Program-made: the position numbers and the translations under genes
NCBI RefSeq assembly: GCF_000720175.1
Contig: NZ_JOIX01000015.1
Span: forward strand, 119,815 to 183,814
Source of the DNA: Streptomyces sp. NRRL S-337
GTDB lineage: Bacteria > Actinomycetota > Actinomycetes > Streptomycetales > Streptomycetaceae
Length of the DNA stretch: 64,000 bases
Direction of reading: 5' to 3'
Shown here: piece by piece, positions 1-64,000 of the stretch
How the letters are laid out: the number at the start of each line of letters is the position of its first letter
How positions within the stretch are numbered: the stretch's first letter is position 1
The notes under the pieces: generated by a model
The model's database searches: none
Seen by the model: the letters and a program-made list of their open reading frames with translations, nothing else
What the model was told of the DNA's origin: nothing

Positions 1-123
1 ATCGGGATGGAGGGCCGCCAGCCCCTCGACGGCGGCGGTGGTAATGGCGTCGTCCGGGATCAGTCGGTCGTACCAACCCTCGAACTGCCGCCCGTAGCCT
101 ATGTCCTGGACCCCGTTTTCCAC
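1..123 (-). CDS. SAM-dependent methyltransferase, N-terminus only (runs off left edge)
   Basis: Only the first 41 residues are present; the rest lies beyond the left edge. The GTG at 123-121 follows an AGGGGAAG ribosome-binding site. The peptide opens with MENGVQDIGYGRQFEGWYD, which resembles the start of class I methyltransferases of small-molecule clusters, where a Y(G)..F..WYD helix precedes the SAM-binding fold. No SAM motif is visible yet, so the family call is an inference. It points the same way as the FAD oxidoreductase and ABC exporter downstream of its start, but about 310 bases separate it from them, so it is not obviously in the same transcript. Confidence 0.55.
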   Translation of the reverse strand, partial: MENGVQDIGYGRQFEGWYDRLIPDDAITTAAVEGLAALHPD

Positions 124-433
124 CCGAGCTTCCCCTCTCTTTTGCCCCCACTGTCGATGCCCGGGGAACGTCAAGAAGACGAAGAGCGAGGCAAGGCGTG
201 ACACGCCACCGATGGGCGGCCGGGCGGAAGAACCGCAGCCGTCTGCATGGTTGGTCAGACCAGCAGCTGATGCCGATCCCCTGATGACGTCTCAACGAAG
301 TGTGGGGGGAGTAACTTTACAACGAACAATATCAGCCACGTCTGCGGGCTGGCAATCGATTATCTGGCTCAATCCCCATGCCCGCAGGGGCCGTTGGGGG
401 TGGTTGACGATGAAACAGATGAGTGTTCCTGCA
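124..433. other. Intergenic region, 310 bases, no convincing gene
   Basis: This gap lies between the methyltransferase start and the 3' end of the FAD oxidoreductase, both on the minus strand, so it should hold the methyltransferase promoter. It is less GC-rich than its surroundings around 300-360. A possible 20-residue peptide (ATG at 410, preceded by GGTGG) overlaps the oxidoreductase 3' end on the opposite strand; I could not support it as a gene. Confidence 0.5.
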
Positions 434-1918
434 TTAGTGCGCAGGGCCGAATTGGTGCTGTGTCGGTGAGAGTGACACGTCGGCTGCGTTGCGTATACCG
501 AAGCAATGCCGGAGCGCGGAGAGCGCCGCGAAATAGCCGGACATGCCGTGCACACCGGGCCCCGGCGGGGTGGCCGAGGAACACAGGAAGACGCCGGGCA
601 GCGGCGTGCGGTAGGGATCGAAGCGCGGGACGGGCCGGGCGATGCTCTGGTACAGCGTCATCGCGCCGGTGCCGATGTCCCCGCCCACGTAATTGGGGTT
701 GTAGGCCTCGTACGACGCGGCGGGCACGGAGCGGTGCGCGAGGACGGTGTCCCCGAAACCCGGGGCGTAGCGCTCGATGCGGGCCCGCACCAGCTCGAAC
801 GGGTCGGTGGGATCGCCGTTCGGTACGTGCGCGTACGCCCACACCGGGCGCTTCCCGGGCAGCGCGCGTCCCGGATCGGTCGCCGCCGGGTCCACGACGA
901 GGACGAAGGGCTCCCGGGTGCGGATCCTGCGGGCGGTCGCCGTCTCCTGCCGGACGATGTCGGCGCGGGTGCCGCCCAGATGCACCGAGCCGGCCCGGCC
1001 GACCGCGGGATCGGCCCAGGGGATCGGCTCGGAGACCAGGAAGTCGACCTTGGCCGCGCCCGGGCCGTACCGGAACCGCGCCAGGCCGCGCGCGTAGGAG
1101 CGGGGCAGCCGGTCGCCGGCGAGCGCCAGCACGCTCTTGGGGCTGGTGTCGAGCAACACGGCCCGGGCACCGCCGAGTTGGGCGAGGTCCGTCACCTCGT
1201 GCCCGGTGTGGAAGACGCCGCCGTGCGCGGTGATGTCCGCGACCAGCACCTCGGCGATGCGGACGCTGCCGCCGCGGGGCAGCGGCCAGCCCGAGCCGTG
1301 CGCGAGGTGGCCCAGCAGCACGGCCACCGCGCCGCCCGCCGGGCTCGGCAGCCGGCCGACCGCGTGGGCGGCGACCCCGGTGAGCAGGGCGGCCGCCTCC
1401 TCACCGCGGAAGTACCGCGCGCCGAGCGCGGTGCCGTGCACCGCCACCCGGGCCGCCAGCAGCAGGGCCGCCGCGGGGTCCCGCGGCAGCCGCCGTTGCC
1501 CGTTCATGATCAGGCCGACGATGCCGTCGCTGTGCTCCAGCAGGGGCGCCATCAGCCGCCGCCAGCGCGGGCCGTCGGCGCCCAGGTGCGCGCAGGTCTC
1601 GGCCAGCGACCGGTACGCCAGGGCCGCGCGGCCCCCGTCGAGCGGATGGGCGTAGGCGATCTCGGGCTGCAGCAGCTCGACGCCGCGCTCCGCCAGGCCG
1701 AACGCCCGGAAGAACGGCGAGGCGGCGGCCATGGGGTGCACGGCGGAGCAGAGGTCGTGCAGCACGCCGCTGTCGAAGAGGGGAGCGGTGCGCAGCCCGC
1801 CGCCGATGGTGTCGGCCCGCTCGTACAGCGCCACCCGCAGGCCGGCGCGGGCCAGGACCACCCCGGCCGCGAGTCCGTTGGGCCCGGTGCCCACGATGGC
1901 CACGTCGGCGCCGTTCAC
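434..1918 (-). CDS. FAD-dependent oxidoreductase, phytoene-desaturase-like
   Basis: A 494-residue flavoprotein. The N-terminus VNGADVAIVGTGPNGLAAG carries the dinucleotide-binding GxGxxG at residues 10-15, followed by the ERADTIGGGLRT stretch usual for the phytoene dehydrogenase/CrtI and amine-oxidase superfamily. The C-terminus has the second FAD contact region (GPGVHGMSGY). The GTG start at 1918 overlaps the stop of the ABC exporter by four bases (GTGA), so the two are translationally coupled. The substrate is unknown. With an exporter in the operon and a methyltransferase nearby, oxidation of a secondary metabolite, carotenoid-like lipid or modified peptide is plausible but unproven. Confidence 0.8.
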   Translation of the reverse strand: MNGADVAIVGTGPNGLAAGVVLARAGLRVALYERADTIGGGLRTAPLFDSGVLHDLCSAVHPMAAASPFFRAFGLAERGVELLQPEIAYAHPLDGGRAALAYRSLAETCAHLGADGPRWRRLMAPLLEHSDGIVGLIMNGQRRLPRDPAAALLLAARVAVHGTALGARYFRGEEAAALLTGVAAHAVGRLPSPAGGAVAVLLGHLAHGSGWPLPRGGSVRIAEVLVADITAHGGVFHTGHEVTDLAQLGGARAVLLDTSPKSVLALAGDRLPRSYARGLARFRYGPGAAKVDFLVSEPIPWADPAVGRAGSVHLGGTRADIVRQETATARRIRTREPFVLVVDPAATDPGRALPGKRPVWAYAHVPNGDPTDPFELVRARIERYAPGFGDTVLAHRSVPAASYEAYNPNYVGGDIGTGAMTLYQSIARPVPRFDPYRTPLPGVFLCSSATPPGPGVHGMSGYFAALSALRHCFGIRNAADVSLSPTQHQFGPAH

Positions 1919-3873
1919 CACTGGTCCTCGACCCTGATCGGACGGAGCTGGATCGTCTGCTCGTTGAGGGTGGCCGGCGGCAGCCCGCCGAAGGCCAGGG
2001 AGAGGGAGAGCGTGGTCTCCGTGTCGCGGGGGGCCGTGTGGTCCGGGTACCGGGCCGGGGCCTGGGCGGGGACGCGGACGCCGGAGTCGGCGTGCAGCTG
2101 GGAGCCGGCCAGCCGCCGGTAGAGCGTGTCGCGGGCCATCAGGTCCTGGTGCCGGCCGGTGGCCCGGACCCGGCCGTCCTCCATCACCACGATCTGCTCG
2201 GCGTCGATCACCGTGGAGATCCGGTGGGCGATGGCGATGACCGCGCAGTGCCGGGAGACCCGCTGCAGTACGTCGCGGAAGTCCCGCTCGGAGTCGGAGT
2301 CCAGGTGGGAGGTGGCCTCGTCCAGCAGCATCACCGCCGGCTTCTGCAGCAACGTCCGTGCGATGCACAGGCGTTGGCGCTGACCGCCGGACAACCCCGA
2401 GCCCTGGTCGCCGAGTTCGGTGTCGAGGCCCTGCGGGAGATTGGCCACCACCTTGCTGAGGCCGGCCATCGCCACCGCCTGCTGGATGTCGTCCTCGCCG
2501 GCGTCGGGGCTGGCGTAGGTCAGGTTCTCCCGGACAGTGCCGCGCAGCGCCGCACTGTCCTGCTGGACGTAGCCGACCAGCCCGCGCAGCGAGTCGAGCG
2601 GCAGCGCCTCGATGTTGCGGCCGCCGACCAGGATGCTGCCGCCGGTCGCCGGATAGAAGCGTTCGATCAGCTGGAACAGGGTGGTCTTGCCCGCGCCGGA
2701 CGGCCCGACGACGGCGGTCAGGCCGCGTGCCGGGACGCTGAGCGAGACGCCGTGCAGGACCTGCGTCCGCTCGCCCTGGTCCCCCCGCTCGTAGCCGAAG
2801 CGGACGTCGCGGAACTCGACCGCGGCCCGGCCGTGGGCCGGCAGGACCAGCGGCGCGGAAGGCCCGGCGGCCACCGTCCCGCCGCCCTCCTGGGGCAGGT
2901 CGGCCAGCTCGTCGACCTTCTGGATGGCCGCCCGGCCCTGCACGAACTGGCCCACCGCCATGAAGAACATCACCAGCGGGGACACCAGCTGGAACAGGTA
3001 CATGATGAACGTGGTCAGCGCGGCCATGGTCATCTCGCCGCGGGCCACCCAGGCCATGCCGACCCCGACGACGACGGCCAGCGCGCCCTGCGTGCCGACG
3101 TTCATGGACGGCGTCAGCAGGGCGCCGTAGGCGGTGCCCCGGATGCCCGACCGGCGGGCCTTCCCGGCCAGCGTGCCGATGCGGTCGGCCTCCCGGGACT
3201 CGGCGCGGGACGCCTTGACCGTGGGCAGGGCGGAGAGTGCGCGCTGGACGGCGGTGCCGAACGCGCCGATGTCGTCGCGGTTCTCCAGTGCCACCTTGCG
3301 CAGCTTCCGGGCGAGCGCCAGCGAGAGGACGCTGGCCGCGCCGAGGCAGGCCAGCGTGATCGCCATCAGACCCGCGTCGATGCAGAACATCAGCACCACG
3401 CCGCCCAGCACCGTCACACCACTGGTGATCAACTGGGTCAGGCTCTGCGAAAGGGCGATCTTCACCAGTGAGGTATCGGTGACCGTGCGGGTGAAGATAT
3501 CGCCCTGCGGCCGTTTCCCGAATGCCGTGAGATCGGCGCGCAGCAGACGTTCGGTCAGCAGCCGGCGGACGTCGAAGACGATGTTCTCCCCGGCCCGGCC
3601 GATGACGTAGGCCTGGAGCGAGGAAAGGACCGCACCGGCACAGAAAAGGGCGACGAGCTGGGTGATCGGCGCGGCCAGCGATTCGCCGCGGCCGGCCGCT
3701 TCGATCAGCCGGCCGATGGAGACCGGCTGGGTGAGTGAGGCGGCCACCCCCGCCAGGCCCAGCGCGATGCCCGCGACCAGCAGGGCCGTGTGCTGTCTGA
3801 AGACCGTGGCGACCAGGCCGGCGCCGCGTCCGGTCCTGCCCCTCTGGCTTGCGCGGCCCACGCGATGTGCCAT
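1915..3873 (-). CDS. ABC exporter, fused membrane and ATPase domains
   Basis: A 652-residue half-transporter of the MsbA/lantibiotic-exporter type. A type-1 exporter membrane domain of about six helices (residues 25-315) is followed by one ATPase domain with Walker A GPSGAGKT at 390-397, signature LSGGQRQR at 494-501 and Walker B VMLLDEA at 514-520, plus an unusual C-terminal tail of about 60 residues after the ATPase. There is no C39 peptidase domain, so it does not itself cleave leader peptides. The start at 3873 has a GGGGGAG ribosome-binding site five bases upstream. It is first in an operon with the FAD oxidoreductase and likely exports the product made by the cluster to the left. Confidence 0.88.
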   Translation of the reverse strand: MAHRVGRASQRGRTGRGAGLVATVFRQHTALLVAGIALGLAGVAASLTQPVSIGRLIEAAGRGESLAAPITQLVALFCAGAVLSSLQAYVIGRAGENIVFDVRRLLTERLLRADLTAFGKRPQGDIFTRTVTDTSLVKIALSQSLTQLITSGVTVLGGVVLMFCIDAGLMAITLACLGAASVLSLALARKLRKVALENRDDIGAFGTAVQRALSALPTVKASRAESREADRIGTLAGKARRSGIRGTAYGALLTPSMNVGTQGALAVVVGVGMAWVARGEMTMAALTTFIMYLFQLVSPLVMFFMAVGQFVQGRAAIQKVDELADLPQEGGGTVAAGPSAPLVLPAHGRAAVEFRDVRFGYERGDQGERTQVLHGVSLSVPARGLTAVVGPSGAGKTTLFQLIERFYPATGGSILVGGRNIEALPLDSLRGLVGYVQQDSAALRGTVRENLTYASPDAGEDDIQQAVAMAGLSKVVANLPQGLDTELGDQGSGLSGGQRQRLCIARTLLQKPAVMLLDEATSHLDSDSERDFRDVLQRVSRHCAVIAIAHRISTVIDAEQIVVMEDGRVRATGRHQDLMARDTLYRRLAGSQLHADSGVRVPAQAPARYPDHTAPRDTETTLSLSLAFGGLPPATLNEQTIQLRPIRVEDQW

Positions 3874-4303
3874 GAGTGCTCCCCCCGCTTTGACGACGGT
3901 CGCGCCGTGCGCGACCAGTGAGAACCGCCTTGCCTATTGGGGTGCTCTCGTCAAGATGGCGAAGCTAGCATCGCCGCCCGCTGTCAAGTTATTGGTTAAT
4001 TGGCCGCCCGGTGGGCGGTCCGTGGAATAGGCGGGAGATCTGCGTGGGGGCCGTAAGTTAATTTATCTGCCGCTTATTTTGGCGATGATCGCGAAGCGGC
4101 CGGCCGGCGCAGGAAAACTTTACCCATTCCTTCCCGCTTTTTACCGCAGAACGGGAATTTCCCCGGCCGCCGGCGTGTTTTCGCACCGCGGCGCGGACCC
4201 GGCACGGGGCGCGCACCGAACGGACGACGGGCGGCACCCGGATGGATGCCGCCCGTTCGCGTACGAAAATCACCGGGCGCGCATCCGCGCCCGGGCCTTC
4301 GGA
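3874..4303. other. AT-rich intergenic region upstream of the ABC exporter
   Basis: A gap of 430 bases between the exporter start and the end of ppa. The stretch from about 3980 to 4160 is AT-rich for this genome. On the minus strand a TTGACA hexamer lies at 3987-3982, with a loose TAGCTT at 3967-3962; the 14-base spacing is short for a vegetative promoter. A short inverted repeat (ggccgccc/gggcggtc) sits at about 4002-4020, and the ppa terminator at 4227-4256. Confidence 0.4.
4227..4256 (-). terminator. Hairpin terminator downstream of ppa
   Basis: Perfect 10-base arms (ACGGGCGGCA and TGCCGCCCGT) around a 10-base loop, about 50 bases past the ppa stop. There is no long U tract, as is usual for Streptomyces terminators. 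Confidence 0.6.
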
Positions 4304-4795
4304 TCAGTGCCCGCCGTGCGCCTCGGCGCGCTTGTACGAGGCCTCGATCTCGGCCTCGGCGTCCGCACGGCCGACCCAGTTGGCGCCCTCGACGGACTTG
4401 CCCGGCTCCAGGTCCTTGTAGACCTCGAAGAAGTGCTGGATCTCCAGGCGGTCGAACTCCGACACGTGGTGGATGTCACGCAGGTGCTCCACGCGCGGGT
4501 CGGACGCCGGGACGCACAGCAGCTTGTCGTCGCCGCCGGCCTCGTCCGTCATCCGGAACATGCCGATGGCGCGGCACTTGATGAGGCAGCCGGGGAAGGT
4601 CGGCTCATCCAGGATGACCAGGGCGTCCAGCGGGTCGCCGTCCTCGCCCAGGGTGTTCTCGACAAAGCCGTAGTCCGCCGGGTAGCTGGTCGAGGTGAAG
4701 AGTCGACGGTCCAGGCGGATCCGACCGGTCTCGTGGTCCACCTCGTACTTGTTCCGCGAACCCTTCGGGATCTCGATGGTGACGTCGAACTCCAC
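4304..4795 (-). CDS. ppa: Inorganic pyrophosphatase
   Basis: A 163-residue soluble family I pyrophosphatase that hydrolyses PPi to two phosphates and so drives biosynthetic reactions. The family residues are visible: [12 protein letters not shown] near the start, the metal-binding signature [11 protein letters not shown] and the [10 protein letters not shown] loop. I chose the GTG at 4795 ([12 protein letters not shown]) because a GGAGGA site lies just upstream and the protein then begins exactly as in other actinobacteria. An ATG 15 bases earlier (4810) is in frame but would include the ribosome-binding site in the coding region. It is divergent from dacB, with an 86-base shared promoter region. 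Confidence 0.95.
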
Positions 4796-4881
4796 GGGTG
4801 GCTCCTCCATGATCAACACATACGTCTGGTGATTAAGTGTCCCCCACGCAGGTGTGTGGTGGCGAAAGGGGCTGGTCCGAG

Positions 4882-6471
4882 GTGCCGGAGACCAGGAAAT
4901 GGCAGGTCAGATGGCAGTCGGCGCAGCGTTCGGCGCAGCGCACCGCGCGGACGGCGGCCGACGCGGCCGGGCGCTCGGCCCGTGCGGCGGCCGGCACCGT
5001 ACGGCAGGCCTGGCAGGACACCCCGCGGCACACCCAGCAGACCTGGCGGCTGACGGCGGTCTCCGCAGCCACTGGCCTGACGGTCGCGCTCGTCGCGGTG
5101 GCGGCGGCCGGCCCGTGGGACTCCGGTCAGCGTACGGCCGAGCGCGCCGAGGCGGCGGTGGTCGACGGATCCAGTGGCGAGCATCACGCCGCGGAACCCG
5201 ACCGTCCGGCGCCCAGCGCCGCGCCCGTGCTGCCCGCACTCGGCGTCCGCACCGCCGCGGGCGCCGGCCGGGGCGCGGCACCGGTACCGACCGGCGCCGG
5301 GCTCGCCGACGCCCTCGCGCCGCTGCTCAAGGACCCGGCGCTGGGCCCGCTGCGCACCGCCTCCGTGGTGGACGTCGCGGCCGGTCGCGAGGTCTTCGGG
5401 TCCGGCCAGGGCAAGACCGCCATCCCGGCCTCCACGGTCAAGCTCGCCACCGCTGTCGCCGCACTGTCCGCCCGCGGCCCGGAGCACCGCATCGACACCT
5501 CCGTCGTCACGGCCGGCAAGGACCGCATCGTCCTCGTCGGCGGCGGCGACCCCACGCTCACCGTCCGCGCCCCGCAGCCCGGCACCGCCGAGCAGCCCGC
5601 GAACCTCCGCACCCTGGCCGACGCCACCGCCCGCGCGCTCAAGCAGCGGCACCTCACCACGGTGCACCTCGGGTACGACGCCTCCGCCTACTCGGGGCCG
5701 GTCGAACACCCCATCGGCCCCAACGAGAACCTCGCCCCGGTCACGGCGCTGATGACCGACGAGGCCCGCCTCGACGACAGCGACCACGGCCCGGCGCCCC
5801 GCGACGCCGACCCCGCAGGCTCCACCGCCCGTACCTTCGCCGAGCTCCTCCACGAGCGCGGCATCACTGTCGACGGCACCCCGGACGGCACCAAGGCCCC
5901 CGCCCACGCCGAGCGGCTGGCCGCCGTCCACTCCCTCCCTCTCTCCTCCCTCGTGGAGCGGATGCTCACCTACAGCGACAACGACATCGCCGAGGCGCTG
6001 GCCCGGCAGGCCGCGCTCGGCTCCGGCCGGCCGGCCAGCTTCGCCGGCGCCGCCGAGGCCGTCCACCACGCCCTCGCCCGCCAGCATCTGCCGCTGGCCG
6101 GCGCGGTCTTCAAGGACGGCAGCGGCCTGGACCGCGACGACAAGGTGTCCGCCGCGCTGCTCTCCCGCCTCCTGCTGCAGGCCGCCGCGCCCGACCACCC
6201 GGCCCTGCGGTCCGTGGTCACCGGCCTCCCGGTGGCGGCCTTCACCGGCACCCTCAGCAACCGCTACACGGGCCAGAGCGCGGGCGCCGGCGCGGTCCGC
6301 GCCAAAACGGGCACGCTCACCGGCGTCAACACCCTCGCCGGCACGGTCGTCGACGCCGACGGCCGCCTGCTGGTCTTCTCCTTCATGACCACCGGTACGA
6401 CGGATGCGCCGGGCGCGCAGCGGGCGCTGGACAACTTGGCCTCCGCGGTGGCGAATTGCGGGTGCCGCTGA
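4882..6471 (+). CDS. dacB: D-alanyl-D-alanine carboxypeptidase/endopeptidase (PBP4 type)
   Basis: A 529-residue class C penicillin-binding protein that trims or cuts peptidoglycan cross-links outside the membrane. A basic Ala/Arg-rich N-terminal tail precedes one membrane segment (about residues 57-77). The three active-site motifs are intact: STVK at 184-187, SDN at 365-367 and KTG at 475-477. The GTG at 4882 follows AAAGGGG; another in-frame GTG at 4837 would add 15 residues but has no clear ribosome-binding site. It is divergent from ppa, the usual Streptomyces arrangement. Confidence 0.92.
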
Positions 6472-6477
6472 CTTCCC

Positions 6478-6965
6478 ACGTACCTGTCTGCGGCGCCGCG
6501 GTTGTTGCGCTTTGCGGCGCCCCGCACGTACCCGTCTGTCCCGCCGCGGTGGTTTCTCGCCGTTGCGCCTGCGGCGGGCTGGGTTTGTGGTGGGTGCGGT
6601 GACGGGCCTGCGGGGCCGGTGTTTGGGACTGCTGTCGCTTTACGTCCCAAACACCACGTACAACCAGGACGACGACACCCACCCCCACCGGCCTTCCAAC
6701 CCCCCACTCACGGGAGGGGACAGACCGGAGGACGAAGTCTGTAGGGCTGTCACCGCACCCGACAAACAAACGCCCGCCGCCAGGCGCAACGGCGAGACGC
6801 CCCGCGACGGGAAAGACAGCCACGTGCGGGGCGCCGCAAAGCGCAACGGCGACCAAGCCCCGCGGCGGGACAGACGGGTACGTACGCGGCGCCGCAAAGC
6901 GCGCAACGGCGAGCTCCGCGGCGGGACAGACGGGTACGTGGGAGGCGCCGCAAAGCGCAACGGCT
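6478..6965. repeat. Large imperfect inverted repeat with internal direct units, shared with 54359-54528
   Basis: This fills almost all of the 528-base gap between dacB and the DUF2342 gene. The right half (6805-6965) carries three degenerate copies of a ~50-base unit with core GCGGCGGGACAGACGGGTAC followed by a GGCGCCGCAAAGCGCAACGG core. The left half (6478-6607) is a partial reverse complement of it. The ~90-base block 6701-6790 recurs with few changes at 54359-54449. A perfect 12-base hairpin (6618-6629 with 6644-6655) sits at the centre. All reading frames through it look like translated repeats, so I do not call genes here. Confidence 0.8.
6618..6655. terminator. Central hairpin of the repeat; possible terminator for dacB
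   Basis: Arms GGTGTTTGGGAC and GTCCCAAACACC pair perfectly over 12 bases around a 14-base loop. It lies 147 bases after the dacB stop and could end that transcript, or may simply be the centre of symmetry of the repeat element. Confidence 0.5.
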
Positions 6966-6999
6966 ACCCGGGGCCGTCGCGCCCACGTACCGTGAAGTC

Positions 7000-8145
7000 A
7001 TGACGAGCATCGGTGGAACCGAGATGGTCGACTGGAACCTCGCGGTCGCGACCGCGACCCGGTTCGTGCGGCCGGGCCCAGAGGTCAGCCGGGACGAGGC
7101 GCGGGCGATCGTCGCCGAGCTGCGCAAGCACGCCAAGGCGTCCGAGGCGCATGTGCGGGCGTTCACGCGGCTGGCGCAGCCGGACGCGCAGGGTGAGGTG
7201 CCGCACGACACGCCCGTCCTGGTCGTGGACCGGCCAGGCTGGGTCAAGGCGAACGTCGCCGGCTTCCGGGCCGTGCTCAAACCGCTGCTCGCCAAGATGG
7301 AGGACCGTCGCTCGACGGTCCCCGGTGGCGCGGTGCTGGGCGCGGTCGGCGGCAAGGTGACCGGCGTGGAGCTGGGGATGCTGCTGTCGTTCCTGGCGTC
7401 GCGGGTGCTCGGCCAGTACGAGACGTTCGCGCCGCCCAGCCGGGACCTGCCGGCCGGCGAGCAGGGCGGCCGGCTGCTGCTGGTCGCGCCGAACATCGTC
7501 CACGTGGAGCGCGAGCTCGAAGTGGAACCGCACGACTTCCGGTTGTGGGTGTGCCTGCACGAGGAGACGCACCGCACCCAGTTCACGGCCGTGCCGTGGC
7601 TGCGCGACCACATCGAGGGCGAGATCCAGTCGTTCCTCGGGGAGACCGACATCGATCCGGGCACCCTCCTGGAGCGGCTGCGGGAGGCCGCCCAGTCGCT
7701 GGCCGGTGCCCGGCCGGAGGGCGAGGAGGAAGAGGACGGCGGCCGGTCGATCGTCGATCTCGTCCAGACGCCGGCCCAGCGCGAGATCCTGGCGCGGCTG
7801 ACTGCCGTGATGTCGCTCCTGGAGGGGCACGCGGACTACGTGATGGACGGGGTGGGGCCGGACGTGGTGCCGTCGGTCGCCGAGATCCGGGAGAAGTTCC
7901 AGAAGCGGCGGGCCAGCGGTGCCGGGCGGCTCGACCAGGCGCTGCGTAAACTGCTCGGCCTGGACGCCAAGCTGCGGCAGTACCGCGACGGGGAGCGGTT
8001 CGTCCGCGCGGTCGTCGACGAGGTCGGGATGGACGGTTTCAACCGGGTCTGGACGTCGCCGAACACCCTCCCCACCAAACAGGAGATCGCCAAACCGGCG
8101 GACTGGGTCGCGCGGGTGCACCGGAAGGCGGACGGGGCACCGTAG
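7000..8145 (+). CDS. Zinc-dependent metalloprotease-like protein, DUF2342 family
   Basis: A 381-residue protein of the actinobacterial DUF2342 family, sometimes labelled 'coenzyme F420 biosynthesis associated'. It carries a zincin HExxH motif (LHEETHRTQF, around residue 187), a second acidic/His segment (EGHADYVMDG) that may supply the third ligand, and no signal peptide, so it should be cytoplasmic. It lies between dacB and tilS as in other Streptomyces. Substrate and role are not established. An ATG at 7024 (MVDWNLAV) is an alternative start; the one chosen matches the usual family length. Confidence 0.85.
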   Translation: MTSIGGTEMVDWNLAVATATRFVRPGPEVSRDEARAIVAELRKHAKASEAHVRAFTRLAQPDAQGEVPHDTPVLVVDRPGWVKANVAGFRAVLKPLLAKMEDRRSTVPGGAVLGAVGGKVTGVELGMLLSFLASRVLGQYETFAPPSRDLPAGEQGGRLLLVAPNIVHVERELEVEPHDFRLWVCLHEETHRTQFTAVPWLRDHIEGEIQSFLGETDIDPGTLLERLREAAQSLAGARPEGEEEEDGGRSIVDLVQTPAQREILARLTAVMSLLEGHADYVMDGVGPDVVPSVAEIREKFQKRRASGAGRLDQALRKLLGLDAKLRQYRDGERFVRAVVDEVGMDGFNRVWTSPNTLPTKQEIAKPADWVARVHRKADGAP

Positions 8146-8336
8146 GCGAACGTTGTGAGCTGGGCACACCGCGTGGCAGTAGAGCGCCCCTTCAATCACC
8201 CGTCCGAGGGACCGTTACCGATGGATAGGCGTGCAATGCTCGGGGAACCGCTCGCCTCTGTCACCATCTAGGCACTCTGTGTGACGAAAAGCCCTCACCG
8301 GCCGAGGCACCCCCAGCTGAACGATTGGAAACGGAC

Positions 8337-9344
8337 ATGGGTCCCCATCCAGCGGTCGCCGCGATACGCCTGGCGGTCCGCCGCGTACTCCACGACGTGC
8401 TCACCCACCACAGCGCACAGGACCGGCACGGGCCCCCGCTCGTGCTCGTCGCATGCTCCGGCGGCGCCGACTCGATGGCGCTCGCCTCCGCCCTCGCCTT
8501 CGAGGCGCCCAAGCTCGGCGTCCGGGCCGGGGGCGTGACCATCGACCACGGCCTCCAGGAAGGCTCCGATCTGCGCGCCGCCGAGGTCGCGCTGCGGCTG
8601 CGGGCCCTGCGCCTCGACCCGGTCGAGGTCGTCGCCGTCACCGTCGGCCGGGAGGGCGGTCCGGAAGCCGCCGCCCGTGACGCCCGCTACGCCGCTCTGG
8701 ACGCCACCGCCGAGCGCCACGGCGCCACCGCCGTCCTGCTCGGCCACACCCGCGACGACCAGGCCGAGACGGTGCTGCTCGGCCTCGCCCGCGGCTCCGG
8801 GACCCGTTCGCTCTCCGGTATGGCCGCCACCAGTGGCACCGGCGGCCGCTACCGCCGCCCCTTCCTGGACGTCGACCGCCAGACCGCCCGCAAGGCCTGC
8901 CTGATCCAGTCGCTGCCCGTCTGGGACGACCCGCACAACTCCGACCCCGCGTACACCCGCTCCCGGCTGCGCCACGAGGGCCTGCCCGCCCTGGAGAAGG
9001 CGCTGGGCAAGGGCGTCGTCGAGGCGCTGGCCCGGACCGCCCAGCTCTCCCGTGACGACGCCGACGCCCTGGACGCCTGGGCGGCCGACGCCGAGGGCAC
9101 GGTCCTCGACGACACCGGCGGCCTCGACGTCGCGGCCCTGTACGCGCTGCCCCCCGCGGTCCGCCGCCGGGTGCTGCGCCGGGCCGTGATCGGCGCCGGT
9201 TCCCCCGCCGGTTCGCTCTTCGCCCGCCACATCGAGGAAGTGGACCGGCTGATCACCGCCTGGCGGGGCCAGGGCGCCATCAACCTCCCCGGGCGGGTCG
9301 GTGTTCGGCGGCAGGGTGGCAGACTTGTCATCCGGCAGGGCTGA
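8337..9344 (+). CDS. tilS: tRNA(Ile)-lysidine synthase
   Basis: A 335-residue N-type ATP pyrophosphatase that adds lysine to the C34 wobble base of tRNA-Ile(CAU), switching its charging from Met to Ile. The PP-loop SGGADS lies near residue 40, followed by the DHGLQ stretch and [10 protein letters not shown], both typical of TilS. The length fits the short actinobacterial form. The ATG at 8337 is preceded by GGAAACGGA; a TTG twelve bases earlier is unlikely. hpt follows after 62 bases and then ftsH; a tilS-hpt-ftsH order is conserved across Gram-positives. Confidence 0.93.
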
Positions 9345-9406
9345 GCCGCAGACGCTGCCTTGCATCTGAAGCCTCACGGCTGACGTGAACACCGAACCGA
9401 GCGAGA

Positions 9407-9970
9407 GTGGCACGGGTGGACGACAAGGACATGGGCTCCGACCTTCAGTCGGTACTCATCAGCAAGGAAGAGATCGACGCGAAGCTGGCCGAGCTGGCGG
9501 CCAAGATCGACGCGGAGTACGCGGGCAAGGACCTGCTCATCGTCGGAGTCCTCAAGGGCGCGGTGATGGTGATGGCGGATCTGGCGCGCGCGCTGTCCAC
9601 CCCTGTCACGATGGACTGGATGGCCGTGTCGTCGTACGGCGCGGGCACCCAGTCCTCCGGCGTGGTCCGCATCCTCAAGGACCTCGACACCGACATCAAG
9701 GGCAAGCACGTCCTGATCGTCGAGGACATCATCGACTCCGGCCTGACGCTGTCGTGGCTGCTGTCGAACCTCGGCTCGCGCGAGCCGGCCTCGCTGGAGG
9801 TCGTCACGCTGCTGCGCAAGCCGGAGGCGGCCAAGGTCGCCATCGAGGTGAAGTGGATCGGCTTCGACATCCCCAACGAATTCGTCGTGGGGTACGGCCT
9901 GGACTACGCCGAGAAGTACCGGAACCTTCCGTTCGTCGGCACCCTCGCGCCCGAGGTCTACGGCGGCTGA
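9407..9970 (+). CDS. hpt: Hypoxanthine phosphoribosyltransferase
   Basis: A 187-residue type I phosphoribosyltransferase of purine salvage, converting hypoxanthine or guanine with PRPP to IMP or GMP. The PRPP-binding loop [11 protein letters not shown] is intact, as are [11 protein letters not shown] and the C-terminal [20 protein letters not shown] base-recognition region. The GTG start at 9407 lies behind GCGAGA; a second GTG nine bases on is possible. It follows tilS and precedes ftsH, with its own terminator hairpin after the stop. Confidence 0.94.
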
Positions 9971-9983
9971 GGGCGCCCGCGCG

Positions 9984-10010
9984 CCCGTCCGGCCGGGGTG
10001 GCCGGACGGG
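9984..10010 (+). terminator. Terminator hairpin after hpt
   Basis: CCCGTCCGGCC and GGCCGGACGGG pair perfectly (11 bases) around a five-base loop, 14 bases after the hpt stop. It separates hpt from ftsH transcription. Confidence 0.75.
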
Positions 10011-10250
10011 TCCGGCGCAGTTGCCGCGGCCCTTCGGGAACCCTTCGCGGCCGCCCGCCGTTGGAGCAGGGAGAGCCAAATCCCCGGCTGCATGTTCTCT
10101 GTCGGCGCAGGCGCCGGGTGACAATGCTGGGGTACCGTCCGAAGGCAGTTGTTTTTCGGGCCAGTAATACACCGTACGCACGACCAGCCCTCAGAGGGCG
10201 TTGTGCCTCACTGTGGCAGGAGGGACGGGGCCGCCTACGGCTCCGTATGG

Positions 10251-12263
10251 ATGGACGTGAAGCGATACTTCCGTGGGCCGGTCATGTGGATCGTGCTGGC
10301 CGTCCTCGCCGTGGTCGTGTTGATGCAGGTCGTCGGCTCGTCCGGCGGCTACAAGACGGTGGACACCGGTCAGGTCGTCAAGGCGATCGCTGACAACAAG
10401 GTGAAGTCCGCCGAGCTCACCACCGGCGACGAGAACAAAATCAAGGTCGAGCTGTCGGGCTCCAACAAGGTCGACGGCTCCAACAAGATCCAGGCGAGCT
10501 ACATCGGCGACCAGGGCGTCGATCTGGCGAAGAACCTGCAGGCCAAGTACCAGACCGGCGAGATCAAGGACGGGTACACCGTCTCCCCGTCGAAGACGAA
10601 CCCGTTCGTCAGTCTGCTGATGACGCTGCTTCCCTTCATTCTGATTCCGATCGCCTTCCTGTTCCTGATGAACCAGATGCAGGGCGGCGGCTCCCGGGTG
10701 ATGAACTTCGGGAAGTCGAAGGCGAAGCTGCTCACCAAGGACACCCCCAAGACGACCTTCGCGGACGTCGCGGGGTCGGACGAGGCCGTCGAGGAGCTCC
10801 ACGAGATCAAGGAGTTCCTGCAGGAACCGGCCAAGTTCCAGGCGGTCGGCGCCAAGATCCCCAAGGGCGTGCTGCTGTACGGCCCGCCCGGAACGGGCAA
10901 GACGCTGCTCGCGCGCGCCGTGGCCGGCGAGGCGGGCGTCCCGTTCTACTCGATCTCCGGCTCCGACTTCGTCGAGATGTTCGTCGGTGTCGGTGCCTCC
11001 CGGGTCCGTGACCTCTTCGAGCAGGCCAAGGCGAACGCCCCGGCGATCGTCTTCGTCGACGAGATCGACGCCGTCGGCCGGCACCGCGGTGCGGGGCTCG
11101 GCGGTGGCCACGACGAGCGTGAGCAGACCCTGAACCAGCTCCTCGTCGAGATGGACGGCTTCGACGTCAAGGGCGGCGTGATCCTGATCGCCGCGACGAA
11201 CCGTCCGGACATCCTCGACCCGGCGCTGCTGCGCCCCGGCCGCTTCGACCGGCAGATTGCCGTCGACCGTCCGGACCTGCAGGGCCGTCTGGAGATCCTC
11301 AAGGTCCACCAGAAGGGCAAGCCGGTCGCCCCGGACGTCGACCTCTCGGCCGTCGCCAAGCGCACCCCCGGCTTCACCGGTGCCGATCTGTCGAACGTCC
11401 TCAACGAGGCCGCGCTGCTGACGGCCCGGAGCGACGAGAAGCTGATCAACAACCACTTCCTGGACGAGGCGATCGACCGCGTCGTGGCGGGCCCGCAGAA
11501 GCGGACCCGGATCATGTCCGAGAAGGAGAAGAAGATCACCGCGTACCACGAGGGCGGACACGCCCTGGTCGCGGCGGCCTCCCCGAACTCCGACCCGGTC
11601 CACAAGATCACGATCCTGTCCCGCGGCCGGGCCCTGGGTTACACCATGGTCCTGCCCGACGAGGACAAGTACTCCACGACCCGCAACGAGATGCTCGACC
11701 AGCTGGCGTACATGCTGGGCGGCCGCGCGGCGGAGGAGCTGGTCTTCCACGACCCGACCACCGGTGCCGCCAACGACATCGAGAAGGCCACCGCCACGGC
11801 CCGCGCGATGGTCACGCAGTACGGCATGACCGAGCGGCTCGGCGCGATCAAGTTCGGCACCGACAACTCCGAGCCCTTCCTGGGCCGTGAGATGGGTCAC
11901 CAGCGCGACTACTCCGAAGAGGTCGCCGCGCTGGTCGACGAAGAGGTCAAGAAGCTGATCGAGACCGCGCACAACGAGGCGTGGGAGATCCTGGTCGAGA
12001 ACCGCGACATCCTCGACAACCTCGTGCTGACGCTCCTGGAGAAGGAGACCCTCGGCAAGGAGGAGATCGCGGAGCTGTTCAAGCACGTGGTCAAGCGCCC
12101 GGCCCGCCCGGCGTGGACCGGCTCCTCGCGGCGTACGCCGTCGACCCGCCCGCCGGTGCTCTCGCCCAAGGAGCTGGCCCCGGCCAACGGCTCCGTGACG
12201 GCGGCCACCGTCTCCACGGAGAAGAAGGTGGAGAGCTCGGAGGAGCCGCACCCGGAGAGCTGA
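10251..12263 (+). CDS. ftsH: ATP-dependent zinc metalloprotease FtsH
   Basis: A 670-residue membrane AAA+ protease that degrades membrane and short-lived regulatory proteins. Two membrane helices (about 12-28 and 121-141) flank an extracytoplasmic domain. The AAA domain has Walker A GPPGTGKT at 211-218, Walker B IVFVDEID at 266-273 and the second region of homology near [18 protein letters not shown]. The zinc site is HEGGH at 433-437. I chose ATG 10251 ([13 protein letters not shown]) because family members start there; an in-frame GTG at 10203 is possible. The tail after about residue 610 is low-complexity. It is followed by a very strong hairpin before folE. Confidence 0.95.
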
Positions 12264-12290
12264 CCAGGGGCTCCACGGGCCCTGGAATAC

Positions 12291-12329
12291 ATGCCGTGCC
12301 CCCCAGGTTTAGCCTGGGGGGCGCGGCAT
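12291..12329 (+). terminator. 17-bp hairpin between ftsH and folE
   Basis: Arms 12291-12307 and 12313-12329 pair over 17 bases (one wobble) around the loop TTTAG. It ends 51 bases before the folE start, so it can terminate ftsH transcripts or attenuate read-through into folE. Confidence 0.85.
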
Positions 12330-12380
12330 TTCCGCCGATTGACACCGCGTTCGAGCGGGCGCAGAAGGAACGAGGCACAC

Positions 12381-12986
12381 ATGACGGACCCTGTGACGCT
12401 GGACGTCGACGGCACGATCGGTACGTTCGACGAGAAGCGGGCCGAGAACGCCGTCCGTGAGTTGCTGATCGCGGTGGGCGAGGACCCGGACCGCGAGGGT
12501 CTGCTGGAGACGCCGGCTCGGGTGGCACGGGCGTACAAGGAGATCTTCGCCGGGCTGTGGCAGAAGCCGGAGGACGTGCTGACGACCACGTTCGACCTGG
12601 GCCACGACGAGATGGTGCTGGTCAAGGACATCGAGCTGGTGTCGAGCTGTGAGCACCACCTCGTGCCGTTCGTCGGTGTGGCGCACGTCGGCTACATCCC
12701 GTCCTCCGACGGCAAGATCACCGGGCTGTCGAAGCTGGCCCGCCTGGTGGACGTGTTCGCCCGGCGCCCGCAGGTGCAGGAGCGGCTGACCACGCAGATC
12801 GCGGACTCGCTGATGGAGATCCTGGAGCCGCGCGGCGTGATCGTCGTCATCGAGTGCGAGCACATGTGCATGACCATGCGCGGGGTGCGGAAGCCGGGCG
12901 CGAAGACGACGACCTCGGCCGTCCGCGGTCAGCTGCGCGATGCGGCGACCCGGGCCGAGGCGATGAGCCTGATATTGGCGCGCTGA
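12381..12986 (+). CDS. folE: GTP cyclohydrolase I
   Basis: A 201-residue enzyme that converts GTP to 7,8-dihydroneopterin triphosphate, the first step of the folate/pterin pathway. The zinc-binding segments SSCEHHLVP and IECEHMCM are both present, as are the [10 protein letters not shown] and [10 protein letters not shown] signatures. The ATG at 12381 follows AAGGAACGAGG. The later folate genes folP, folB and folK lie about 3.3 kb downstream on the same strand, separated by the esterase and lipid aminoacyltransferase genes. Confidence 0.95.
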
Positions 12987-12991
12987 CGCCC

Positions 12992-13028
12992 GCGGGACGG
13001 CGACGGGGCGGCACACCGGCCGTCCCGC
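12992..13028. terminator. Bidirectional terminator between folE and the esterase
   Basis: Ten-base perfect arms (GCGGGACGGC and GCCGTCCCGC) around a 17-base loop, six bases after folE and 38 bases from the convergent esterase stop. Confidence 0.6.
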
Positions 13029-13065
13029 CGCACAAAGGCTCCTCCGAAGGGCCCGGCGCTGGGAG

Positions 13066-14181
13066 TCACGCCTTGAGGTGGTTGCCCAGCCATTCGAGGG
13101 CCGCGGGGATCTCGCGGCGCCAGGTGTTGAAGTTGTGGCCGCCGCTGTCGAGGATGATCGACGAGACGCGGGTGGGCGACTTCGTCTGCTCGATGAAGCG
13201 GAGCGTCTGCTTGTAGTTGGCCTCGCCCTGCTTGCTGCTGGTGACCAGGAGGTTCACCGGCGGGGCGGGCAGGTGGCGCTGACGCCACAGCAGGTTGTTC
13301 TCGCGCTCCAGCCGCATGTCGCCGGCGAAGAGGTCGCCGGTGGTGGCGTCCAGCGGGGCCTTGTAGGCGCCGGAGAGGGCCACCGCGGTGGAGTACGCGT
13401 CGGGGTGGCGCATGGTCATCTTCAGCGCGCAGTAGCCGCCGGTGGAGTCGCCGATGACGCCCCAGCTCTTCGCCTCACGCCCTATTCGGTAGTGCTCGGT
13501 GATGTCCGCGCGCAGGTCGTTGGTGAAGAAGCTCTCGGTCTGCGGGCCGTTCGGTATGTCCACGCACTCGGTGTCCCGCGGCGGCGCGACGGTCGGCCGC
13601 ATCATCACCAGGACCGTCGGCCGCATCCGGTGCTCCTTGAGCAGGCCGTGCTGGGTCTGCGGGAAATGCAGCTTCTTGTAGAGGGCCTCGGCGGTGCCCG
13701 GGTAGCCGGTGAGGACCAGTGCCGCCGGGAATTTCTTCTTCGCGTATTTCTTCTGGAAGTACTGCGGGGGCAGATAGACGAACGCCGGGCTGGCGATCTT
13801 GGAATGCTCGCCGCGGATGAGCACCTTGTCGATACGGCCGGCCGACGAGGGCCGGGAGCCGTTCTGGACGCTGATGCGTTCGGTGCCCAGCATCTGCAGC
13901 TTGGTGCCGTTCGGGCCGGTCTGGTAGTTCGTCACCACGCCCGGTTCCTGCTCCTGGCCGAAGAGGTCGGCCCAGGAGGCGTAGAAGCCGAAGGAGTTGT
14001 TGGCGAACAGGCCGACCGCGGCGAAGAGGGAGAGCTGGGTCGCCAGCAAAAGCCCGACCCGGCCCAGGACGGTGCGCCAGTTCCCCTTGGACAGGCGCGG
14101 CCAGAGCCAAACGGTGAGGATGAACAGTGCTACCGCGACGAGGACGGCAAGAAGCAGCACTTTCTTGCTGGTGAGACCCAT
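13066..14181 (-). CDS. Membrane-anchored alpha/beta-hydrolase, esterase family
   Basis: A 371-residue protein with two N-terminal membrane helices (about residues 6-27 and 41-61) followed by an extracytoplasmic esterase domain of the putative-esterase/antigen-85-like type. The nucleophile elbow is GDSTGG, and a C-terminal SGGHNFNTW supplies the catalytic His; an Asp of the triad is probable but not assigned. The ATG at 14181 follows GGAAGAAAG; an upstream GTG is less likely. It is divergent from an MprF-like aminoacyltransferase and shares a 140-base promoter region with it. That pairing suggests action on an aminoacylated or acylated envelope lipid (inference). Confidence 0.82.
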   Translation of the reverse strand: MGLTSKKVLLLAVLVAVALFILTVWLWPRLSKGNWRTVLGRVGLLLATQLSLFAAVGLFANNSFGFYASWADLFGQEQEPGVVTNYQTGPNGTKLQMLGTERISVQNGSRPSSAGRIDKVLIRGEHSKIASPAFVYLPPQYFQKKYAKKKFPAALVLTGYPGTAEALYKKLHFPQTQHGLLKEHRMRPTVLVMMRPTVAPPRDTECVDIPNGPQTESFFTNDLRADITEHYRIGREAKSWGVIGDSTGGYCALKMTMRHPDAYSTAVALSGAYKAPLDATTGDLFAGDMRLERENNLLWRQRHLPAPPVNLLVTSSKQGEANYKQTLRFIEQTKSPTRVSSIILDSGGHNFNTWRREIPAALEWLGNHLKA

Positions 14182-14321
14182 GTGGTGCTTTCTTCCGGGC
14201 GGCCGGGTCATCCGTACCGCTGATGGAACCCCGAGCCCTGAAACGCCGTCATACAGGGCGCAAAAGTCCAGATGCTGCGACTAGGCTCGCACGTCTTCTC
14301 GACCGGGGCGACGGGAAAGTG

Positions 14322-16163
14322 ATGTCTGACAGGCTAGATGGCGAAAAGTCGGAGAAGGTTGCGTGGCGAACGCCACGCTGGCTCCGCGGCCCACGGCCCG
14401 AAGCGGTGCCCGGGCTCATCGGCACCGCCGGCGCGGCCGTCGGCCTGTTGAACCTGGTCGCCGGAGTGTTCCCGCGCTTCCGGCACAGCCGGATGCACGC
14501 CCTGGCCGAAGTGCTGCCGGGCGCGGTCAGTCCGCTGGCGGCCGCCGCCTCCATCGTCGTCGGCATCCTGCTGCTCCTTCTGGCGCACGGCCTCAAACGG
14601 CGTAAGCGGCGGGCCTGGGGAGCGGCGGTGGCGCTGCTCCCGGTGGGGATCGCCGCCCAGCTCGTGTACCGCCACTCCGTTTTCGGCGCGGTGCTCTCGA
14701 CCGCGCTGCTGGGCTACCTGGTGTGGCACCGGAAGGAATTCGCGGCCCTGCCCGATCCGCGCAGCCGCTGGAAGGCGCTGGCCAACTTCGTGGTCCTGGG
14801 CGGCGCGAGCTTCGCCATCGGCATGGTGATCGTCAGCTCCCACCCGGGCAAGATCGTCGGGTCGCCGTCCTTCCTGCAGCGCGCCGAGCACGTGCTGTTC
14901 GGCCTCTTCGGCTTCGAGGGCCCGATCGGCTACACCCACCAGGTGGACTACACCGTCGGCTACTCCCTCGGCGCGCTGGGCCTGCTGACCGTCGCCACCA
15001 CCGCCTACCTCGCCTTCCGCCCCGAGCACCCGGCGGCCCGGCTGACCGACGAGGACGAGCAGCAGCTGCGCGAGCTGCTGGCCCGGCACGGCGGCCGGGA
15101 CTCGCTCGGCTACTTCGCGCTGCGCCGCGACAAGGGCGCGGTCTTCTCCGCGTCCGGCAAGGCCGCGGTCTGCTACCGGGTGATCTCCGGCGTGATGCTC
15201 GCCAGCGGTGACCCGATAGGCGACGTGGAGGCGTGGCCGGGCGCCATCGAGCGCTTCATGGAGGAGGCGCGGGCGCACTCGTGGACGCCGGCGGTGCACG
15301 GTTGCAGCGAGACCGGCGGCCAGGTGTGGACCCGTGAGACCGGCATGGACGCGCTGGAGCTGGGCGACGAGGCGATCGTCGACGTCGCTGACTTCACGCT
15401 GTCCGGCCGTGCGATGCGCAATGTGCGCCAGATGGTCAAGCGCATCGAGCGCAACGGGTACACCACCAAGGTGCGCAGGGTGCGTGACCTGGAACCGGAG
15501 GAACTGGAGCACGTACAGAGGGCCGCCGACGCCTGGCGTGACACCGACGAGGAGCGTGGCTTCTCCATGGCGCTGGGCCGCATCGACGCGGTCAAGGACG
15601 GCGACGCGGTGATCGCGACCGCGCATCTGGCCCCGGGGGAGGGCGAGGAGCCCGGCCCGTTCGGCGACCTGAAGGCGTTGCAGTACTTCGTGCCCTGGGG
15701 CCCGGACGGCATCTCGCTGGAGCGGATGCGGCGCGACCGCAGCGCCGACCCCGGCATGAACGAGCTGCTGATCGTCGCCGCCCTGCAAGCCGCGCCGGAC
15801 CTGAAGATCAAGCAGCTCTCGCTGAACTTCGCGGTCTTCCGCTCCTACCTGGAGCGCGGCGAGAAGCTGGGCGCGGGGCCGGTGATGCGCATCACCCGCG
15901 GGACGCTGCTCTTCCTGTCCCGCTGGTACCAGATCGAGTCGCTCTACAAGTTCAACGACAAGTTCCGCCCGCGCTGGGAGCCGCGCTTCGTGGTCTTCCG
16001 CACCACCCGGGACATCCCGCGCATCGGTCTCGCCACCATGCAGGCCGAGGGCTATCTGGAGCTGCCGCGCGTACTGCGCCGCAGGAAGGCCGCGGAGCCG
16101 CGGCCGTGCGCACATACGGTGGAGCCGGTCCGGGCCGCGGACGCGGTCGAGCAGGCGGCCTGA
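14322..16163 (+). CDS. Phosphatidylglycerol lysyltransferase-domain membrane protein (MprF-like, DUF2156)
   Basis: A 613-residue protein: about six membrane helices (residues roughly 27-270) and then a cytoplasmic C-terminal DUF2156 domain with the tandem GNAT fold that uses aminoacyl-tRNA in MprF/LysX proteins. Recognisable segments include LLARHGGRDSLGYFALRRDK, SGDPIGD, FTLSGRAMRNVR and YQIESLYKFNDKFRPRWEPR. It probably transfers an amino acid from tRNA to a membrane lipid, lowering surface negative charge and protecting against cationic peptides. There is no fused lysyl-tRNA synthetase, unlike mycobacterial LysX. The ATG at 14322 follows ACGGGAAAG. Confidence 0.88.
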   Translation: MSDRLDGEKSEKVAWRTPRWLRGPRPEAVPGLIGTAGAAVGLLNLVAGVFPRFRHSRMHALAEVLPGAVSPLAAAASIVVGILLLLLAHGLKRRKRRAWGAAVALLPVGIAAQLVYRHSVFGAVLSTALLGYLVWHRKEFAALPDPRSRWKALANFVVLGGASFAIGMVIVSSHPGKIVGSPSFLQRAEHVLFGLFGFEGPIGYTHQVDYTVGYSLGALGLLTVATTAYLAFRPEHPAARLTDEDEQQLRELLARHGGRDSLGYFALRRDKGAVFSASGKAAVCYRVISGVMLASGDPIGDVEAWPGAIERFMEEARAHSWTPAVHGCSETGGQVWTRETGMDALELGDEAIVDVADFTLSGRAMRNVRQMVKRIERNGYTTKVRRVRDLEPEELEHVQRAADAWRDTDEERGFSMALGRIDAVKDGDAVIATAHLAPGEGEEPGPFGDLKALQYFVPWGPDGISLERMRRDRSADPGMNELLIVAALQAAPDLKIKQLSLNFAVFRSYLERGEKLGAGPVMRITRGTLLFLSRWYQIESLYKFNDKFRPRWEPRFVVFRTTRDIPRIGLATMQAEGYLELPRVLRRRKAAEPRPCAHTVEPVRAADAVEQAA

Positions 16164-16284
16164 CGGACACCTGGACGGCGGCGCGGCCGGGGCCGGCCCG
16201 GGACACCCGGTGTACGGCCCCCGGCCGTACACCCCAGGCGGCGGTCGCAATCCGGCCGGTCGGCACACGGCCTACGCTGGTCCC

Positions 16285-17211
16285 ATGAGTACCTTGCGTG
16301 GCCAGGTGGCCGGACTGCCGGACTGGGACCGCTGCGCGGTGATGGGCGTCGTGAACGTGACGCCCGATTCGTTCTCCGACGGCGGTGAGTGGTTCGACAC
16401 CGAACTCGCCGTCAAACACGGCCTGGACCTGGTGGCACAGGGTGCCGACCTGGTGGACGTGGGCGGCGAGTCGACCCGTCCGGGCGCGGCGCGGGTGGAC
16501 GAGGCCGAGGAGCTGCGGCGGGTCGTCCCGGTCGTACGGGAGCTGTCCGCGGCCGGCGCCGTGGTGTCCGTCGACACCATGCGCGCCTCGGTCGCCGAAC
16601 AGGCGGTGCAGGCGGGGGCGCGGCTGGTCAACGACGTCAGCGGCGGTGCCGCCGACCCGGCGATGGTGCCGGTGGTGGCCGCGCACCACGTGCCGTTCGT
16701 CGTGATGCACTGGCGCGGCCAGTCCATCGACATGAACAACCGGGCCGTCTACGGCGACGTGGTCGCCGAGGTCGTCGACGAGCTCGGGCGGGCCATGGAG
16801 CGCGCGGTGGCCGGAGGCATCGACCCGGAGCGGATCGTCATCGACCCCGGTCTGGGCTTCGCCAAGCAGGCGGAGCACGACCTGGCCCTGATCGCCCGTC
16901 TGGAGCGGCTGCGGGCGCTGGGCCGGCCGCTGCTGGTGGCGGCATCGAGGAAACGGTTCCTGGGCAGGGTGCTGGCGGGGGACGACGGAGCGGCCCCGCC
17001 GCCGGCCCGGGAGCGGGACGCGGCGACGGCGGCGGTATCGGCGATGGTGGCGCGAGAGGGGGCCTGGGCGGTGCGGGTGCACGAGGTCAGGGCGAGCGCG
17101 GACGCGGTACGGGTGGCCCGTGCCGTGGAGGGCGCGGCGGCCGCGGCCGCCGGAACGGACCCGGCGGACGGTACGACGAAGCGGACGTCGAAGACGACGG
17201 GAGCGGTGTGA
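16285..17211 (+). CDS. folP: Dihydropteroate synthase
   Basis: A 308-residue TIM-barrel enzyme joining p-aminobenzoate to dihydropterin pyrophosphate, the target of sulfonamides. The signatures VMGVVNVTPDSFSDGG and VDVGGESTRPGA are intact, with the phosphate-binding end at AASRKRFLG. The C-terminus after AAAAAG is a short extra tail. The ATG at 16285 gives MSTLRGQVAGLPDWDRCAVMG, the usual start. It overlaps the next gene by four bases (GTGA). Confidence 0.95.
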   Translation: MSTLRGQVAGLPDWDRCAVMGVVNVTPDSFSDGGEWFDTELAVKHGLDLVAQGADLVDVGGESTRPGAARVDEAEELRRVVPVVRELSAAGAVVSVDTMRASVAEQAVQAGARLVNDVSGGAADPAMVPVVAAHHVPFVVMHWRGQSIDMNNRAVYGDVVAEVVDELGRAMERAVAGGIDPERIVIDPGLGFAKQAEHDLALIARLERLRALGRPLLVAASRKRFLGRVLAGDDGAAPPPARERDAATAAVSAMVAREGAWAVRVHEVRASADAVRVARAVEGAAAAAAGTDPADGTTKRTSKTTGAV

Positions 17212-17687
17212 GCGGCTTGGGCCCACGGACGGACATCGAGCTGGTCGAGCAGGCGAACACGACCCTGTACGAGACCATCGAGCGCGGCGATCACGAGGCG
17301 CTGTCCGAGCTGTGGCTGGACGGTCAGGTGAGCGTGGTGCACCCCGGGTGGCCGGTGCTCCGCGGGCGCGGCGAGGTGCTCCGTTCGTACGCCCTGATCA
17401 TGGCGAACACCGAGTACATCCAGTTCTTCCTGACCGACGTCGAGATCGACGTCGTCGGGGACACCGCTCTGGTGACCTGCACCGAGAACATCCTCAGCGG
17501 CGGGCCGGCCGAGGACGACGGGTCGGTGGGGCCGCTGATCGGCCAATTGGTCGTGGCGACGAACGTCTTCCGGCGCACGGACGACGGCTGGCGGGTGTGG
17601 TCGCACCACGGGTCGCCGGTGCTGGCGGACCGCGAGGACGACGAGGACGAGGACGACGAGGGGGAGCCGGACGCGGGCGCGGTGTGA
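17208..17687 (+). CDS. SnoaL/NTF2-like fold protein in the folate operon
   Basis: A 159-residue protein of the nuclear transport factor 2-like superfamily (SnoaL-3 type): a helix with LVEQANTTLYETIERGDHEALSELW, the HPGWPVLRGRGEVLRSY strand region, then VVATNVFRRTDDGWRVWSHHGSPV. Its acidic C-terminal tail is EDDEDEDDEGE-like. It is translationally coupled to folP through GTGA. Streptomyces keep this gene at this place, but no function in folate synthesis is known. It could be a small-ligand-binding or isomerase-like accessory. Confidence 0.85.
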   Translation: MSGLGPRTDIELVEQANTTLYETIERGDHEALSELWLDGQVSVVHPGWPVLRGRGEVLRSYALIMANTEYIQFFLTDVEIDVVGDTALVTCTENILSGGPAEDDGSVGPLIGQLVVATNVFRRTDDGWRVWSHHGSPVLADREDDEDEDDEGEPDAGAV

Positions 17688-18101
17688 ACGGGACGTGCCG
17701 GGGACATGGCCGGTGCGTGTCGGGGGTGTGCCCGGGATCGGCCCGGTGTGTGAGCCTTGCCATGGCCGTCCGGACTTGCGCCGATGGCCCGGTTCTGTGC
17801 CGGCGTCAGCGGCGGGCGTCAGCCATATGGGCGAGGGCGCACCCGTTCGAGCCAAGTGCGGGACGGGTAGGGGTGGGGCGCGGACCAGGGGGTATGAGGC
17901 GCGCGGACGATCTCCCGGCCCGCTCGATGCGGCACGCCTAGCAGCAGGACGGGGTCTTGTCCATAGCCCCCGTGGGCGAGGACTGTCGGTGCTCGAAGGT
18001 AGATTCGATGGCGGGGCAGTGTTGCCGGATCGCTCCGGCGCCTGCCCGGAACCGACGAACAGTGGCGCCAGAGGTGCCGTGGACCAGTGGGAGTGATTCG
18101 C
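17688..18101. other. Intergenic region before folB, 414 bases
   Basis: I see no gene here. The only certain element is the GGGAGTGA ribosome-binding site of folB at 18089-18096. The length suggests that folB-folK have their own promoter. Confidence 0.5.
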
Positions 18102-18476
18102 GTGGATCGTGTCGCGCTGCGTGGGCTGAAGGCCCGAGGCCACCACGGGGTGTTCCCGCGGGAGCGCGAAGAAGGCCAGACCTTCATCGTGGACCTGGTG
18201 CTCGGTCTGGACACCCGTCAGGCGGCCGCCTCCGACGATCTCGCGAAGACCGTGCACTACGGCGTCGTGGCCGAGGAGGTGGTGGCCGTCGTGGAGGGCG
18301 AGCCCGTCGACCTCATCGAGACCCTGGCGGAGCGCATCGCCGACCAGTGCCTCAAGCACGAGGGCGTGCAGGAAGTGGAGGTGGTGGTGCACAAGCCGGA
18401 CGCGCCGATCACCGTCCCCTTCGACGACGTGACCATCACCATCACTCGGAGTCGAGTACATGAACACCAGCAGTGA
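18102..18476 (+). CDS. folB: Dihydroneopterin aldolase
   Basis: A 124-residue enzyme cleaving dihydroneopterin to 6-hydroxymethyl-dihydropterin and glycolaldehyde. It shows the family's GLKARGHHGVFPREREEGQ, the DDLAKTVHYG stretch and the IETLAERIAD and VHKPDAPI segments. The GTG at 18102 (VDRVALRGLKARG) has GGGAGTGA five bases upstream and matches the family start; a GTG at 18087 is in frame but overlaps that ribosome-binding site. It overlaps folK by 17 bases. Confidence 0.93.
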   Translation: MDRVALRGLKARGHHGVFPREREEGQTFIVDLVLGLDTRQAAASDDLAKTVHYGVVAEEVVAVVEGEPVDLIETLAERIADQCLKHEGVQEVEVVVHKPDAPITVPFDDVTITITRSRVHEHQQ

Positions 18477-19056
18477 CCCGACCGTACAGCCGGTGCCCGC
18501 CTCCGTCGTGGAGCAGGTGGACGCCGCCGATGTGACGCTCTCCAACCCCAAGCACGCCGTGATCTCCCTCGGCAGCAACCTCGGCAACCGCCTGGAGACC
18601 CTGCAGGGTGCCGTGGACGCCCTGGAGGACACCCCGGGTCTGCGGGTCAAAGCGGTCTCCCCGGTGTACGAGACCGAGCCGTGGGGCGTCGCGCCGGGCA
18701 GCCAGCCGTCGTACTTCAACGCCGTGGTGCTGATCAAGACGACCCTGCCGCCGGACTCCCTCCTGGAGCGCGGGCACGCCATCGAGGAGGCGTTCAAGCG
18801 GGTCCGCGACGAGCGCTGGGGGCCGCGCACCATCGACGTCGACATCGTGGCCTATCAGGGCATCGTCTCCGACGACCCGCGGCTGACGCTGCCGCACCCG
18901 CGCGCCCATGAGCGGGCCTTCGTCCTGGTGCCGTGGCACGACATCGACCCGGAGGCGGAGGTTCCCGGGCGCGGTGCGGTGGCCGAGCTCCTCTCGGTGG
19001 TCGGCCGCACGGGCGTGCTGCCGCGCGCGGACCTGGAACTCCGGCTGCCGGAGTAG
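18460..19056 (+). CDS. folK: 2-amino-4-hydroxy-6-hydroxymethyldihydropteridine pyrophosphokinase
   Basis: A 198-residue kinase that pyrophosphorylates 6-hydroxymethyl-dihydropterin to make the FolP substrate. After an N-terminal extension of about 30 residues come VISLGSNLGNR, the SPVYETEPWG loop, FNAVV and the ATP/Mg signature RWGPRTIDVDI with LPHPRAHERAFVL. It begins inside the 3' end of folB, so the two are co-translated. Confidence 0.95.
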   Translation: MNTSSDPTVQPVPASVVEQVDAADVTLSNPKHAVISLGSNLGNRLETLQGAVDALEDTPGLRVKAVSPVYETEPWGVAPGSQPSYFNAVVLIKTTLPPDSLLERGHAIEEAFKRVRDERWGPRTIDVDIVAYQGIVSDDPRLTLPHPRAHERAFVLVPWHDIDPEAEVPGRGAVAELLSVVGRTGVLPRADLELRLPE

Positions 19057-19190
19057 TCGTTGGACCCGAGGAGTCGTGGGACCGGCGCGGTCGTGGGACC
19101 GGGTGACGGCCATGGCGACGGCGGCGGTACGGCGACGAGGACGGCCGCGGTGGCGGTAAGGGGCAGGACGGTGCGAGGGGCGATCGCTCG

Positions 19191-28297: not shown

Positions 28298-28981
28298 ATG
28301 ACCATCCGCGTGATGCTCGTCGACGACCAGGTGCTGCTGCGCACCGGGTTCCGGATGGTGCTGGCCGCCCAGCCGGACATGGAGGTCGTCGCGGAGGCGG
28401 GGAACGGCGCCGAGGCGCTGGAGGTGCTGCGCTCCACCAAGGTCGATGTGATCCTCATGGACGTCCGGATGCCGCATCTGGACGGGGTCGAGGCCACCCG
28501 TCGGATCTGCGAGGGCGGCCAGAAGGAGGACGCCCCCAAGGTGCTCATCCTGACCACCTTCGACCTGGACGAGTACGCCTTCTCCGCACTGAAGGCCGGG
28601 GCCAGCGGATTCATGCTCAAGGACGTGCCGCCCGGCGAACTGCTCGCGGCGATCCGCGCGGTGCAGAGCGGCGACGCCGTCGTCGCACCGTCCACCACCC
28701 GCCGGCTCCTCGACCGCTTCACGCCCATGCTGCCTGCCACCTCCGGCGAGTCCGGTCGCCCCGAGCTGGAGCGGCTCACGGACCGCGAGCGCGAGGTGCT
28801 GCTGCTGGTCGCCCAGGGGCTGTCCAACGGCGAGATCGCGGCCCGGCTGGTGCTGTCCGAGGCGACGGTCAAGACGCACGTGGGCCGCATCCTGACGAAG
28901 CTGAGCCTCCGCGACCGGGTCCAGGCAGTGGTGCTGGCATACGAGACGGGGCTGGTGCGGGCCGGCGGAGCGGGGGCATAG
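28298..28981 (+). CDS. LuxR/NarL-family response regulator
   Basis: A 227-residue regulator: receiver domain with acidic pair VDD (9-10), phospho-acceptor D55 in ILMDVRMP, the LTTFD switch Thr and MLKD Lys, followed by a LuxR-type HTH (LTDREREVLLLVAQGLSNGEIAARLVLSEATVKTHVGRIL). It is partnered with the kinase upstream. Confidence 0.93.
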   Translation: MTIRVMLVDDQVLLRTGFRMVLAAQPDMEVVAEAGNGAEALEVLRSTKVDVILMDVRMPHLDGVEATRRICEGGQKEDAPKVLILTTFDLDEYAFSALKAGASGFMLKDVPPGELLAAIRAVQSGDAVVAPSTTRRLLDRFTPMLPATSGESGRPELERLTDREREVLLLVAQGLSNGEIAARLVLSEATVKTHVGRILTKLSLRDRVQAVVLAYETGLVRAGGAGA

Positions 28982-29072
28982 GGCCGGCGGGCACGTAGGG
29001 CATCCAGTCCGGTACGTCCTCCAGCGCAGGGCGTATTGCGCTGCAGCACGCCCGTCAGCGCAGTCAGGGCAG

Positions 29073-30182
29073 TCAGCGCAGTACGCCCTCCAGGAAGTCG
29101 CTGCCCAGCCGGGCGACCACCTGGAGGTCCAGCTGGTGCAGCACGTAGCGCCCACGGCGCCGCGTCTGGATCAGCCCGGCCTTCTTCAACGTCGTGATGT
29201 GCCGCGACACCTCCGGTGAGGTGATGCCGTACGCGTTCGCCAGCTCCCCCGTCGTATGCGGCCCCCGCGCCAGCGTGCGGCACAGCCGCATCCGCATCGG
29301 ATGCCCCAGCGCCTCCAGCCGCTGCTGGGTGAGTTCCAGCGTGGCCGGCGCCGGCAACTCCGGGCTGGCGACGGGGTACTGCAGCACCGGACGCCAGCCC
29401 GGGGCGTGACTGACCAGCAGATGCGGCCAGCCGAACGACGTCGGCAGGAACGTGACGCCGGGATCGCCGGGGCTCGCGAACGCCGTCGTACGGCCCCTGG
29501 CCAACTTGTCCACCATGATGCGGACGCCGCCGCTCCCGTCCTGCGCCTCGTCCAGCGACAGCGCGATCGAGGTCGCGGGCAACGTCTCGGCCAGGCCCTT
29601 GCGCCGCAGCAGTTCGGTCTTGTGCCGGGCATCGGCTGCCAACTGGATGCCCACCCGGCGCCAGATGTCCCCGAAGAACGCGTCCTCGCAGTCCTCCAGC
29701 AGGCGACGCAGCCAGACCCGCAGCCCGTCGGGGTCGGTGAGCATCCGGTCGGTGAAGGCCGCCTGCCGCGGACCGCGCGCGGCGGCCATCTCCCGTACCC
29801 GGGCCCGTTCTTCCGCATCGACCAGTGGGGACGGCGTGGCCCGGGTGTAGGTCGCCGAGCAGGAGATCTCGAACGCGGCGGCCACGAACCGCTCGTCGTC
29901 GATCTTGTCCAGCTCGTCCAGTTCCTCGGCCAGCGTCGATGCGGGGTGGGCCGGCAGCAGGATGTCGGAACGGGAGGACCGCCACAGGAAGTCCGCCTCG
30001 CACAGCCGGTCGGCGAGGTCGGTCTTCAGGGCCGCGTTGGTGGCGGTGACCCAGCCGTGCAGCCCGGGGTGGTGCCCCGGCTCCGACAGCGCGTGCAGCG
30101 CGGCGCCCAACTCCGCGAGGGGAGAGGGGGCGAAGACGATGCGCTCCGGGGGCAGCCCGGTGATGTCGATGACGTTGGCCAT
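29073..30182 (-). CDS. ArsR-type regulator with N-terminal DUF5937-like domain
   Basis: A 369-residue regulator. The first ~270 residues form a conserved actinobacterial domain (MANVIDITGLPPERIVFAPSPLAELG...), and a C-terminal winged helix at about 275-350 has ALGHPMRMRLCRTLARGPHTTGELANAYG and SPEVSRHITTLKKAGLIQTRRRGRYVLH. No metal-binding Cys cluster is visible, so it probably senses an organic ligand or protein. A perfect 11-base palindrome (30220-30244) lies 38 bases upstream of the start, in the shared region with the divergent small ORF, and is the likely operator. Confidence 0.85.
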   Translation of the reverse strand: MANVIDITGLPPERIVFAPSPLAELGAALHALSEPGHHPGLHGWVTATNAALKTDLADRLCEADFLWRSSRSDILLPAHPASTLAEELDELDKIDDERFVAAAFEISCSATYTRATPSPLVDAEERARVREMAAARGPRQAAFTDRMLTDPDGLRVWLRRLLEDCEDAFFGDIWRRVGIQLAADARHKTELLRRKGLAETLPATSIALSLDEAQDGSGGVRIMVDKLARGRTTAFASPGDPGVTFLPTSFGWPHLLVSHAPGWRPVLQYPVASPELPAPATLELTQQRLEALGHPMRMRLCRTLARGPHTTGELANAYGITSPEVSRHITTLKKAGLIQTRRRGRYVLHQLDLQVVARLGSDFLEGVLR

Positions 30183-30219
30183 GGGCCCATCATGCGCGAG
30201 CCCACGACCTGCACGGTCG

Positions 30220-30244
30220 TCGATTGACGGCTCCCGTCAATCGA
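30220..30244. promoter_or_regulatory. Palindromic operator for the ArsR-type regulator
   Basis: TCGATTGACGG (30220-30230), spacer CTC, then CCGTCAATCGA (30234-30244): perfect 11-base arms between two divergent starts (30182 and 30282). The size and symmetry suit a dimeric winged-helix regulator. It contains TTGAC on both strands, so it may overlap the promoters. Confidence 0.75.
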
Positions 30245-30281
30245 TGTGCCGCGGGCGGACCGTCCGTTCCAGAGTGGCGGC

Positions 30282-30647
30282 ATGAACGTGAACCAGCAGC
30301 ACCTTCTCGACGCCTACCGGGCCGCCCGACGAGGCGAGACCGCCCCGCCCCTCCCCGGCACCCACACCGTGCGCACCGTGCGCGACATCCGCTGGTGGCG
30401 ACGCCTCCGGAGGGCGACGCGGGGAAGCTCGGATGCGGCGCGCGGAAGCTGGGGTGTGGCGCGCGGAAGCTCGGGTGCGGCGCCGGGCACCTCGGGTGTG
30501 GGGCGGGCCTTGGGGGGCTCCCCCGGCGTTTCCCCCGCCTCCCCCCCGAACCAGCCGCGGAACAGCGCCGTCCTGCTCTCCTCCGCCTGCCGTATGACGG
30601 CCTCGTCCAGAACCTCGGAGGGGTACGGCAGCCACACCTGGAACTGA
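30282..30647 (+). CDS. Small ORF divergent from the ArsR gene; 3' part antisense to the aldolase
   Basis: A reading frame of 121 residues. The first ~45 (MNVNQQHLLDAYRAARRGE, then PGTHTVRTVRDIRWWRRLRR) look like a genuine small basic protein of a type found beside ArsR genes in Streptomyces. The rest is repeat-derived GSSDAARGSWGVARGSS and then antisense to the threonine-aldolase gene. I think the true protein has lost its C-terminus and the frame now runs into its convergent neighbour. Confidence 0.45.
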   Translation: MNVNQQHLLDAYRAARRGETAPPLPGTHTVRTVRDIRWWRRLRRATRGSSDAARGSWGVARGSSGAAPGTSGVGRALGGSPGVSPASPPNQPRNSAVLLSSACRMTASSRTSEGYGSHTWN

Positions 30648-31648
30648 TGGGTGTGCGGCACCTCCGGGTGGACCCTGAACCACGGCACGCCGGCCGCCGT
30701 CAGGCCTTCGCGCAGCGCCTGCGCGATCACCTTGGCGTGGGCGACGTACTCCGGCATCCGGGGGAGTTCGCGGTCCAGGCCCGCCAGGGCGGCCAGTGCG
30801 GCGGGCCACTGCTGGAACAGCTGGCCGCCGTAGCGGTGGCGCCAGGCACGTGCCTCTGCGACGAAGTCCTCGGAACCGGCGAGTGCGGCGCCCGATATGC
30901 CGTCCAGCGACTTGTAGTAGGAGACGTAGACGCTGTCCGCGAGCGAGGTGATCTCGGGGAGGGTGCGGCCGAGGTGCGGGCCGCACTCCCACAGCCGGGC
31001 GCCGTCGAAGTGCACCACCGCGTCCCGGTCCCGGGCGGCCGCCACCACCGCGGTCAGCTCGTCCCACTCCGGCAGCACGAAACCGGCGTCGCGCAGGGGG
31101 AGTTCCAGGGCCAGGGTTCCGAACGGCTCCTGGAGGCCGTGGATCTCCTCGGCGGTCGGCAGCCGGGGCGCGCTGGTCGGATGGACCATTCGCAGCCCGC
31201 TGACCACCGCGTACGCGTCCCGTTCGTGCATCTCCAGGTGGGAGAGCGGGTGGCCGGCGACCGTCGCGTTGCCGGTACGCCCCGCCCAGCAGCGCAGCGC
31301 CACCTGCTGGGCCATCGTGCCGGTCGGGAAGACGGCGGCGGCCTCCGTGCCGAGTGCCTCGGCGGTGCGGCGTTCCAGCTCGCCTACTATCCCGTCGTCG
31401 TTGGCGTAGACGTCGGTCATCTTGTCCAGGTCGTAGGCGGTGGGGGCGTCGGCCACCAGGCGGTCCAGCCGTTCGCGGACCGTTTCCGGCCGTGGGGCCG
31501 GCGAGAGCGACCGCTCCACCCGGCGCAGTGCGGCGATCCGCCGCGCTCGCCGGGAGCTGTCGCTCCCGGCGTCGCTCGCGCCGTGGCCGTGCTGCTCCCC
31601 CTCGCTGCCCTCGTCGCTGTCCTTCGTGATTCCTGTCATCCCCGTCAT
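30314..31648 (-). CDS. Threonine-aldolase-like / beta-eliminating lyase (PLP enzyme) with repeat-built C-terminus
   Basis: A 444-residue fold-type I PLP enzyme. Family features: DVYANDDGIVGELERRTAEALG, VFPTGTMAQQVALRCW, HPLSHLEMHERDA, VHFDGARLWE and the PLP-lysine segment SVYVSYYKSLDGISGAAL (Lys in YKSL). Catalytic homology ends near FRGWFGGEAG. After that come four seven-residue repeats (EVPGAAP, ELPRATP, QLPRAAS, ELPRVAL) from a 21-base minisatellite, and then an Arg-rich tail antisense to the small ORF at 30282. The N-terminal ~45 residues are a low-complexity extension. Probably acts on L-threonine or a related beta-hydroxy amino acid. Confidence 0.8.
   Translation of the reverse strand: MTGMTGITKDSDEGSEGEQHGHGASDAGSDSSRRARRIAALRRVERSLSPAPRPETVRERLDRLVADAPTAYDLDKMTDVYANDDGIVGELERRTAEALGTEAAAVFPTGTMAQQVALRCWAGRTGNATVAGHPLSHLEMHERDAYAVVSGLRMVHPTSAPRLPTAEEIHGLQEPFGTLALELPLRDAGFVLPEWDELTAVVAAARDRDAVVHFDGARLWECGPHLGRTLPEITSLADSVYVSYYKSLDGISGAALAGSEDFVAEARAWRHRYGGQLFQQWPAALAALAGLDRELPRMPEYVAHAKVIAQALREGLTAAGVPWFRVHPEVPHTHQFQVWLPYPSEVLDEAVIRQAEESRTALFRGWFGGEAGETPGEPPKARPTPEVPGAAPELPRATPQLPRAASELPRVALRRRRHQRMSRTVRTVWVPGRGGAVSPRRAAR
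30423..30506. repeat. 21-bp minisatellite, four units, inside two overlapping convergent ORFs
   Basis: Units 30423-30443, 30444-30464, 30465-30485 and 30486-30506 are variants of GGAAGCTCGGGTGCGGCGCG plus one base. Twenty-one bases is a multiple of three, so both the aldolase and the opposing small ORF stay open through it. Confidence 0.9.
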
Positions 31649-31995
31649 CCCCCTGGTCCTTCGTGAGCCTGTCTTCGGCCGTGAGCCTGCCCTCAGGCTG
31701 CCCGCGGTCCGCCCGTCTGCCGTTCGGCGACGGTCCCGTTTCGCCCGCGCGGTGGGTTGCCGTGCGGTGGATTGCCGTCGGGACTGATTCGCCCGTGCGG
31801 TGGGTCGCCGTCGGGACTGATCATGACGCAGCTGGGCGCAACCCGCGAGCCCTGTGGAAAACCCTGTGGATAACTCGGGTGAGAGATCCGCGTCTCACCC
31901 TCCGTACAGCTCTGAAGTCCCCCGGAAACACTCGCGTAGCATGGCGAGGAATCGTCCGGTACCCCCTGAGGACTGGAACGGAAGGCCATCGCCAC
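31649..31995. other. Divergent promoter region with 33-bp duplication and two DnaA-box-like sites
   Basis: The region lies between the aldolase and the DUF2520 gene. A 33-base tandem duplication sits at 31766-31798 and 31799-31831. TGTGGAAAA (31853-31861) and TGTGGATAA (31865-31873) are direct repeats 12 bases apart; the second is the exact complement of TTATCCACA. The promoter of the panC-nadB-nadC group is expected here. Confidence 0.6.
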
Positions 31996-33018
31996 GTGAA
32001 CGCACATCCGCCCACCGAGGCCCAGGACCGCCCCGCCCGGCTGACCGTCGGGGTCGTCGGCGCCGGCCGGGTCGGCCCCGCCCTGGCCGCGTCGCTGCAG
32101 CTCGCCGGGCACCGCCCGGTCGCCGTGTCGGGGGTCTCCGACGCCTCCGTGCGGCGGGCGGCCGAGTTGCTGCCGGACGTCCCGCTGGTCACCCCGGCCG
32201 AGGTGCTCGCCCGCGCCGAGCTGGTTCTGCTGACCGTCCCCGACGACGCCCTCGCGGACCTGGTGAGCGGCCTCGCGGAGACCGGCGCCGTACGGCCGGG
32301 ACAGCTGCTGGTGCACACCTCCGGGCGCTTCGGGACGGCGGTGCTGGACCCGGCCACCCGGGCCGGGGCGCTGCCGCTGGCGCTGCACCCCGCGATGACG
32401 TTCACCGGCACCTCCGTGGACGTCCAGCGGCTGGCCGGCTGCTCGTTCGGGGTGACCGCGCCCGAGGAGCTGCGGATGGCCGCGGAGGCGCTGGTCATCG
32501 AGATGGGCGGGGAGCCCGAATGGATCGCGGAAGCGGATCGTCCGCTCTATCACGCGGCGCTGGCCATCGGCGCGAACCACCTGGTCACCCTGGTTGCCCA
32601 GTCGCTGGAGCTGCTGCGTGACGTGGGCGTGCAGGCCCCGGACCGGATGCTGGGCCCGCTGCTCGGCGCCGCCCTCGACAACGCGCTGCGTTCCGGCGAC
32701 GCCGCACTGACCGGCCCGGTGGCGCGCGGGGACGCGGGCACCGTCGCCGCCCACGTCGCCGAACTGCGCCGGCACGCCCCCCAGAACGTCGCCGGATACC
32801 TCGCCATGGCCCGGGCGACCGCGGACCGGGCGCTGGCCCACGGTCTGCTGAAGCCGGAGCTGGCCGAGGACCTCCTCGGCGTGCTCGCCGGTGCCGCCCC
32901 CGACTCCCCGCCCGCCACAGGCCCGAACGGCCCGGGCCCCGACAGCCCCGGCCAGGACGGCCTCGGTCCGAACGATCCGGGCCAGGACGGTCACGGCCCC
33001 GAGGGAGACGAGCGATGA
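31996..33018 (+). CDS. Rossmann-like and DUF2520 domain protein
   Basis: A 340-residue protein: an NAD(P)-binding fold starting [19 protein letters not shown] and resembling the NADP-binding F420-reductase/ketopantoate-reductase group, then a DUF2520 helical dimerisation domain ([38 protein letters not shown]). A C-terminal tail of about 40 residues is Gly/Pro/Asp-rich repeat. Its stop overlaps panC by four bases (ATGA). Because it is coupled to panC in Streptomyces, a ketopantoate-reductase-like role in pantothenate synthesis has been imagined, but it is unproven. Confidence 0.87.
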
Positions 33019-34166
33019 CCCTCCTCCACACCTCCGCCGCGCTCCGTGACCTGCCGCGCCGTAGTGGCGCGCGGGCCGTCGTCATGACCATGGGAGCGCT
33101 GCACGAGGGCCATGCGACCCTCGTCCGCGCCGCCCGCCGGCGGGCCGGGGCGCAGGGCCAGGTCGTCGTCACCGTCTTCGTCAATCCGCTGCAGTTCGGG
33201 GCCGGTGAGGACCTGGACCGCTATCCGCGCACCCTGGACGCGGACGTCGAGCTGGCCCTGGCGGCCGGTGCGGACGCGGTCTTCGCGCCGTCCGTCGACG
33301 AGGTCTATCCGGGCGGTGAACCGCAGGTCCGGATCACCGCCGGGCCCATGGGGACGCGCCTGGAGGGGGCCAGCAGGCCCGGGCACTTCGACGGCGTGCT
33401 GACCGTCGTCGCCAAGCTGCTCCACCTGACCGCGCCCGACCTCGCGTTCTTCGGCGAGAAGGACGCCCAGCAGCTCGCCGTCATCACCCGGATGGCCGCC
33501 GACCTCAACTTCCCCGTCGAGATCATCGGCGTCCCCACGGTGCGCGAGGAGGACGGCCTTGCCCTCTCCAGCCGCAACCGCTATCTGTCCGCCCCGGAGC
33601 GGCGCACCGCGCTGGCGCTGTCCGCGGCCCTGTTCGCGGCCCGCGACCGGCTCACCGCCGAGGAGGCGCTGCGCGCCCGGGCCGCCTGCACGGCCCACGC
33701 GGCCCAGGACCGTTCGGCGGCGCTGGCCGCCCTCGGGGAGGACCGGGCGGCCGCCGATGCGCACGCCGTCGCGTACGCCGCCGCGGTCCCCCGGCACGCG
33801 CCGTCCGTCGCCCGCGCCGCCGCCCGCGCCGTCCTGGAGGACGCCGCCCGGCTCGACCCGCCCCTGGTGCTCGACTATCTGGCGCTGGTCGACCCGTCCG
33901 ACTTCACGGAGATCTCCGACGGGTACGTGGGCGAGGCGATCCTGGCGGTGGCCGCCAAGGTCGGCACCACGCGCCTCATCGACAACCTCCGCCTCACCTT
34001 CGGCACGGAGTCGCCGGCCTCCGGCGCCGCTTCCGGTTACCGCGACGACGTGACGCCCGTACACCAGGAAGCCCCGGCGCCCGCCTCCGCCGCCCGCGAG
34101 CGATCCGCGCCCGCGACCGCCGTACCGCCCACCCCACCCACCGGCCCCCTCGGAGCGACCCGATGA
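33015..34166 (+). CDS. panC: Pantothenate synthetase
   Basis: A 383-residue enzyme joining pantoate and beta-alanine with ATP. It shows [11 protein letters not shown] (HIGH-like), [38 protein letters not shown], the mobile SSRNRYLS region and LDYLALVD. The homologous part ends near residue 325; the last ~55 residues are an Ala/Pro-rich tail. The ATG overlaps the stop of the DUF2520 gene, and its own stop overlaps nadB, so three genes are translationally coupled. Confidence 0.95.
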
Positions 34167-35932
34167 CCGTGCCCGCCACCGGAACAGCCACCGGCCCCGT
34201 ACCCGGCACCGGCATACGCCTGAAGGCCCCCGCCCCCGGCTGGGCCATCGAGGCCGACGTCGTCGTCGTGGGCTCCGGCGTGGCCGGGCTGACCGCCGCC
34301 CTGCGCTGCGCCGCGGCCGGCCGGCGGACCGTCGTGGTCACCAAGGCCCGCCTCGACGACGGCTCCACCCGTTGGGCGCAGGGCGGTATCGCCGCGGCCC
34401 TGGGCGACGGCGACACCCCCGAGCAGCACCTGGACGACACCCTCGTCGCGGGCGCCGGACTCTGCGACGAGGCGGCCGTACGCACCCTGGTGACCGAGGG
34501 CCCGGACGCCGTCCACCGGCTGATCGCGGCCGGTGCCCGCTTCGACACCACCCCGGGCGGCGACGAGATAGCGCTCACCCGGGAGGGCGGCCACCACCGG
34601 CGCCGGATAGCGCACGCCGGTGGCGACGCCACCGGGGCCGAGATCTCCCGCGCCCTGGTCGAGGCGGTCCGCGCCGCCGGACTGCGCACCATCGAGAACG
34701 CCCTGGTCCTGGACCTCCTCACGGACGAGGCGGGTCGCACCTCCGGCGTGACCCTGCACGTCATGGGGGAGGGCCAGCACGACGGCGTGGGAGCCGTGCA
34801 CGCCCCGGCGGTGGTCCTCGCCACCGGGGGCATGGGGCAGGTCTTCTCGGCCACCACCAACCCGCCCGTGTCCACCGGCGACGGCGTCGCCCTCGCGCTG
34901 CGCGCCGGCGCCGAGGTGTCCGACCTCGAATTCGTGCAGTTCCATCCCACCGTCCTGTATCTGGGGCCGGATGCGGAGGGCCAGCAGCCGCTGATCTCCG
35001 AGGCCGTACGGGGCGAGGGCGCGCATCTCGTCGACGCCGACGGCACCCGTTTCATGGTCGGGCAGCACGAGCTCGCCGAACTGGCGCCGCGGGACATCGT
35101 CGCCAAGGCGATCCTGCGCCGGTCGCTCGAACAGGGCGTCGAGCACATGTATTTGGACGGCCGGCACTTCGGCGCCCCGATGTGGGAGAGCCGTTTCCCG
35201 ACCATCCTCGCCGCCTGCCGCAGCCACGGCATCGACCCGGTCACCGAACCTGTACCGGTCGCCCCGGCCGCGCACTACGCCTCCGGCGGCGTCCGCACCG
35301 ACCTGCACGGCCGCACCACCGTGCCCGGCCTCTACGCCTGCGGTGAGGTCGCCTGCACGGGCGTCCACGGAGCCAACCGGCTCGCCTCCAACTCCCTTCT
35401 GGAGGGCCTGGTCTTCGCCGAGCGGATCGCCGCCGACATCGCCGGGGGCGGCCCCGCGCCGCGTCCCGCGGACGGTCCCGCCCCGGTGGCCGCCGGTGCG
35501 CCGGCCGCGTCCCGGACCACCCTCCCGCTGCTGGCTCCCGAGACGCGCACGGCCGTCCAGCGGATCATGACCGCCGGCGCCGGCGTGCTGCGCAGCGCCG
35601 AGAGCCTCGCCCGCGCCGCCGCCGAACTCGACCGCATCCACCGGGAGGCCACCGAGGCGGCCGCCGCGGAGGGCGGCGCCCCGGAGGCCGCGCAGAAGGC
35701 CCCCGAGCCCGGTGTGGAGGCCTGGGAGGCCACCAACCTGCTGTGCGTCGCCCGGGTGCTGGTCGCCGCCGCCCGGCGCCGCGAGGAGACCCGCGGCTGC
35801 CATTGGCGCGAGGACCACCCCGACCGCGACGATGCCTCCTGGCGCCGGCACTTCCGCATCACCCTGGACGCGGACCGCGCGCTGACCGTCCGTACGACCG
35901 AGGACGCCGGCTTCCCGCCGGCCCTCCCGTAA
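34163..35932 (+). CDS. nadB: L-aspartate oxidase
   Basis: A 589-residue flavoprotein that oxidises aspartate to iminoaspartate, the first step of de novo NAD synthesis. It has the FAD motif [14 protein letters not shown], the [11 protein letters not shown] signature, [41 protein letters not shown] and the second FAD region [21 protein letters not shown]. nadC follows after 65 bases; nadA, which makes quinolinate, is not in the window. Confidence 0.95.
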
Positions 35933-35997
35933 CCCGCCGGGCCCGCCCGCCCCAAGACCTTCACCGACCACCCCATCCCGAAGACGGAGCCCATCCC

Positions 35998-37080
35998 GTG
36001 AGCAGCACCCCCGACGACCTCCCCCTCCTCCAGATCGGCAGGCCCAGCGGCGGCGCCCCCACCGGTGGCTGCGGCGACGCCTGCGGCTGTGGCGGCGGTG
36101 ACGACGCCTCGTACGAGCTCGACCCGCTGACCTGCGGGCTCGACCCCGACCTGGCCGCCCTCCTGGTGGCCGCCGGTCTCGACCCCGTACAGGTCGAGGA
36201 CATCGCGCACCTCGCCGTCGAGGAGGACCTCGACCAGGGCGTGGACGTCACGACCGTCGCCACCGTCCCCGAGGACGCCGTCGCCACCGGCGACTTCACC
36301 GCCCGCGAGTCCGGCACGGTCGCCGGTCTGCGGATCGCCGAAGCGGTGCTGTCCATCGTGTGCACCGACGAGTTCGCGGTCGAACGGCACGTCGAGGACG
36401 GCGACCGGGTCGAGGCCGGCACCAAGCTGCTGAGCGTCACCACCCGCACCCGCGACCTGCTCACCGCCGAGCGCAGCGCGCTCAACATCCTGTGCCGGCT
36501 CTCCGGTATCGCGACCACCACCCGGGCCTGGGCGGACGTCCTCGAAGGGACGAAGGCCAAGGTCCGCGACACCCGTAAGACGACGCCGGGCCTGCGCGCC
36601 CTGGAGAAGTTCGCGGTGCGCTGCGGCGGCGGCGTCAACCACCGGATGTCGCTGTCGGACGCCGCGCTGATCAAGGACAACCACGTCATCGCGGCGGGCG
36701 GGGTGGCCGAGGCGTTCACCGCCGTACGGACCGAGTTCCCCGGTGTGCCGATCGAGGTGGAGGTCGACCGGATCGACCAGATCCCGCCGATCCTCGCCGA
36801 GGGCGCCGACCTGATCCTGCTGGACAACTTCACCCCGGAGCAGACCAAGGAGGCCGTCGAGCTGGTCGCGGGCCGCGCGATGCTGGAGTCCTCCGGCCGG
36901 CTCACCCTCGCCAACGCCCGCTCCTACGCCGAGACCGGCGTCGACTACCTGGCGGTGGGCGCGCTCACGCACTCCTCGCCGATCCTCGACATCGGCCTGG
37001 ACCTGCGCGAGGAGGACGGCGGGCACGAGGGCGGCGAGGAGGCCGGCTCCCGGGACGCCGAGCCGCGTGAGGACCGCTGA
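35998..37080 (+). CDS. nadC: Nicotinate-nucleotide pyrophosphorylase (quinolinate phosphoribosyltransferase)
   Basis: A 360-residue enzyme turning quinolinate and PRPP into NaMN. Catalytic regions are intact: EEDLDQGVDVTT, AERSALNILCRLSGIAT, RDTRKTTPGLRALEKFAV, GGGVNHRMSLSDAALIKDNH and LLDNFTPEQ. An N-terminal extension of about 60 residues carries a cysteine cluster (GGCGDACGCGGGDD, with a further Cys about 20 residues on), absent from the enterobacterial enzyme. The GTG at 35998 follows GACGGAGC. The C-terminal ~25 residues are acidic low complexity. Confidence 0.95.
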   Translation: MSSTPDDLPLLQIGRPSGGAPTGGCGDACGCGGGDDASYELDPLTCGLDPDLAALLVAAGLDPVQVEDIAHLAVEEDLDQGVDVTTVATVPEDAVATGDFTARESGTVAGLRIAEAVLSIVCTDEFAVERHVEDGDRVEAGTKLLSVTTRTRDLLTAERSALNILCRLSGIATTTRAWADVLEGTKAKVRDTRKTTPGLRALEKFAVRCGGGVNHRMSLSDAALIKDNHVIAAGGVAEAFTAVRTEFPGVPIEVEVDRIDQIPPILAEGADLILLDNFTPEQTKEAVELVAGRAMLESSGRLTLANARSYAETGVDYLAVGALTHSSPILDIGLDLREEDGGHEGGEEAGSRDAEPREDR

Positions 37081-37085
37081 CCGCC

Positions 37086-37883
37086 ATGCTGCTGACCATT
37101 GACGTGGGCAACACCCACACCGTCCTCGGGCTCTTCGACGGTGAGGAGATCGTCGAGCACTGGCGGATCTCCACCGACGCCCGCCGCACCGCCGACGAAC
37201 TCGCCGTGCTGCTGCAGGGCCTGATGGGCATGCACCCGCTGCTCGGCGACGACCTGGGCGACGGCATCGAGGGCATCGCCATCTGCTCCACGGTGCCCTC
37301 CGTCCTCCACGAGCTGCGCGAGGTCACCCGCCGCTACTACGGCGACGTGCCCGCGGTCCTGGTCGAGCCGGGCGTCAAGACGGGCGTGCCGATCCTCATG
37401 GACAACCCCAAGGAGGTCGGCGCCGACCGGATCATCAACGCCCTGGCCGCGGTGGAGCTCTACGGCGGCCCCGCGGTGGTGGTCGACTTCGGCACGGCCA
37501 CCACGTTCGACGCGGTCAGCGCGCGCGGCGAATACGTCGGCGGGGTCATCGCGCCGGGCATCGAGATCTCCGTGGACGCGCTGGGCGTCAAGGGCGCCCA
37601 GCTCCGCAAGATCGAACTGGCCCGGCCGCGCAGCGTGATCGGCAAGAACACCGTCGAGGCGATGCAGTCCGGCATCCTCTACGGCTTCGCCGGCCAGGTC
37701 GACGGCGTGGTCCACCGGATGGCGCGGGAGCTGGCCGACGACCCCGACGAGGTGACCGTGATCGCCACCGGCGGCCTCGCGCCCATGGTCCTCGGCGAAT
37801 CCTCGGTGATCGACGCGCACGAGCCCTGGCTCACCCTCATCGGGCTGCGCCTGGTCTACGAGCGGAACGTCGCCCGGTCCTAG
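37086..37883 (+). CDS. coaX: Type III pantothenate kinase
   Basis: A 265-residue kinase for the first step of CoA synthesis from pantothenate, of the CoaX type not inhibited by CoA. It shows LLTIDVGNTHTVLGLF (phosphate 1), GADRIINALAA, VVVDFGTATTFDAV (phosphate 2), GGVIAPGIEISVDAL and ATGGLAPMV. It begins five bases after nadC, so CoA and NAD precursor genes share a transcript. Confidence 0.95.
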   Translation: MLLTIDVGNTHTVLGLFDGEEIVEHWRISTDARRTADELAVLLQGLMGMHPLLGDDLGDGIEGIAICSTVPSVLHELREVTRRYYGDVPAVLVEPGVKTGVPILMDNPKEVGADRIINALAAVELYGGPAVVVDFGTATTFDAVSARGEYVGGVIAPGIEISVDALGVKGAQLRKIELARPRSVIGKNTVEAMQSGILYGFAGQVDGVVHRMARELADDPDEVTVIATGGLAPMVLGESSVIDAHEPWLTLIGLRLVYERNVARS

Positions 37884-38002
37884 GGGGACGGCACGGCGCG
37901 GGGGCGCCGGCCCGCTTCCGCCGTACCGGTTCTGTCGGGTTCTGCCGCGCCACCATTCACGAATTAAGCCGGTTTTGTCGGAATCGGTCGTAAAGTCGCC
38001 AC

Positions 38003-38650
38003 ATGCCAATGCCAAACGGAACCCGCGGCGGCATGGCGTTCAGCGCCGATGAGTTGCGTGTGCTCCGTCGCGCCCTCGCCCATGCCCTGACCACGACGTC
38101 CTCCACCGCCCCGCCCGGCACCCCCGGGCCGGAGCGCGACCGGGACATCCAGGAATACCTCCGGCTGGCCGAGGCGGTCGACGAGGCGGTCCGCGAAGGC
38201 GGCCGGCTGCGCACCTTCCTGCTGGCCGACCTCGCCCGCTACCGCGACGCCCTGCCCGGCTCCGCCGCCGGCTACCTCGCGCAGCTGAAGGAGGCACTGG
38301 CCGCCGGGCACGTGCCCGGCCCCGACGACCTCGCCGCACTGCGCTCGCTGCGCACCCGCTGCGCCGGCGGGGCCGAACTCGCACGCCGCAGCGCCCTGCT
38401 GCGCCACTGCGAGCAACTGGCCGAACAATCCGTACGGGTGCGGCTCCGCGCGCTGCCTGGCGGCCGCTCAGGGGCCCGCAACGCCCGGGAGCAGGAACCC
38501 GCACGGGAGCCCGAACCCAAGCGGCCCCCGCAGCCGCAGCGCGAGCCGCGGCCCAAGAGCCCCCGCCCGGACCGGCCCATCCCCACGCCCGGCGAGGTCT
38601 TCCCGCCCCGCCGCAAGCCCGCCCCGCCCCCGGAGAGCCGCACCGCCTGA
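38003..38650 (+). CDS. Conserved hypothetical protein with Pro-rich tail
   Basis: A 215-residue soluble protein found at this place in Streptomyces. Residues about 12-150 are mostly helical (SADELRVLRRALAHALT, EYLRLAEAVDEAVREGGRLRTFLLADLARYRDAL), and the last 60 are Pro/Arg/Glu-rich. I recognise no catalytic motif. It follows coaX by 119 bases and has its own likely promoter. Confidence 0.75.
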   Translation: MPMPNGTRGGMAFSADELRVLRRALAHALTTTSSTAPPGTPGPERDRDIQEYLRLAEAVDEAVREGGRLRTFLLADLARYRDALPGSAAGYLAQLKEALAAGHVPGPDDLAALRSLRTRCAGGAELARRSALLRHCEQLAEQSVRVRLRALPGGRSGARNAREQEPAREPEPKRPPQPQREPRPKSPRPDRPIPTPGEVFPPRRKPAPPPESRTA

Positions 38651-38711
38651 GCGCTGCGTACCCTGGCTGCGTACCCTCGGCGGCTTACGCCCTATAAGGA
38701 GGCCATACGCC

Positions 38712-38927
38712 ATGGATTACGTCGCAGCCCTGCTCCCGCCCGTCGTGATGGCGGTGGCTTTCACCTGCCTGATCGTGACGATGATCAAGAGCCAGGGCGG
38801 TGCGAACAAGTCCAAGGAGGACGCCGCCGTGGACGCGGCGCTGGCCCGGACCGAGTCGTCGGGGGCCTCGGGATCCTCGGGGGCCCCGGTTTCCCCGGCG
38901 CAGAAGTCCACCGCGCACGGCGCCTGA
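38712..38927 (+). CDS. Small single-pass membrane protein
   Basis: A 71-residue protein: one N-terminal membrane helix (VAALLPPVVMAVAFTCLIVTM, residues 4-24), a basic IKSQGG flank and a Ser/Gly/Ala-rich tail. AAGGAGG lies nine bases upstream of the start, which supports real translation. The same small protein recurs at this locus in related genomes. Function unknown. Confidence 0.75.
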   Translation: MDYVAALLPPVVMAVAFTCLIVTMIKSQGGANKSKEDAAVDAALARTESSGASGSSGAPVSPAQKSTAHGA

Positions 38928-38964
38928 TCCGCCGGCCGCCGCACCGGCGGCCCGCACGCACCCA

Positions 38965-38991
38965 CGGCCCGGGACCGAGCGTCCCGGGCCG
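38965..38991 (+). terminator. Terminator with U-rich tail
   Basis: CGGCCCGGGAC and GTCCCGGGCCG pair perfectly (11 bases) around CGAGC, followed by CCTCCTTTT, one of the few hairpins here with a T run. Confidence 0.85.
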
Positions 38992-39069
38992 CCTCCTTTT
39001 CCGGCTTTCCCTCCTCCAAACGCAACGAGATCAACGGGCATTCTGGACATCTCCCACTATTGTTCTTGT

Positions 39070-39612
39070 GTGCCGAGACGCTTGGGTGATCTGGAAGACG
39101 CGGTGATGACGCGGGTCTGGGAGTGGAACCGCCCGGTCACCGTTCGAGAAGTCCTGGAAGATCTCCAGAAGGAACGGTCGATCGCCTACACCACGGTCAT
39201 GACCGTATTGGACAACCTCCATCAGAAGGGCTGGGTGCGCCGCGAAGCAGAAGGCCGCGCCTATCGATATGAGGCGGTCTCCACCCGCGCCGCCTACGCC
39301 GCCGCACTGATGAACGAAGCGTGGTCCGCCAGTGACAACCCCGCCGCCGCACTTGTGGCCTTCTTCGGCATGATGTCGCCGGAACAACGGCAGGCTCTGC
39401 GCGATGCCGTACGGATGGTGCAGGTCGACGAGCCGGCGGAAGACCCGGAAGACACCGAAGGCCCCGAAGAAGCCGCCGGACAAGGCGAACCGGCGGAACA
39501 GGCCGGCCCGGTGGAAGAAGACCGCACGCCCCCGCCACCGGAAGCGGCCGGCGAACCCGGAGCCGGCGAAGGGCATGAACCCGGGGCGAACGCCGGCGGC
39601 AAGGGGCGATAG
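39070..39612 (+). CDS. BlaI/MecI/CopY-family transcriptional regulator
   Basis: A 180-residue repressor: the winged helix (RRLGDLEDAVMTRVWEWNRPVTVREVLEDL, then AYTTVMTVLDNLHQKGWVRREAEGRAYRYE) and dimerisation region are typical. The last 60 residues are an acidic Pro/Glu tail. The GTG at 39070 matches the family start. No BlaR1/M56 sensor protease gene lies next to it, so its inducer mechanism is open. Confidence 0.9.
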   Translation: MPRRLGDLEDAVMTRVWEWNRPVTVREVLEDLQKERSIAYTTVMTVLDNLHQKGWVRREAEGRAYRYEAVSTRAAYAAALMNEAWSASDNPAAALVAFFGMMSPEQRQALRDAVRMVQVDEPAEDPEDTEGPEEAAGQGEPAEQAGPVEEDRTPPPPEAAGEPGAGEGHEPGANAGGKGR

Positions 39613-39621
39613 CGTCCCGGC

Positions 39622-40140
39622 ATGCCCGCGCATTCAAAAGGCCTCACCGTCCGCCGCGCCAGGACCGGCGATGTCCCCGCCGTACGCCGTCTCATCGACG
39701 CCTACTCCCGCGACGGGATCCTGCTCGACAAAGCCACCGTCACGCTTTACGAGGACATCCAGGAGTTCTGGGTCGCCGAGCGCGACGAAGACGCCGAGGT
39801 CGTCGGCTGCGGCGCACTGCACGTGATGTGGGAAGACCTGGCCGAAGTGCGCACCCTGGCGGTGGATCCGCAGCTCAAGGGGGCCGGCGTGGGTCATCAG
39901 GTGCTGGAGAAGCTGCTGGCCACCGCGCGCTGGCTCGGAGTGCGGCGCATTTTCTGTCTCACCTTCGAAGTCGACTTCTTCGGCAAGCACGGCTTCGTCG
40001 AGATCGGCGAGGCCCCGGTAGACGGTGATGTCTACAGCGAGCTGCTGCGTTCCTATGACGAGGGCGTTGCCGAGTTCCTCGGCCTCGAACGAGTGAAGCC
40101 CAACACCCTGGGTAACAGTCGGATGCTTCTGCACCTGTGA
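39622..40140 (+). CDS. argA: Amino-acid N-acetyltransferase (short N-acetylglutamate synthase)
   Basis: A 172-residue GNAT enzyme of the short actinobacterial ArgA type: it starts LTVRRARTGDVPAVRRLID, has EFWVAERDEDAEVVGCGALHVMWEDLAEVRTLAVDP and the CoA-binding LKGAGVGHQVLEKLL, and keeps the CLTFEVDFFGKHGF segment. It would acetylate glutamate (or glutamine) in arginine synthesis. It starts ten bases after the BlaI-type gene, with which it may be co-transcribed. Confidence 0.88.
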   Translation: MPAHSKGLTVRRARTGDVPAVRRLIDAYSRDGILLDKATVTLYEDIQEFWVAERDEDAEVVGCGALHVMWEDLAEVRTLAVDPQLKGAGVGHQVLEKLLATARWLGVRRIFCLTFEVDFFGKHGFVEIGEAPVDGDVYSELLRSYDEGVAEFLGLERVKPNTLGNSRMLLHL

Positions 40141-40296
40141 TGAGTGTTCTATGTCCGAATCGCTCCCCTATCTCATGGCTACGGAAGCATGCGTTCCCCG
40201 GTCTGCGGGCAAGTGAACCCTACCCAAGGGTTTGTGTTTTTCCCGGAAAAGCGGTTTGCTTTCCGTCGTAATCCGCATTCGATGAAAGGGAAACCG

Positions 40297-40632
40297 GTGG
40301 CACAGAAGGTTCAGGTTCTTCTTGTCGACGACCTCGACGGCGGGGAGGCCCACGAGACCGTGACGTTCGCGCTCGACGGTAAGGCCTACGAGATCGACCT
40401 CTCCGACAGCAACGCCGAGAAGCTGCGTGAGTCGCTCGCCGACTTCGTGAAGGCCGGCCGTCGTACCGGTGGACGTTCCGGCGGTCGCGGCAAGGCGCGT
40501 GCGGCGGCTTCCGCCGGCAGCCAGGACACCGCGAAGATCCGTGCTTGGGCGAAGGAGAACGGCTACAACGTCAATGACCGCGGCCGTGTCCCCGCCGACA
40601 TTCGCGAGGCATTCGAGAAGGCCAACGCCTGA
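40297..40632 (+). CDS. lsr2: Lsr2, nucleoid-associated xenogeneic silencer
   Basis: A 111-residue H-NS-like protein. The N-terminal dimerisation domain (AQKVQVLLVDDLDGGEAHETVTFALDGKAYEIDL) and C-terminal AT-hook-like domain (IRAWAKENGYNVNDRGRVPADI, with RGR inserting in the minor groove) are intact. The GTG at 40297 has GAAAGGG six bases upstream; an ATG at 40282 is less well placed. The leader (40141-40296) is AT-rich, which could allow autoregulation. It silences AT-rich, often foreign, genes. Its 3' end overlaps the convergent SCO3374-like gene by 70 bases. Confidence 0.93.
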   Translation: MAQKVQVLLVDDLDGGEAHETVTFALDGKAYEIDLSDSNAEKLRESLADFVKAGRRTGGRSGGRGKARAAASAGSQDTAKIRAWAKENGYNVNDRGRVPADIREAFEKANA

Positions 40633-41288
40633 TCGCCGCACACGCGGTCCGATTGGGCATTACGAGCACGCAACAACCGGGCACGGTGGCACTCCGTCGC
40701 CGCCGCGCTCACAAGCCGTACGAGGTCGGGGACGCCTCCACCGTCCCCGATTCCTGCCCCGAACCCCGTGGCGGGCAGGGAATTCTCCGCCTCGTGCCCG
40801 GTCCGGGGAGGTCGCACCCATACCGCGGCCTCCCACGAACCGAATGCAGCAGGTGATGAGGGGTCGAAGGGGAACGCCGGTGCGGGCATCCTGCCGCCGG
40901 CCCCCCGCGCCATGAGATCCCCGGCGAGTGCGCCCCACTCCAGCCATTCCAGGATTCCGGGAAGTTCCTCGGCGCCGCCCGGCGCGATGAGAGCGAGCAA
41001 TTTCGGCCGGTTACCCGGAGGGTTCGCGTCGCCTCCCGTCCGCAGCAGTGCCACCGGGCCCAGCAGTGGCCACCGCCGCAGCACCGCGCTCCCGGCATCG
41101 GCCGGCATCTCCAGCACGTCGAAGCGCACCCCGGTCAGCAGCTCCAGCGGCTCCGTAGGTGCCGTCGGCCATCCCATGCCGTCCTCGTACCGCTGACGGA
41201 CGGCGGCGAGCACATCCAGGCTGTCCGTCGGACCGGAGCCGTCGAGGGGGCCGTGGGGGTTGCGGGGGCGCGGGAGCACGCGGGGCAT
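40563..41288 (-). CDS. SCO3374-family protein, function unknown
   Basis: A 241-residue protein of a Streptomyces-specific family at this place. The core (LDVLAAVRQRYEDGMGWPTAPTEPLELLTGVRFDVLEMP, then RRWPLLGPVALLRTGG) resembles the bifunctional DNA primase/polymerase N-terminal-like proteins found in actinobacteria; the similarity is only suggestive. It ends inside lsr2 on the opposite strand, so the last ~25 residues are antisense to the Lsr2 AT-hook. Confidence 0.75.
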   Translation of the reverse strand: MPRVLPRPRNPHGPLDGSGPTDSLDVLAAVRQRYEDGMGWPTAPTEPLELLTGVRFDVLEMPADAGSAVLRRWPLLGPVALLRTGGDANPPGNRPKLLALIAPGGAEELPGILEWLEWGALAGDLMARGAGGRMPAPAFPFDPSSPAAFGSWEAAVWVRPPRTGHEAENSLPATGFGAGIGDGGGVPDLVRLVSAAATECHRARLLRARNAQSDRVCGDQALAFSNASRMSAGTRPRSLTL

Positions 41289-41786
41289 GACCGGTGCAAC
41301 TGCCCGCGACCACGGAAGTTACGCGGAGTGCGGGCCTGTATACCCACCGTGCTCGCGCAAGGGGCTTGGTGAGGCTTCCGGCGGCGCGCGGATGTTCGCC
41401 CGTAGCGGATGGAAGCGGTCCGCGCCGCATGGAGTGTCGGAGGCAGCGGGTAAGACAGTCTCAGTGGGAAGAGACGGTGTGACCGGCGCACGAAGCGCCT
41501 CGGCCCGGCTTTCGGCGGGATGCGGGCGGCGTGTCGGGGAAGGGCGCGTTCGCCACGGGCGTAGTGGCGGAGGGCGTATATGCCTGGCCTGCGGGAACAT
41601 CGTCTCGCACCATCGAGTTGGAGCAGATGTCAGCTGTTCGGCAGTAAATTTCCCCGCCGGAGCGGGGGTGATCCGGACGGGTGTCGGCAGTTGGAATGAG
41701 CTGTCCCGCCCCGCGGGACTAGCATGCGGAAGGACAGGGAGGGGACCGACCCCTAACTGCCTGACCGCTCTGAGGAGCGATTAACG
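41289..41786. other. clpC upstream region, 498 bases
   Basis: No gene seen. It should contain the divergent promoters of the SCO3374-like gene and clpC. A ClgR-type box is at 41548-41561 and a small hairpin (CCCCGC/GCGGGG) at 41652-41667. clpC has a GAGGAG ribosome-binding site at about 41772-41777. Confidence 0.5.
41548..41561. promoter_or_regulatory. Putative ClgR-binding box upstream of clpC
   Basis: GTTCGC, five bases, GCG matches the consensus I recall for ClgR, the activator of clp genes in Streptomyces. It lies about 225 bases before the clpC start. One match of this length could be chance; the position is what makes it credible. Confidence 0.45.
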
Positions 41787-44312
41787 ATGTTCGAGAGGTT
41801 CACCGACCGCGCGCGGCGGGTTGTCGTCCTGGCTCAGGAAGAAGCCCGGATGCTCAACCACAACTACATCGGCACCGAGCACATCCTCCTGGGCCTGATC
41901 CACGAGGGTGAAGGTGTCGCCGCAAAGGCCCTGGAGAGCCTCGGCATTTCGCTTGAGGCGGTCCGTCAGCAGGTGGAGGAGATCATCGGCCAGGGCCAGC
42001 AGGCCCCGTCCGGGCACATTCCCTTCACCCCCCGTGCCAAGAAGGTCCTGGAGCTGTCGCTCCGCGAGGCCCTCCAGCTCGGCCACAACTACATCGGCAC
42101 CGAGCACATCCTGCTCGGCCTGATCCGCGAGGGCGAGGGCGTCGCCGCCCAGGTCCTCGTGAAGCTGGGCGCCGATCTCAACCGGGTGCGGCAGCAGGTC
42201 ATCCAGCTGCTCTCCGGCTACCAGGGCAAGGAAGCCGCCACCGCCGGCGGCCCCGCCGAGGGCACGCCCTCGACCTCCCTCGTCCTGGACCAGTTCGGCC
42301 GCAACCTCACGCAGGCCGCTCGCGAGACCAAGCTCGACCCGGTCATCGGGCGCGAGAAGGAAATCGAGCGCGTCATGCAGGTGCTGTCGCGCCGCACCAA
42401 GAACAACCCGGTCCTCATCGGCGAGCCCGGCGTCGGCAAGACGGCGGTCGTCGAGGGCCTGGCCCAGGCCATCGTCAAGGGCGAGGTGCCCGAGACCCTC
42501 AAGGACAAGCACCTCTACACCCTCGACCTCGGTGCCCTGGTCGCCGGCTCCCGCTACCGCGGTGACTTCGAGGAGCGCCTGAAGAAGGTCCTCAAGGAGA
42601 TCCGCACCCGCGGCGACATCATCCTGTTCATCGACGAGCTCCACACCCTCGTGGGTGCGGGCGCCGCCGAGGGCGCGATCGACGCCGCCAGCATCCTCAA
42701 GCCCATGCTGGCCCGGGGCGAGCTGCAGACCATCGGTGCCACCACGCTCGACGAGTACCGCAAGCACCTGGAGAAGGACGCGGCCCTGGAGCGCCGCTTC
42801 CAGCCCATCCAGGTCGCGGAGCCGTCGCTGCCGCACACGATCGAGATCCTCAAGGGCCTGCGGGACCGCTACGAGGCGCACCACCGCGTGTCCATCACGG
42901 ACTCCGCGCTGGTCGCCGCGGCCACCCTGGCCGACCGCTACATCTCCGACCGCTTCCTGCCGGACAAGGCGATCGACCTGATCGACGAGGCCGGCTCCCG
43001 GATGCGGATCCGCCGGATGACCGCGCCGCCGGACCTGCGCGAGTTCGACGAGAAGATCGCCGACGTGCGCCGGGAGAAGGAGTCCGCGATCGACTCGCAG
43101 GACTTCGAGATGGCCGCGGGCCTGCGCGACAAGGAGAAGCAGCTCCTGGCCGCGAAGGCGAAGCGGGAGAAGGAGTGGAAGGCCGGCGACATGGACGTCG
43201 TCGCCGAGGTGGACGAGGAGCTGATCGCCGAGGTCCTGGCCACGGCCACCGGCATCCCGGTCTTCAAGCTCACCGAGGAGGAGTCCTCGCGTCTGCTCCG
43301 CATGGAGGACGAGCTCCACAAGCGCGTCATCGGCCAGAAGGACGCCATCAAGGCGCTCTCCCAGGCCATCCGGCGCACCCGTGCCGGCCTGAAGGACCCC
43401 AAGCGTCCCGGTGGCTCGTTCATCTTCGCCGGCCCGTCCGGTGTCGGTAAGACCGAGCTGTCCAAGACGCTGGCGGAGTTCCTGTTCGGCGACGAGGACG
43501 CGCTGATCTCCCTCGACATGTCGGAGTTCAGCGAGAAGCACACGGTCTCCCGGCTGTTCGGTTCGCCCCCCGGCTACGTCGGCTACGAAGAGGGCGGGCA
43601 GCTCACCGAGAAGGTGCGCCGCAAGCCGTTCTCCGTGGTGCTCTTCGACGAGGTCGAGAAGGCCCACCCGGACATCTTCAACTCGCTGCTGCAGATCCTG
43701 GAGGACGGTCGCCTGACCGACTCCCAGGGCCGGGTCGTGGACTTCAAGAACACCGTCATCATCATGACGACGAACCTCGGCACCCGGGACATCTCCAAGG
43801 GCTTCAACCTCGGCTTCGCGGCCCAGGGCGACACCAAGTCCAGCTACGAGCGGATGAAGAACAAGGTCAACGAAGAGCTCAAGCAGCACTTCCGCCCCGA
43901 GTTCCTCAACCGTGTGGACGACACCGTCGTCTTCCACCAGCTGACCGAGGAAGACATCATCCAGATCGTCGACCTCATGATCGCCAAGGTGGACGAGCGG
44001 CTGAAGGACCGCGACATGGGCATCGAGCTCAGCGGCACTGCCAAGTCGCTGCTGGCCAAGCGCGGGTACGACCCGGTGCTCGGCGCCCGTCCGCTGCGCC
44101 GCACGATCCAGCGCGAGATCGAGGACGCCCTCTCGGAGAAGATCCTCTTCAGCGAGCTGCGTCCGGGCCACATCGTGGTCGTCGACACCGAGGGTGAGGG
44201 TGACAGCGCCAAGTTCACCTTCCGCGGCGAGGAGAAGTCCGCCCTGCCGGACGCCCCGCCGATCGAGTCCGCGACCGGCGGCTCGGGTCCCAACCTGAGC
44301 AAGGACGCCTGA
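41787..44312 (+). CDS. clpC: ATP-dependent Clp protease ATPase subunit ClpC
   Basis: An 841-residue HSP100 unfoldase that feeds substrates to ClpP. Two N-terminal Clp repeats ([20 protein letters not shown]; second near 80-140), the first AAA domain with Walker A GEPGVGKT at 212-219, a UVR segment ([21 protein letters not shown]), the second AAA domain with GPSGVGKT at about 548-555 and the ClpP-docking VGF-like loop (NLGFAAQ) are present. GAGGAG lies before the ATG. Confidence 0.97.
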
Positions 44313-44616
44313 GCGGAAACGCCTCACCGCGCAAAGCGGCCATAGCGCCCCAACCGAATAAATCGGAGCAGGTGCACCGGAACTGCCCGGAATCGTACGA
44401 AACGATTCCGGGCAGTTCCGTTTCCGTTTGTGCACAGGGGTGCTCGGTGATCGGTGCTTGGTCTCAGTGCTCGGTATATGGCGGATACGCACGATGCAGT
44501 AGATACGGATGAGACACCCGACGCGGAAGAGCCGTTGTTCCGGTGCGCTTCCCCCAGCACTTCCGCAGCACTTCCGCGGCACTTCCGGGCACTTCCGGAA
44601 CGATTAGCTCCGGTGA
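44313..44616. other. Convergent intergenic region after clpC, 304 bases
   Basis: It contains the strong bidirectional terminator at 44378-44420. The rest, up to the NACHT stop, is moderately AT-rich and shows the short repeat AGCACTTCC/GGCACTTCC at 44560-44600. No gene. Confidence 0.55.
44378..44420. terminator. 19-bp bidirectional terminator between clpC and the NACHT genes
   Basis: Arms 44378-44396 and 44402-44420 pair perfectly around the loop ACGAA, followed by TTTCCGTTTG on the plus strand. Confidence 0.9.
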
Positions 44617-47205
44617 TTACCGCCGCACCACACGAATTCCGTCCGGAACCCCGTGCACCGGCGGAATACGGTGGCCGATCCGCAGCGTGTCCAGTTTCGG
44701 AAAGGCGGACAGCCACTCCATCGAAACGCCCAGGTCGTACGCGAGCCACAGCCGGGTCAGCCCCTCCGCCGGCACGATGCCCTCGACCAGCTGGTCCGGT
44801 GTGAAGTACCCGGCGATCCGCAGGTGCGGACGCCCGCCCAGCCGACGCAGCGCCTGCAGTTCCTCCGGGCCGGACACCGGGAAATACAGCTCGGCCGGAT
44901 CGAGGTGGGCGATGATCTCGCGGGCGTAGCGGGCCGTGTCGTAACGCCGCCACGCCCCGGCGAGCTGCGCCCGGATGTCGTGGTGCGCCCGGTCCCGCAG
45001 TCCCGTCAGGTAGTCGATCGCCATGTCGTCCGCGATCGAGGTGGCGGTGATCGCCAGCAGCACCGCCTCCCGGTCCGGGACGTCCGCGGGGTCCGGCAGC
45101 ATCTCCAGCACGATCGGCCCGATCCAGCCCAGCGCCCGCGCCGCCGACGGCGTACCCGGGCGCACCATGTCCCGCGTGAAGCGCTGCACCCGCGCCCGGA
45201 CCGCCGGATCCAGCTCCGCGGCGTGCTCCAGACAGGCCGCCGCCAGCAGCTTGCGGTGCCGGGCCTCCGCGGCCCGCACGCCCGGATGCGGGGCCAGCAG
45301 CCCGTCCAGCAGCGCCGCGCACTCGTCCGGCCGGGCCAGCGCCACCGCCATCCGGATCACGTCCTCCCACGCGTCGTGGTGCGCGTGCTCCAGCAGCAGC
45401 GTGAAATCGTGCCGCTGCACCACCGCCCGCGCGGACAGATAGTCCTGGAACGTGCGGTGCACGAAGTCGACGGTGCCGGGTGTCGGCTCCCGCAGCAGCC
45501 CGGTCCGGTTGAGCAGATGCCGGAAGACCTCCTCCGGTCCGCCCTGCCGCGCGGCGTCCGGAATGGCCGGCAGATGCTCCGCCAGCGTCGCGACCGCCGT
45601 CGCCCGGTCCATCTCCGAACGGCCGTGGATCAGCATCCAGTGGGCCAGCTTCTGCAGCAGCTGGATCTTCGGCTGCCGGGTCAGTTCCACCCCGTCGGGC
45701 GCCCCCATCGCCCGCTCCCGGTCCCGCCGCTCCAGCAGCATCGACAGCGCCGCGTCGTAGAGCTCCTTGCGCCCGTGCGGCAGATAACCGCGGCGGTCCC
45801 GGTGGAGGGCGCACAGCAGCCCGCACATCAGCGGATTGGTCGCCAGCCGCCCCAGATCGCGGGTGATCCGCACCGCGTTGAGCAGCGTCCGTTCGTAGTC
45901 GGCGAGCCGGTCGAGGTCGGCCGGGCGCTGCAGGGCCGCCGCCCGGTGCCAGCGCTGGATGAACGCGGCGACGTCCTCCCGGCTCATCGGCGCCAGCGCC
46001 ACCTCCGCGAAGCCCTCGCCGGCCAGCCAGTTGCCGGGCACCGCGGACGGCCGGGAGGTGACGATCCAGACGTTGCCCGGGTAGCGGCCGGTCCACTCGC
46101 CGAGCTTGCGGCGCAGCTGCTCCCGCTCGTCCTCCGGCGCCTCGTCGACCCCGTCGACCAGCAGCAGCGCCCGCCCCTCGGCCAGCACCCGCTCCGTCCA
46201 GCCGGCCGGCGCCCGGTCCGCGTCCTGATGGCCGACGGCGTCCAGGAAGGTCTCAGGATCGGGCAGCCCCGCCCGCGCGAACCGGCGCACCGGCAGCAGG
46301 AACGGCACCCGGCCGCGCAGCTCCACCAGCGCCTCCGGCAGCTCGTCGCGGGCCGTGGCGACGGTCAGCCACTGCAGCAGCGTCGTCTTGCCGGACCCGG
46401 CCACCCCACGCACCAGCACCCGCCCGCGCCCGGCCAGCGCCCGCTCGGCGGGCAGCGGCGGATCGTCCTCCGGGGACCCCGGCTCGCACTGCAGCCCCAG
46501 ATAGGCGGCGTCCAGCGGCCAGCTGTCCGGGGAGTGCGCGAGGTCGATGCCGTAGATGGTGAGGTGGTTGTGGAGGGCAGCGGTGCGCCGCGCGTACTCC
46601 TCCTCGAAGGCGGCCTCGTCCACGGCTGGTTCGTCCACGGCGGGTCCGCCGACGGCCTCGCTGCGCGCGCGATCCGGCGGTGCGGCGGTGGCCGCGGCGT
46701 ACGGCCCGTGGATCAGCTCGGCGAGCGTACGGGTCTGCTCGGCCAGGGTGTGGGCCACGTACGGCGACCGCCGGGTGAAGAAGTACAGGACGTGCCGGGC
46801 CACGACGTCCACCAGCAGGCCGTACAGCCGCGCACGGTCCCCGGGGAGCCGCCGGGCGGCCTCCGGCACCCGCGCGCACAACCGCCGGGCGAACTCGGCG
46901 GGCAGCAGCCGCGCCGCGTCGACGTCGTCCATCCCGGTCTCGGCGAGTGCCCGCAGCGTACGGGCCAGCGCGGCGGCCAGGGCCGGGTCGTTGCCACCGG
47001 TCGCCTGCTCGACGAGGGACGCGGCGAGGTCGTCCAGCCCCGCCTCGCTCAGCTCGGGCTTCTCCCCGGCGAACGACACCAGCCGGGCGATCGGAACGGG
47101 CCGGCCGACCAGCTCGGTGACCGGCCCGTCGGAGCGGAACAGCTTGCGGACGAGGGGATCGACGGTGTGGGGGGCGAGACGTGCGGCGAGGCTCGTGGGA
47201 TCCAT
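44617..47205 (-). CDS. NACHT-domain STAND NTPase A (bacterial NLR-like)
   Basis: An 862-residue protein. N-terminal helical domain (about 1-240); NACHT NTPase with Walker A GVAGSGKT at 267-274, Walker [11 protein letters not shown] at 346-355 and sensor TSRPSA at 383-388; winged-helix-type end with the [14 protein letters not shown] signature; helical repeats; and a very short leucine-rich end ([38 protein letters not shown]). It starts [23 protein letters not shown], matching the paralogue upstream (MDPSAVGIRLASG), which fixes the start. STAND proteins of this design act as ligand-triggered oligomerising switches; bacterial NACHT proteins are known anti-phage factors. It follows NACHT B after 63 bases in one operon. 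The effector activity, if any, is not recognisable. Confidence 0.9.
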
Positions 47206-47268
47206 GGACTTCCCGTAACTGCGGTACCGGGCAGGGTGGTTGGGCGCCTGATGTGCGGTCCGGCCGGC

Positions 47269-50200
47269 CTAGGCGCGGGGGCGGGGGTGAAGGGTGAGTT
47301 CGACGCTGGGCGGGAGGTCGGGGAAGGGGTCGGGGCGGAGGCCGTAGAGGCCGAGTTCGCGGAGCTCGGACAGCCCGGGCAAGGGGGGAAGGGCGATCGG
47401 GGCGTCGATCGCGCCGTAGACGTTGAGCCTGGTCAGGCAGGGGAAGGCCGGAAGGAGCGTCTCCAGAAGCACGCTCAGCCGGGCAGCGGACACCCGTGCC
47501 GGATTGACCAGTTCGAGGGTGGTGACCTGGGGGAGCCGGACGCCTGGCGGAAGGTCCAGCGACCACACCTCGTCGGACGCCAGGCCCACGGACAGCCAGC
47601 GCAGTTCCGCAAGCGAGGCTAGCTCGGCCCACTGGTCCTCGCCGAAGGCCTCCGTGAGCCGAGGGAGGTGCAGGGTGCGCAGGCTTGGCCAGGAAGTCAG
47701 GCCGGTGAACTCGGCTCCGAGGGGCGCGCCGAGCGCCAGGAAGGTCAGCGGCGCGCGGGCGGGCAGCGCCGGGATGCCGTCCGGCAGTCGGGAGTAGAGG
47801 CCCAGAGTGGTGAGGCCGGTCAGCGCGTCGAGCCCGGGCGGGGTCGGCAGATCCTGCTCCGGCGGCCCCAAGAGGTTCAGCGTACGGATGTCGAGGTCCG
47901 CGAGCGGGGCGAGGCTTTCGACCGCGGGGCACCCCCACAACGACAGCCACTCCAGATTTGGGAACTCGCGGAGGAAGCCGAGGTCGGCGATCTCCGGGTT
48001 CGAGTCGATCGTCAGGCTCCTGAGCGGCTCGTGGACCAGCTCGTCGAGGAGCTCGCGAGCGGTGAACGCGCCGCTCGCCACGACACCGCGCCGGCCCCCG
48101 AGCTCCTTGAGCGCACGCAGCTCGGCGGTGGATTCGGCGGTGACCATCACGTCCTGGTCGAGGTACCGAAGAACGTCCCGGGCATACGGCTCGGTGTCGA
48201 ACGCCCGCCAGGAAGCGGCGAGTTGCACCTGGCCACGGCGCGAGCCATGGGAACGGAACCGTTTGATCACTTCGAACGCCGCATCCGACCCGACCAGCGC
48301 CGCCGTCGCCACCACCTCCTGCGCCTCGTCGTCCTCCAGCCCCTCCGGTCCCGGCAGCAGTTCCACGACCAGCGGCCCCACCGAGGCCAGCAGTCGCGAT
48401 TCCTCCCGGCTGCGCGGCGGCAGGATCGCCCGCGCCCGCGCGTTCACCTCCTCCCGTACGGCCGGGTCGAGTTCCGTCGCGTGCTCCAGGCAGGCCAGGG
48501 CGAGCAGATGGACCCGCAGCCGGGTCGCCGGGTCGTCGGTGGCGTCTCCGCGGACGAGCAACTCCCGCAGCAGCTCGGCCCGTTCGCGCGGCCGGGCGTG
48601 TGCCACCGCCATCCGGATCACGTCCTCCCACTGGACGTCCTCCGCATGGGCCACCAGCAGCCCGATGTCACCGTCCTCGACGGCCGCCTTGGCGCCCAGG
48701 TAGTCCTGGAACGTGCGATGGACGAACTGCACCGAACCGGCCACCGGCTCGCGCAGCAGCCCGCTCCGCAGCAGCAGATGACGCAGCACGGCCGCCGCGT
48801 CCCCCTGGCGGGCCGCCGCCGGCACCGCAGGCAGCGCCTCGGCGACGATCCGCTCGGCCCGGTCCCGGTCCAGTTCCGTCCGGCCGTTGCGGATCAGCCA
48901 GTACGCCAGCCGCTGCAGCAGCTGGATCTGCGGCTCGTCGTTGAGTTCGATGCCCGTGGGGGCGGCCATGTCGCGTTCGCGGTCGCGGCGGGAGAGCAGC
49001 ATGACCAGCGCCGCGTCGTACAGCTCCTTGCGGCCGGTGGGCAGATAGCCGCGCCGGTCGCGGTGCAGCGCGCAGATCAGCCCGCACATGAGGGGGTTGG
49101 TGGCGAGCCGGGCGAGGTCCTGCTTGGTGTGGACGGCGGCCAGCAGCGACTGCTCGTACGCGTCGAGGCGGGCGGGGTCCTCGGCGCCGCGGCGGGCCGC
49201 GTCGTGCCAGCGGCCGATGAACGCGGTGACCTCGGCGCGGCGCAGCGGCGCCAGCGTCAGCTCGTCGAAGCCGTCGGAGGCGAGCCAGTCGTCGCGCACC
49301 GCGGAGGGCCGGGTGGTGACCAGCCACAGGTTGTCCGGGAACGCGTCGAGCAGGTCGCGCAGCCAGCGCCGGGCCTGGGTGCGCTCGCGGTCCGGGATCT
49401 CGTCGAGCCCGTCGACGAGGAGCAGGCCCCGTCCGGAGGCCAGGATCCGGTCGGTCCAGCCGTCGGGCCGGGCATCGGACAGCGGGCAGCCGACGGCCGC
49501 CAGGAAGCGGTCCGGGGTGGGCAGCGGCGCACCGTCACGGGTGAGGGTGCGCAGCGGCAGGACGAACGGGATCCGGCCGTAGAGGTGGGGGAGGGGCGTC
49601 TCGCCCGGGGCCTTGGTGCAGGAGACGGCCAGCCACTGCACGAGGGTGCTCTTGCCGGAACCGGCCACACCGCGCAGCAGCACCCGGTCGCGGCCGGCCA
49701 GGGCCCTGGTCGGCGGGGAGGGGCGCCGGCGCGCCGGCCGGGTGGGTGCCGTCCTCCTCCCACGGGGCGGTGGCCTCCGGCCCGCGCCCGGCGGCCGGTG
49801 TCGCCGCGAGGCTCATGTACGCGGCGTCGAGCGGCCACCGGTCCGGGGAGTGGGTCAGGTCGATGCCGTAGATGGTGAGCCGGCTGTGTTTGCGCGCCAC
49901 GTAGGTGAGATAGCTGCGCTCGAAGGCGAGGTCCGCCGCCCGCGGGGACGGATGCCGTTCGAGGAACGCGTCCATGGTGGCGATCAGGCCGTCCAGGCTG
50001 CGGGTCTGCTGGACCAGGGTGCGGGCGACGAAGGCCGACCGCTGGCTGAAGAAGTGCACGATGTGCAGGCAGGCGGTGTCGAGCAGGGCGCGGTGCAGCA
50101 GCTCGGCGTCCCGGGACAGGCCGCGGGCGGCGGACGGGGCCGCGGTCCGCAGGCGGCCGGCGAGGGCACCGGCGCCGAGGCGGACGGCCTGGACGTCGTC

Positions 50201-50509
50201 CATGTCGAGATCGCCGAGGGCGTGCAAGGTGTCGGCGAGCGCGTCGGCCACGGCCCGCTCCTCGTCCTCGGGAACCGGCCGTTCACCCGGGCCGCAGCCG
50301 CGTAACGCCCGCCGCACCAGCTCCGCGGCGAGTTTCTGCAGGTCCTTGCGGGTGAGGGTGCGCTGCTCGCCGGTGAAGGACACCAGGGCGGAGATCCGTA
50401 CGGGGGCCGGGACGAGGCCGGCGCCCGGCCCCTCCTTGACGAAGAGCCTCCGGACGAGCGGGGCCACCGCGCCGGACGCGAGCCGGATACCCACTGCTGA
50501 CGGGTCCAT
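47269..50509 (-). pseudogene. NACHT-domain STAND NTPase B with C-terminal LRR, split by a one-base frameshift
   Basis: Two frames together give one protein of about 1,079 residues. The N-terminal part (50509 to about 49710) encodes the helical domain, starting MDPSAVGIRLASGAVAPL and running to ATAPWEEDGTHPAGAPAPLPAD. The NACHT domain (Walker A GVAGSGKST, Walker [33 protein letters not shown]) and a long leucine-rich C-terminus (SLTIDSNPEIADLGFLREF, LEWLSLWGC, LRTLHLPRL, LRELGLYGL) follow in another frame. Removing one C of the GACCAGG at 49708-49709 restores PADRALAGRDRVLLRGVAG, which aligns with [19 protein letters not shown] of NACHT A. As given, the first frame stops at 49535, and the second has no good start. 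It may be a real mutation, a switchable state or a sequencing error. Confidence 0.85.
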
Positions 50510-50528
50510 CGTGTGCGCCTCCCCCATG

Positions 50529-50611
50529 GCCGGTGGTCCGCGATCGGCGGTCCCTGATCGGTGATCCGTGATCGGCGATTCGCGACCGGTGGTCCGTGAC
50601 CGTGATGTGGC
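50529..50611. repeat. 14-bp tandem repeats upstream of NACHT B
   Basis: Five and a half degenerate units: 50542-50555, 50556-50569, 50570-50583, 50584-50597 and 50598-50611, around the form GATCGGTGATCCGT, with a partial unit at 50529-50541. They begin 20 bases before the NACHT B start codon, so they sit in its 5' leader or promoter. Confidence 0.85.
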
Positions 50612-51047
50612 CGGTGATGTCGTGGGGCCAGGCTAGCCGGGACGGTGTGGCGGCGGTCACGGAATTCGCCATCCCGGACACGCCCTCCCGGGTACCCGAA
50701 CAATCCCTCCGCAATAACCGGATCGCCGCCCGCGAGTAATGCGCGTCACAGCCTTCCGGTAATCCAGGTCACATCGCCCAGGTAACCCAGGTCACAGAAA
50801 AGCCGGGCCGGTAGTGACATGACGCACAGCCGGCTTTTGGCCTACTAGCGGAATTAGAAGAAAGGGCGGGCGGGGGTGCGGGGGTTTTCCGGGGCCGGGG
50901 CGGGGTGTGGCGGGGGCGGCGGCCCGAGCGGGCCCGTCACCTGGGCAATGCGCGGGTAAAAGGCCTGATCAGCCGCAGTATCGCGGGCATCTCGGCTGTC
51001 CGGAATGCGGTGATTCGTACGGGTCATGCAAAGGGGTGAGCGGAATG

Positions 51048-51104
51048 CAAGAGGTTCTTTCCCGACGGCTTTCGTACGGGCCTGCCTAGTAGCAGGGGCT
51101 CTTG
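51048..51104 (+). promoter_or_regulatory. Candidate structured leader RNA of the M23 peptidase gene
   Basis: Three nested helices close a three-way junction: P1 CAAGAG/CTCTTG (51048-51053 with 51099-51104), P2 CCCGACG/CGTaCGGG (51061-51067 with 51073-51080, one bulge) and P3 CCTGC/GCAGG (51081-51085 with 51092-51096). It ends about 130 bases before the start codon. Cell-wall hydrolase genes of actinobacteria are often controlled by c-di-AMP (ydaO-type) riboswitches; some words here resemble that motif, but the architecture is not a clear match. Confidence 0.35.
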
Positions 51105-51235
51105 GCGGGGCGGCCCGGACGGGTTACCAAGGAATGGCGCTTCCGGGCCGCAGCCGGACTCGCGAAATTCCTGATCTCCAGATCCATCCGATCTCGCAGA
51201 TCTCCCTGATCGAATTCCGGAAGGAAAAAACCCGC

Positions 51236-51934
51236 ATGTCGAAGTTCGCCGCCATTCGCCATTCCAAGAACTCCGCCGGTACCCCGAAGACCGCGAAGTC
51301 CCTGCTGCGCCGCCGGGCCGCCGTGGTGGCCGCCGGTGTCGGTGTGACCGTCGCGCTCGGCGCCGGTGCCGCCTCCGCCGCCGACGGTGGTCTGCTGGGC
51401 CTCACCTCGCACGTCGGCTCGACCGTCAGCGCGCAGGCCGACGCCCAGGCCAAGGCCGCCACCGGCGCCAAGGCCGCCGCGGCCAAGGCCAAGAAGGACG
51501 CGGCCAAGAAGGCCGACGCCTGGGTCAAGCCGGTCGACAAGTACACGCTGGGCGAGCCCTTCGGCATCCCCGGCAGCCACTGGGCGCACAAGCACAGCGG
51601 CCAGGACTTCGTCGTGCCGAGCGGCACCGTGGTCAAGGCCGTCCACCAGGGCACCGTCATCAAGGCCGGCCCCTGGGGCGGCGGTGACGGCCCGGCGTAC
51701 GGCAACGCCATCGTGATCCAGCACGCCAACGGGGTGTACACCCAGTACGCGCACCTGTCAGCGATCCAGGTCCACGTCGGCCAGCAGGTCGGCGCCGGCC
51801 AGCAGATCGGCCTGTCCGGCAGCACCGGCAACTCGACCGGCCCCCACCTGCACTTCGAAGTCCGCACCGGCCCCAACTACGGGTCGGGCATCGAGCCGAC
51901 CGGATTCCTGCGGGCTCACGGCGACGCCGTCTGA
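51236..51934 (+). CDS. Secreted M23-family peptidoglycan endopeptidase
   Basis: A 232-residue exported protein. The signal peptide (basic start, hydrophobic AAVVAAGVGVTVALGAGAASA) ends at ASA before ADGG. An Ala/Lys-rich coiled linker follows, then a LytM-type zinc peptidase domain with HSGQDF (H and D ligands), GNAIVIQHANGVYTQYAHL and HLHFE (HxH). It would cleave peptide cross-bridges in the wall. The ATG at 51236 has GGAAGGA ahead. Its 3' end overlaps the convergent tetR by 19 bases. Confidence 0.92.
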   Translation: MSKFAAIRHSKNSAGTPKTAKSLLRRRAAVVAAGVGVTVALGAGAASAADGGLLGLTSHVGSTVSAQADAQAKAATGAKAAAAKAKKDAAKKADAWVKPVDKYTLGEPFGIPGSHWAHKHSGQDFVVPSGTVVKAVHQGTVIKAGPWGGGDGPAYGNAIVIQHANGVYTQYAHLSAIQVHVGQQVGAGQQIGLSGSTGNSTGPHLHFEVRTGPNYGSGIEPTGFLRAHGDAV

Positions 51935-52530
51935 GCTGAATCCGGCCGGGCTGGCCGGCGGTTCGGCGGGTTTGCCGCCGTGACCAGTTCTGTGGCGACC
52001 TCGAGGATGGCCTTGCGCTTCTCCTCGGGGTCGCCTTCGACGTGCTGCATCGCGAACATGCCCGCGTGCATGGAGAAGAGCGCCGTGATGCAGCGCACCT
52101 GATCCGTCAGCTCCGCATCGTCCTCCTTCAGGAGGCCGAAAAGGGTCAGCATGCGCGCCTTGAAGGTCTCGCCGATGCTCAGGTCGCGCACCGCAGCCTG
52201 GTTCTCCTGCATGAAGCGGAACAGCGGCTCGGCCGAACGCAGTGCCTCGTTGTAGCGGCGGATCACCTCAAGCTTCGTCTCCAGCGTCCGCGGCTGCCGC
52301 TCGGCCCAGGTGATCAGCTCGTCGCAGGGCCTGGACAGGTCCTGGAACAGGCTGATGACGATGTCTTCCTTGGTCTTGAAGTGGTAGTACAGCGCCGCCT
52401 TGGTGACCTCCAGCTTCTCCGCGATCTCGCGGAGCGAGGTCTTCTCGTAGCCGTGCTCGGAGAACAGTTCCAGAGCGACGTCCTGAATGCGCTGGCGGGT
52501 GTTCCCACGGCGCGTCTGCCCGGTGCTCAT
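51916..52530 (-). CDS. TetR-family repressor of the adjacent MFS pump
   Basis: A 204-residue regulator: HTH with TRQRIQDVALELFSEHGYEKTSLREIAEKLEVTKAALYYHFKTKEDI and a ligand-binding helical domain. The ATG at 52530 has AGGAGAG before it. It is divergent from the DHA2-type transporter, and the shared region contains a pair of inverted operator-like sites, the classic arrangement for drug-inducible efflux. Confidence 0.93.
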   Translation of the reverse strand: MSTGQTRRGNTRQRIQDVALELFSEHGYEKTSLREIAEKLEVTKAALYYHFKTKEDIVISLFQDLSRPCDELITWAERQPRTLETKLEVIRRYNEALRSAEPLFRFMQENQAAVRDLSIGETFKARMLTLFGLLKEDDAELTDQVRCITALFSMHAGMFAMQHVEGDPEEKRKAILEVATELVTAANPPNRRPARPDSAQTASP

Positions 52531-52589
52531 GGTGCTCTCCTGCGTCGTCGGTGCTGGTGGGAGGCGTGCCCAGGACCGGGCCAAAGAAA

Positions 52590-52659
52590 CTTACTTGACG
52601 CCCGGCTAGTTAGCCGCCTACCTTCCTCACTGTACTGAACTAGCCGGGCGGCAAGTAAG
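52590..52659. promoter_or_regulatory. Paired TetR operators between tetR and the MFS gene
   Basis: The 22-base segments 52590-52611 and 52638-52659 are reverse complements with one mismatch. Within each, an 18-base core (ACTAGCCGGGCGGCAAGT on the right, 52639-52656) is itself a partial palindrome (14 of 18 positions), so two repressor dimers could bind 46 bases apart. Confidence 0.8.
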
Positions 52660-52675
52660 TAGGAGAGAGTGAGTG

Positions 52676-54292
52676 ATGGGGAAGTCGCAGCCTGCGACCC
52701 CGACGGGGGACGGACGAATGATCGCGACCGGGGCGAATCCCTCGGACGCACCGCAGGGCAAAAAGCCTTCGAGCGTGCGGATGGTGGTCTTCGCGCTGAT
52801 GATCGCGATGCTCCTCGCGATGCTGGACAACATGATCGTCGGCACCGCGATGCCGACCATCGTCGGTGAACTGGGTGGGCTGGAGCACCTGTCCTGGGTC
52901 GTCACCGCCTACACGCTCGCGACCGCCGCCTCGACCCCGATCTGGGGCAAGCTCGGCGACATGTACGGCCGCAAGGGCGTCTTCCTGACCTCCATCGTGC
53001 TCTTCCTGGTCGGCTCCGCACTGTCCGGCATGGCCCAGGACATGGGCCAGCTCATCGGCTTCCGCGCGGTCCAGGGACTCGGCGCGGGCGGCCTGATGGT
53101 CGGCGTCATGGCGATCCTCGGCGACCTCGTCCCGCCGCGCGAACGCGGCAAGTACCAGGGCATGATGGCCGGCGTCATGGCCGTCGCCATGATCGGCGGT
53201 CCGCTGGTCGGCGGCACCCTCACCGACCACCTCGGCTGGCGCTGGAGCTTCTACATCAACCTCCCGCTCGGCGCGATAGCCCTGGCCATGATCACCGCGG
53301 TGCTGCACCTGCCGAAGAAGCGCTCCAAGGCCCGCATCGACTACGTCGGTTCCGCACTGCTCACCCTCGGCATCACGGCCCTCGTCCTGATCACCACCTG
53401 GGGCGGCACCGAGTACGACTGGCTGTCGACGCAGATCGTCGGCCTCGGCGTCTTCGGCGTCCTCGCCCTGATCGCGTTCGTCCTGGTCGAGCGCAAGGTC
53501 GCCGAACCGGTGCTGCCGCTGCACATCTTCCGCAACGGCAACTTCTCGCTCGTCACCGTGATCGGCTTCCTCGTCGGCTTCGTGATGTTCGGGTCGATGA
53601 CCTTCCTGCCGCTGTTCCAGCAGACCGTGCAGGGCGCCTCGGCCACCAACTCCGGCCTGCTGCTGCTGCCGATGCTGCTGGCGATGATGGTCGTCTCGCT
53701 GTTCGCCGGCCGGGTCACCACCCAGACCGGCAAGTACAAGGTCTTCGTCGTGGTCGGCGGCGGCCTGATCACCGCCGGCCTGGCCGTGCTGTCCCTCATG
53801 GACACCGGCACCAGCCGCTTCACCTCGGGCCTCTACATGGCCGTGCTCGGCGCCGGCATGGGCTTCCTGATGCAGACCACGATGCTGATCGCCCAGAACA
53901 GCGTCGAGCTGAAGGACATGGGCGTCGGCTCCTCGTCCGCCACCCTCTTCCGCACCATCGGCGGCTCCTTCGGCGTCGCGATCCTCGGCGCGATCTTCAC
54001 CAACCAGGTGCAGTCCACGATGGTCGCTCGGCTCGGCAAGGCCGCCGGCGCCAAGATGACCGGCGGCGGCGCCCAGATGGACCCCAAGCGCATGGCCCAA
54101 CTCCCGCCGGTGATCAAGGACGCGTACGCGCACGCGGTGGCGAACGGCACCCACCAGGTCTTCCTGTGGGGCGCCCTGGTCAGCATCATCGGCTTCGCGG
54201 CGGCGTGGTTCCTCAAGGAGGTCCCGCTGCGGGGCGGGGCCGCACCCAAGGCAGCCCCCAGCCCGGAGGAGCGGGTGCCGGCGGCTGTCTGA
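52676..54292 (+). CDS. DHA2-family MFS drug/proton antiporter, 14 helices
   Basis: A 538-residue efflux pump of the EmrB/QacA type. Motifs: LDNMIVGTAMPTIVGELGG (motif D1), WGKLGDMYGRKGVFL (motif A), RAVQGLGAGGLMVG (motif B) and GPLVGGTLTDHLGWRWSFYINLPLGA (motif C), with about 14 hydrophobic segments. An AGGAG site precedes; a GTG directly before the ATG could also serve. It is probably repressed by the divergent TetR and induced by its substrate. Confidence 0.93.
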   Translation: MGKSQPATPTGDGRMIATGANPSDAPQGKKPSSVRMVVFALMIAMLLAMLDNMIVGTAMPTIVGELGGLEHLSWVVTAYTLATAASTPIWGKLGDMYGRKGVFLTSIVLFLVGSALSGMAQDMGQLIGFRAVQGLGAGGLMVGVMAILGDLVPPRERGKYQGMMAGVMAVAMIGGPLVGGTLTDHLGWRWSFYINLPLGAIALAMITAVLHLPKKRSKARIDYVGSALLTLGITALVLITTWGGTEYDWLSTQIVGLGVFGVLALIAFVLVERKVAEPVLPLHIFRNGNFSLVTVIGFLVGFVMFGSMTFLPLFQQTVQGASATNSGLLLLPMLLAMMVVSLFAGRVTTQTGKYKVFVVVGGGLITAGLAVLSLMDTGTSRFTSGLYMAVLGAGMGFLMQTTMLIAQNSVELKDMGVGSSSATLFRTIGGSFGVAILGAIFTNQVQSTMVARLGKAAGAKMTGGGAQMDPKRMAQLPPVIKDAYAHAVANGTHQVFLWGALVSIIGFAAAWFLKEVPLRGGAAPKAAPSPEERVPAAV

Positions 54293-54310
54293 GCGGGCGG
54301 TGAAAAATGC

Positions 54311-54352
54311 TGAGTGGGGGTGCGCGTGAGAGATCACGTGCACCCCCACTCA
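54311..54352 (+). terminator. 18-bp terminator hairpin after the MFS gene
   Basis: TGAGTGGGGGTGC (54311-54323) pairs with 54340-54352; a G-U pair and CGTGA/TCACG extend the stem to a GAGA tetraloop. The stop codon of the MFS gene is 19 bases upstream. Confidence 0.9.
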
Positions 54353-54358
54353 CCTATT

Positions 54359-54528
54359 TCCCCCACTACGGGAGGGGCTGGACCGGAGGACGAAGTCCGG
54401 AGGGCCGGCACCGCACCCGACAAACAAACGCCCGCCGCCAGGCGCAACAAGCCCCGCGGCGCAGCAGACAGGTACGTGCGGGCGCCGCCAAACGCAGCGC
54501 CCCGCGGCGGGACAGCCAGGTACGTGGG
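54359..54528. repeat. Second copy of the dispersed intergenic repeat (see 6478-6965)
   Basis: 54359-54449 matches 6701-6790 almost base for base, including the words GGACCGGAGGACGAAGTC and CGACAAACAAACGCCCGCCG. It is followed by degenerate CCGCGGCGGGACAGCCAGGT/GGCGCCGCCAAACGC units like those at 6805-6965. This copy lacks the inverted left half. It lies between the MFS terminator and the 3' end of cseC. Confidence 0.85.
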
Positions 54529-55830
54529 CTACCGATCCGGAAGGTGGATGACGGGAAAGCTTCCCGTATTCGTCGGGGCGTTCTCCGGTAGCCAGAGGAC
54601 GGAGATCGCGCCCGTCGAGCCGTCCGTCAGTTCGTCCGCGTTGCGGAAGGTCAGACGGGCACCCAGCACGCGGGCCTGGCCTGCCGCGATGGTCAGGCCC
54701 AGCCCGTGGCCGCGGCCCGCCCGGTCGCTGCTGCCGGTGCGGAACCGGCTCGGCCCCTCGCGGAGCAGCGCCTCCGGGAAACCGGGACCGTGATCGCGCA
54801 CCCTCAGCACCCGGCCCTCGACCGTCACCTCGATCGGCGGCTTGCCGTGCCGCGCCGCGTTCGCGATCAGATTGCCCAGGATCCGCTCCAGCCGGCGCGG
54901 ATCGGTGGTCGCCTCGGAGTCCCGTACGACATCGATCCTGATGTCCGGGTCCAGGGCCCGCACCCGGCGGGTGACGAACTCGCCCAGCGCCACGTCCTGC
55001 AGCTCGGCGCGCTCCGCGTAGCCGTCCAGCCGGGCCACCTCCAGGACGTCCTCGACGAGCGTCCGCAGCGCCTGCGCACGGTCCCGGACCAGCTCCGACG
55101 GGCGGCCCGGCGGCAGCAGCTCGGCCGCGGTCAGCAGACCGGTGACCGGCGTGCGCAGCTCATGGGCGATGTCCGCGGTCACCCGCCGCTCGGCCTCGAT
55201 CCGCTCCTGGAGCGCGTCCGACATGGCGTCCACCGCCCACGCCAGATCGTCCGTCTCGTCCCGCACCCGGCCGCCGACCTCGTCCCGGATCCGTACCGAC
55301 CGGTCCCCGTCGGCCAGCTTCCCCGCCGCCGCGGCCGCCTTCCGCAGCCGCTTCGACAGCCGCCCGCCGACCAGTACGCCCAGCGCACAACCGCCCACCA
55401 CCACGGCGGTCGAACCGATCAGCAGCGCCTGATCGAGATCGTCCAGAACGGCGAAACGATCCGGGAAACGGTCGTGCATCGACAGCACCCGGCCGTCGCT
55501 CAACGGCGTCGCCGCCCATACCTCCGGCGCCGTCTCCCCGGTGTCCTGCAGATACGTCGCGCGCTCGTTCTCCGCGACCTCCCGGCGCAGCGGCCCCGGT
55601 AGCGCCGGATCGTCGAGCTTCGCCCCGAACTGCAGCCGGCTGGTCGACTCGAAGATCTTCTGGGTGAAATTCAGCCGCTCGACCTGCACGTCCCGGCTGT
55701 TGTCGAGCATGGAATGGCGGGCCGCGTTGTGCACGACGAGGCTCAGCGCGATCGCGACCAGCGCTCCGACGAGCGCGATCGCGGCACTGAGCTTCCATCT
55801 CAGCCCGGTCCGCAGGGCCAGCCTCACCAC
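54529..55830 (-). CDS. cseC: Sensor histidine kinase CseC
   Basis: A 433-residue envelope-stress kinase. Two membrane helices (about 15-35 and 136-156) flank an extracytoplasmic loop; HAMP (about 156-210), HisKA with H223 in ADIAHELRTPVTG, and HATPase (NLIANAARHG, RDHGPGFPE, GRGHGLGLTIAAGQARVLGARL). It shares whole segments with CseC of the sigE operon, including SLRWKLSAAIALVGALVAIALSL-like and the ending LPENAPTNTGS. It is last in sigE-cseA-cseB-cseC, eight bases after cseB. It senses cell-wall damage and phosphorylates CseB. Confidence 0.93.
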   Translation of the reverse strand: MVRLALRTGLRWKLSAAIALVGALVAIALSLVVHNAARHSMLDNSRDVQVERLNFTQKIFESTSRLQFGAKLDDPALPGPLRREVAENERATYLQDTGETAPEVWAATPLSDGRVLSMHDRFPDRFAVLDDLDQALLIGSTAVVVGGCALGVLVGGRLSKRLRKAAAAAGKLADGDRSVRIRDEVGGRVRDETDDLAWAVDAMSDALQERIEAERRVTADIAHELRTPVTGLLTAAELLPPGRPSELVRDRAQALRTLVEDVLEVARLDGYAERAELQDVALGEFVTRRVRALDPDIRIDVVRDSEATTDPRRLERILGNLIANAARHGKPPIEVTVEGRVLRVRDHGPGFPEALLREGPSRFRTGSSDRAGRGHGLGLTIAAGQARVLGARLTFRNADELTDGSTGAISVLWLPENAPTNTGSFPVIHLPDR

Positions 55831-55838
55831 CGGCGGCG

Positions 55839-56549
55839 TCAGCCTCTCAGCTTGTATCCGAAACCGCGGACCGTCTCGATCCGGTCCTGGCCGATCTTGC
55901 CGCGCAGCCGCTGGACATGGACGTCCACGACCCGGGTGTCACCGCCCCAGCCGTAGTCCCACACCCGCTCCAGCAGCCGGTCGCGCGAGAGGACCGTACC
56001 CGGCGCGTTGGAGAACTCCAGCAGCAGCCGCATCTCGGTCGGCGTCAGCGCCACGTTCTCGCCACCCTTGCGGACCTCCATGCCCTCGGTGTCGACCTCC
56101 AGATCACCGAAGCGCAGCACCGCCTCGTCCGGGCCGGCGTCCGCCGCCGAGGACGGCTTGGCACCGTCCGGGCCGCTGGCATGACCGAAACGGCGCAGCA
56201 CCGCACGGATCCGCGCCACCAGCACCGCCCCGTCGAACGGCTTGGTGACGTAGTCGTCCGCACCCGCCTCCAGGCCCAGCACCACATCGATCGAGTCGGC
56301 CCGCGCCGACAGCATGATCACCGGAACCGTCGACTCGTCACGGATCCGCCGGCACAGACTCACCCCGTCCAGCCCCGGCACCATCACGTCGAGCAGCGCG
56401 ATGTCCGGACGGTCCGCACGGAACGCCTCCAGCCCCGCGAGCCCGTCCGGCATCGCGGTGACCACGAATCCGTCCCGCTCCAGCGCGAGCTGCGTCGCCT
56501 CACGGATGACGTCGTCGTCCTCGACGAAAAGCACATGGGTGTCGGCCAT
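55839..56549 (-). CDS. cseB: Response regulator CseB, OmpR type
   Basis: A 236-residue regulator: receiver domain with VEDDD, D54 in ALLDVMVPGLDG and K in VTKPFD, then a winged helix (LTPTEMRLLLEFSNAPGTVLSRDRLLERVWDYGWGGDTRVVDVHVQRLRGKIG). Phospho-CseB activates the sigE promoter. A short acidic/Ser linker joins the domains. Confidence 0.95.
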   Translation of the reverse strand: MADTHVLFVEDDDVIREATQLALERDGFVVTAMPDGLAGLEAFRADRPDIALLDVMVPGLDGVSLCRRIRDESTVPVIMLSARADSIDVVLGLEAGADDYVTKPFDGAVLVARIRAVLRRFGHASGPDGAKPSSAADAGPDEAVLRFGDLEVDTEGMEVRKGGENVALTPTEMRLLLEFSNAPGTVLSRDRLLERVWDYGWGGDTRVVDVHVQRLRGKIGQDRIETVRGFGYKLRG

Positions 56550-56558
56550 GCGGTTGTC

Positions 56559-57248
56559 TCAACCCTCCGGTCCCGCGCCGCTGTCATCCGGCGCCGGGAT
56601 GCTGTCGACTGTGGTCTTGCTGTAGTCGGTGTGGTACTCGTCGTCCTTGCGGAAGCGGCCGCCCGCCCAGAGGTACGTCGTCACGTCCTCACCGGACGGA
56701 CAGCACACCTGGTCGCCGGCCGCGTAGGTCTGCTTGGAGATCTCCAGCTGACCCTTGTTGACCGCGGCGGAGACCGACGGCTGCTCATTGGCATACACGT
56801 TGTCATACCCGTCCTTCGCCCCGCTGTCCCTGCGGTACACGTAGGACCCGATCCCCACCGAATCCGCGCAGGTCATGACGTTGACGATGACATCGGGCGA
56901 CGAACCGCCGGTCAGCGACGCATACGTCACCTCCACCGGATACTCGTCGGCGGCGCACGGCTTGTACAGGGACTTCTTCACATCCGCGCCGACCTTCGGA
57001 TCGTTGCGCATCAGCCGGACCGCGTCGACCTTCTTGTACCCGGCCGACGTGGTCGGACTCGGCACGCTGCTCGCCGCCCCCTTGCGCACCGGGGTGCTGC
57101 TCGCCGACCCCTCGCTGCGCACACCCTCGCCCCCCGGATTGCACCCGGCCAGCAAAAGGCCGACGGCGGCCACCCCCGCCGTGGCCGCGCCGCCTCTGGT
57201 CAACCCGATCCTGGTCAACCTGTTCCTGGACAATCCGCTCCTGCTCAC
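56559..57248 (-). CDS. cseA: CseA lipoprotein, negative modulator of the sigE response
   Basis: A 229-residue lipoprotein. The lipobox LLLAGC follows a hydrophobic GAATAGVAAVG; the mature part contains VRLMRNDPKVGADVKKSL and CCPSGEDVTTYLW, with paired cysteines likely disulfide-bonded outside. It sits between sigE and cseB as in S. coelicolor, where loss of CseA raises sigE expression. The GTG at 57248 has a weak ribosome-binding site. Confidence 0.88.
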   Translation of the reverse strand: MSRSGLSRNRLTRIGLTRGGAATAGVAAVGLLLAGCNPGGEGVRSEGSASSTPVRKGAASSVPSPTTSAGYKKVDAVRLMRNDPKVGADVKKSLYKPCAADEYPVEVTYASLTGGSSPDVIVNVMTCADSVGIGSYVYRRDSGAKDGYDNVYANEQPSVSAAVNKGQLEISKQTYAAGDQVCCPSGEDVTTYLWAGGRFRKDDEYHTDYSKTTVDSIPAPDDSGAGPEG

Positions 57249-57621
57249 CGTGCTGCTCGCACAGCCGCCGATCCCGCTGCTGTTCGTGAGTGACTGATGT
57301 ACCTGAAGGCCGAGTGACTGCAGTGCCTGGGGGCTCTGAAGGCTCTGAAGTGACGATAGTCGTCGGTCTGCGTGGTGGTCGTGGTCCTCATCGCTGAGTG
57401 AAAGCCGTCGTCGCTACGGAATGCCGTCCGCCGAGCAGCGCGCTGCCGTCCGGCGAAGCCGTTCCTGGAACGTTCCGGGGTGTCCCGAGGTGTACCGAGG
57501 TGTTCGCAGGTATTCCCTGATGCGATTGTGACGCCTCGACCCGTGAACCGTACGGCTCCGGACCACGTGACCGTTTTCACACATTTGTCACGCGCGTGCC
57601 CGGGGAACCGCTCCCCGCACG
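57249..57621. other. sigE-cseA intergenic region, 373 bases, with attenuator
   Basis: Apart from the hairpin at 57595-57621 I see no gene; GAGGTGT-type repeats (GTGTCCCGAGGTGTACCGAGGTG) occur at about 57478-57505. cseABC expression is expected to come mainly from read-through. Confidence 0.55.
57595..57621 (-). terminator. Partial terminator hairpin directly after sigE
   Basis: CGGGGA/TCCCCG (57601-57606 with 57612-57617) extended by CGTG/CACG with a two-base bulge. It abuts the sigE stop codon. In S. coelicolor most sigE transcripts end just after sigE, and this would do the same here. Confidence 0.7.
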
Positions 57622-58188
57622 TCAGGCGGCGCACCGCTCCTGGTCCTGACGCGCCCGGTCCTGCTCGCCGCGCTCCAGCATCCGCGCGTCGATGTCACGG
57701 GCCTGCAGCTCCTGACGCAGCCGCGCCAGCGCACGGTGCAGCGTGCTCTTGACCGTGCCCGTGGACATCCCGAGCGCGGCAGCCGTCTCCTCCGTGCTCA
57801 TCTGCTCCCAGTGCCGCAGAACGACCACGCTGCGCTGCTTGGGAGCCAGCACCCCGAGGATGTCCATCAGCAGCGCCCGGTCCGCGCGCTGCTCGGTGCC
57901 GTCGTCCACGCTCGCGTCCGGCAGCTGCTCGGTGGGCACCTCCTCCAGCTTGCGGGCCCGCCACCACTCCGTACGGGTGTTGATCATGACGCGGCGGAGG
58001 TAGGCGTCGGCCAGCGACTTGTCCGCGATCCCGTCCCAGCGGCCGTACGTACGCACCAGCGCCGTCTGCAGCAGGTCCTGGGCATCGACCGGATCGGGCA
58101 CCAGGCGCCGGGCGCTGCGCAACAGGGCCTCCTGCCGCGTCCGCACGTACTCTTCGAAGTCCAGTACCTTGCCGCCGCTGGTCGCCAT
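57622..58188 (-). CDS. sigE: ECF sigma factor SigE
   Basis: A 188-residue SigE-family sigma factor for cell-envelope stress. Region 2 (FEEYVRTRQEALLRSARRLV, DAQDLLQTALVRTYGRWDGIADKSLADAYLRRVMINTRTEWWRARK) and region 4 (LAPKQRSVVVLRHWEQMSTEETAAALGMSTGTVKSTLHRALARLRQ) are intact, with the linker EEVPTEQLPDASVDD matching known SigE. The ATG at 58188 follows GGAGG. There is no anti-sigma gene; control is transcriptional through CseB/CseC. Confidence 0.95.
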   Translation of the reverse strand: MATSGGKVLDFEEYVRTRQEALLRSARRLVPDPVDAQDLLQTALVRTYGRWDGIADKSLADAYLRRVMINTRTEWWRARKLEEVPTEQLPDASVDDGTEQRADRALLMDILGVLAPKQRSVVVLRHWEQMSTEETAAALGMSTGTVKSTLHRALARLRQELQARDIDARMLERGEQDRARQDQERCAA

Positions 58189-58456
58189 CCCGACGCCTCC
58201 GATCCGCTTGCGATTCCCCACGTTGACTGCGCTGGCGGTCATCTCCAGCACGTGGAAGACGCTACGGAGGGGGTGTTGCGGCGTAATGTGCGTGGGCCCC
58301 ACAGCGAGTGCACGGAAAACCCTCGGTTGTGTAACAGCCCGCCGGGGGTCATACCTCGGGGGGACGGCGAGCCCCGTCCCGTCATACTCCGGACGGACAA
58401 CACCCCCGCCGAAAGGCCCATGAGCCTCACGGCACTCGTCACGACACTCGGGCCCG

Positions 58457-58492
58457 GCGCACGTCACTGCGCACGTCACTGCCCACGTCACA
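58457..58492. repeat. 12-bp tandem repeat, three copies
   Basis: GCGCACGTCACT at 58457-58468 and 58469-58480 (identical), then GCCCACGTCACA at 58481-58492, with looser copies at about 58435-58446 and 58505-58520. It lies 270-300 bases upstream of sigE. Confidence 0.8.
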
Positions 58493-58607
58493 GCAGGCGT
58501 TACGGCACATCTCGGCGCACATGCCCCGGTTACCGAGTTACCGCACCGCCTGGCTGAAGAATCCTCATCCAGCCAATTACCGACCCTTTTCGGCCGTGAA
58601 AGACAGT

Positions 58608-58637
58608 CAGGGGCGGCTGCGAGCGCAGCCGCCCCTG
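58608..58637 (-). terminator. Terminator of mutY
   Basis: Perfect 13-base arms (CAGGGGCGGCTGC and GCAGCCGCCCCTG) around GAGC, 30 bases past the mutY stop. Confidence 0.85.
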
Positions 58638-58667
58638 GGGGTGGGGGTGGGGGTGTCGAGCTCCCGC

Positions 58668-59627
58668 CTACGACAGCGGCAACCGGTACCGGCCACCGCC
58701 CAGCGGCTCCACCAGGCCGTCCGAGACCAGCCCGTCCAGCGCCCGGGCGCGCTGCACCGGCTCGTCCCACACCGCGTCCAGCACCTGCTGCGGAACCGGC
58801 GCCACCGCCTCCCGCAGCACCGCGAGCAGCTTCCCGCGCACCTGCCGGTCGGTACCGGCGTACGTCTGGGTGCGCCGCGGCGGACCGTCGTGCGCCGGGG
58901 AGCCGGCCAGCCGCCACGCGCACCGCGAGGCGATCGGGCAACGGTGGCACTCCGGCGTGCGCGCCGTACACAACAGCGCACCCAGCTCCATCGTGGCCGC
59001 CGCCCAGCGCGCCGCCAGCCCCTCGTCCTCGGGCAGCAGTTGGCGGGCGAGCTTGCGCTCGGCGGCGGTGGTGGCGTTCGGCGGGAACTGCCGGCCGGCC
59101 ACCGCGCGCGCGAACACCCGCCGCACGTTCGTGTCCAGCACCGCGTGCCGCTGCCCGTACGCGAACGAGGCGACCGCTGCGGCGGTGTACTCGCCGACGC
59201 CGGGCAGCGCCAGCAGTTGCGCGTGCTCGCGCGGTACGTCACCGCCGTGCCGCTCCTGTATGGCGGACGCGGCGGCGTGCAGCCGCAGCGCGCGCCGCGG
59301 ATAGCCGAGCCGGCCCCAGGCGCGGACCGCCTCGCCCGGCGCCTCGGCGGCCAGGTCGGCGGGGCGCGGCCAGCGGGCCAACCACTGCTCGTACACCGGC
59401 AGCACTCTGCTGACCGGCGTCTGCTGGAGCATGAACTCGCTCACCATCACACCCCAGGCGCCCGCCTCGGGGCGGCGCCAGGGCAGATCGCGGGCGTGCT
59501 CGTCGAACCAGTCGGTGACCGGCCCGTGCAGCGCGGTCCCGTCTGCGGCCTCCGCGGCCGGAACGGCGGCGGAAGCGGTCTCGGCGGCGTCGGACGTGGC
59601 AGATGAGGTGACAGGCGTCGAAGTCAT
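58668..59627 (-). CDS. mutY: A/G-specific adenine glycosylase
   Basis: A 319-residue base-excision repair enzyme that removes adenine opposite 8-oxoguanine. It has the catalytic Glu in SEFMLQQT, the HhH motif LPGVGEYTAAAVASFAYG, the catalytic Asp in AVLDTNVRRVFAR and the 4Fe-4S loop C-x6-C-x2-C-x5-C (CTARTPECHRCPIASRC). The C-terminal NUDIX-like discrimination domain of longer MutY proteins is absent; the protein ends with a short winged-helix-like segment, as in other Streptomyces. The first ~35 residues are Ala/Ser/Thr low complexity. Confidence 0.93.
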   Translation of the reverse strand: MTSTPVTSSATSDAAETASAAVPAAEAADGTALHGPVTDWFDEHARDLPWRRPEAGAWGVMVSEFMLQQTPVSRVLPVYEQWLARWPRPADLAAEAPGEAVRAWGRLGYPRRALRLHAAASAIQERHGGDVPREHAQLLALPGVGEYTAAAVASFAYGQRHAVLDTNVRRVFARAVAGRQFPPNATTAAERKLARQLLPEDEGLAARWAAATMELGALLCTARTPECHRCPIASRCAWRLAGSPAHDGPPRRTQTYAGTDRQVRGKLLAVLREAVAPVPQQVLDAVWDEPVQRARALDGLVSDGLVEPLGGGRYRLPLS

Positions 59628-60187
59628 GGCACCGACGATCCTGGCACGTCGGCACGCGCCCAGGAAACGCACCGGCCGCGCCCCGCCGCACGCCCACCCA
59701 CTCGCAGGACGACCACATGCGCACGCTTGGCCGCTACCGCCGGTACGCCGCCCCTCGAGACCGACTCCGCAAGCCTCACCAAAACTCATTACACTCCGAG
59801 GGAACTGATTACTCTCCGTAATCGTTGCCGGAATAAGAAGGAGGCGACACGGCGGAACAAGGCAGGGCGAGGCAAGCAGGGGTAGGTAAGCAAGCGGGCT
59901 AGTAGGTAAGGCAGGGCGCCGGGTAGGCAAGGCGGGGCGCGGCAGGCCCGCGCAGGGTGGAGACGCGGAAGGGTGGTCAGGACGCGGCAGGGTCGGGCAA
60001 GGCGGGAACGCGGCAGGGCCGCGCAAGGCGGGGACGCGCCTGGACACGGTCAGCTGGGCGCACGGTCGGCTGGGCAGGTCCCGCTTGAGGTCGGCTCGGG
60101 GCCGGCCGAAGCCCGCAGGAAAATACGCAGGGCGCAGGGCGCAAGGCGCGGGGCGCGGGGTGTAGGGCACAAGGCCGGGATACGGAC
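59628..60187. other. Intergenic region between mutY and the flavin-barrel gene, 560 bases
   Basis: 59780-59830 is AT-rich and contains GATTAC-tctcc-GTAATC (59809-59825), preceded by a partial direct copy (ATTACACTCCG), a possible operator for mutY or the plus-strand gene. An AAGGAGG at 59838-59844 is not followed by a start codon. From about 59845 to 60175 there are degenerate purine-rich repeats (GGCAAGGCGGGG, GCGGCAGGG). No gene found. Confidence 0.55.
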
Positions 60188-61069
60188 ATGGCGAAGACGA
60201 ACGACAGCGACAGGCAGATGCCACAGATGCCACAGACACCAGAAGAGAGCGCCAGACGTACGGCGAAGCCGGGCAACAGCGCCGGCGAGCCCTTGCACGT
60301 GAGCGCCAGTGACCCTGCGCGTGGCGGGGATCCCGTTAGTGGTGGGGGACCCGTACGAGGCGACCGGTCCGCGCGGGGCGACCGGTCCGTGCGCGGCGGC
60401 GAGTCGGTGCATGGTGGCGCGGCAGCCGCGAGCTTCCCGCCCTGCCCGCATGCGATCCAGCAGGCACTGGCCGCCCACACGACGATCACCCTGGCGTACG
60501 TGGACGAGGGCGGCCCCCAGGCCTGCGCGGTCCTGTACGCCACCGACACTGCCGCCGCCCCCGCCGCCCCTGACGCCACAGATGTCACTGGCGCCACCAA
60601 TGCTGACCATGCCGGCCAGGCCGCTGGTGGGGCCGATGGGGCCGATGGGGTTGATGGGGCCGACGTGGTGGAGGCGGCTGAGGAGGCGGCGGAGGGGGCA
60701 GAGGCGGTGGCAGGTGCGGTCGGGGGGCCGGTGCTGTACTTCGTCACGTCGACCACGACCCGCCACGGACGGGCTCTGGCCGACCCGGAGGCTCGGGTGG
60801 CCTTCACGGTGCAGCGCGATGGCCAGGAGTGGAGCGCGCTGACGGGAATTCAGGGCAGGGGTCGCTGCCGGCCTCTGTCGAGCGCCGAGCGGGACGTCGG
60901 CTGGCGGGCCTATACCCGACGCTTCCCCTTCGTCGAGGCGGACGAGCGGCTCCGGGCCGCGTTGGAACGCACCACTCTCTGGGAACTACGCCCTGACTGG
61001 CTGCGGCTGATCGACAACGGCCAGGGCTTCGGTCACAAGGAGGAGTGGCCGCGTCCGGAGGGGGCGTAG
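60188..61069 (+). CDS. Pyridoxamine 5'-phosphate oxidase-family (FMN split-barrel) protein with internal insertion
   Basis: A 293-residue protein. The split-barrel fold is recognisable in two parts: AHTTITLAYVDEGGPQACAVLYATD, and GGPVLYFVTSTTTRHGRALADPEARVAFTV...LTGIQGRGRCRPLS...WLRLIDNGQGFGHKEEW. Between them a ~60-residue Ala/Gly/Asp stretch (60541-60720) interrupts the barrel between two strands. The first ~80 residues are also low complexity (RGDRSARGDRSVRGG). Such proteins bind FMN, F420 or haem; the cofactor is unknown here. Confidence 0.78.
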   Translation: MAKTNDSDRQMPQMPQTPEESARRTAKPGNSAGEPLHVSASDPARGGDPVSGGGPVRGDRSARGDRSVRGGESVHGGAAAASFPPCPHAIQQALAAHTTITLAYVDEGGPQACAVLYATDTAAAPAAPDATDVTGATNADHAGQAAGGADGADGVDGADVVEAAEEAAEGAEAVAGAVGGPVLYFVTSTTTRHGRALADPEARVAFTVQRDGQEWSALTGIQGRGRCRPLSSAERDVGWRAYTRRFPFVEADERLRAALERTTLWELRPDWLRLIDNGQGFGHKEEWPRPEGA

Positions 61070-61387
61070 GCGCTGGGCGCCGCCGGGGACGCTGCTCGCA
61101 CTGTGGCCCGGGGGTGTTGCCCGCACTGTGGCCCGGGGGTGCTGCCCGCACTGTGGCCGGGGGTGCTGCCCGCAGTGGGGGTGGTGGGCTGGTCGTGCGG
61201 GGAGGGGTGGGGTTGGGCGGTGGTGCATGGGGGCGGTGGATGTGTGGGGGTTGGTGGGGTGGAAGGGATGTGTGTGGGGGGTTGGGCGGGTGTGGGCAGT
61301 GGGGGCCAGGCTGATCATGGGAAAAGTTGCAGTCTGATGCGGCGGGTAGTGGCCGGTGCGGCTGCTGATCTCTCGTAGAGTTTCCGC
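61070..61387. repeat. 25-bp minisatellite followed by a G-quadruplex-prone tract
   Basis: Units 61092-61116, 61117-61141 and 61142-61165 (CTGCCCGCACTGTGGCCCGG plus GGGTG), with a partial unit to 61181. From 61175 to 61320 the plus strand is almost free of C, with at least eight runs of four or more G. No gene is supported; frames through it are repeats. Confidence 0.85.
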
Positions 61388-62227
61388 GTGGGATCACTGC
61401 GCAATCCGATCGGGCCGCTTCCCTCCTCCATCTACTGGCGGCGGAGGGCCATTGCGCTGGCCATCGTCGTACTGCTCGTCCTACTGGTCGTGTGGGCCCT
61501 CAACTTGGGCGGCGGCGGCAACAGCGGCGACGAGGGCAAGGGCGGTGCGCACGGCAAGGGCCCCGCGACGTCGATCACGCCCGGACCCTCGTCCCCCGGC
61601 CCGGCGATCAGCCAAAAGCCGGGCGGACGCGGTGAGTCGGGGTCCGGAGGGGCGTCAGGGGAGGACTCCGGTTCCGGCGGTGATGCGGGCTCCTCGGACG
61701 GCGGGAACGGTGGTGCCGGCGGTGAGGACGGCGGGGCCGGCGGTGGTGCCGGGGGCGGGGCGTCGGGTGGCGGCGGGCCGATCGGGCAGGGGTCCGGAAG
61801 GGGCGTTCCGGCCAGTTCTTCGTTGCCCAACTGCACTGATCCGGATGTCGAGTTGGCGCTGCGGAGCGTGAAGAGCTCGTACGCGCCGGGCAAGAAGCCG
61901 CAGTTCGAGCTGACCGTCAAGAACACGGCTGACACGGCCTGCAAGGTGGACCTCGGGCGGAAGGCGGCGGTACTCACGATCAGCGACGCCGCGGGTGACG
62001 ACCGGGTGTGGGCCTCGAACGACTGCCCCGCGGGCACCGCGCCGGCGCTGTTGCAGGTGCCGGCCAACGGCTCCGTGAAGCGCACCGTCGAGTGGGACCG
62101 TCGGGCGAGCGGACCGCAGTGCGCGACGCCCAGTTCCGCCACGGTGCCGGCGGGCAAGTACCGGATCGAGGTCAAGGTGCCGGGATTGAAGTCCGCCCGT
62201 ACGTCGTTCGTTCTGGCTGAGGACTGA
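61388..62227 (+). CDS. Membrane-anchored protein with Gly/Ser linker and C-terminal beta-sandwich-like domain
   Basis: A 279-residue protein conserved in outline in Streptomyces but unnamed. A cytoplasmic start of about 20 residues precedes one membrane helix (AIALAIVVLLVLLVVWAL), then ~100 residues of Gly/Ser/Asp linker and an extracellular domain of ~130 residues (CTDPDVELALRSVKSSYAPGKKPQFELTVKNTADTACKVDLG...) with four Cys that can form two disulfides. The domain looks like an immunoglobulin-like or DUF4232-type fold. GTG start at 61388. Confidence 0.75.
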   Translation: MGSLRNPIGPLPSSIYWRRRAIALAIVVLLVLLVVWALNLGGGGNSGDEGKGGAHGKGPATSITPGPSSPGPAISQKPGGRGESGSGGASGEDSGSGGDAGSSDGGNGGAGGEDGGAGGGAGGGASGGGGPIGQGSGRGVPASSSLPNCTDPDVELALRSVKSSYAPGKKPQFELTVKNTADTACKVDLGRKAAVLTISDAAGDDRVWASNDCPAGTAPALLQVPANGSVKRTVEWDRRASGPQCATPSSATVPAGKYRIEVKVPGLKSARTSFVLAED

Positions 62228-62622
62228 GCGTTCGTCGCGTCCGTCGGCCACCGCGTCTCTTGTACATCTCGGGCGCTTCGCCCATCGCGTCCCTCGCCGA
62301 TCGTCGGGCGCCGTCCATCGTCGGATGTCGGATGTCGGCCGTCGGTGGTTGACGGTTCGCCGTTCGCCGTTCGCCCTCGGAGGTCGGAGGTCGGAGGTCG
62401 GAGGTCGGAGGTCGAACGTCGGCCGTCGGGCGTCGAGCCTCGTGCCGGGCGTTGGGTGTGCGCGTTCGCCTTTGAGCGTTGGGCGTCGGGTTTGAGCGTT
62501 GGGCGTCGGGCGTGAGGCGTCCGTGGTCCGGAAGTGGGGGCTCCGGTAATTCCGCTGGTAGGGATTCCGCTGACGGCGTGCGGTGCTGGTTCGGGTCGGC
62601 GCAGTCCGGCACAGTCGGCGGT
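62228..62622. repeat. Intergenic minisatellites: 7-bp and 20-bp units
   Basis: Five exact copies of GGAGGTC at 62379-62413; a perfect 20-base duplication at 62469-62488 and 62489-62508 (TTTGAGCGTTGGGCGTCGGG); and looser TCGGATGTCGG/GTCGGGCGTCG repeats in between. No gene is supported. The epimerase-like gene's promoter should be near the right end. Confidence 0.85.
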
Positions 62623-63612
62623 ATGAAGCTACTGATGCTGGGCGGTACGGAGTTCGTGGGGCGGGCCGTCACCGAGGCGGCGCTGGCGCGGGGTTGGCAG
62701 GTGACGGTCTTCCACCGAGGGAGGCACGCGGCGCCGGAGGGCGCGACGGCGTTGCACGGTGAACGGGGGGAAGCGGGCCCGGAGGGCCTCGCGGCGTTGC
62801 GGGCGGGGGAATGGGACGCCGTGGTGGACACCTGGAGCGGTGCGCCCTCGGCGGTGCGGGACGCGGCGCGGCTGCTGGCCGGGCGGGTCGGCAGGTATGC
62901 GTACGTGTCCAGCCGGTCGGTGTACACGTACCCGGCGGCGTACGGGCTGGACGAGGACGGGCCGCTGGTGGCGGGCTCCGCGGATGCCATGGACGCCGAG
63001 GACTACGCGGCGGCCAAACGGGGCGGGGAGTTGGCCGCCCTGGAGGCGTTCGGGGAGCGGGCGCTGCTGGTGCGGGCCGGGCTGATCCTCGGGCCGTACG
63101 AGAACATCGGGCGGCTGCCGTGGTGGCTGGGCCGGATCGCCCGTGGTGGGCCGGTGCTCGCGCCGGGGCCGCGGGAGATGGCGCTGCAGTACATCGACGT
63201 GCGCGATCTCGCGGAGTGGACGCTGGACGCGCTGGAGGCCGGGCTCGGCGGGGCGTACAACCTGGTGAGCGAGGTCAGGCACGCCACCATGGGGGAGTTG
63301 CTGGAGAGCTGTGTGAAGGTCACCGGCTCGGACGCGGAGCTGCGCTGGACGGCGCCGGAGGACGTGCTCGCGGCCGGTGTGGAGCCGTGGACCGAGTTGC
63401 CGGTGTGGCTGGCGCCGGGTGAGTTGCGGGATGCGATGTACGGGGCGGATGTGTCCCGGGCGTTGGCAACGGGGCTGCGGTGCCGGCCGGTTGCCGAGAC
63501 GGTGGCCGATACGTGGGCGTGGTTGCGGAGCATCGGCGGGGTGGCGCCGCAGCGTCCGGACCGGCCGGCGGTGGGGCTGGCGGCGGCGAAGGAGGCGGCG
63601 GTCCTGCGGTAG
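62623..63612 (+). CDS. NAD(P)-dependent epimerase/reductase-like protein (extended SDR)
   Basis: A 329-residue protein: nucleotide motif MLGGTEFVGRAV (GxxxxxG), YVSSRSVYTYP as the Ser region, and YAAAKRGGE as the YxxxK catalytic pair, then QYIDVRDLAEWTLDALEAG and GAYNLVSE typical of extended short-chain dehydrogenases. The substrate is unknown; it resembles the isoflavone-reductase/epimerase group in actinobacteria. It starts 395 bases after the membrane protein. Confidence 0.87.
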   Translation: MKLLMLGGTEFVGRAVTEAALARGWQVTVFHRGRHAAPEGATALHGERGEAGPEGLAALRAGEWDAVVDTWSGAPSAVRDAARLLAGRVGRYAYVSSRSVYTYPAAYGLDEDGPLVAGSADAMDAEDYAAAKRGGELAALEAFGERALLVRAGLILGPYENIGRLPWWLGRIARGGPVLAPGPREMALQYIDVRDLAEWTLDALEAGLGGAYNLVSEVRHATMGELLESCVKVTGSDAELRWTAPEDVLAAGVEPWTELPVWLAPGELRDAMYGADVSRALATGLRCRPVAETVADTWAWLRSIGGVAPQRPDRPAVGLAAAKEAAVLR

Positions 63613-63704
63613 GCCCCGGGGGACTTCGGGCGGAGCGGGTCGGGGGCGGGGGCGGGCGGCGGTGGTTGGAGGGGGGATCTTCCTGCCCGCACCTGGTGGG
63701 AGGG

Positions 63705-64000
63705 CCCTTAGTACTGCAACCGCATGTGGTGTGACCGTGTGGGCTGGGGCTCGTTGGTGTGACTGTGTGAGAAGTCGCTGACGGTTGAGCAGATCGAGTC
63801 GTGGTCCGGCTTTGGACTATCTGCGGGGCCTGCTGGCTCCCCTGGAGAGGAAGAACGGCTGGACGCTGGCCGAGGAGGTCGGCCAGCTCCGCCCGGACGG
63901 TGTCCAGCGGCTGCTGAACCACTCGGACTGGGACGAGAACGCCGTCCGGGACGACGTCCGCGACTTCGTCGTGGAAATTATCGGGGCCAAGGACGGGGTC
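63705..64000 (+). mobile_element. Left end of an IS701-type insertion sequence, cut by the window edge
   Basis: The boundary near 63705 is set by CCCTTAGTACTGCAACCGCA, which looks like an insertion-sequence end; there is no coding frame before the transposase remnant at 63785. The right end lies beyond the window, so target duplication and inverted repeats cannot be checked. Confidence 0.5.
63785..64000 (+). pseudogene. IS701-family DDE transposase, damaged N-terminus, runs off right edge
   Basis: The frame from 63785 reads PALDYLRGLLAPLERKNGW, TLAEEVGQLRPDGVQRLL, NHSDWDENAVRDDVRDFVVE, the conserved N-terminal part of IS701-type transposases just before the first catalytic Asp. It has no proper start: an in-frame TGA lies at 63778-63780. 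A second frame at 63772-63813 reads KSLTVEQIESWSGF, which looks like the true N-terminus, so about 60 bases appear to be deleted with a frame change. This copy is probably inactive unless trans-complemented. Confidence 0.75.

Follow-up and report, generated by a model that had tools for sequence, protein, structure and literature searches.

Between clpC and an M23 peptidase gene, Streptomyces sp. NRRL S-337 carries two paralogous minus-strand genes, A and B, 63 bp apart. These genes probably encode bacterial NLR immune proteins, in which an LRR-triggered NACHT switch would drive an N-terminal NNH1 output domain, with B as the sensor and A perhaps as a partner or guard. The evidence consists of the domains of both proteins, the predicted fold of A, an exchange in the effector position among relatives, domain-specific evolution, deletion and transplantation of NNH1, and a broken reading frame in B. 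Positions are those of the window, the whole 64,000-nucleotide stretch analyzed (contig NZ_JOIX01000015.1, 119,815 to 183,814).

Two NNH1-NACHT genes between clpC and the M23 gene

The features of the site are as follows.

41787..44312, plus strand: clpC, left border of the site
44378..44420, plus strand: 19-pair hairpin with a T-rich tail, between the convergent clpC and gene A; likely terminator
44617..47205, minus strand: gene A, an NNH1-NACHT-short LRR protein of 862 aa, ATG start, one intact frame (ORF reading, Pfam, model)
44620..44895, minus strand: C-terminal end of A, residues 771-862; short, LRR-like and conserved in orthologs (model, alignment)
44896..45375, minus strand: helical (HD2-like) region of A, residues 611-770 (model; mostly within the NLRC4 match, 193-748)
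45940..46419, minus strand: NACHT of A, residues 263-422 (Pfam 98 bits; fold match to NLRC4, NOD2 and NLRP3)
46711..47187, minus strand: NNH1 of A, residues 7-165 (Pfam 103 bits, cut-off 27)
47206..47268, minus strand: 63-bp gap from the B stop to the A start
47269..49683, minus strand: C-terminal frame of gene B, an 804-aa ORF with NACHT, helical region and LRRs (ORF reading, Pfam)
47272..48174, minus strand: LRR region of B, with exposed positions hypervariable among related B proteins
49198..49683, minus strand: NACHT of B (Pfam 91 bits, cut-off 26.7)
49535..50527, minus strand: N-terminal frame of gene B, a 330-aa ORF; likely start 50509 (ORF reading, Pfam)
49684..49816, minus strand: GC-rich linker of B, site of the frame change; frame open in L113 and L114
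49958..50491, minus strand: NNH1 of B (Pfam 205 bits, cut-off 27)
51026..51934, plus strand: gene for an M23 peptidase, bordering the site on the right (named by ORF reading)

The hairpin is weak by count, as one was found and 1.2 were expected in shuffles. By gene A, close relatives of the window's strain are Streptomyces nigrescens HEK616 (92% identity) and Streptomyces endophytica HNM0140 (94%).

The ORFs bear out the two adjacent paralogs and the motifs reported in the preliminary description: Walker A is GVAGSGKTT in A and GVAGSGKST in B, the acidic Walker B is VDGVDE and VDGLDE, respectively, and TSRP/TTRP and [10 protein letters not shown] are also present. A (98 bits) and the C-terminal frame of B (91 bits) combine Walker A and B with Pfam NACHT scores above 26.7 bits, as expected of NACHT-clade STAND NTPases. 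The N-termini of A and B are homologous (48% identity), and the domain they were said to share already has a name, since both score above the gathering threshold of Pfam NNH1 (PF22733). The NNH1 and NACHT scores are far above chance level.

A was the protein chosen for folding, and its model matches NLRC4, NOD2 and NLRP3 across the NACHT, winged-helix and HD2 regions. Absence of a NACHT/STAND fold had been named beforehand as an outcome that would count against an NLR-like locus; a NACHT fold is predicted, and the animal NLR-like domain order proposed earlier agrees with the model of A. The two proteins are interpreted, with the fold taken from A, as bacterial NLR-type STAND NTPases with NNH1 at the N-terminus, a NACHT-WHD-HD2 switch in the middle and an LRR at the C-terminus. 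The leucine-rich ends ascribed to both proteins are unequal: B scores 19 bits for Pfam LRR_4 (cut-off 27), and its close relative shows approximately ten LxxLxLx strands by motif; the model of A has only about four short strands.

The reading frame of gene B

The two genes had been described as intact, which does not hold for B as assembled. Gene B (47269-50509) is 3241 nt long, which is not a multiple of three; NNH1 is encoded in the frame at 49535-50527 and NACHT-LRR in the frame at 47269-49683, and a whole-genome search gives the same split. In two close relatives, B is a single open frame of 3240 nt. The linker is 83.5% GC, and the sequences suggest either a mutation or a sequencing error within it. 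Compared with relatives, dN/dS is 0.19-0.23 for the N-terminal part of B and 0.31-0.41 for the C-terminal part, and the two intact relatives give 0.34 and 0.43 against each other; because both halves keep purifying ratios, the break is either recent or an error of sequencing. In the assembly as it stands, A is the one member of the pair that is encoded intact, and only A can work there because B is frame-broken.

Comparable cases were seen elsewhere. Short B proteins of other strains (P0226 and P0230) start shortly before Walker A, owing either to a break or to the way they were annotated. In Streptomyces pinistramenti (L122:106-2791), gene A likewise falls into two frames, with the split between NNH1 and NACHT. 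The NNH1-NACHT linker may be a recurrent spot for breaks or sequencing errors.

Occupancy of the clpC-M23 site in Streptomyces

The survey covered 80 regions downstream of clpC, 20 with the most similar ClpC and 60 hand-picked, mostly on long contigs. One (L096) was excluded at a contig end, leaving 79 usable sites, five of them without a downstream marker. Full-length NACHT genes occur at 41 of the 79 sites (one to three each, 51 copies), remnants at four and neither at 34; a recheck with filters off returned the same 41 sites, 51 full copies and four remnants. Near-universal presence with strict conservation of both sensing ends would have spoken against the immune proposal; the genes are present at 41 of 79 sites, not nearly all, and the sensing end of B is unconserved. 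Synteny of the downstream markers (M23, TetR, MFS, histidine kinase and response regulator) is largely kept, with several losses.

The occupied sites comprise 29 with NNH1 types only, 11 with non-NNH1 types only and one with both. Three NNH1-NACHT genes lie in a row at L055, L086 and L099, one per site belonging to the A clade. The NNH1 profile, built from clpC-site proteins, nearly misses a divergent form in L193 and L195, giving 16 bits where Pfam gives 182 (L193 region) and 161 (L195), so NNH1-only remnants are possibly undercounted. The twelve protease types and the genomes with an NNH1-less A were checked with Pfam, and the genus homolog search scored four candidates per genome. At L069, counted among the 34 sites without NACHT, the gap after clpC resembles, by eye, a decayed trypsin-NACHT start, and at three empty sites (L050, L078 and L101) the gap holds other genes, such as secreted carboxypeptidase-like and acid-phosphatase-like ORFs read from translations.

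A trypsin-like protease in the NNH1 slot

All 12 non-NNH1 proteins at the clpC site have a trypsin-like N-terminal match in Pfam, that of L081 under the cut-off (L052, L053, L054, L059, L061, L062, L072, L081, L089, L098, L110 and L112). Counting two off-site proteins (L162 is under the Pfam cut-off), 14 of 14 keep the His, Asp and Ser residues of the motif, and the trypsin-like domain leads directly into the common pre-NACHT segment. The proteases in the NNH1 slot look active, judged by sequence, and are candidate NLR-controlled proteases of Streptomyces. The suggestion that the shared N-terminal domain may be the effector gains from this exchange, found at 12 of the 41 occupied sites: because a protease occupies its slot, NNH1 is, by position, likely to be a signaling or effector module. 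In a NACHT tree of 117 of the 131 domains (12 loci omitted as near-copies; built by a quick search, with no bootstraps), the 12 proteases from the clpC site group together as a single clade (SH-aLRT 100), and the off-site two are placed elsewhere, on long branches. The difference between NNH1 and protease thus appears mostly old, lying between two clades, rather than a swap caught happening.

A and B evolve differently by domain

Among 93 B-like proteins, entropy is low in NNH1 (0.59 bits) and in the LRR framework (0.68 bits), and the exposed LxxLxLx positions are hypervariable (2.20 versus 1.53 elsewhere in the LRR region; Mann-Whitney p 1e-5, with sites taken as independent and strands chosen by eye from one sequence). 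The 51 A-like proteins have a conserved C-terminus, and of the five domains measured in them NNH1 varies most (1.35 bits). Across the seven strains with both genes, mean identity of NNH1 is 0.61 for A versus 0.77 for B, and that of the LRR 0.80 for A versus 0.46 for B. Over the 21 non-independent strain pairs, dN is higher in A than in B in 20 for NNH1, in all 21 for NACHT and in none for the LRR; because the NACHT of A also changes faster, part of the NNH1 drift of A is gene-wide. A and B form separate clades in the NACHT tree, with off-site genes present in the A clade as well as in the wider clade on the B side.

These patterns suggest that B is a fast-changing intruder sensor and A a steadier, conserved paralog. 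The earlier proposal of different sensing ends is thereby upheld, with B hypervariable and A short and conserved. Its companion idea, two sensors sharing one signaling end, overlooks an asymmetry, as the NNH1 of A drifts and can be lost.

NNH1 has been lost from A and moved between genes

A lost NNH1 twice, once in the S. chattanoogensis/S. natalensis group and once in a group of S. albus, strain F63, TP-A0874 and a MAG. NNH1-less A-type NACHT-LRR genes with a clean deletion were found in these two lineages at L117, L121, L136, L142, L144 and L147, and no NNH1 remnant was found upstream at any of the six loci, two of which are near contig ends. The proteins resume at a common boundary, P0033 keeping MDPTS. 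The shortened A remains under purifying selection, with dN/dS of 0.19 for L117/L121 and of 0.26 and 0.32 for two second-group pairs; a full-length pair gives 0.18.

In the first group, a full-length B adjoins A in L117 and L121, and three further pairs have B in the same named strain and apparently on the same contig (P0032/P0178, P0033/P0188 and P0035/P0191); for P0037, no B was found among the matches listed. Four of the six genomes with an NNH1-less A have NNH1 adjoining or elsewhere. It was absent from the other two, that of L144 (a 5.1-Mb draft) and the MAG of L147 (listed as 81% complete); the genome of L144 has two other NACHT matches above the cut-off (39 and 27 bits). The A-type NACHT-LRR gene at L035 (15169-17871, genome G090) carries a B-type NNH1, which falls inside the B set (SH-aLRT 98); this site has no separate B, and the genome has another NNH1 gene elsewhere.

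Proposed function and alternatives

In the proposed mechanism, the LRR would meet a ligand, for which a phage product is the most likely candidate. This would open the NACHT switch, with exchange of ADP for ATP and oligomerization, and the clustered NNH1 domains would halt or kill the infected cell, either directly or via a partner. B would be the diversifying intruder sensor supplying a conserved NNH1, and A the conserved paralog, possibly a partner or guard, that can do without an NNH1 of its own. The phage ligand, oligomerization, cell death and A-B partnership are parts of the explanation that we infer; a literature search found none of the mechanism steps demonstrated for NNH1 proteins, and the best match in a PADLOC-DB 2023 search had an E-value of 0.029 (10.7 bits).

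A narrower proposal is a sensor-helper pair at the clpC-M23 site, in which B would be a diversifying sensor with a signaling NNH1 and A would co-assemble with it and borrow its NNH1 in trans, the reason, on this proposal, why the NNH1 of A drifts and was twice deleted. We regard it as rather unlikely in this full form. The 13 A-clade sites include seven with no other NACHT gene (L035 and L040-L045), two with core B (L034 and L046) and four with another NNH1-NACHT gene (L055, L077, L086 and L099), and core B occurs without A at L033, L036 and L037. The NNH1 of A scores 259-297 bits beside B and 236-360 bits alone at sites; since some neighborless copies score low (236-242 bits in L041, L042 and L045; L043, L044 and L116 score 308-309), the drift does not follow the presence of B. 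Because some solitary A genes also have a drifting NNH1, the partnership taken by itself is doubtful. Further points against the proposed explanation are the two genomes with an NNH1-less A in which no NNH1 was found and the dN/dS of 0.26 and 0.32 among second-group pairs. Independent NLR-type sensors, each forming its own homo-oligomers, with the tandem due to duplication or to accumulation at a permissive site, are a strong contender, if one we place somewhat below even; the solitary A and core-B sites and the separate clades with off-site members fit them well. They leave the retained selection on NNH1-less A unexplained, and the S. chattanoogensis/S. natalensis B genes that adjoin A or apparently share its contig also argue the other way. 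It is likewise quite possible, though we lean against it, that the window locus is a decaying remnant with B a pseudogene and A an orphan: the frame of B is broken, A is similarly broken in L122, P0226 and P0230 begin just upstream of Walker A (possibly by annotation), and four of 79 sites hold remnants, besides the protease-like one seen by eye at L069. Yet A is intact, and the two halves of B show purifying dN/dS like that of intact relatives, which points to a recent break or a sequencing error.

NNH1 might instead be an adaptor that recruits a separate effector and is not itself the killer. EAD adaptors occur widely in the conflict systems of bacteria that are multicellular, according to two reports (PMC8195603 and PMC10907252), the NNH1 alignment has six invariant columns, all within the pre-NACHT segment and none in NNH1 proper, and NNH1 alone gave no useful fold match in structure comparison. 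The distribution of NNH1 leans against this role, and we consider it improbable: in a hand count among the matches listed from 150 genus genomes, 128 of 136 near-complete NNH1 (at least 150 of 177 positions) sit in frames of at least 800 aa, a count of length only, and neither fusion of NNH1 to another effector nor, in the part of the window scanned, a recognized effector gene beside the pair was seen. The eight short ones among the matches listed are window B, the L107 remnant, G129 (a stop) and five that were opened, on which no second effector domain was found; L193 and L195 are broken, L196 is cut off by the end of its contig, and L194 and L197 have neither NACHT nearby nor another recognized domain, so that these last two isolated copies count for the adaptor. 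The L194 copy (623-1759) is a 379-aa open frame with NNH1 at 168 bits and no NACHT in the 6-kb region covered, an isolated NNH1 or a remnant; in L197 (4141-4987), the place of NACHT after NNH1 is taken by a membrane-protein-like ORF (4141-4854) that runs convergently on the opposite strand. We give the lowest probability to a role in the stress response or development of Streptomyces, with the genes as regulators and not part of immunity. NNH1 occurs often within the genus (91 of 150 genomes over the cut-off) and rarely outside it (7 of 296 in a phylum sample, six of these in the genus), and the genes adjoin clpC; but clpC is convergent with a hairpin between, and a core regulator would not be expected to show such patchy occurrence, remnants, exchanges with a protease and a hypervariable surface on its LRR. 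We retain NLR-type immunity as the preferred reading.

Comparison with known systems

CARD and PYD are domains of animal NLRs; unlike NLRC4, NOD2 and NLRP3, A and B have neither and carry NNH1 instead, and the LRR end of A is very short. The antiphage NACHT protein EruA (NCBIfam NF058535, model of 1318 positions) is matched weakly by residues 448-601 of A, at 28 bits against a cut-off of 1000, which leaves A outside that family. The bNACHT proteins, as described in PMC12169576, have a sensor-NACHT-effector order, and phage-triggered DNase action was shown there for other proteins. Like bNACHT25, bNACHT32 and clade 14, the proteins here have a central NACHT, a C-terminal sensor and an N-terminal effector position, and like clade 14 they have no readily discernible effector; unlike the bNACHT proteins described there, with an N-terminal DNase or no discernible effector and with NCH1 or SNaCT domains, they have NNH1 and LRRs in a tandem pair. 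The direct family is that of Streptomyces NNH1-NACHT proteins (PF22733), with at least 2598 and at least 2763 scored homologs; one member is named "NACHT N-terminal Helical domain 1-containing protein" at NCBI, and a literature search found no function for them.

The locus is thus a real NLR-like locus of known kind, with a mosaic and asymmetric pair arrangement for which, as for the NNH1-less form, the literature search found no description. A single chromosomal site with NNH1, a protease or nothing on related NACHT-LRR proteins offers ready-made constructs for learning the role of NNH1. Plants and animals are known to have NLRs that work as sensor-helper pairs. If the sensor-helper reading were true, the natural swaps, a protease in the NNH1 slot and the NNH1 of B on A, would expose modular NLR logic at one locus, and if bacteria have such pairs, division of labor among NLRs may predate eukaryotes.
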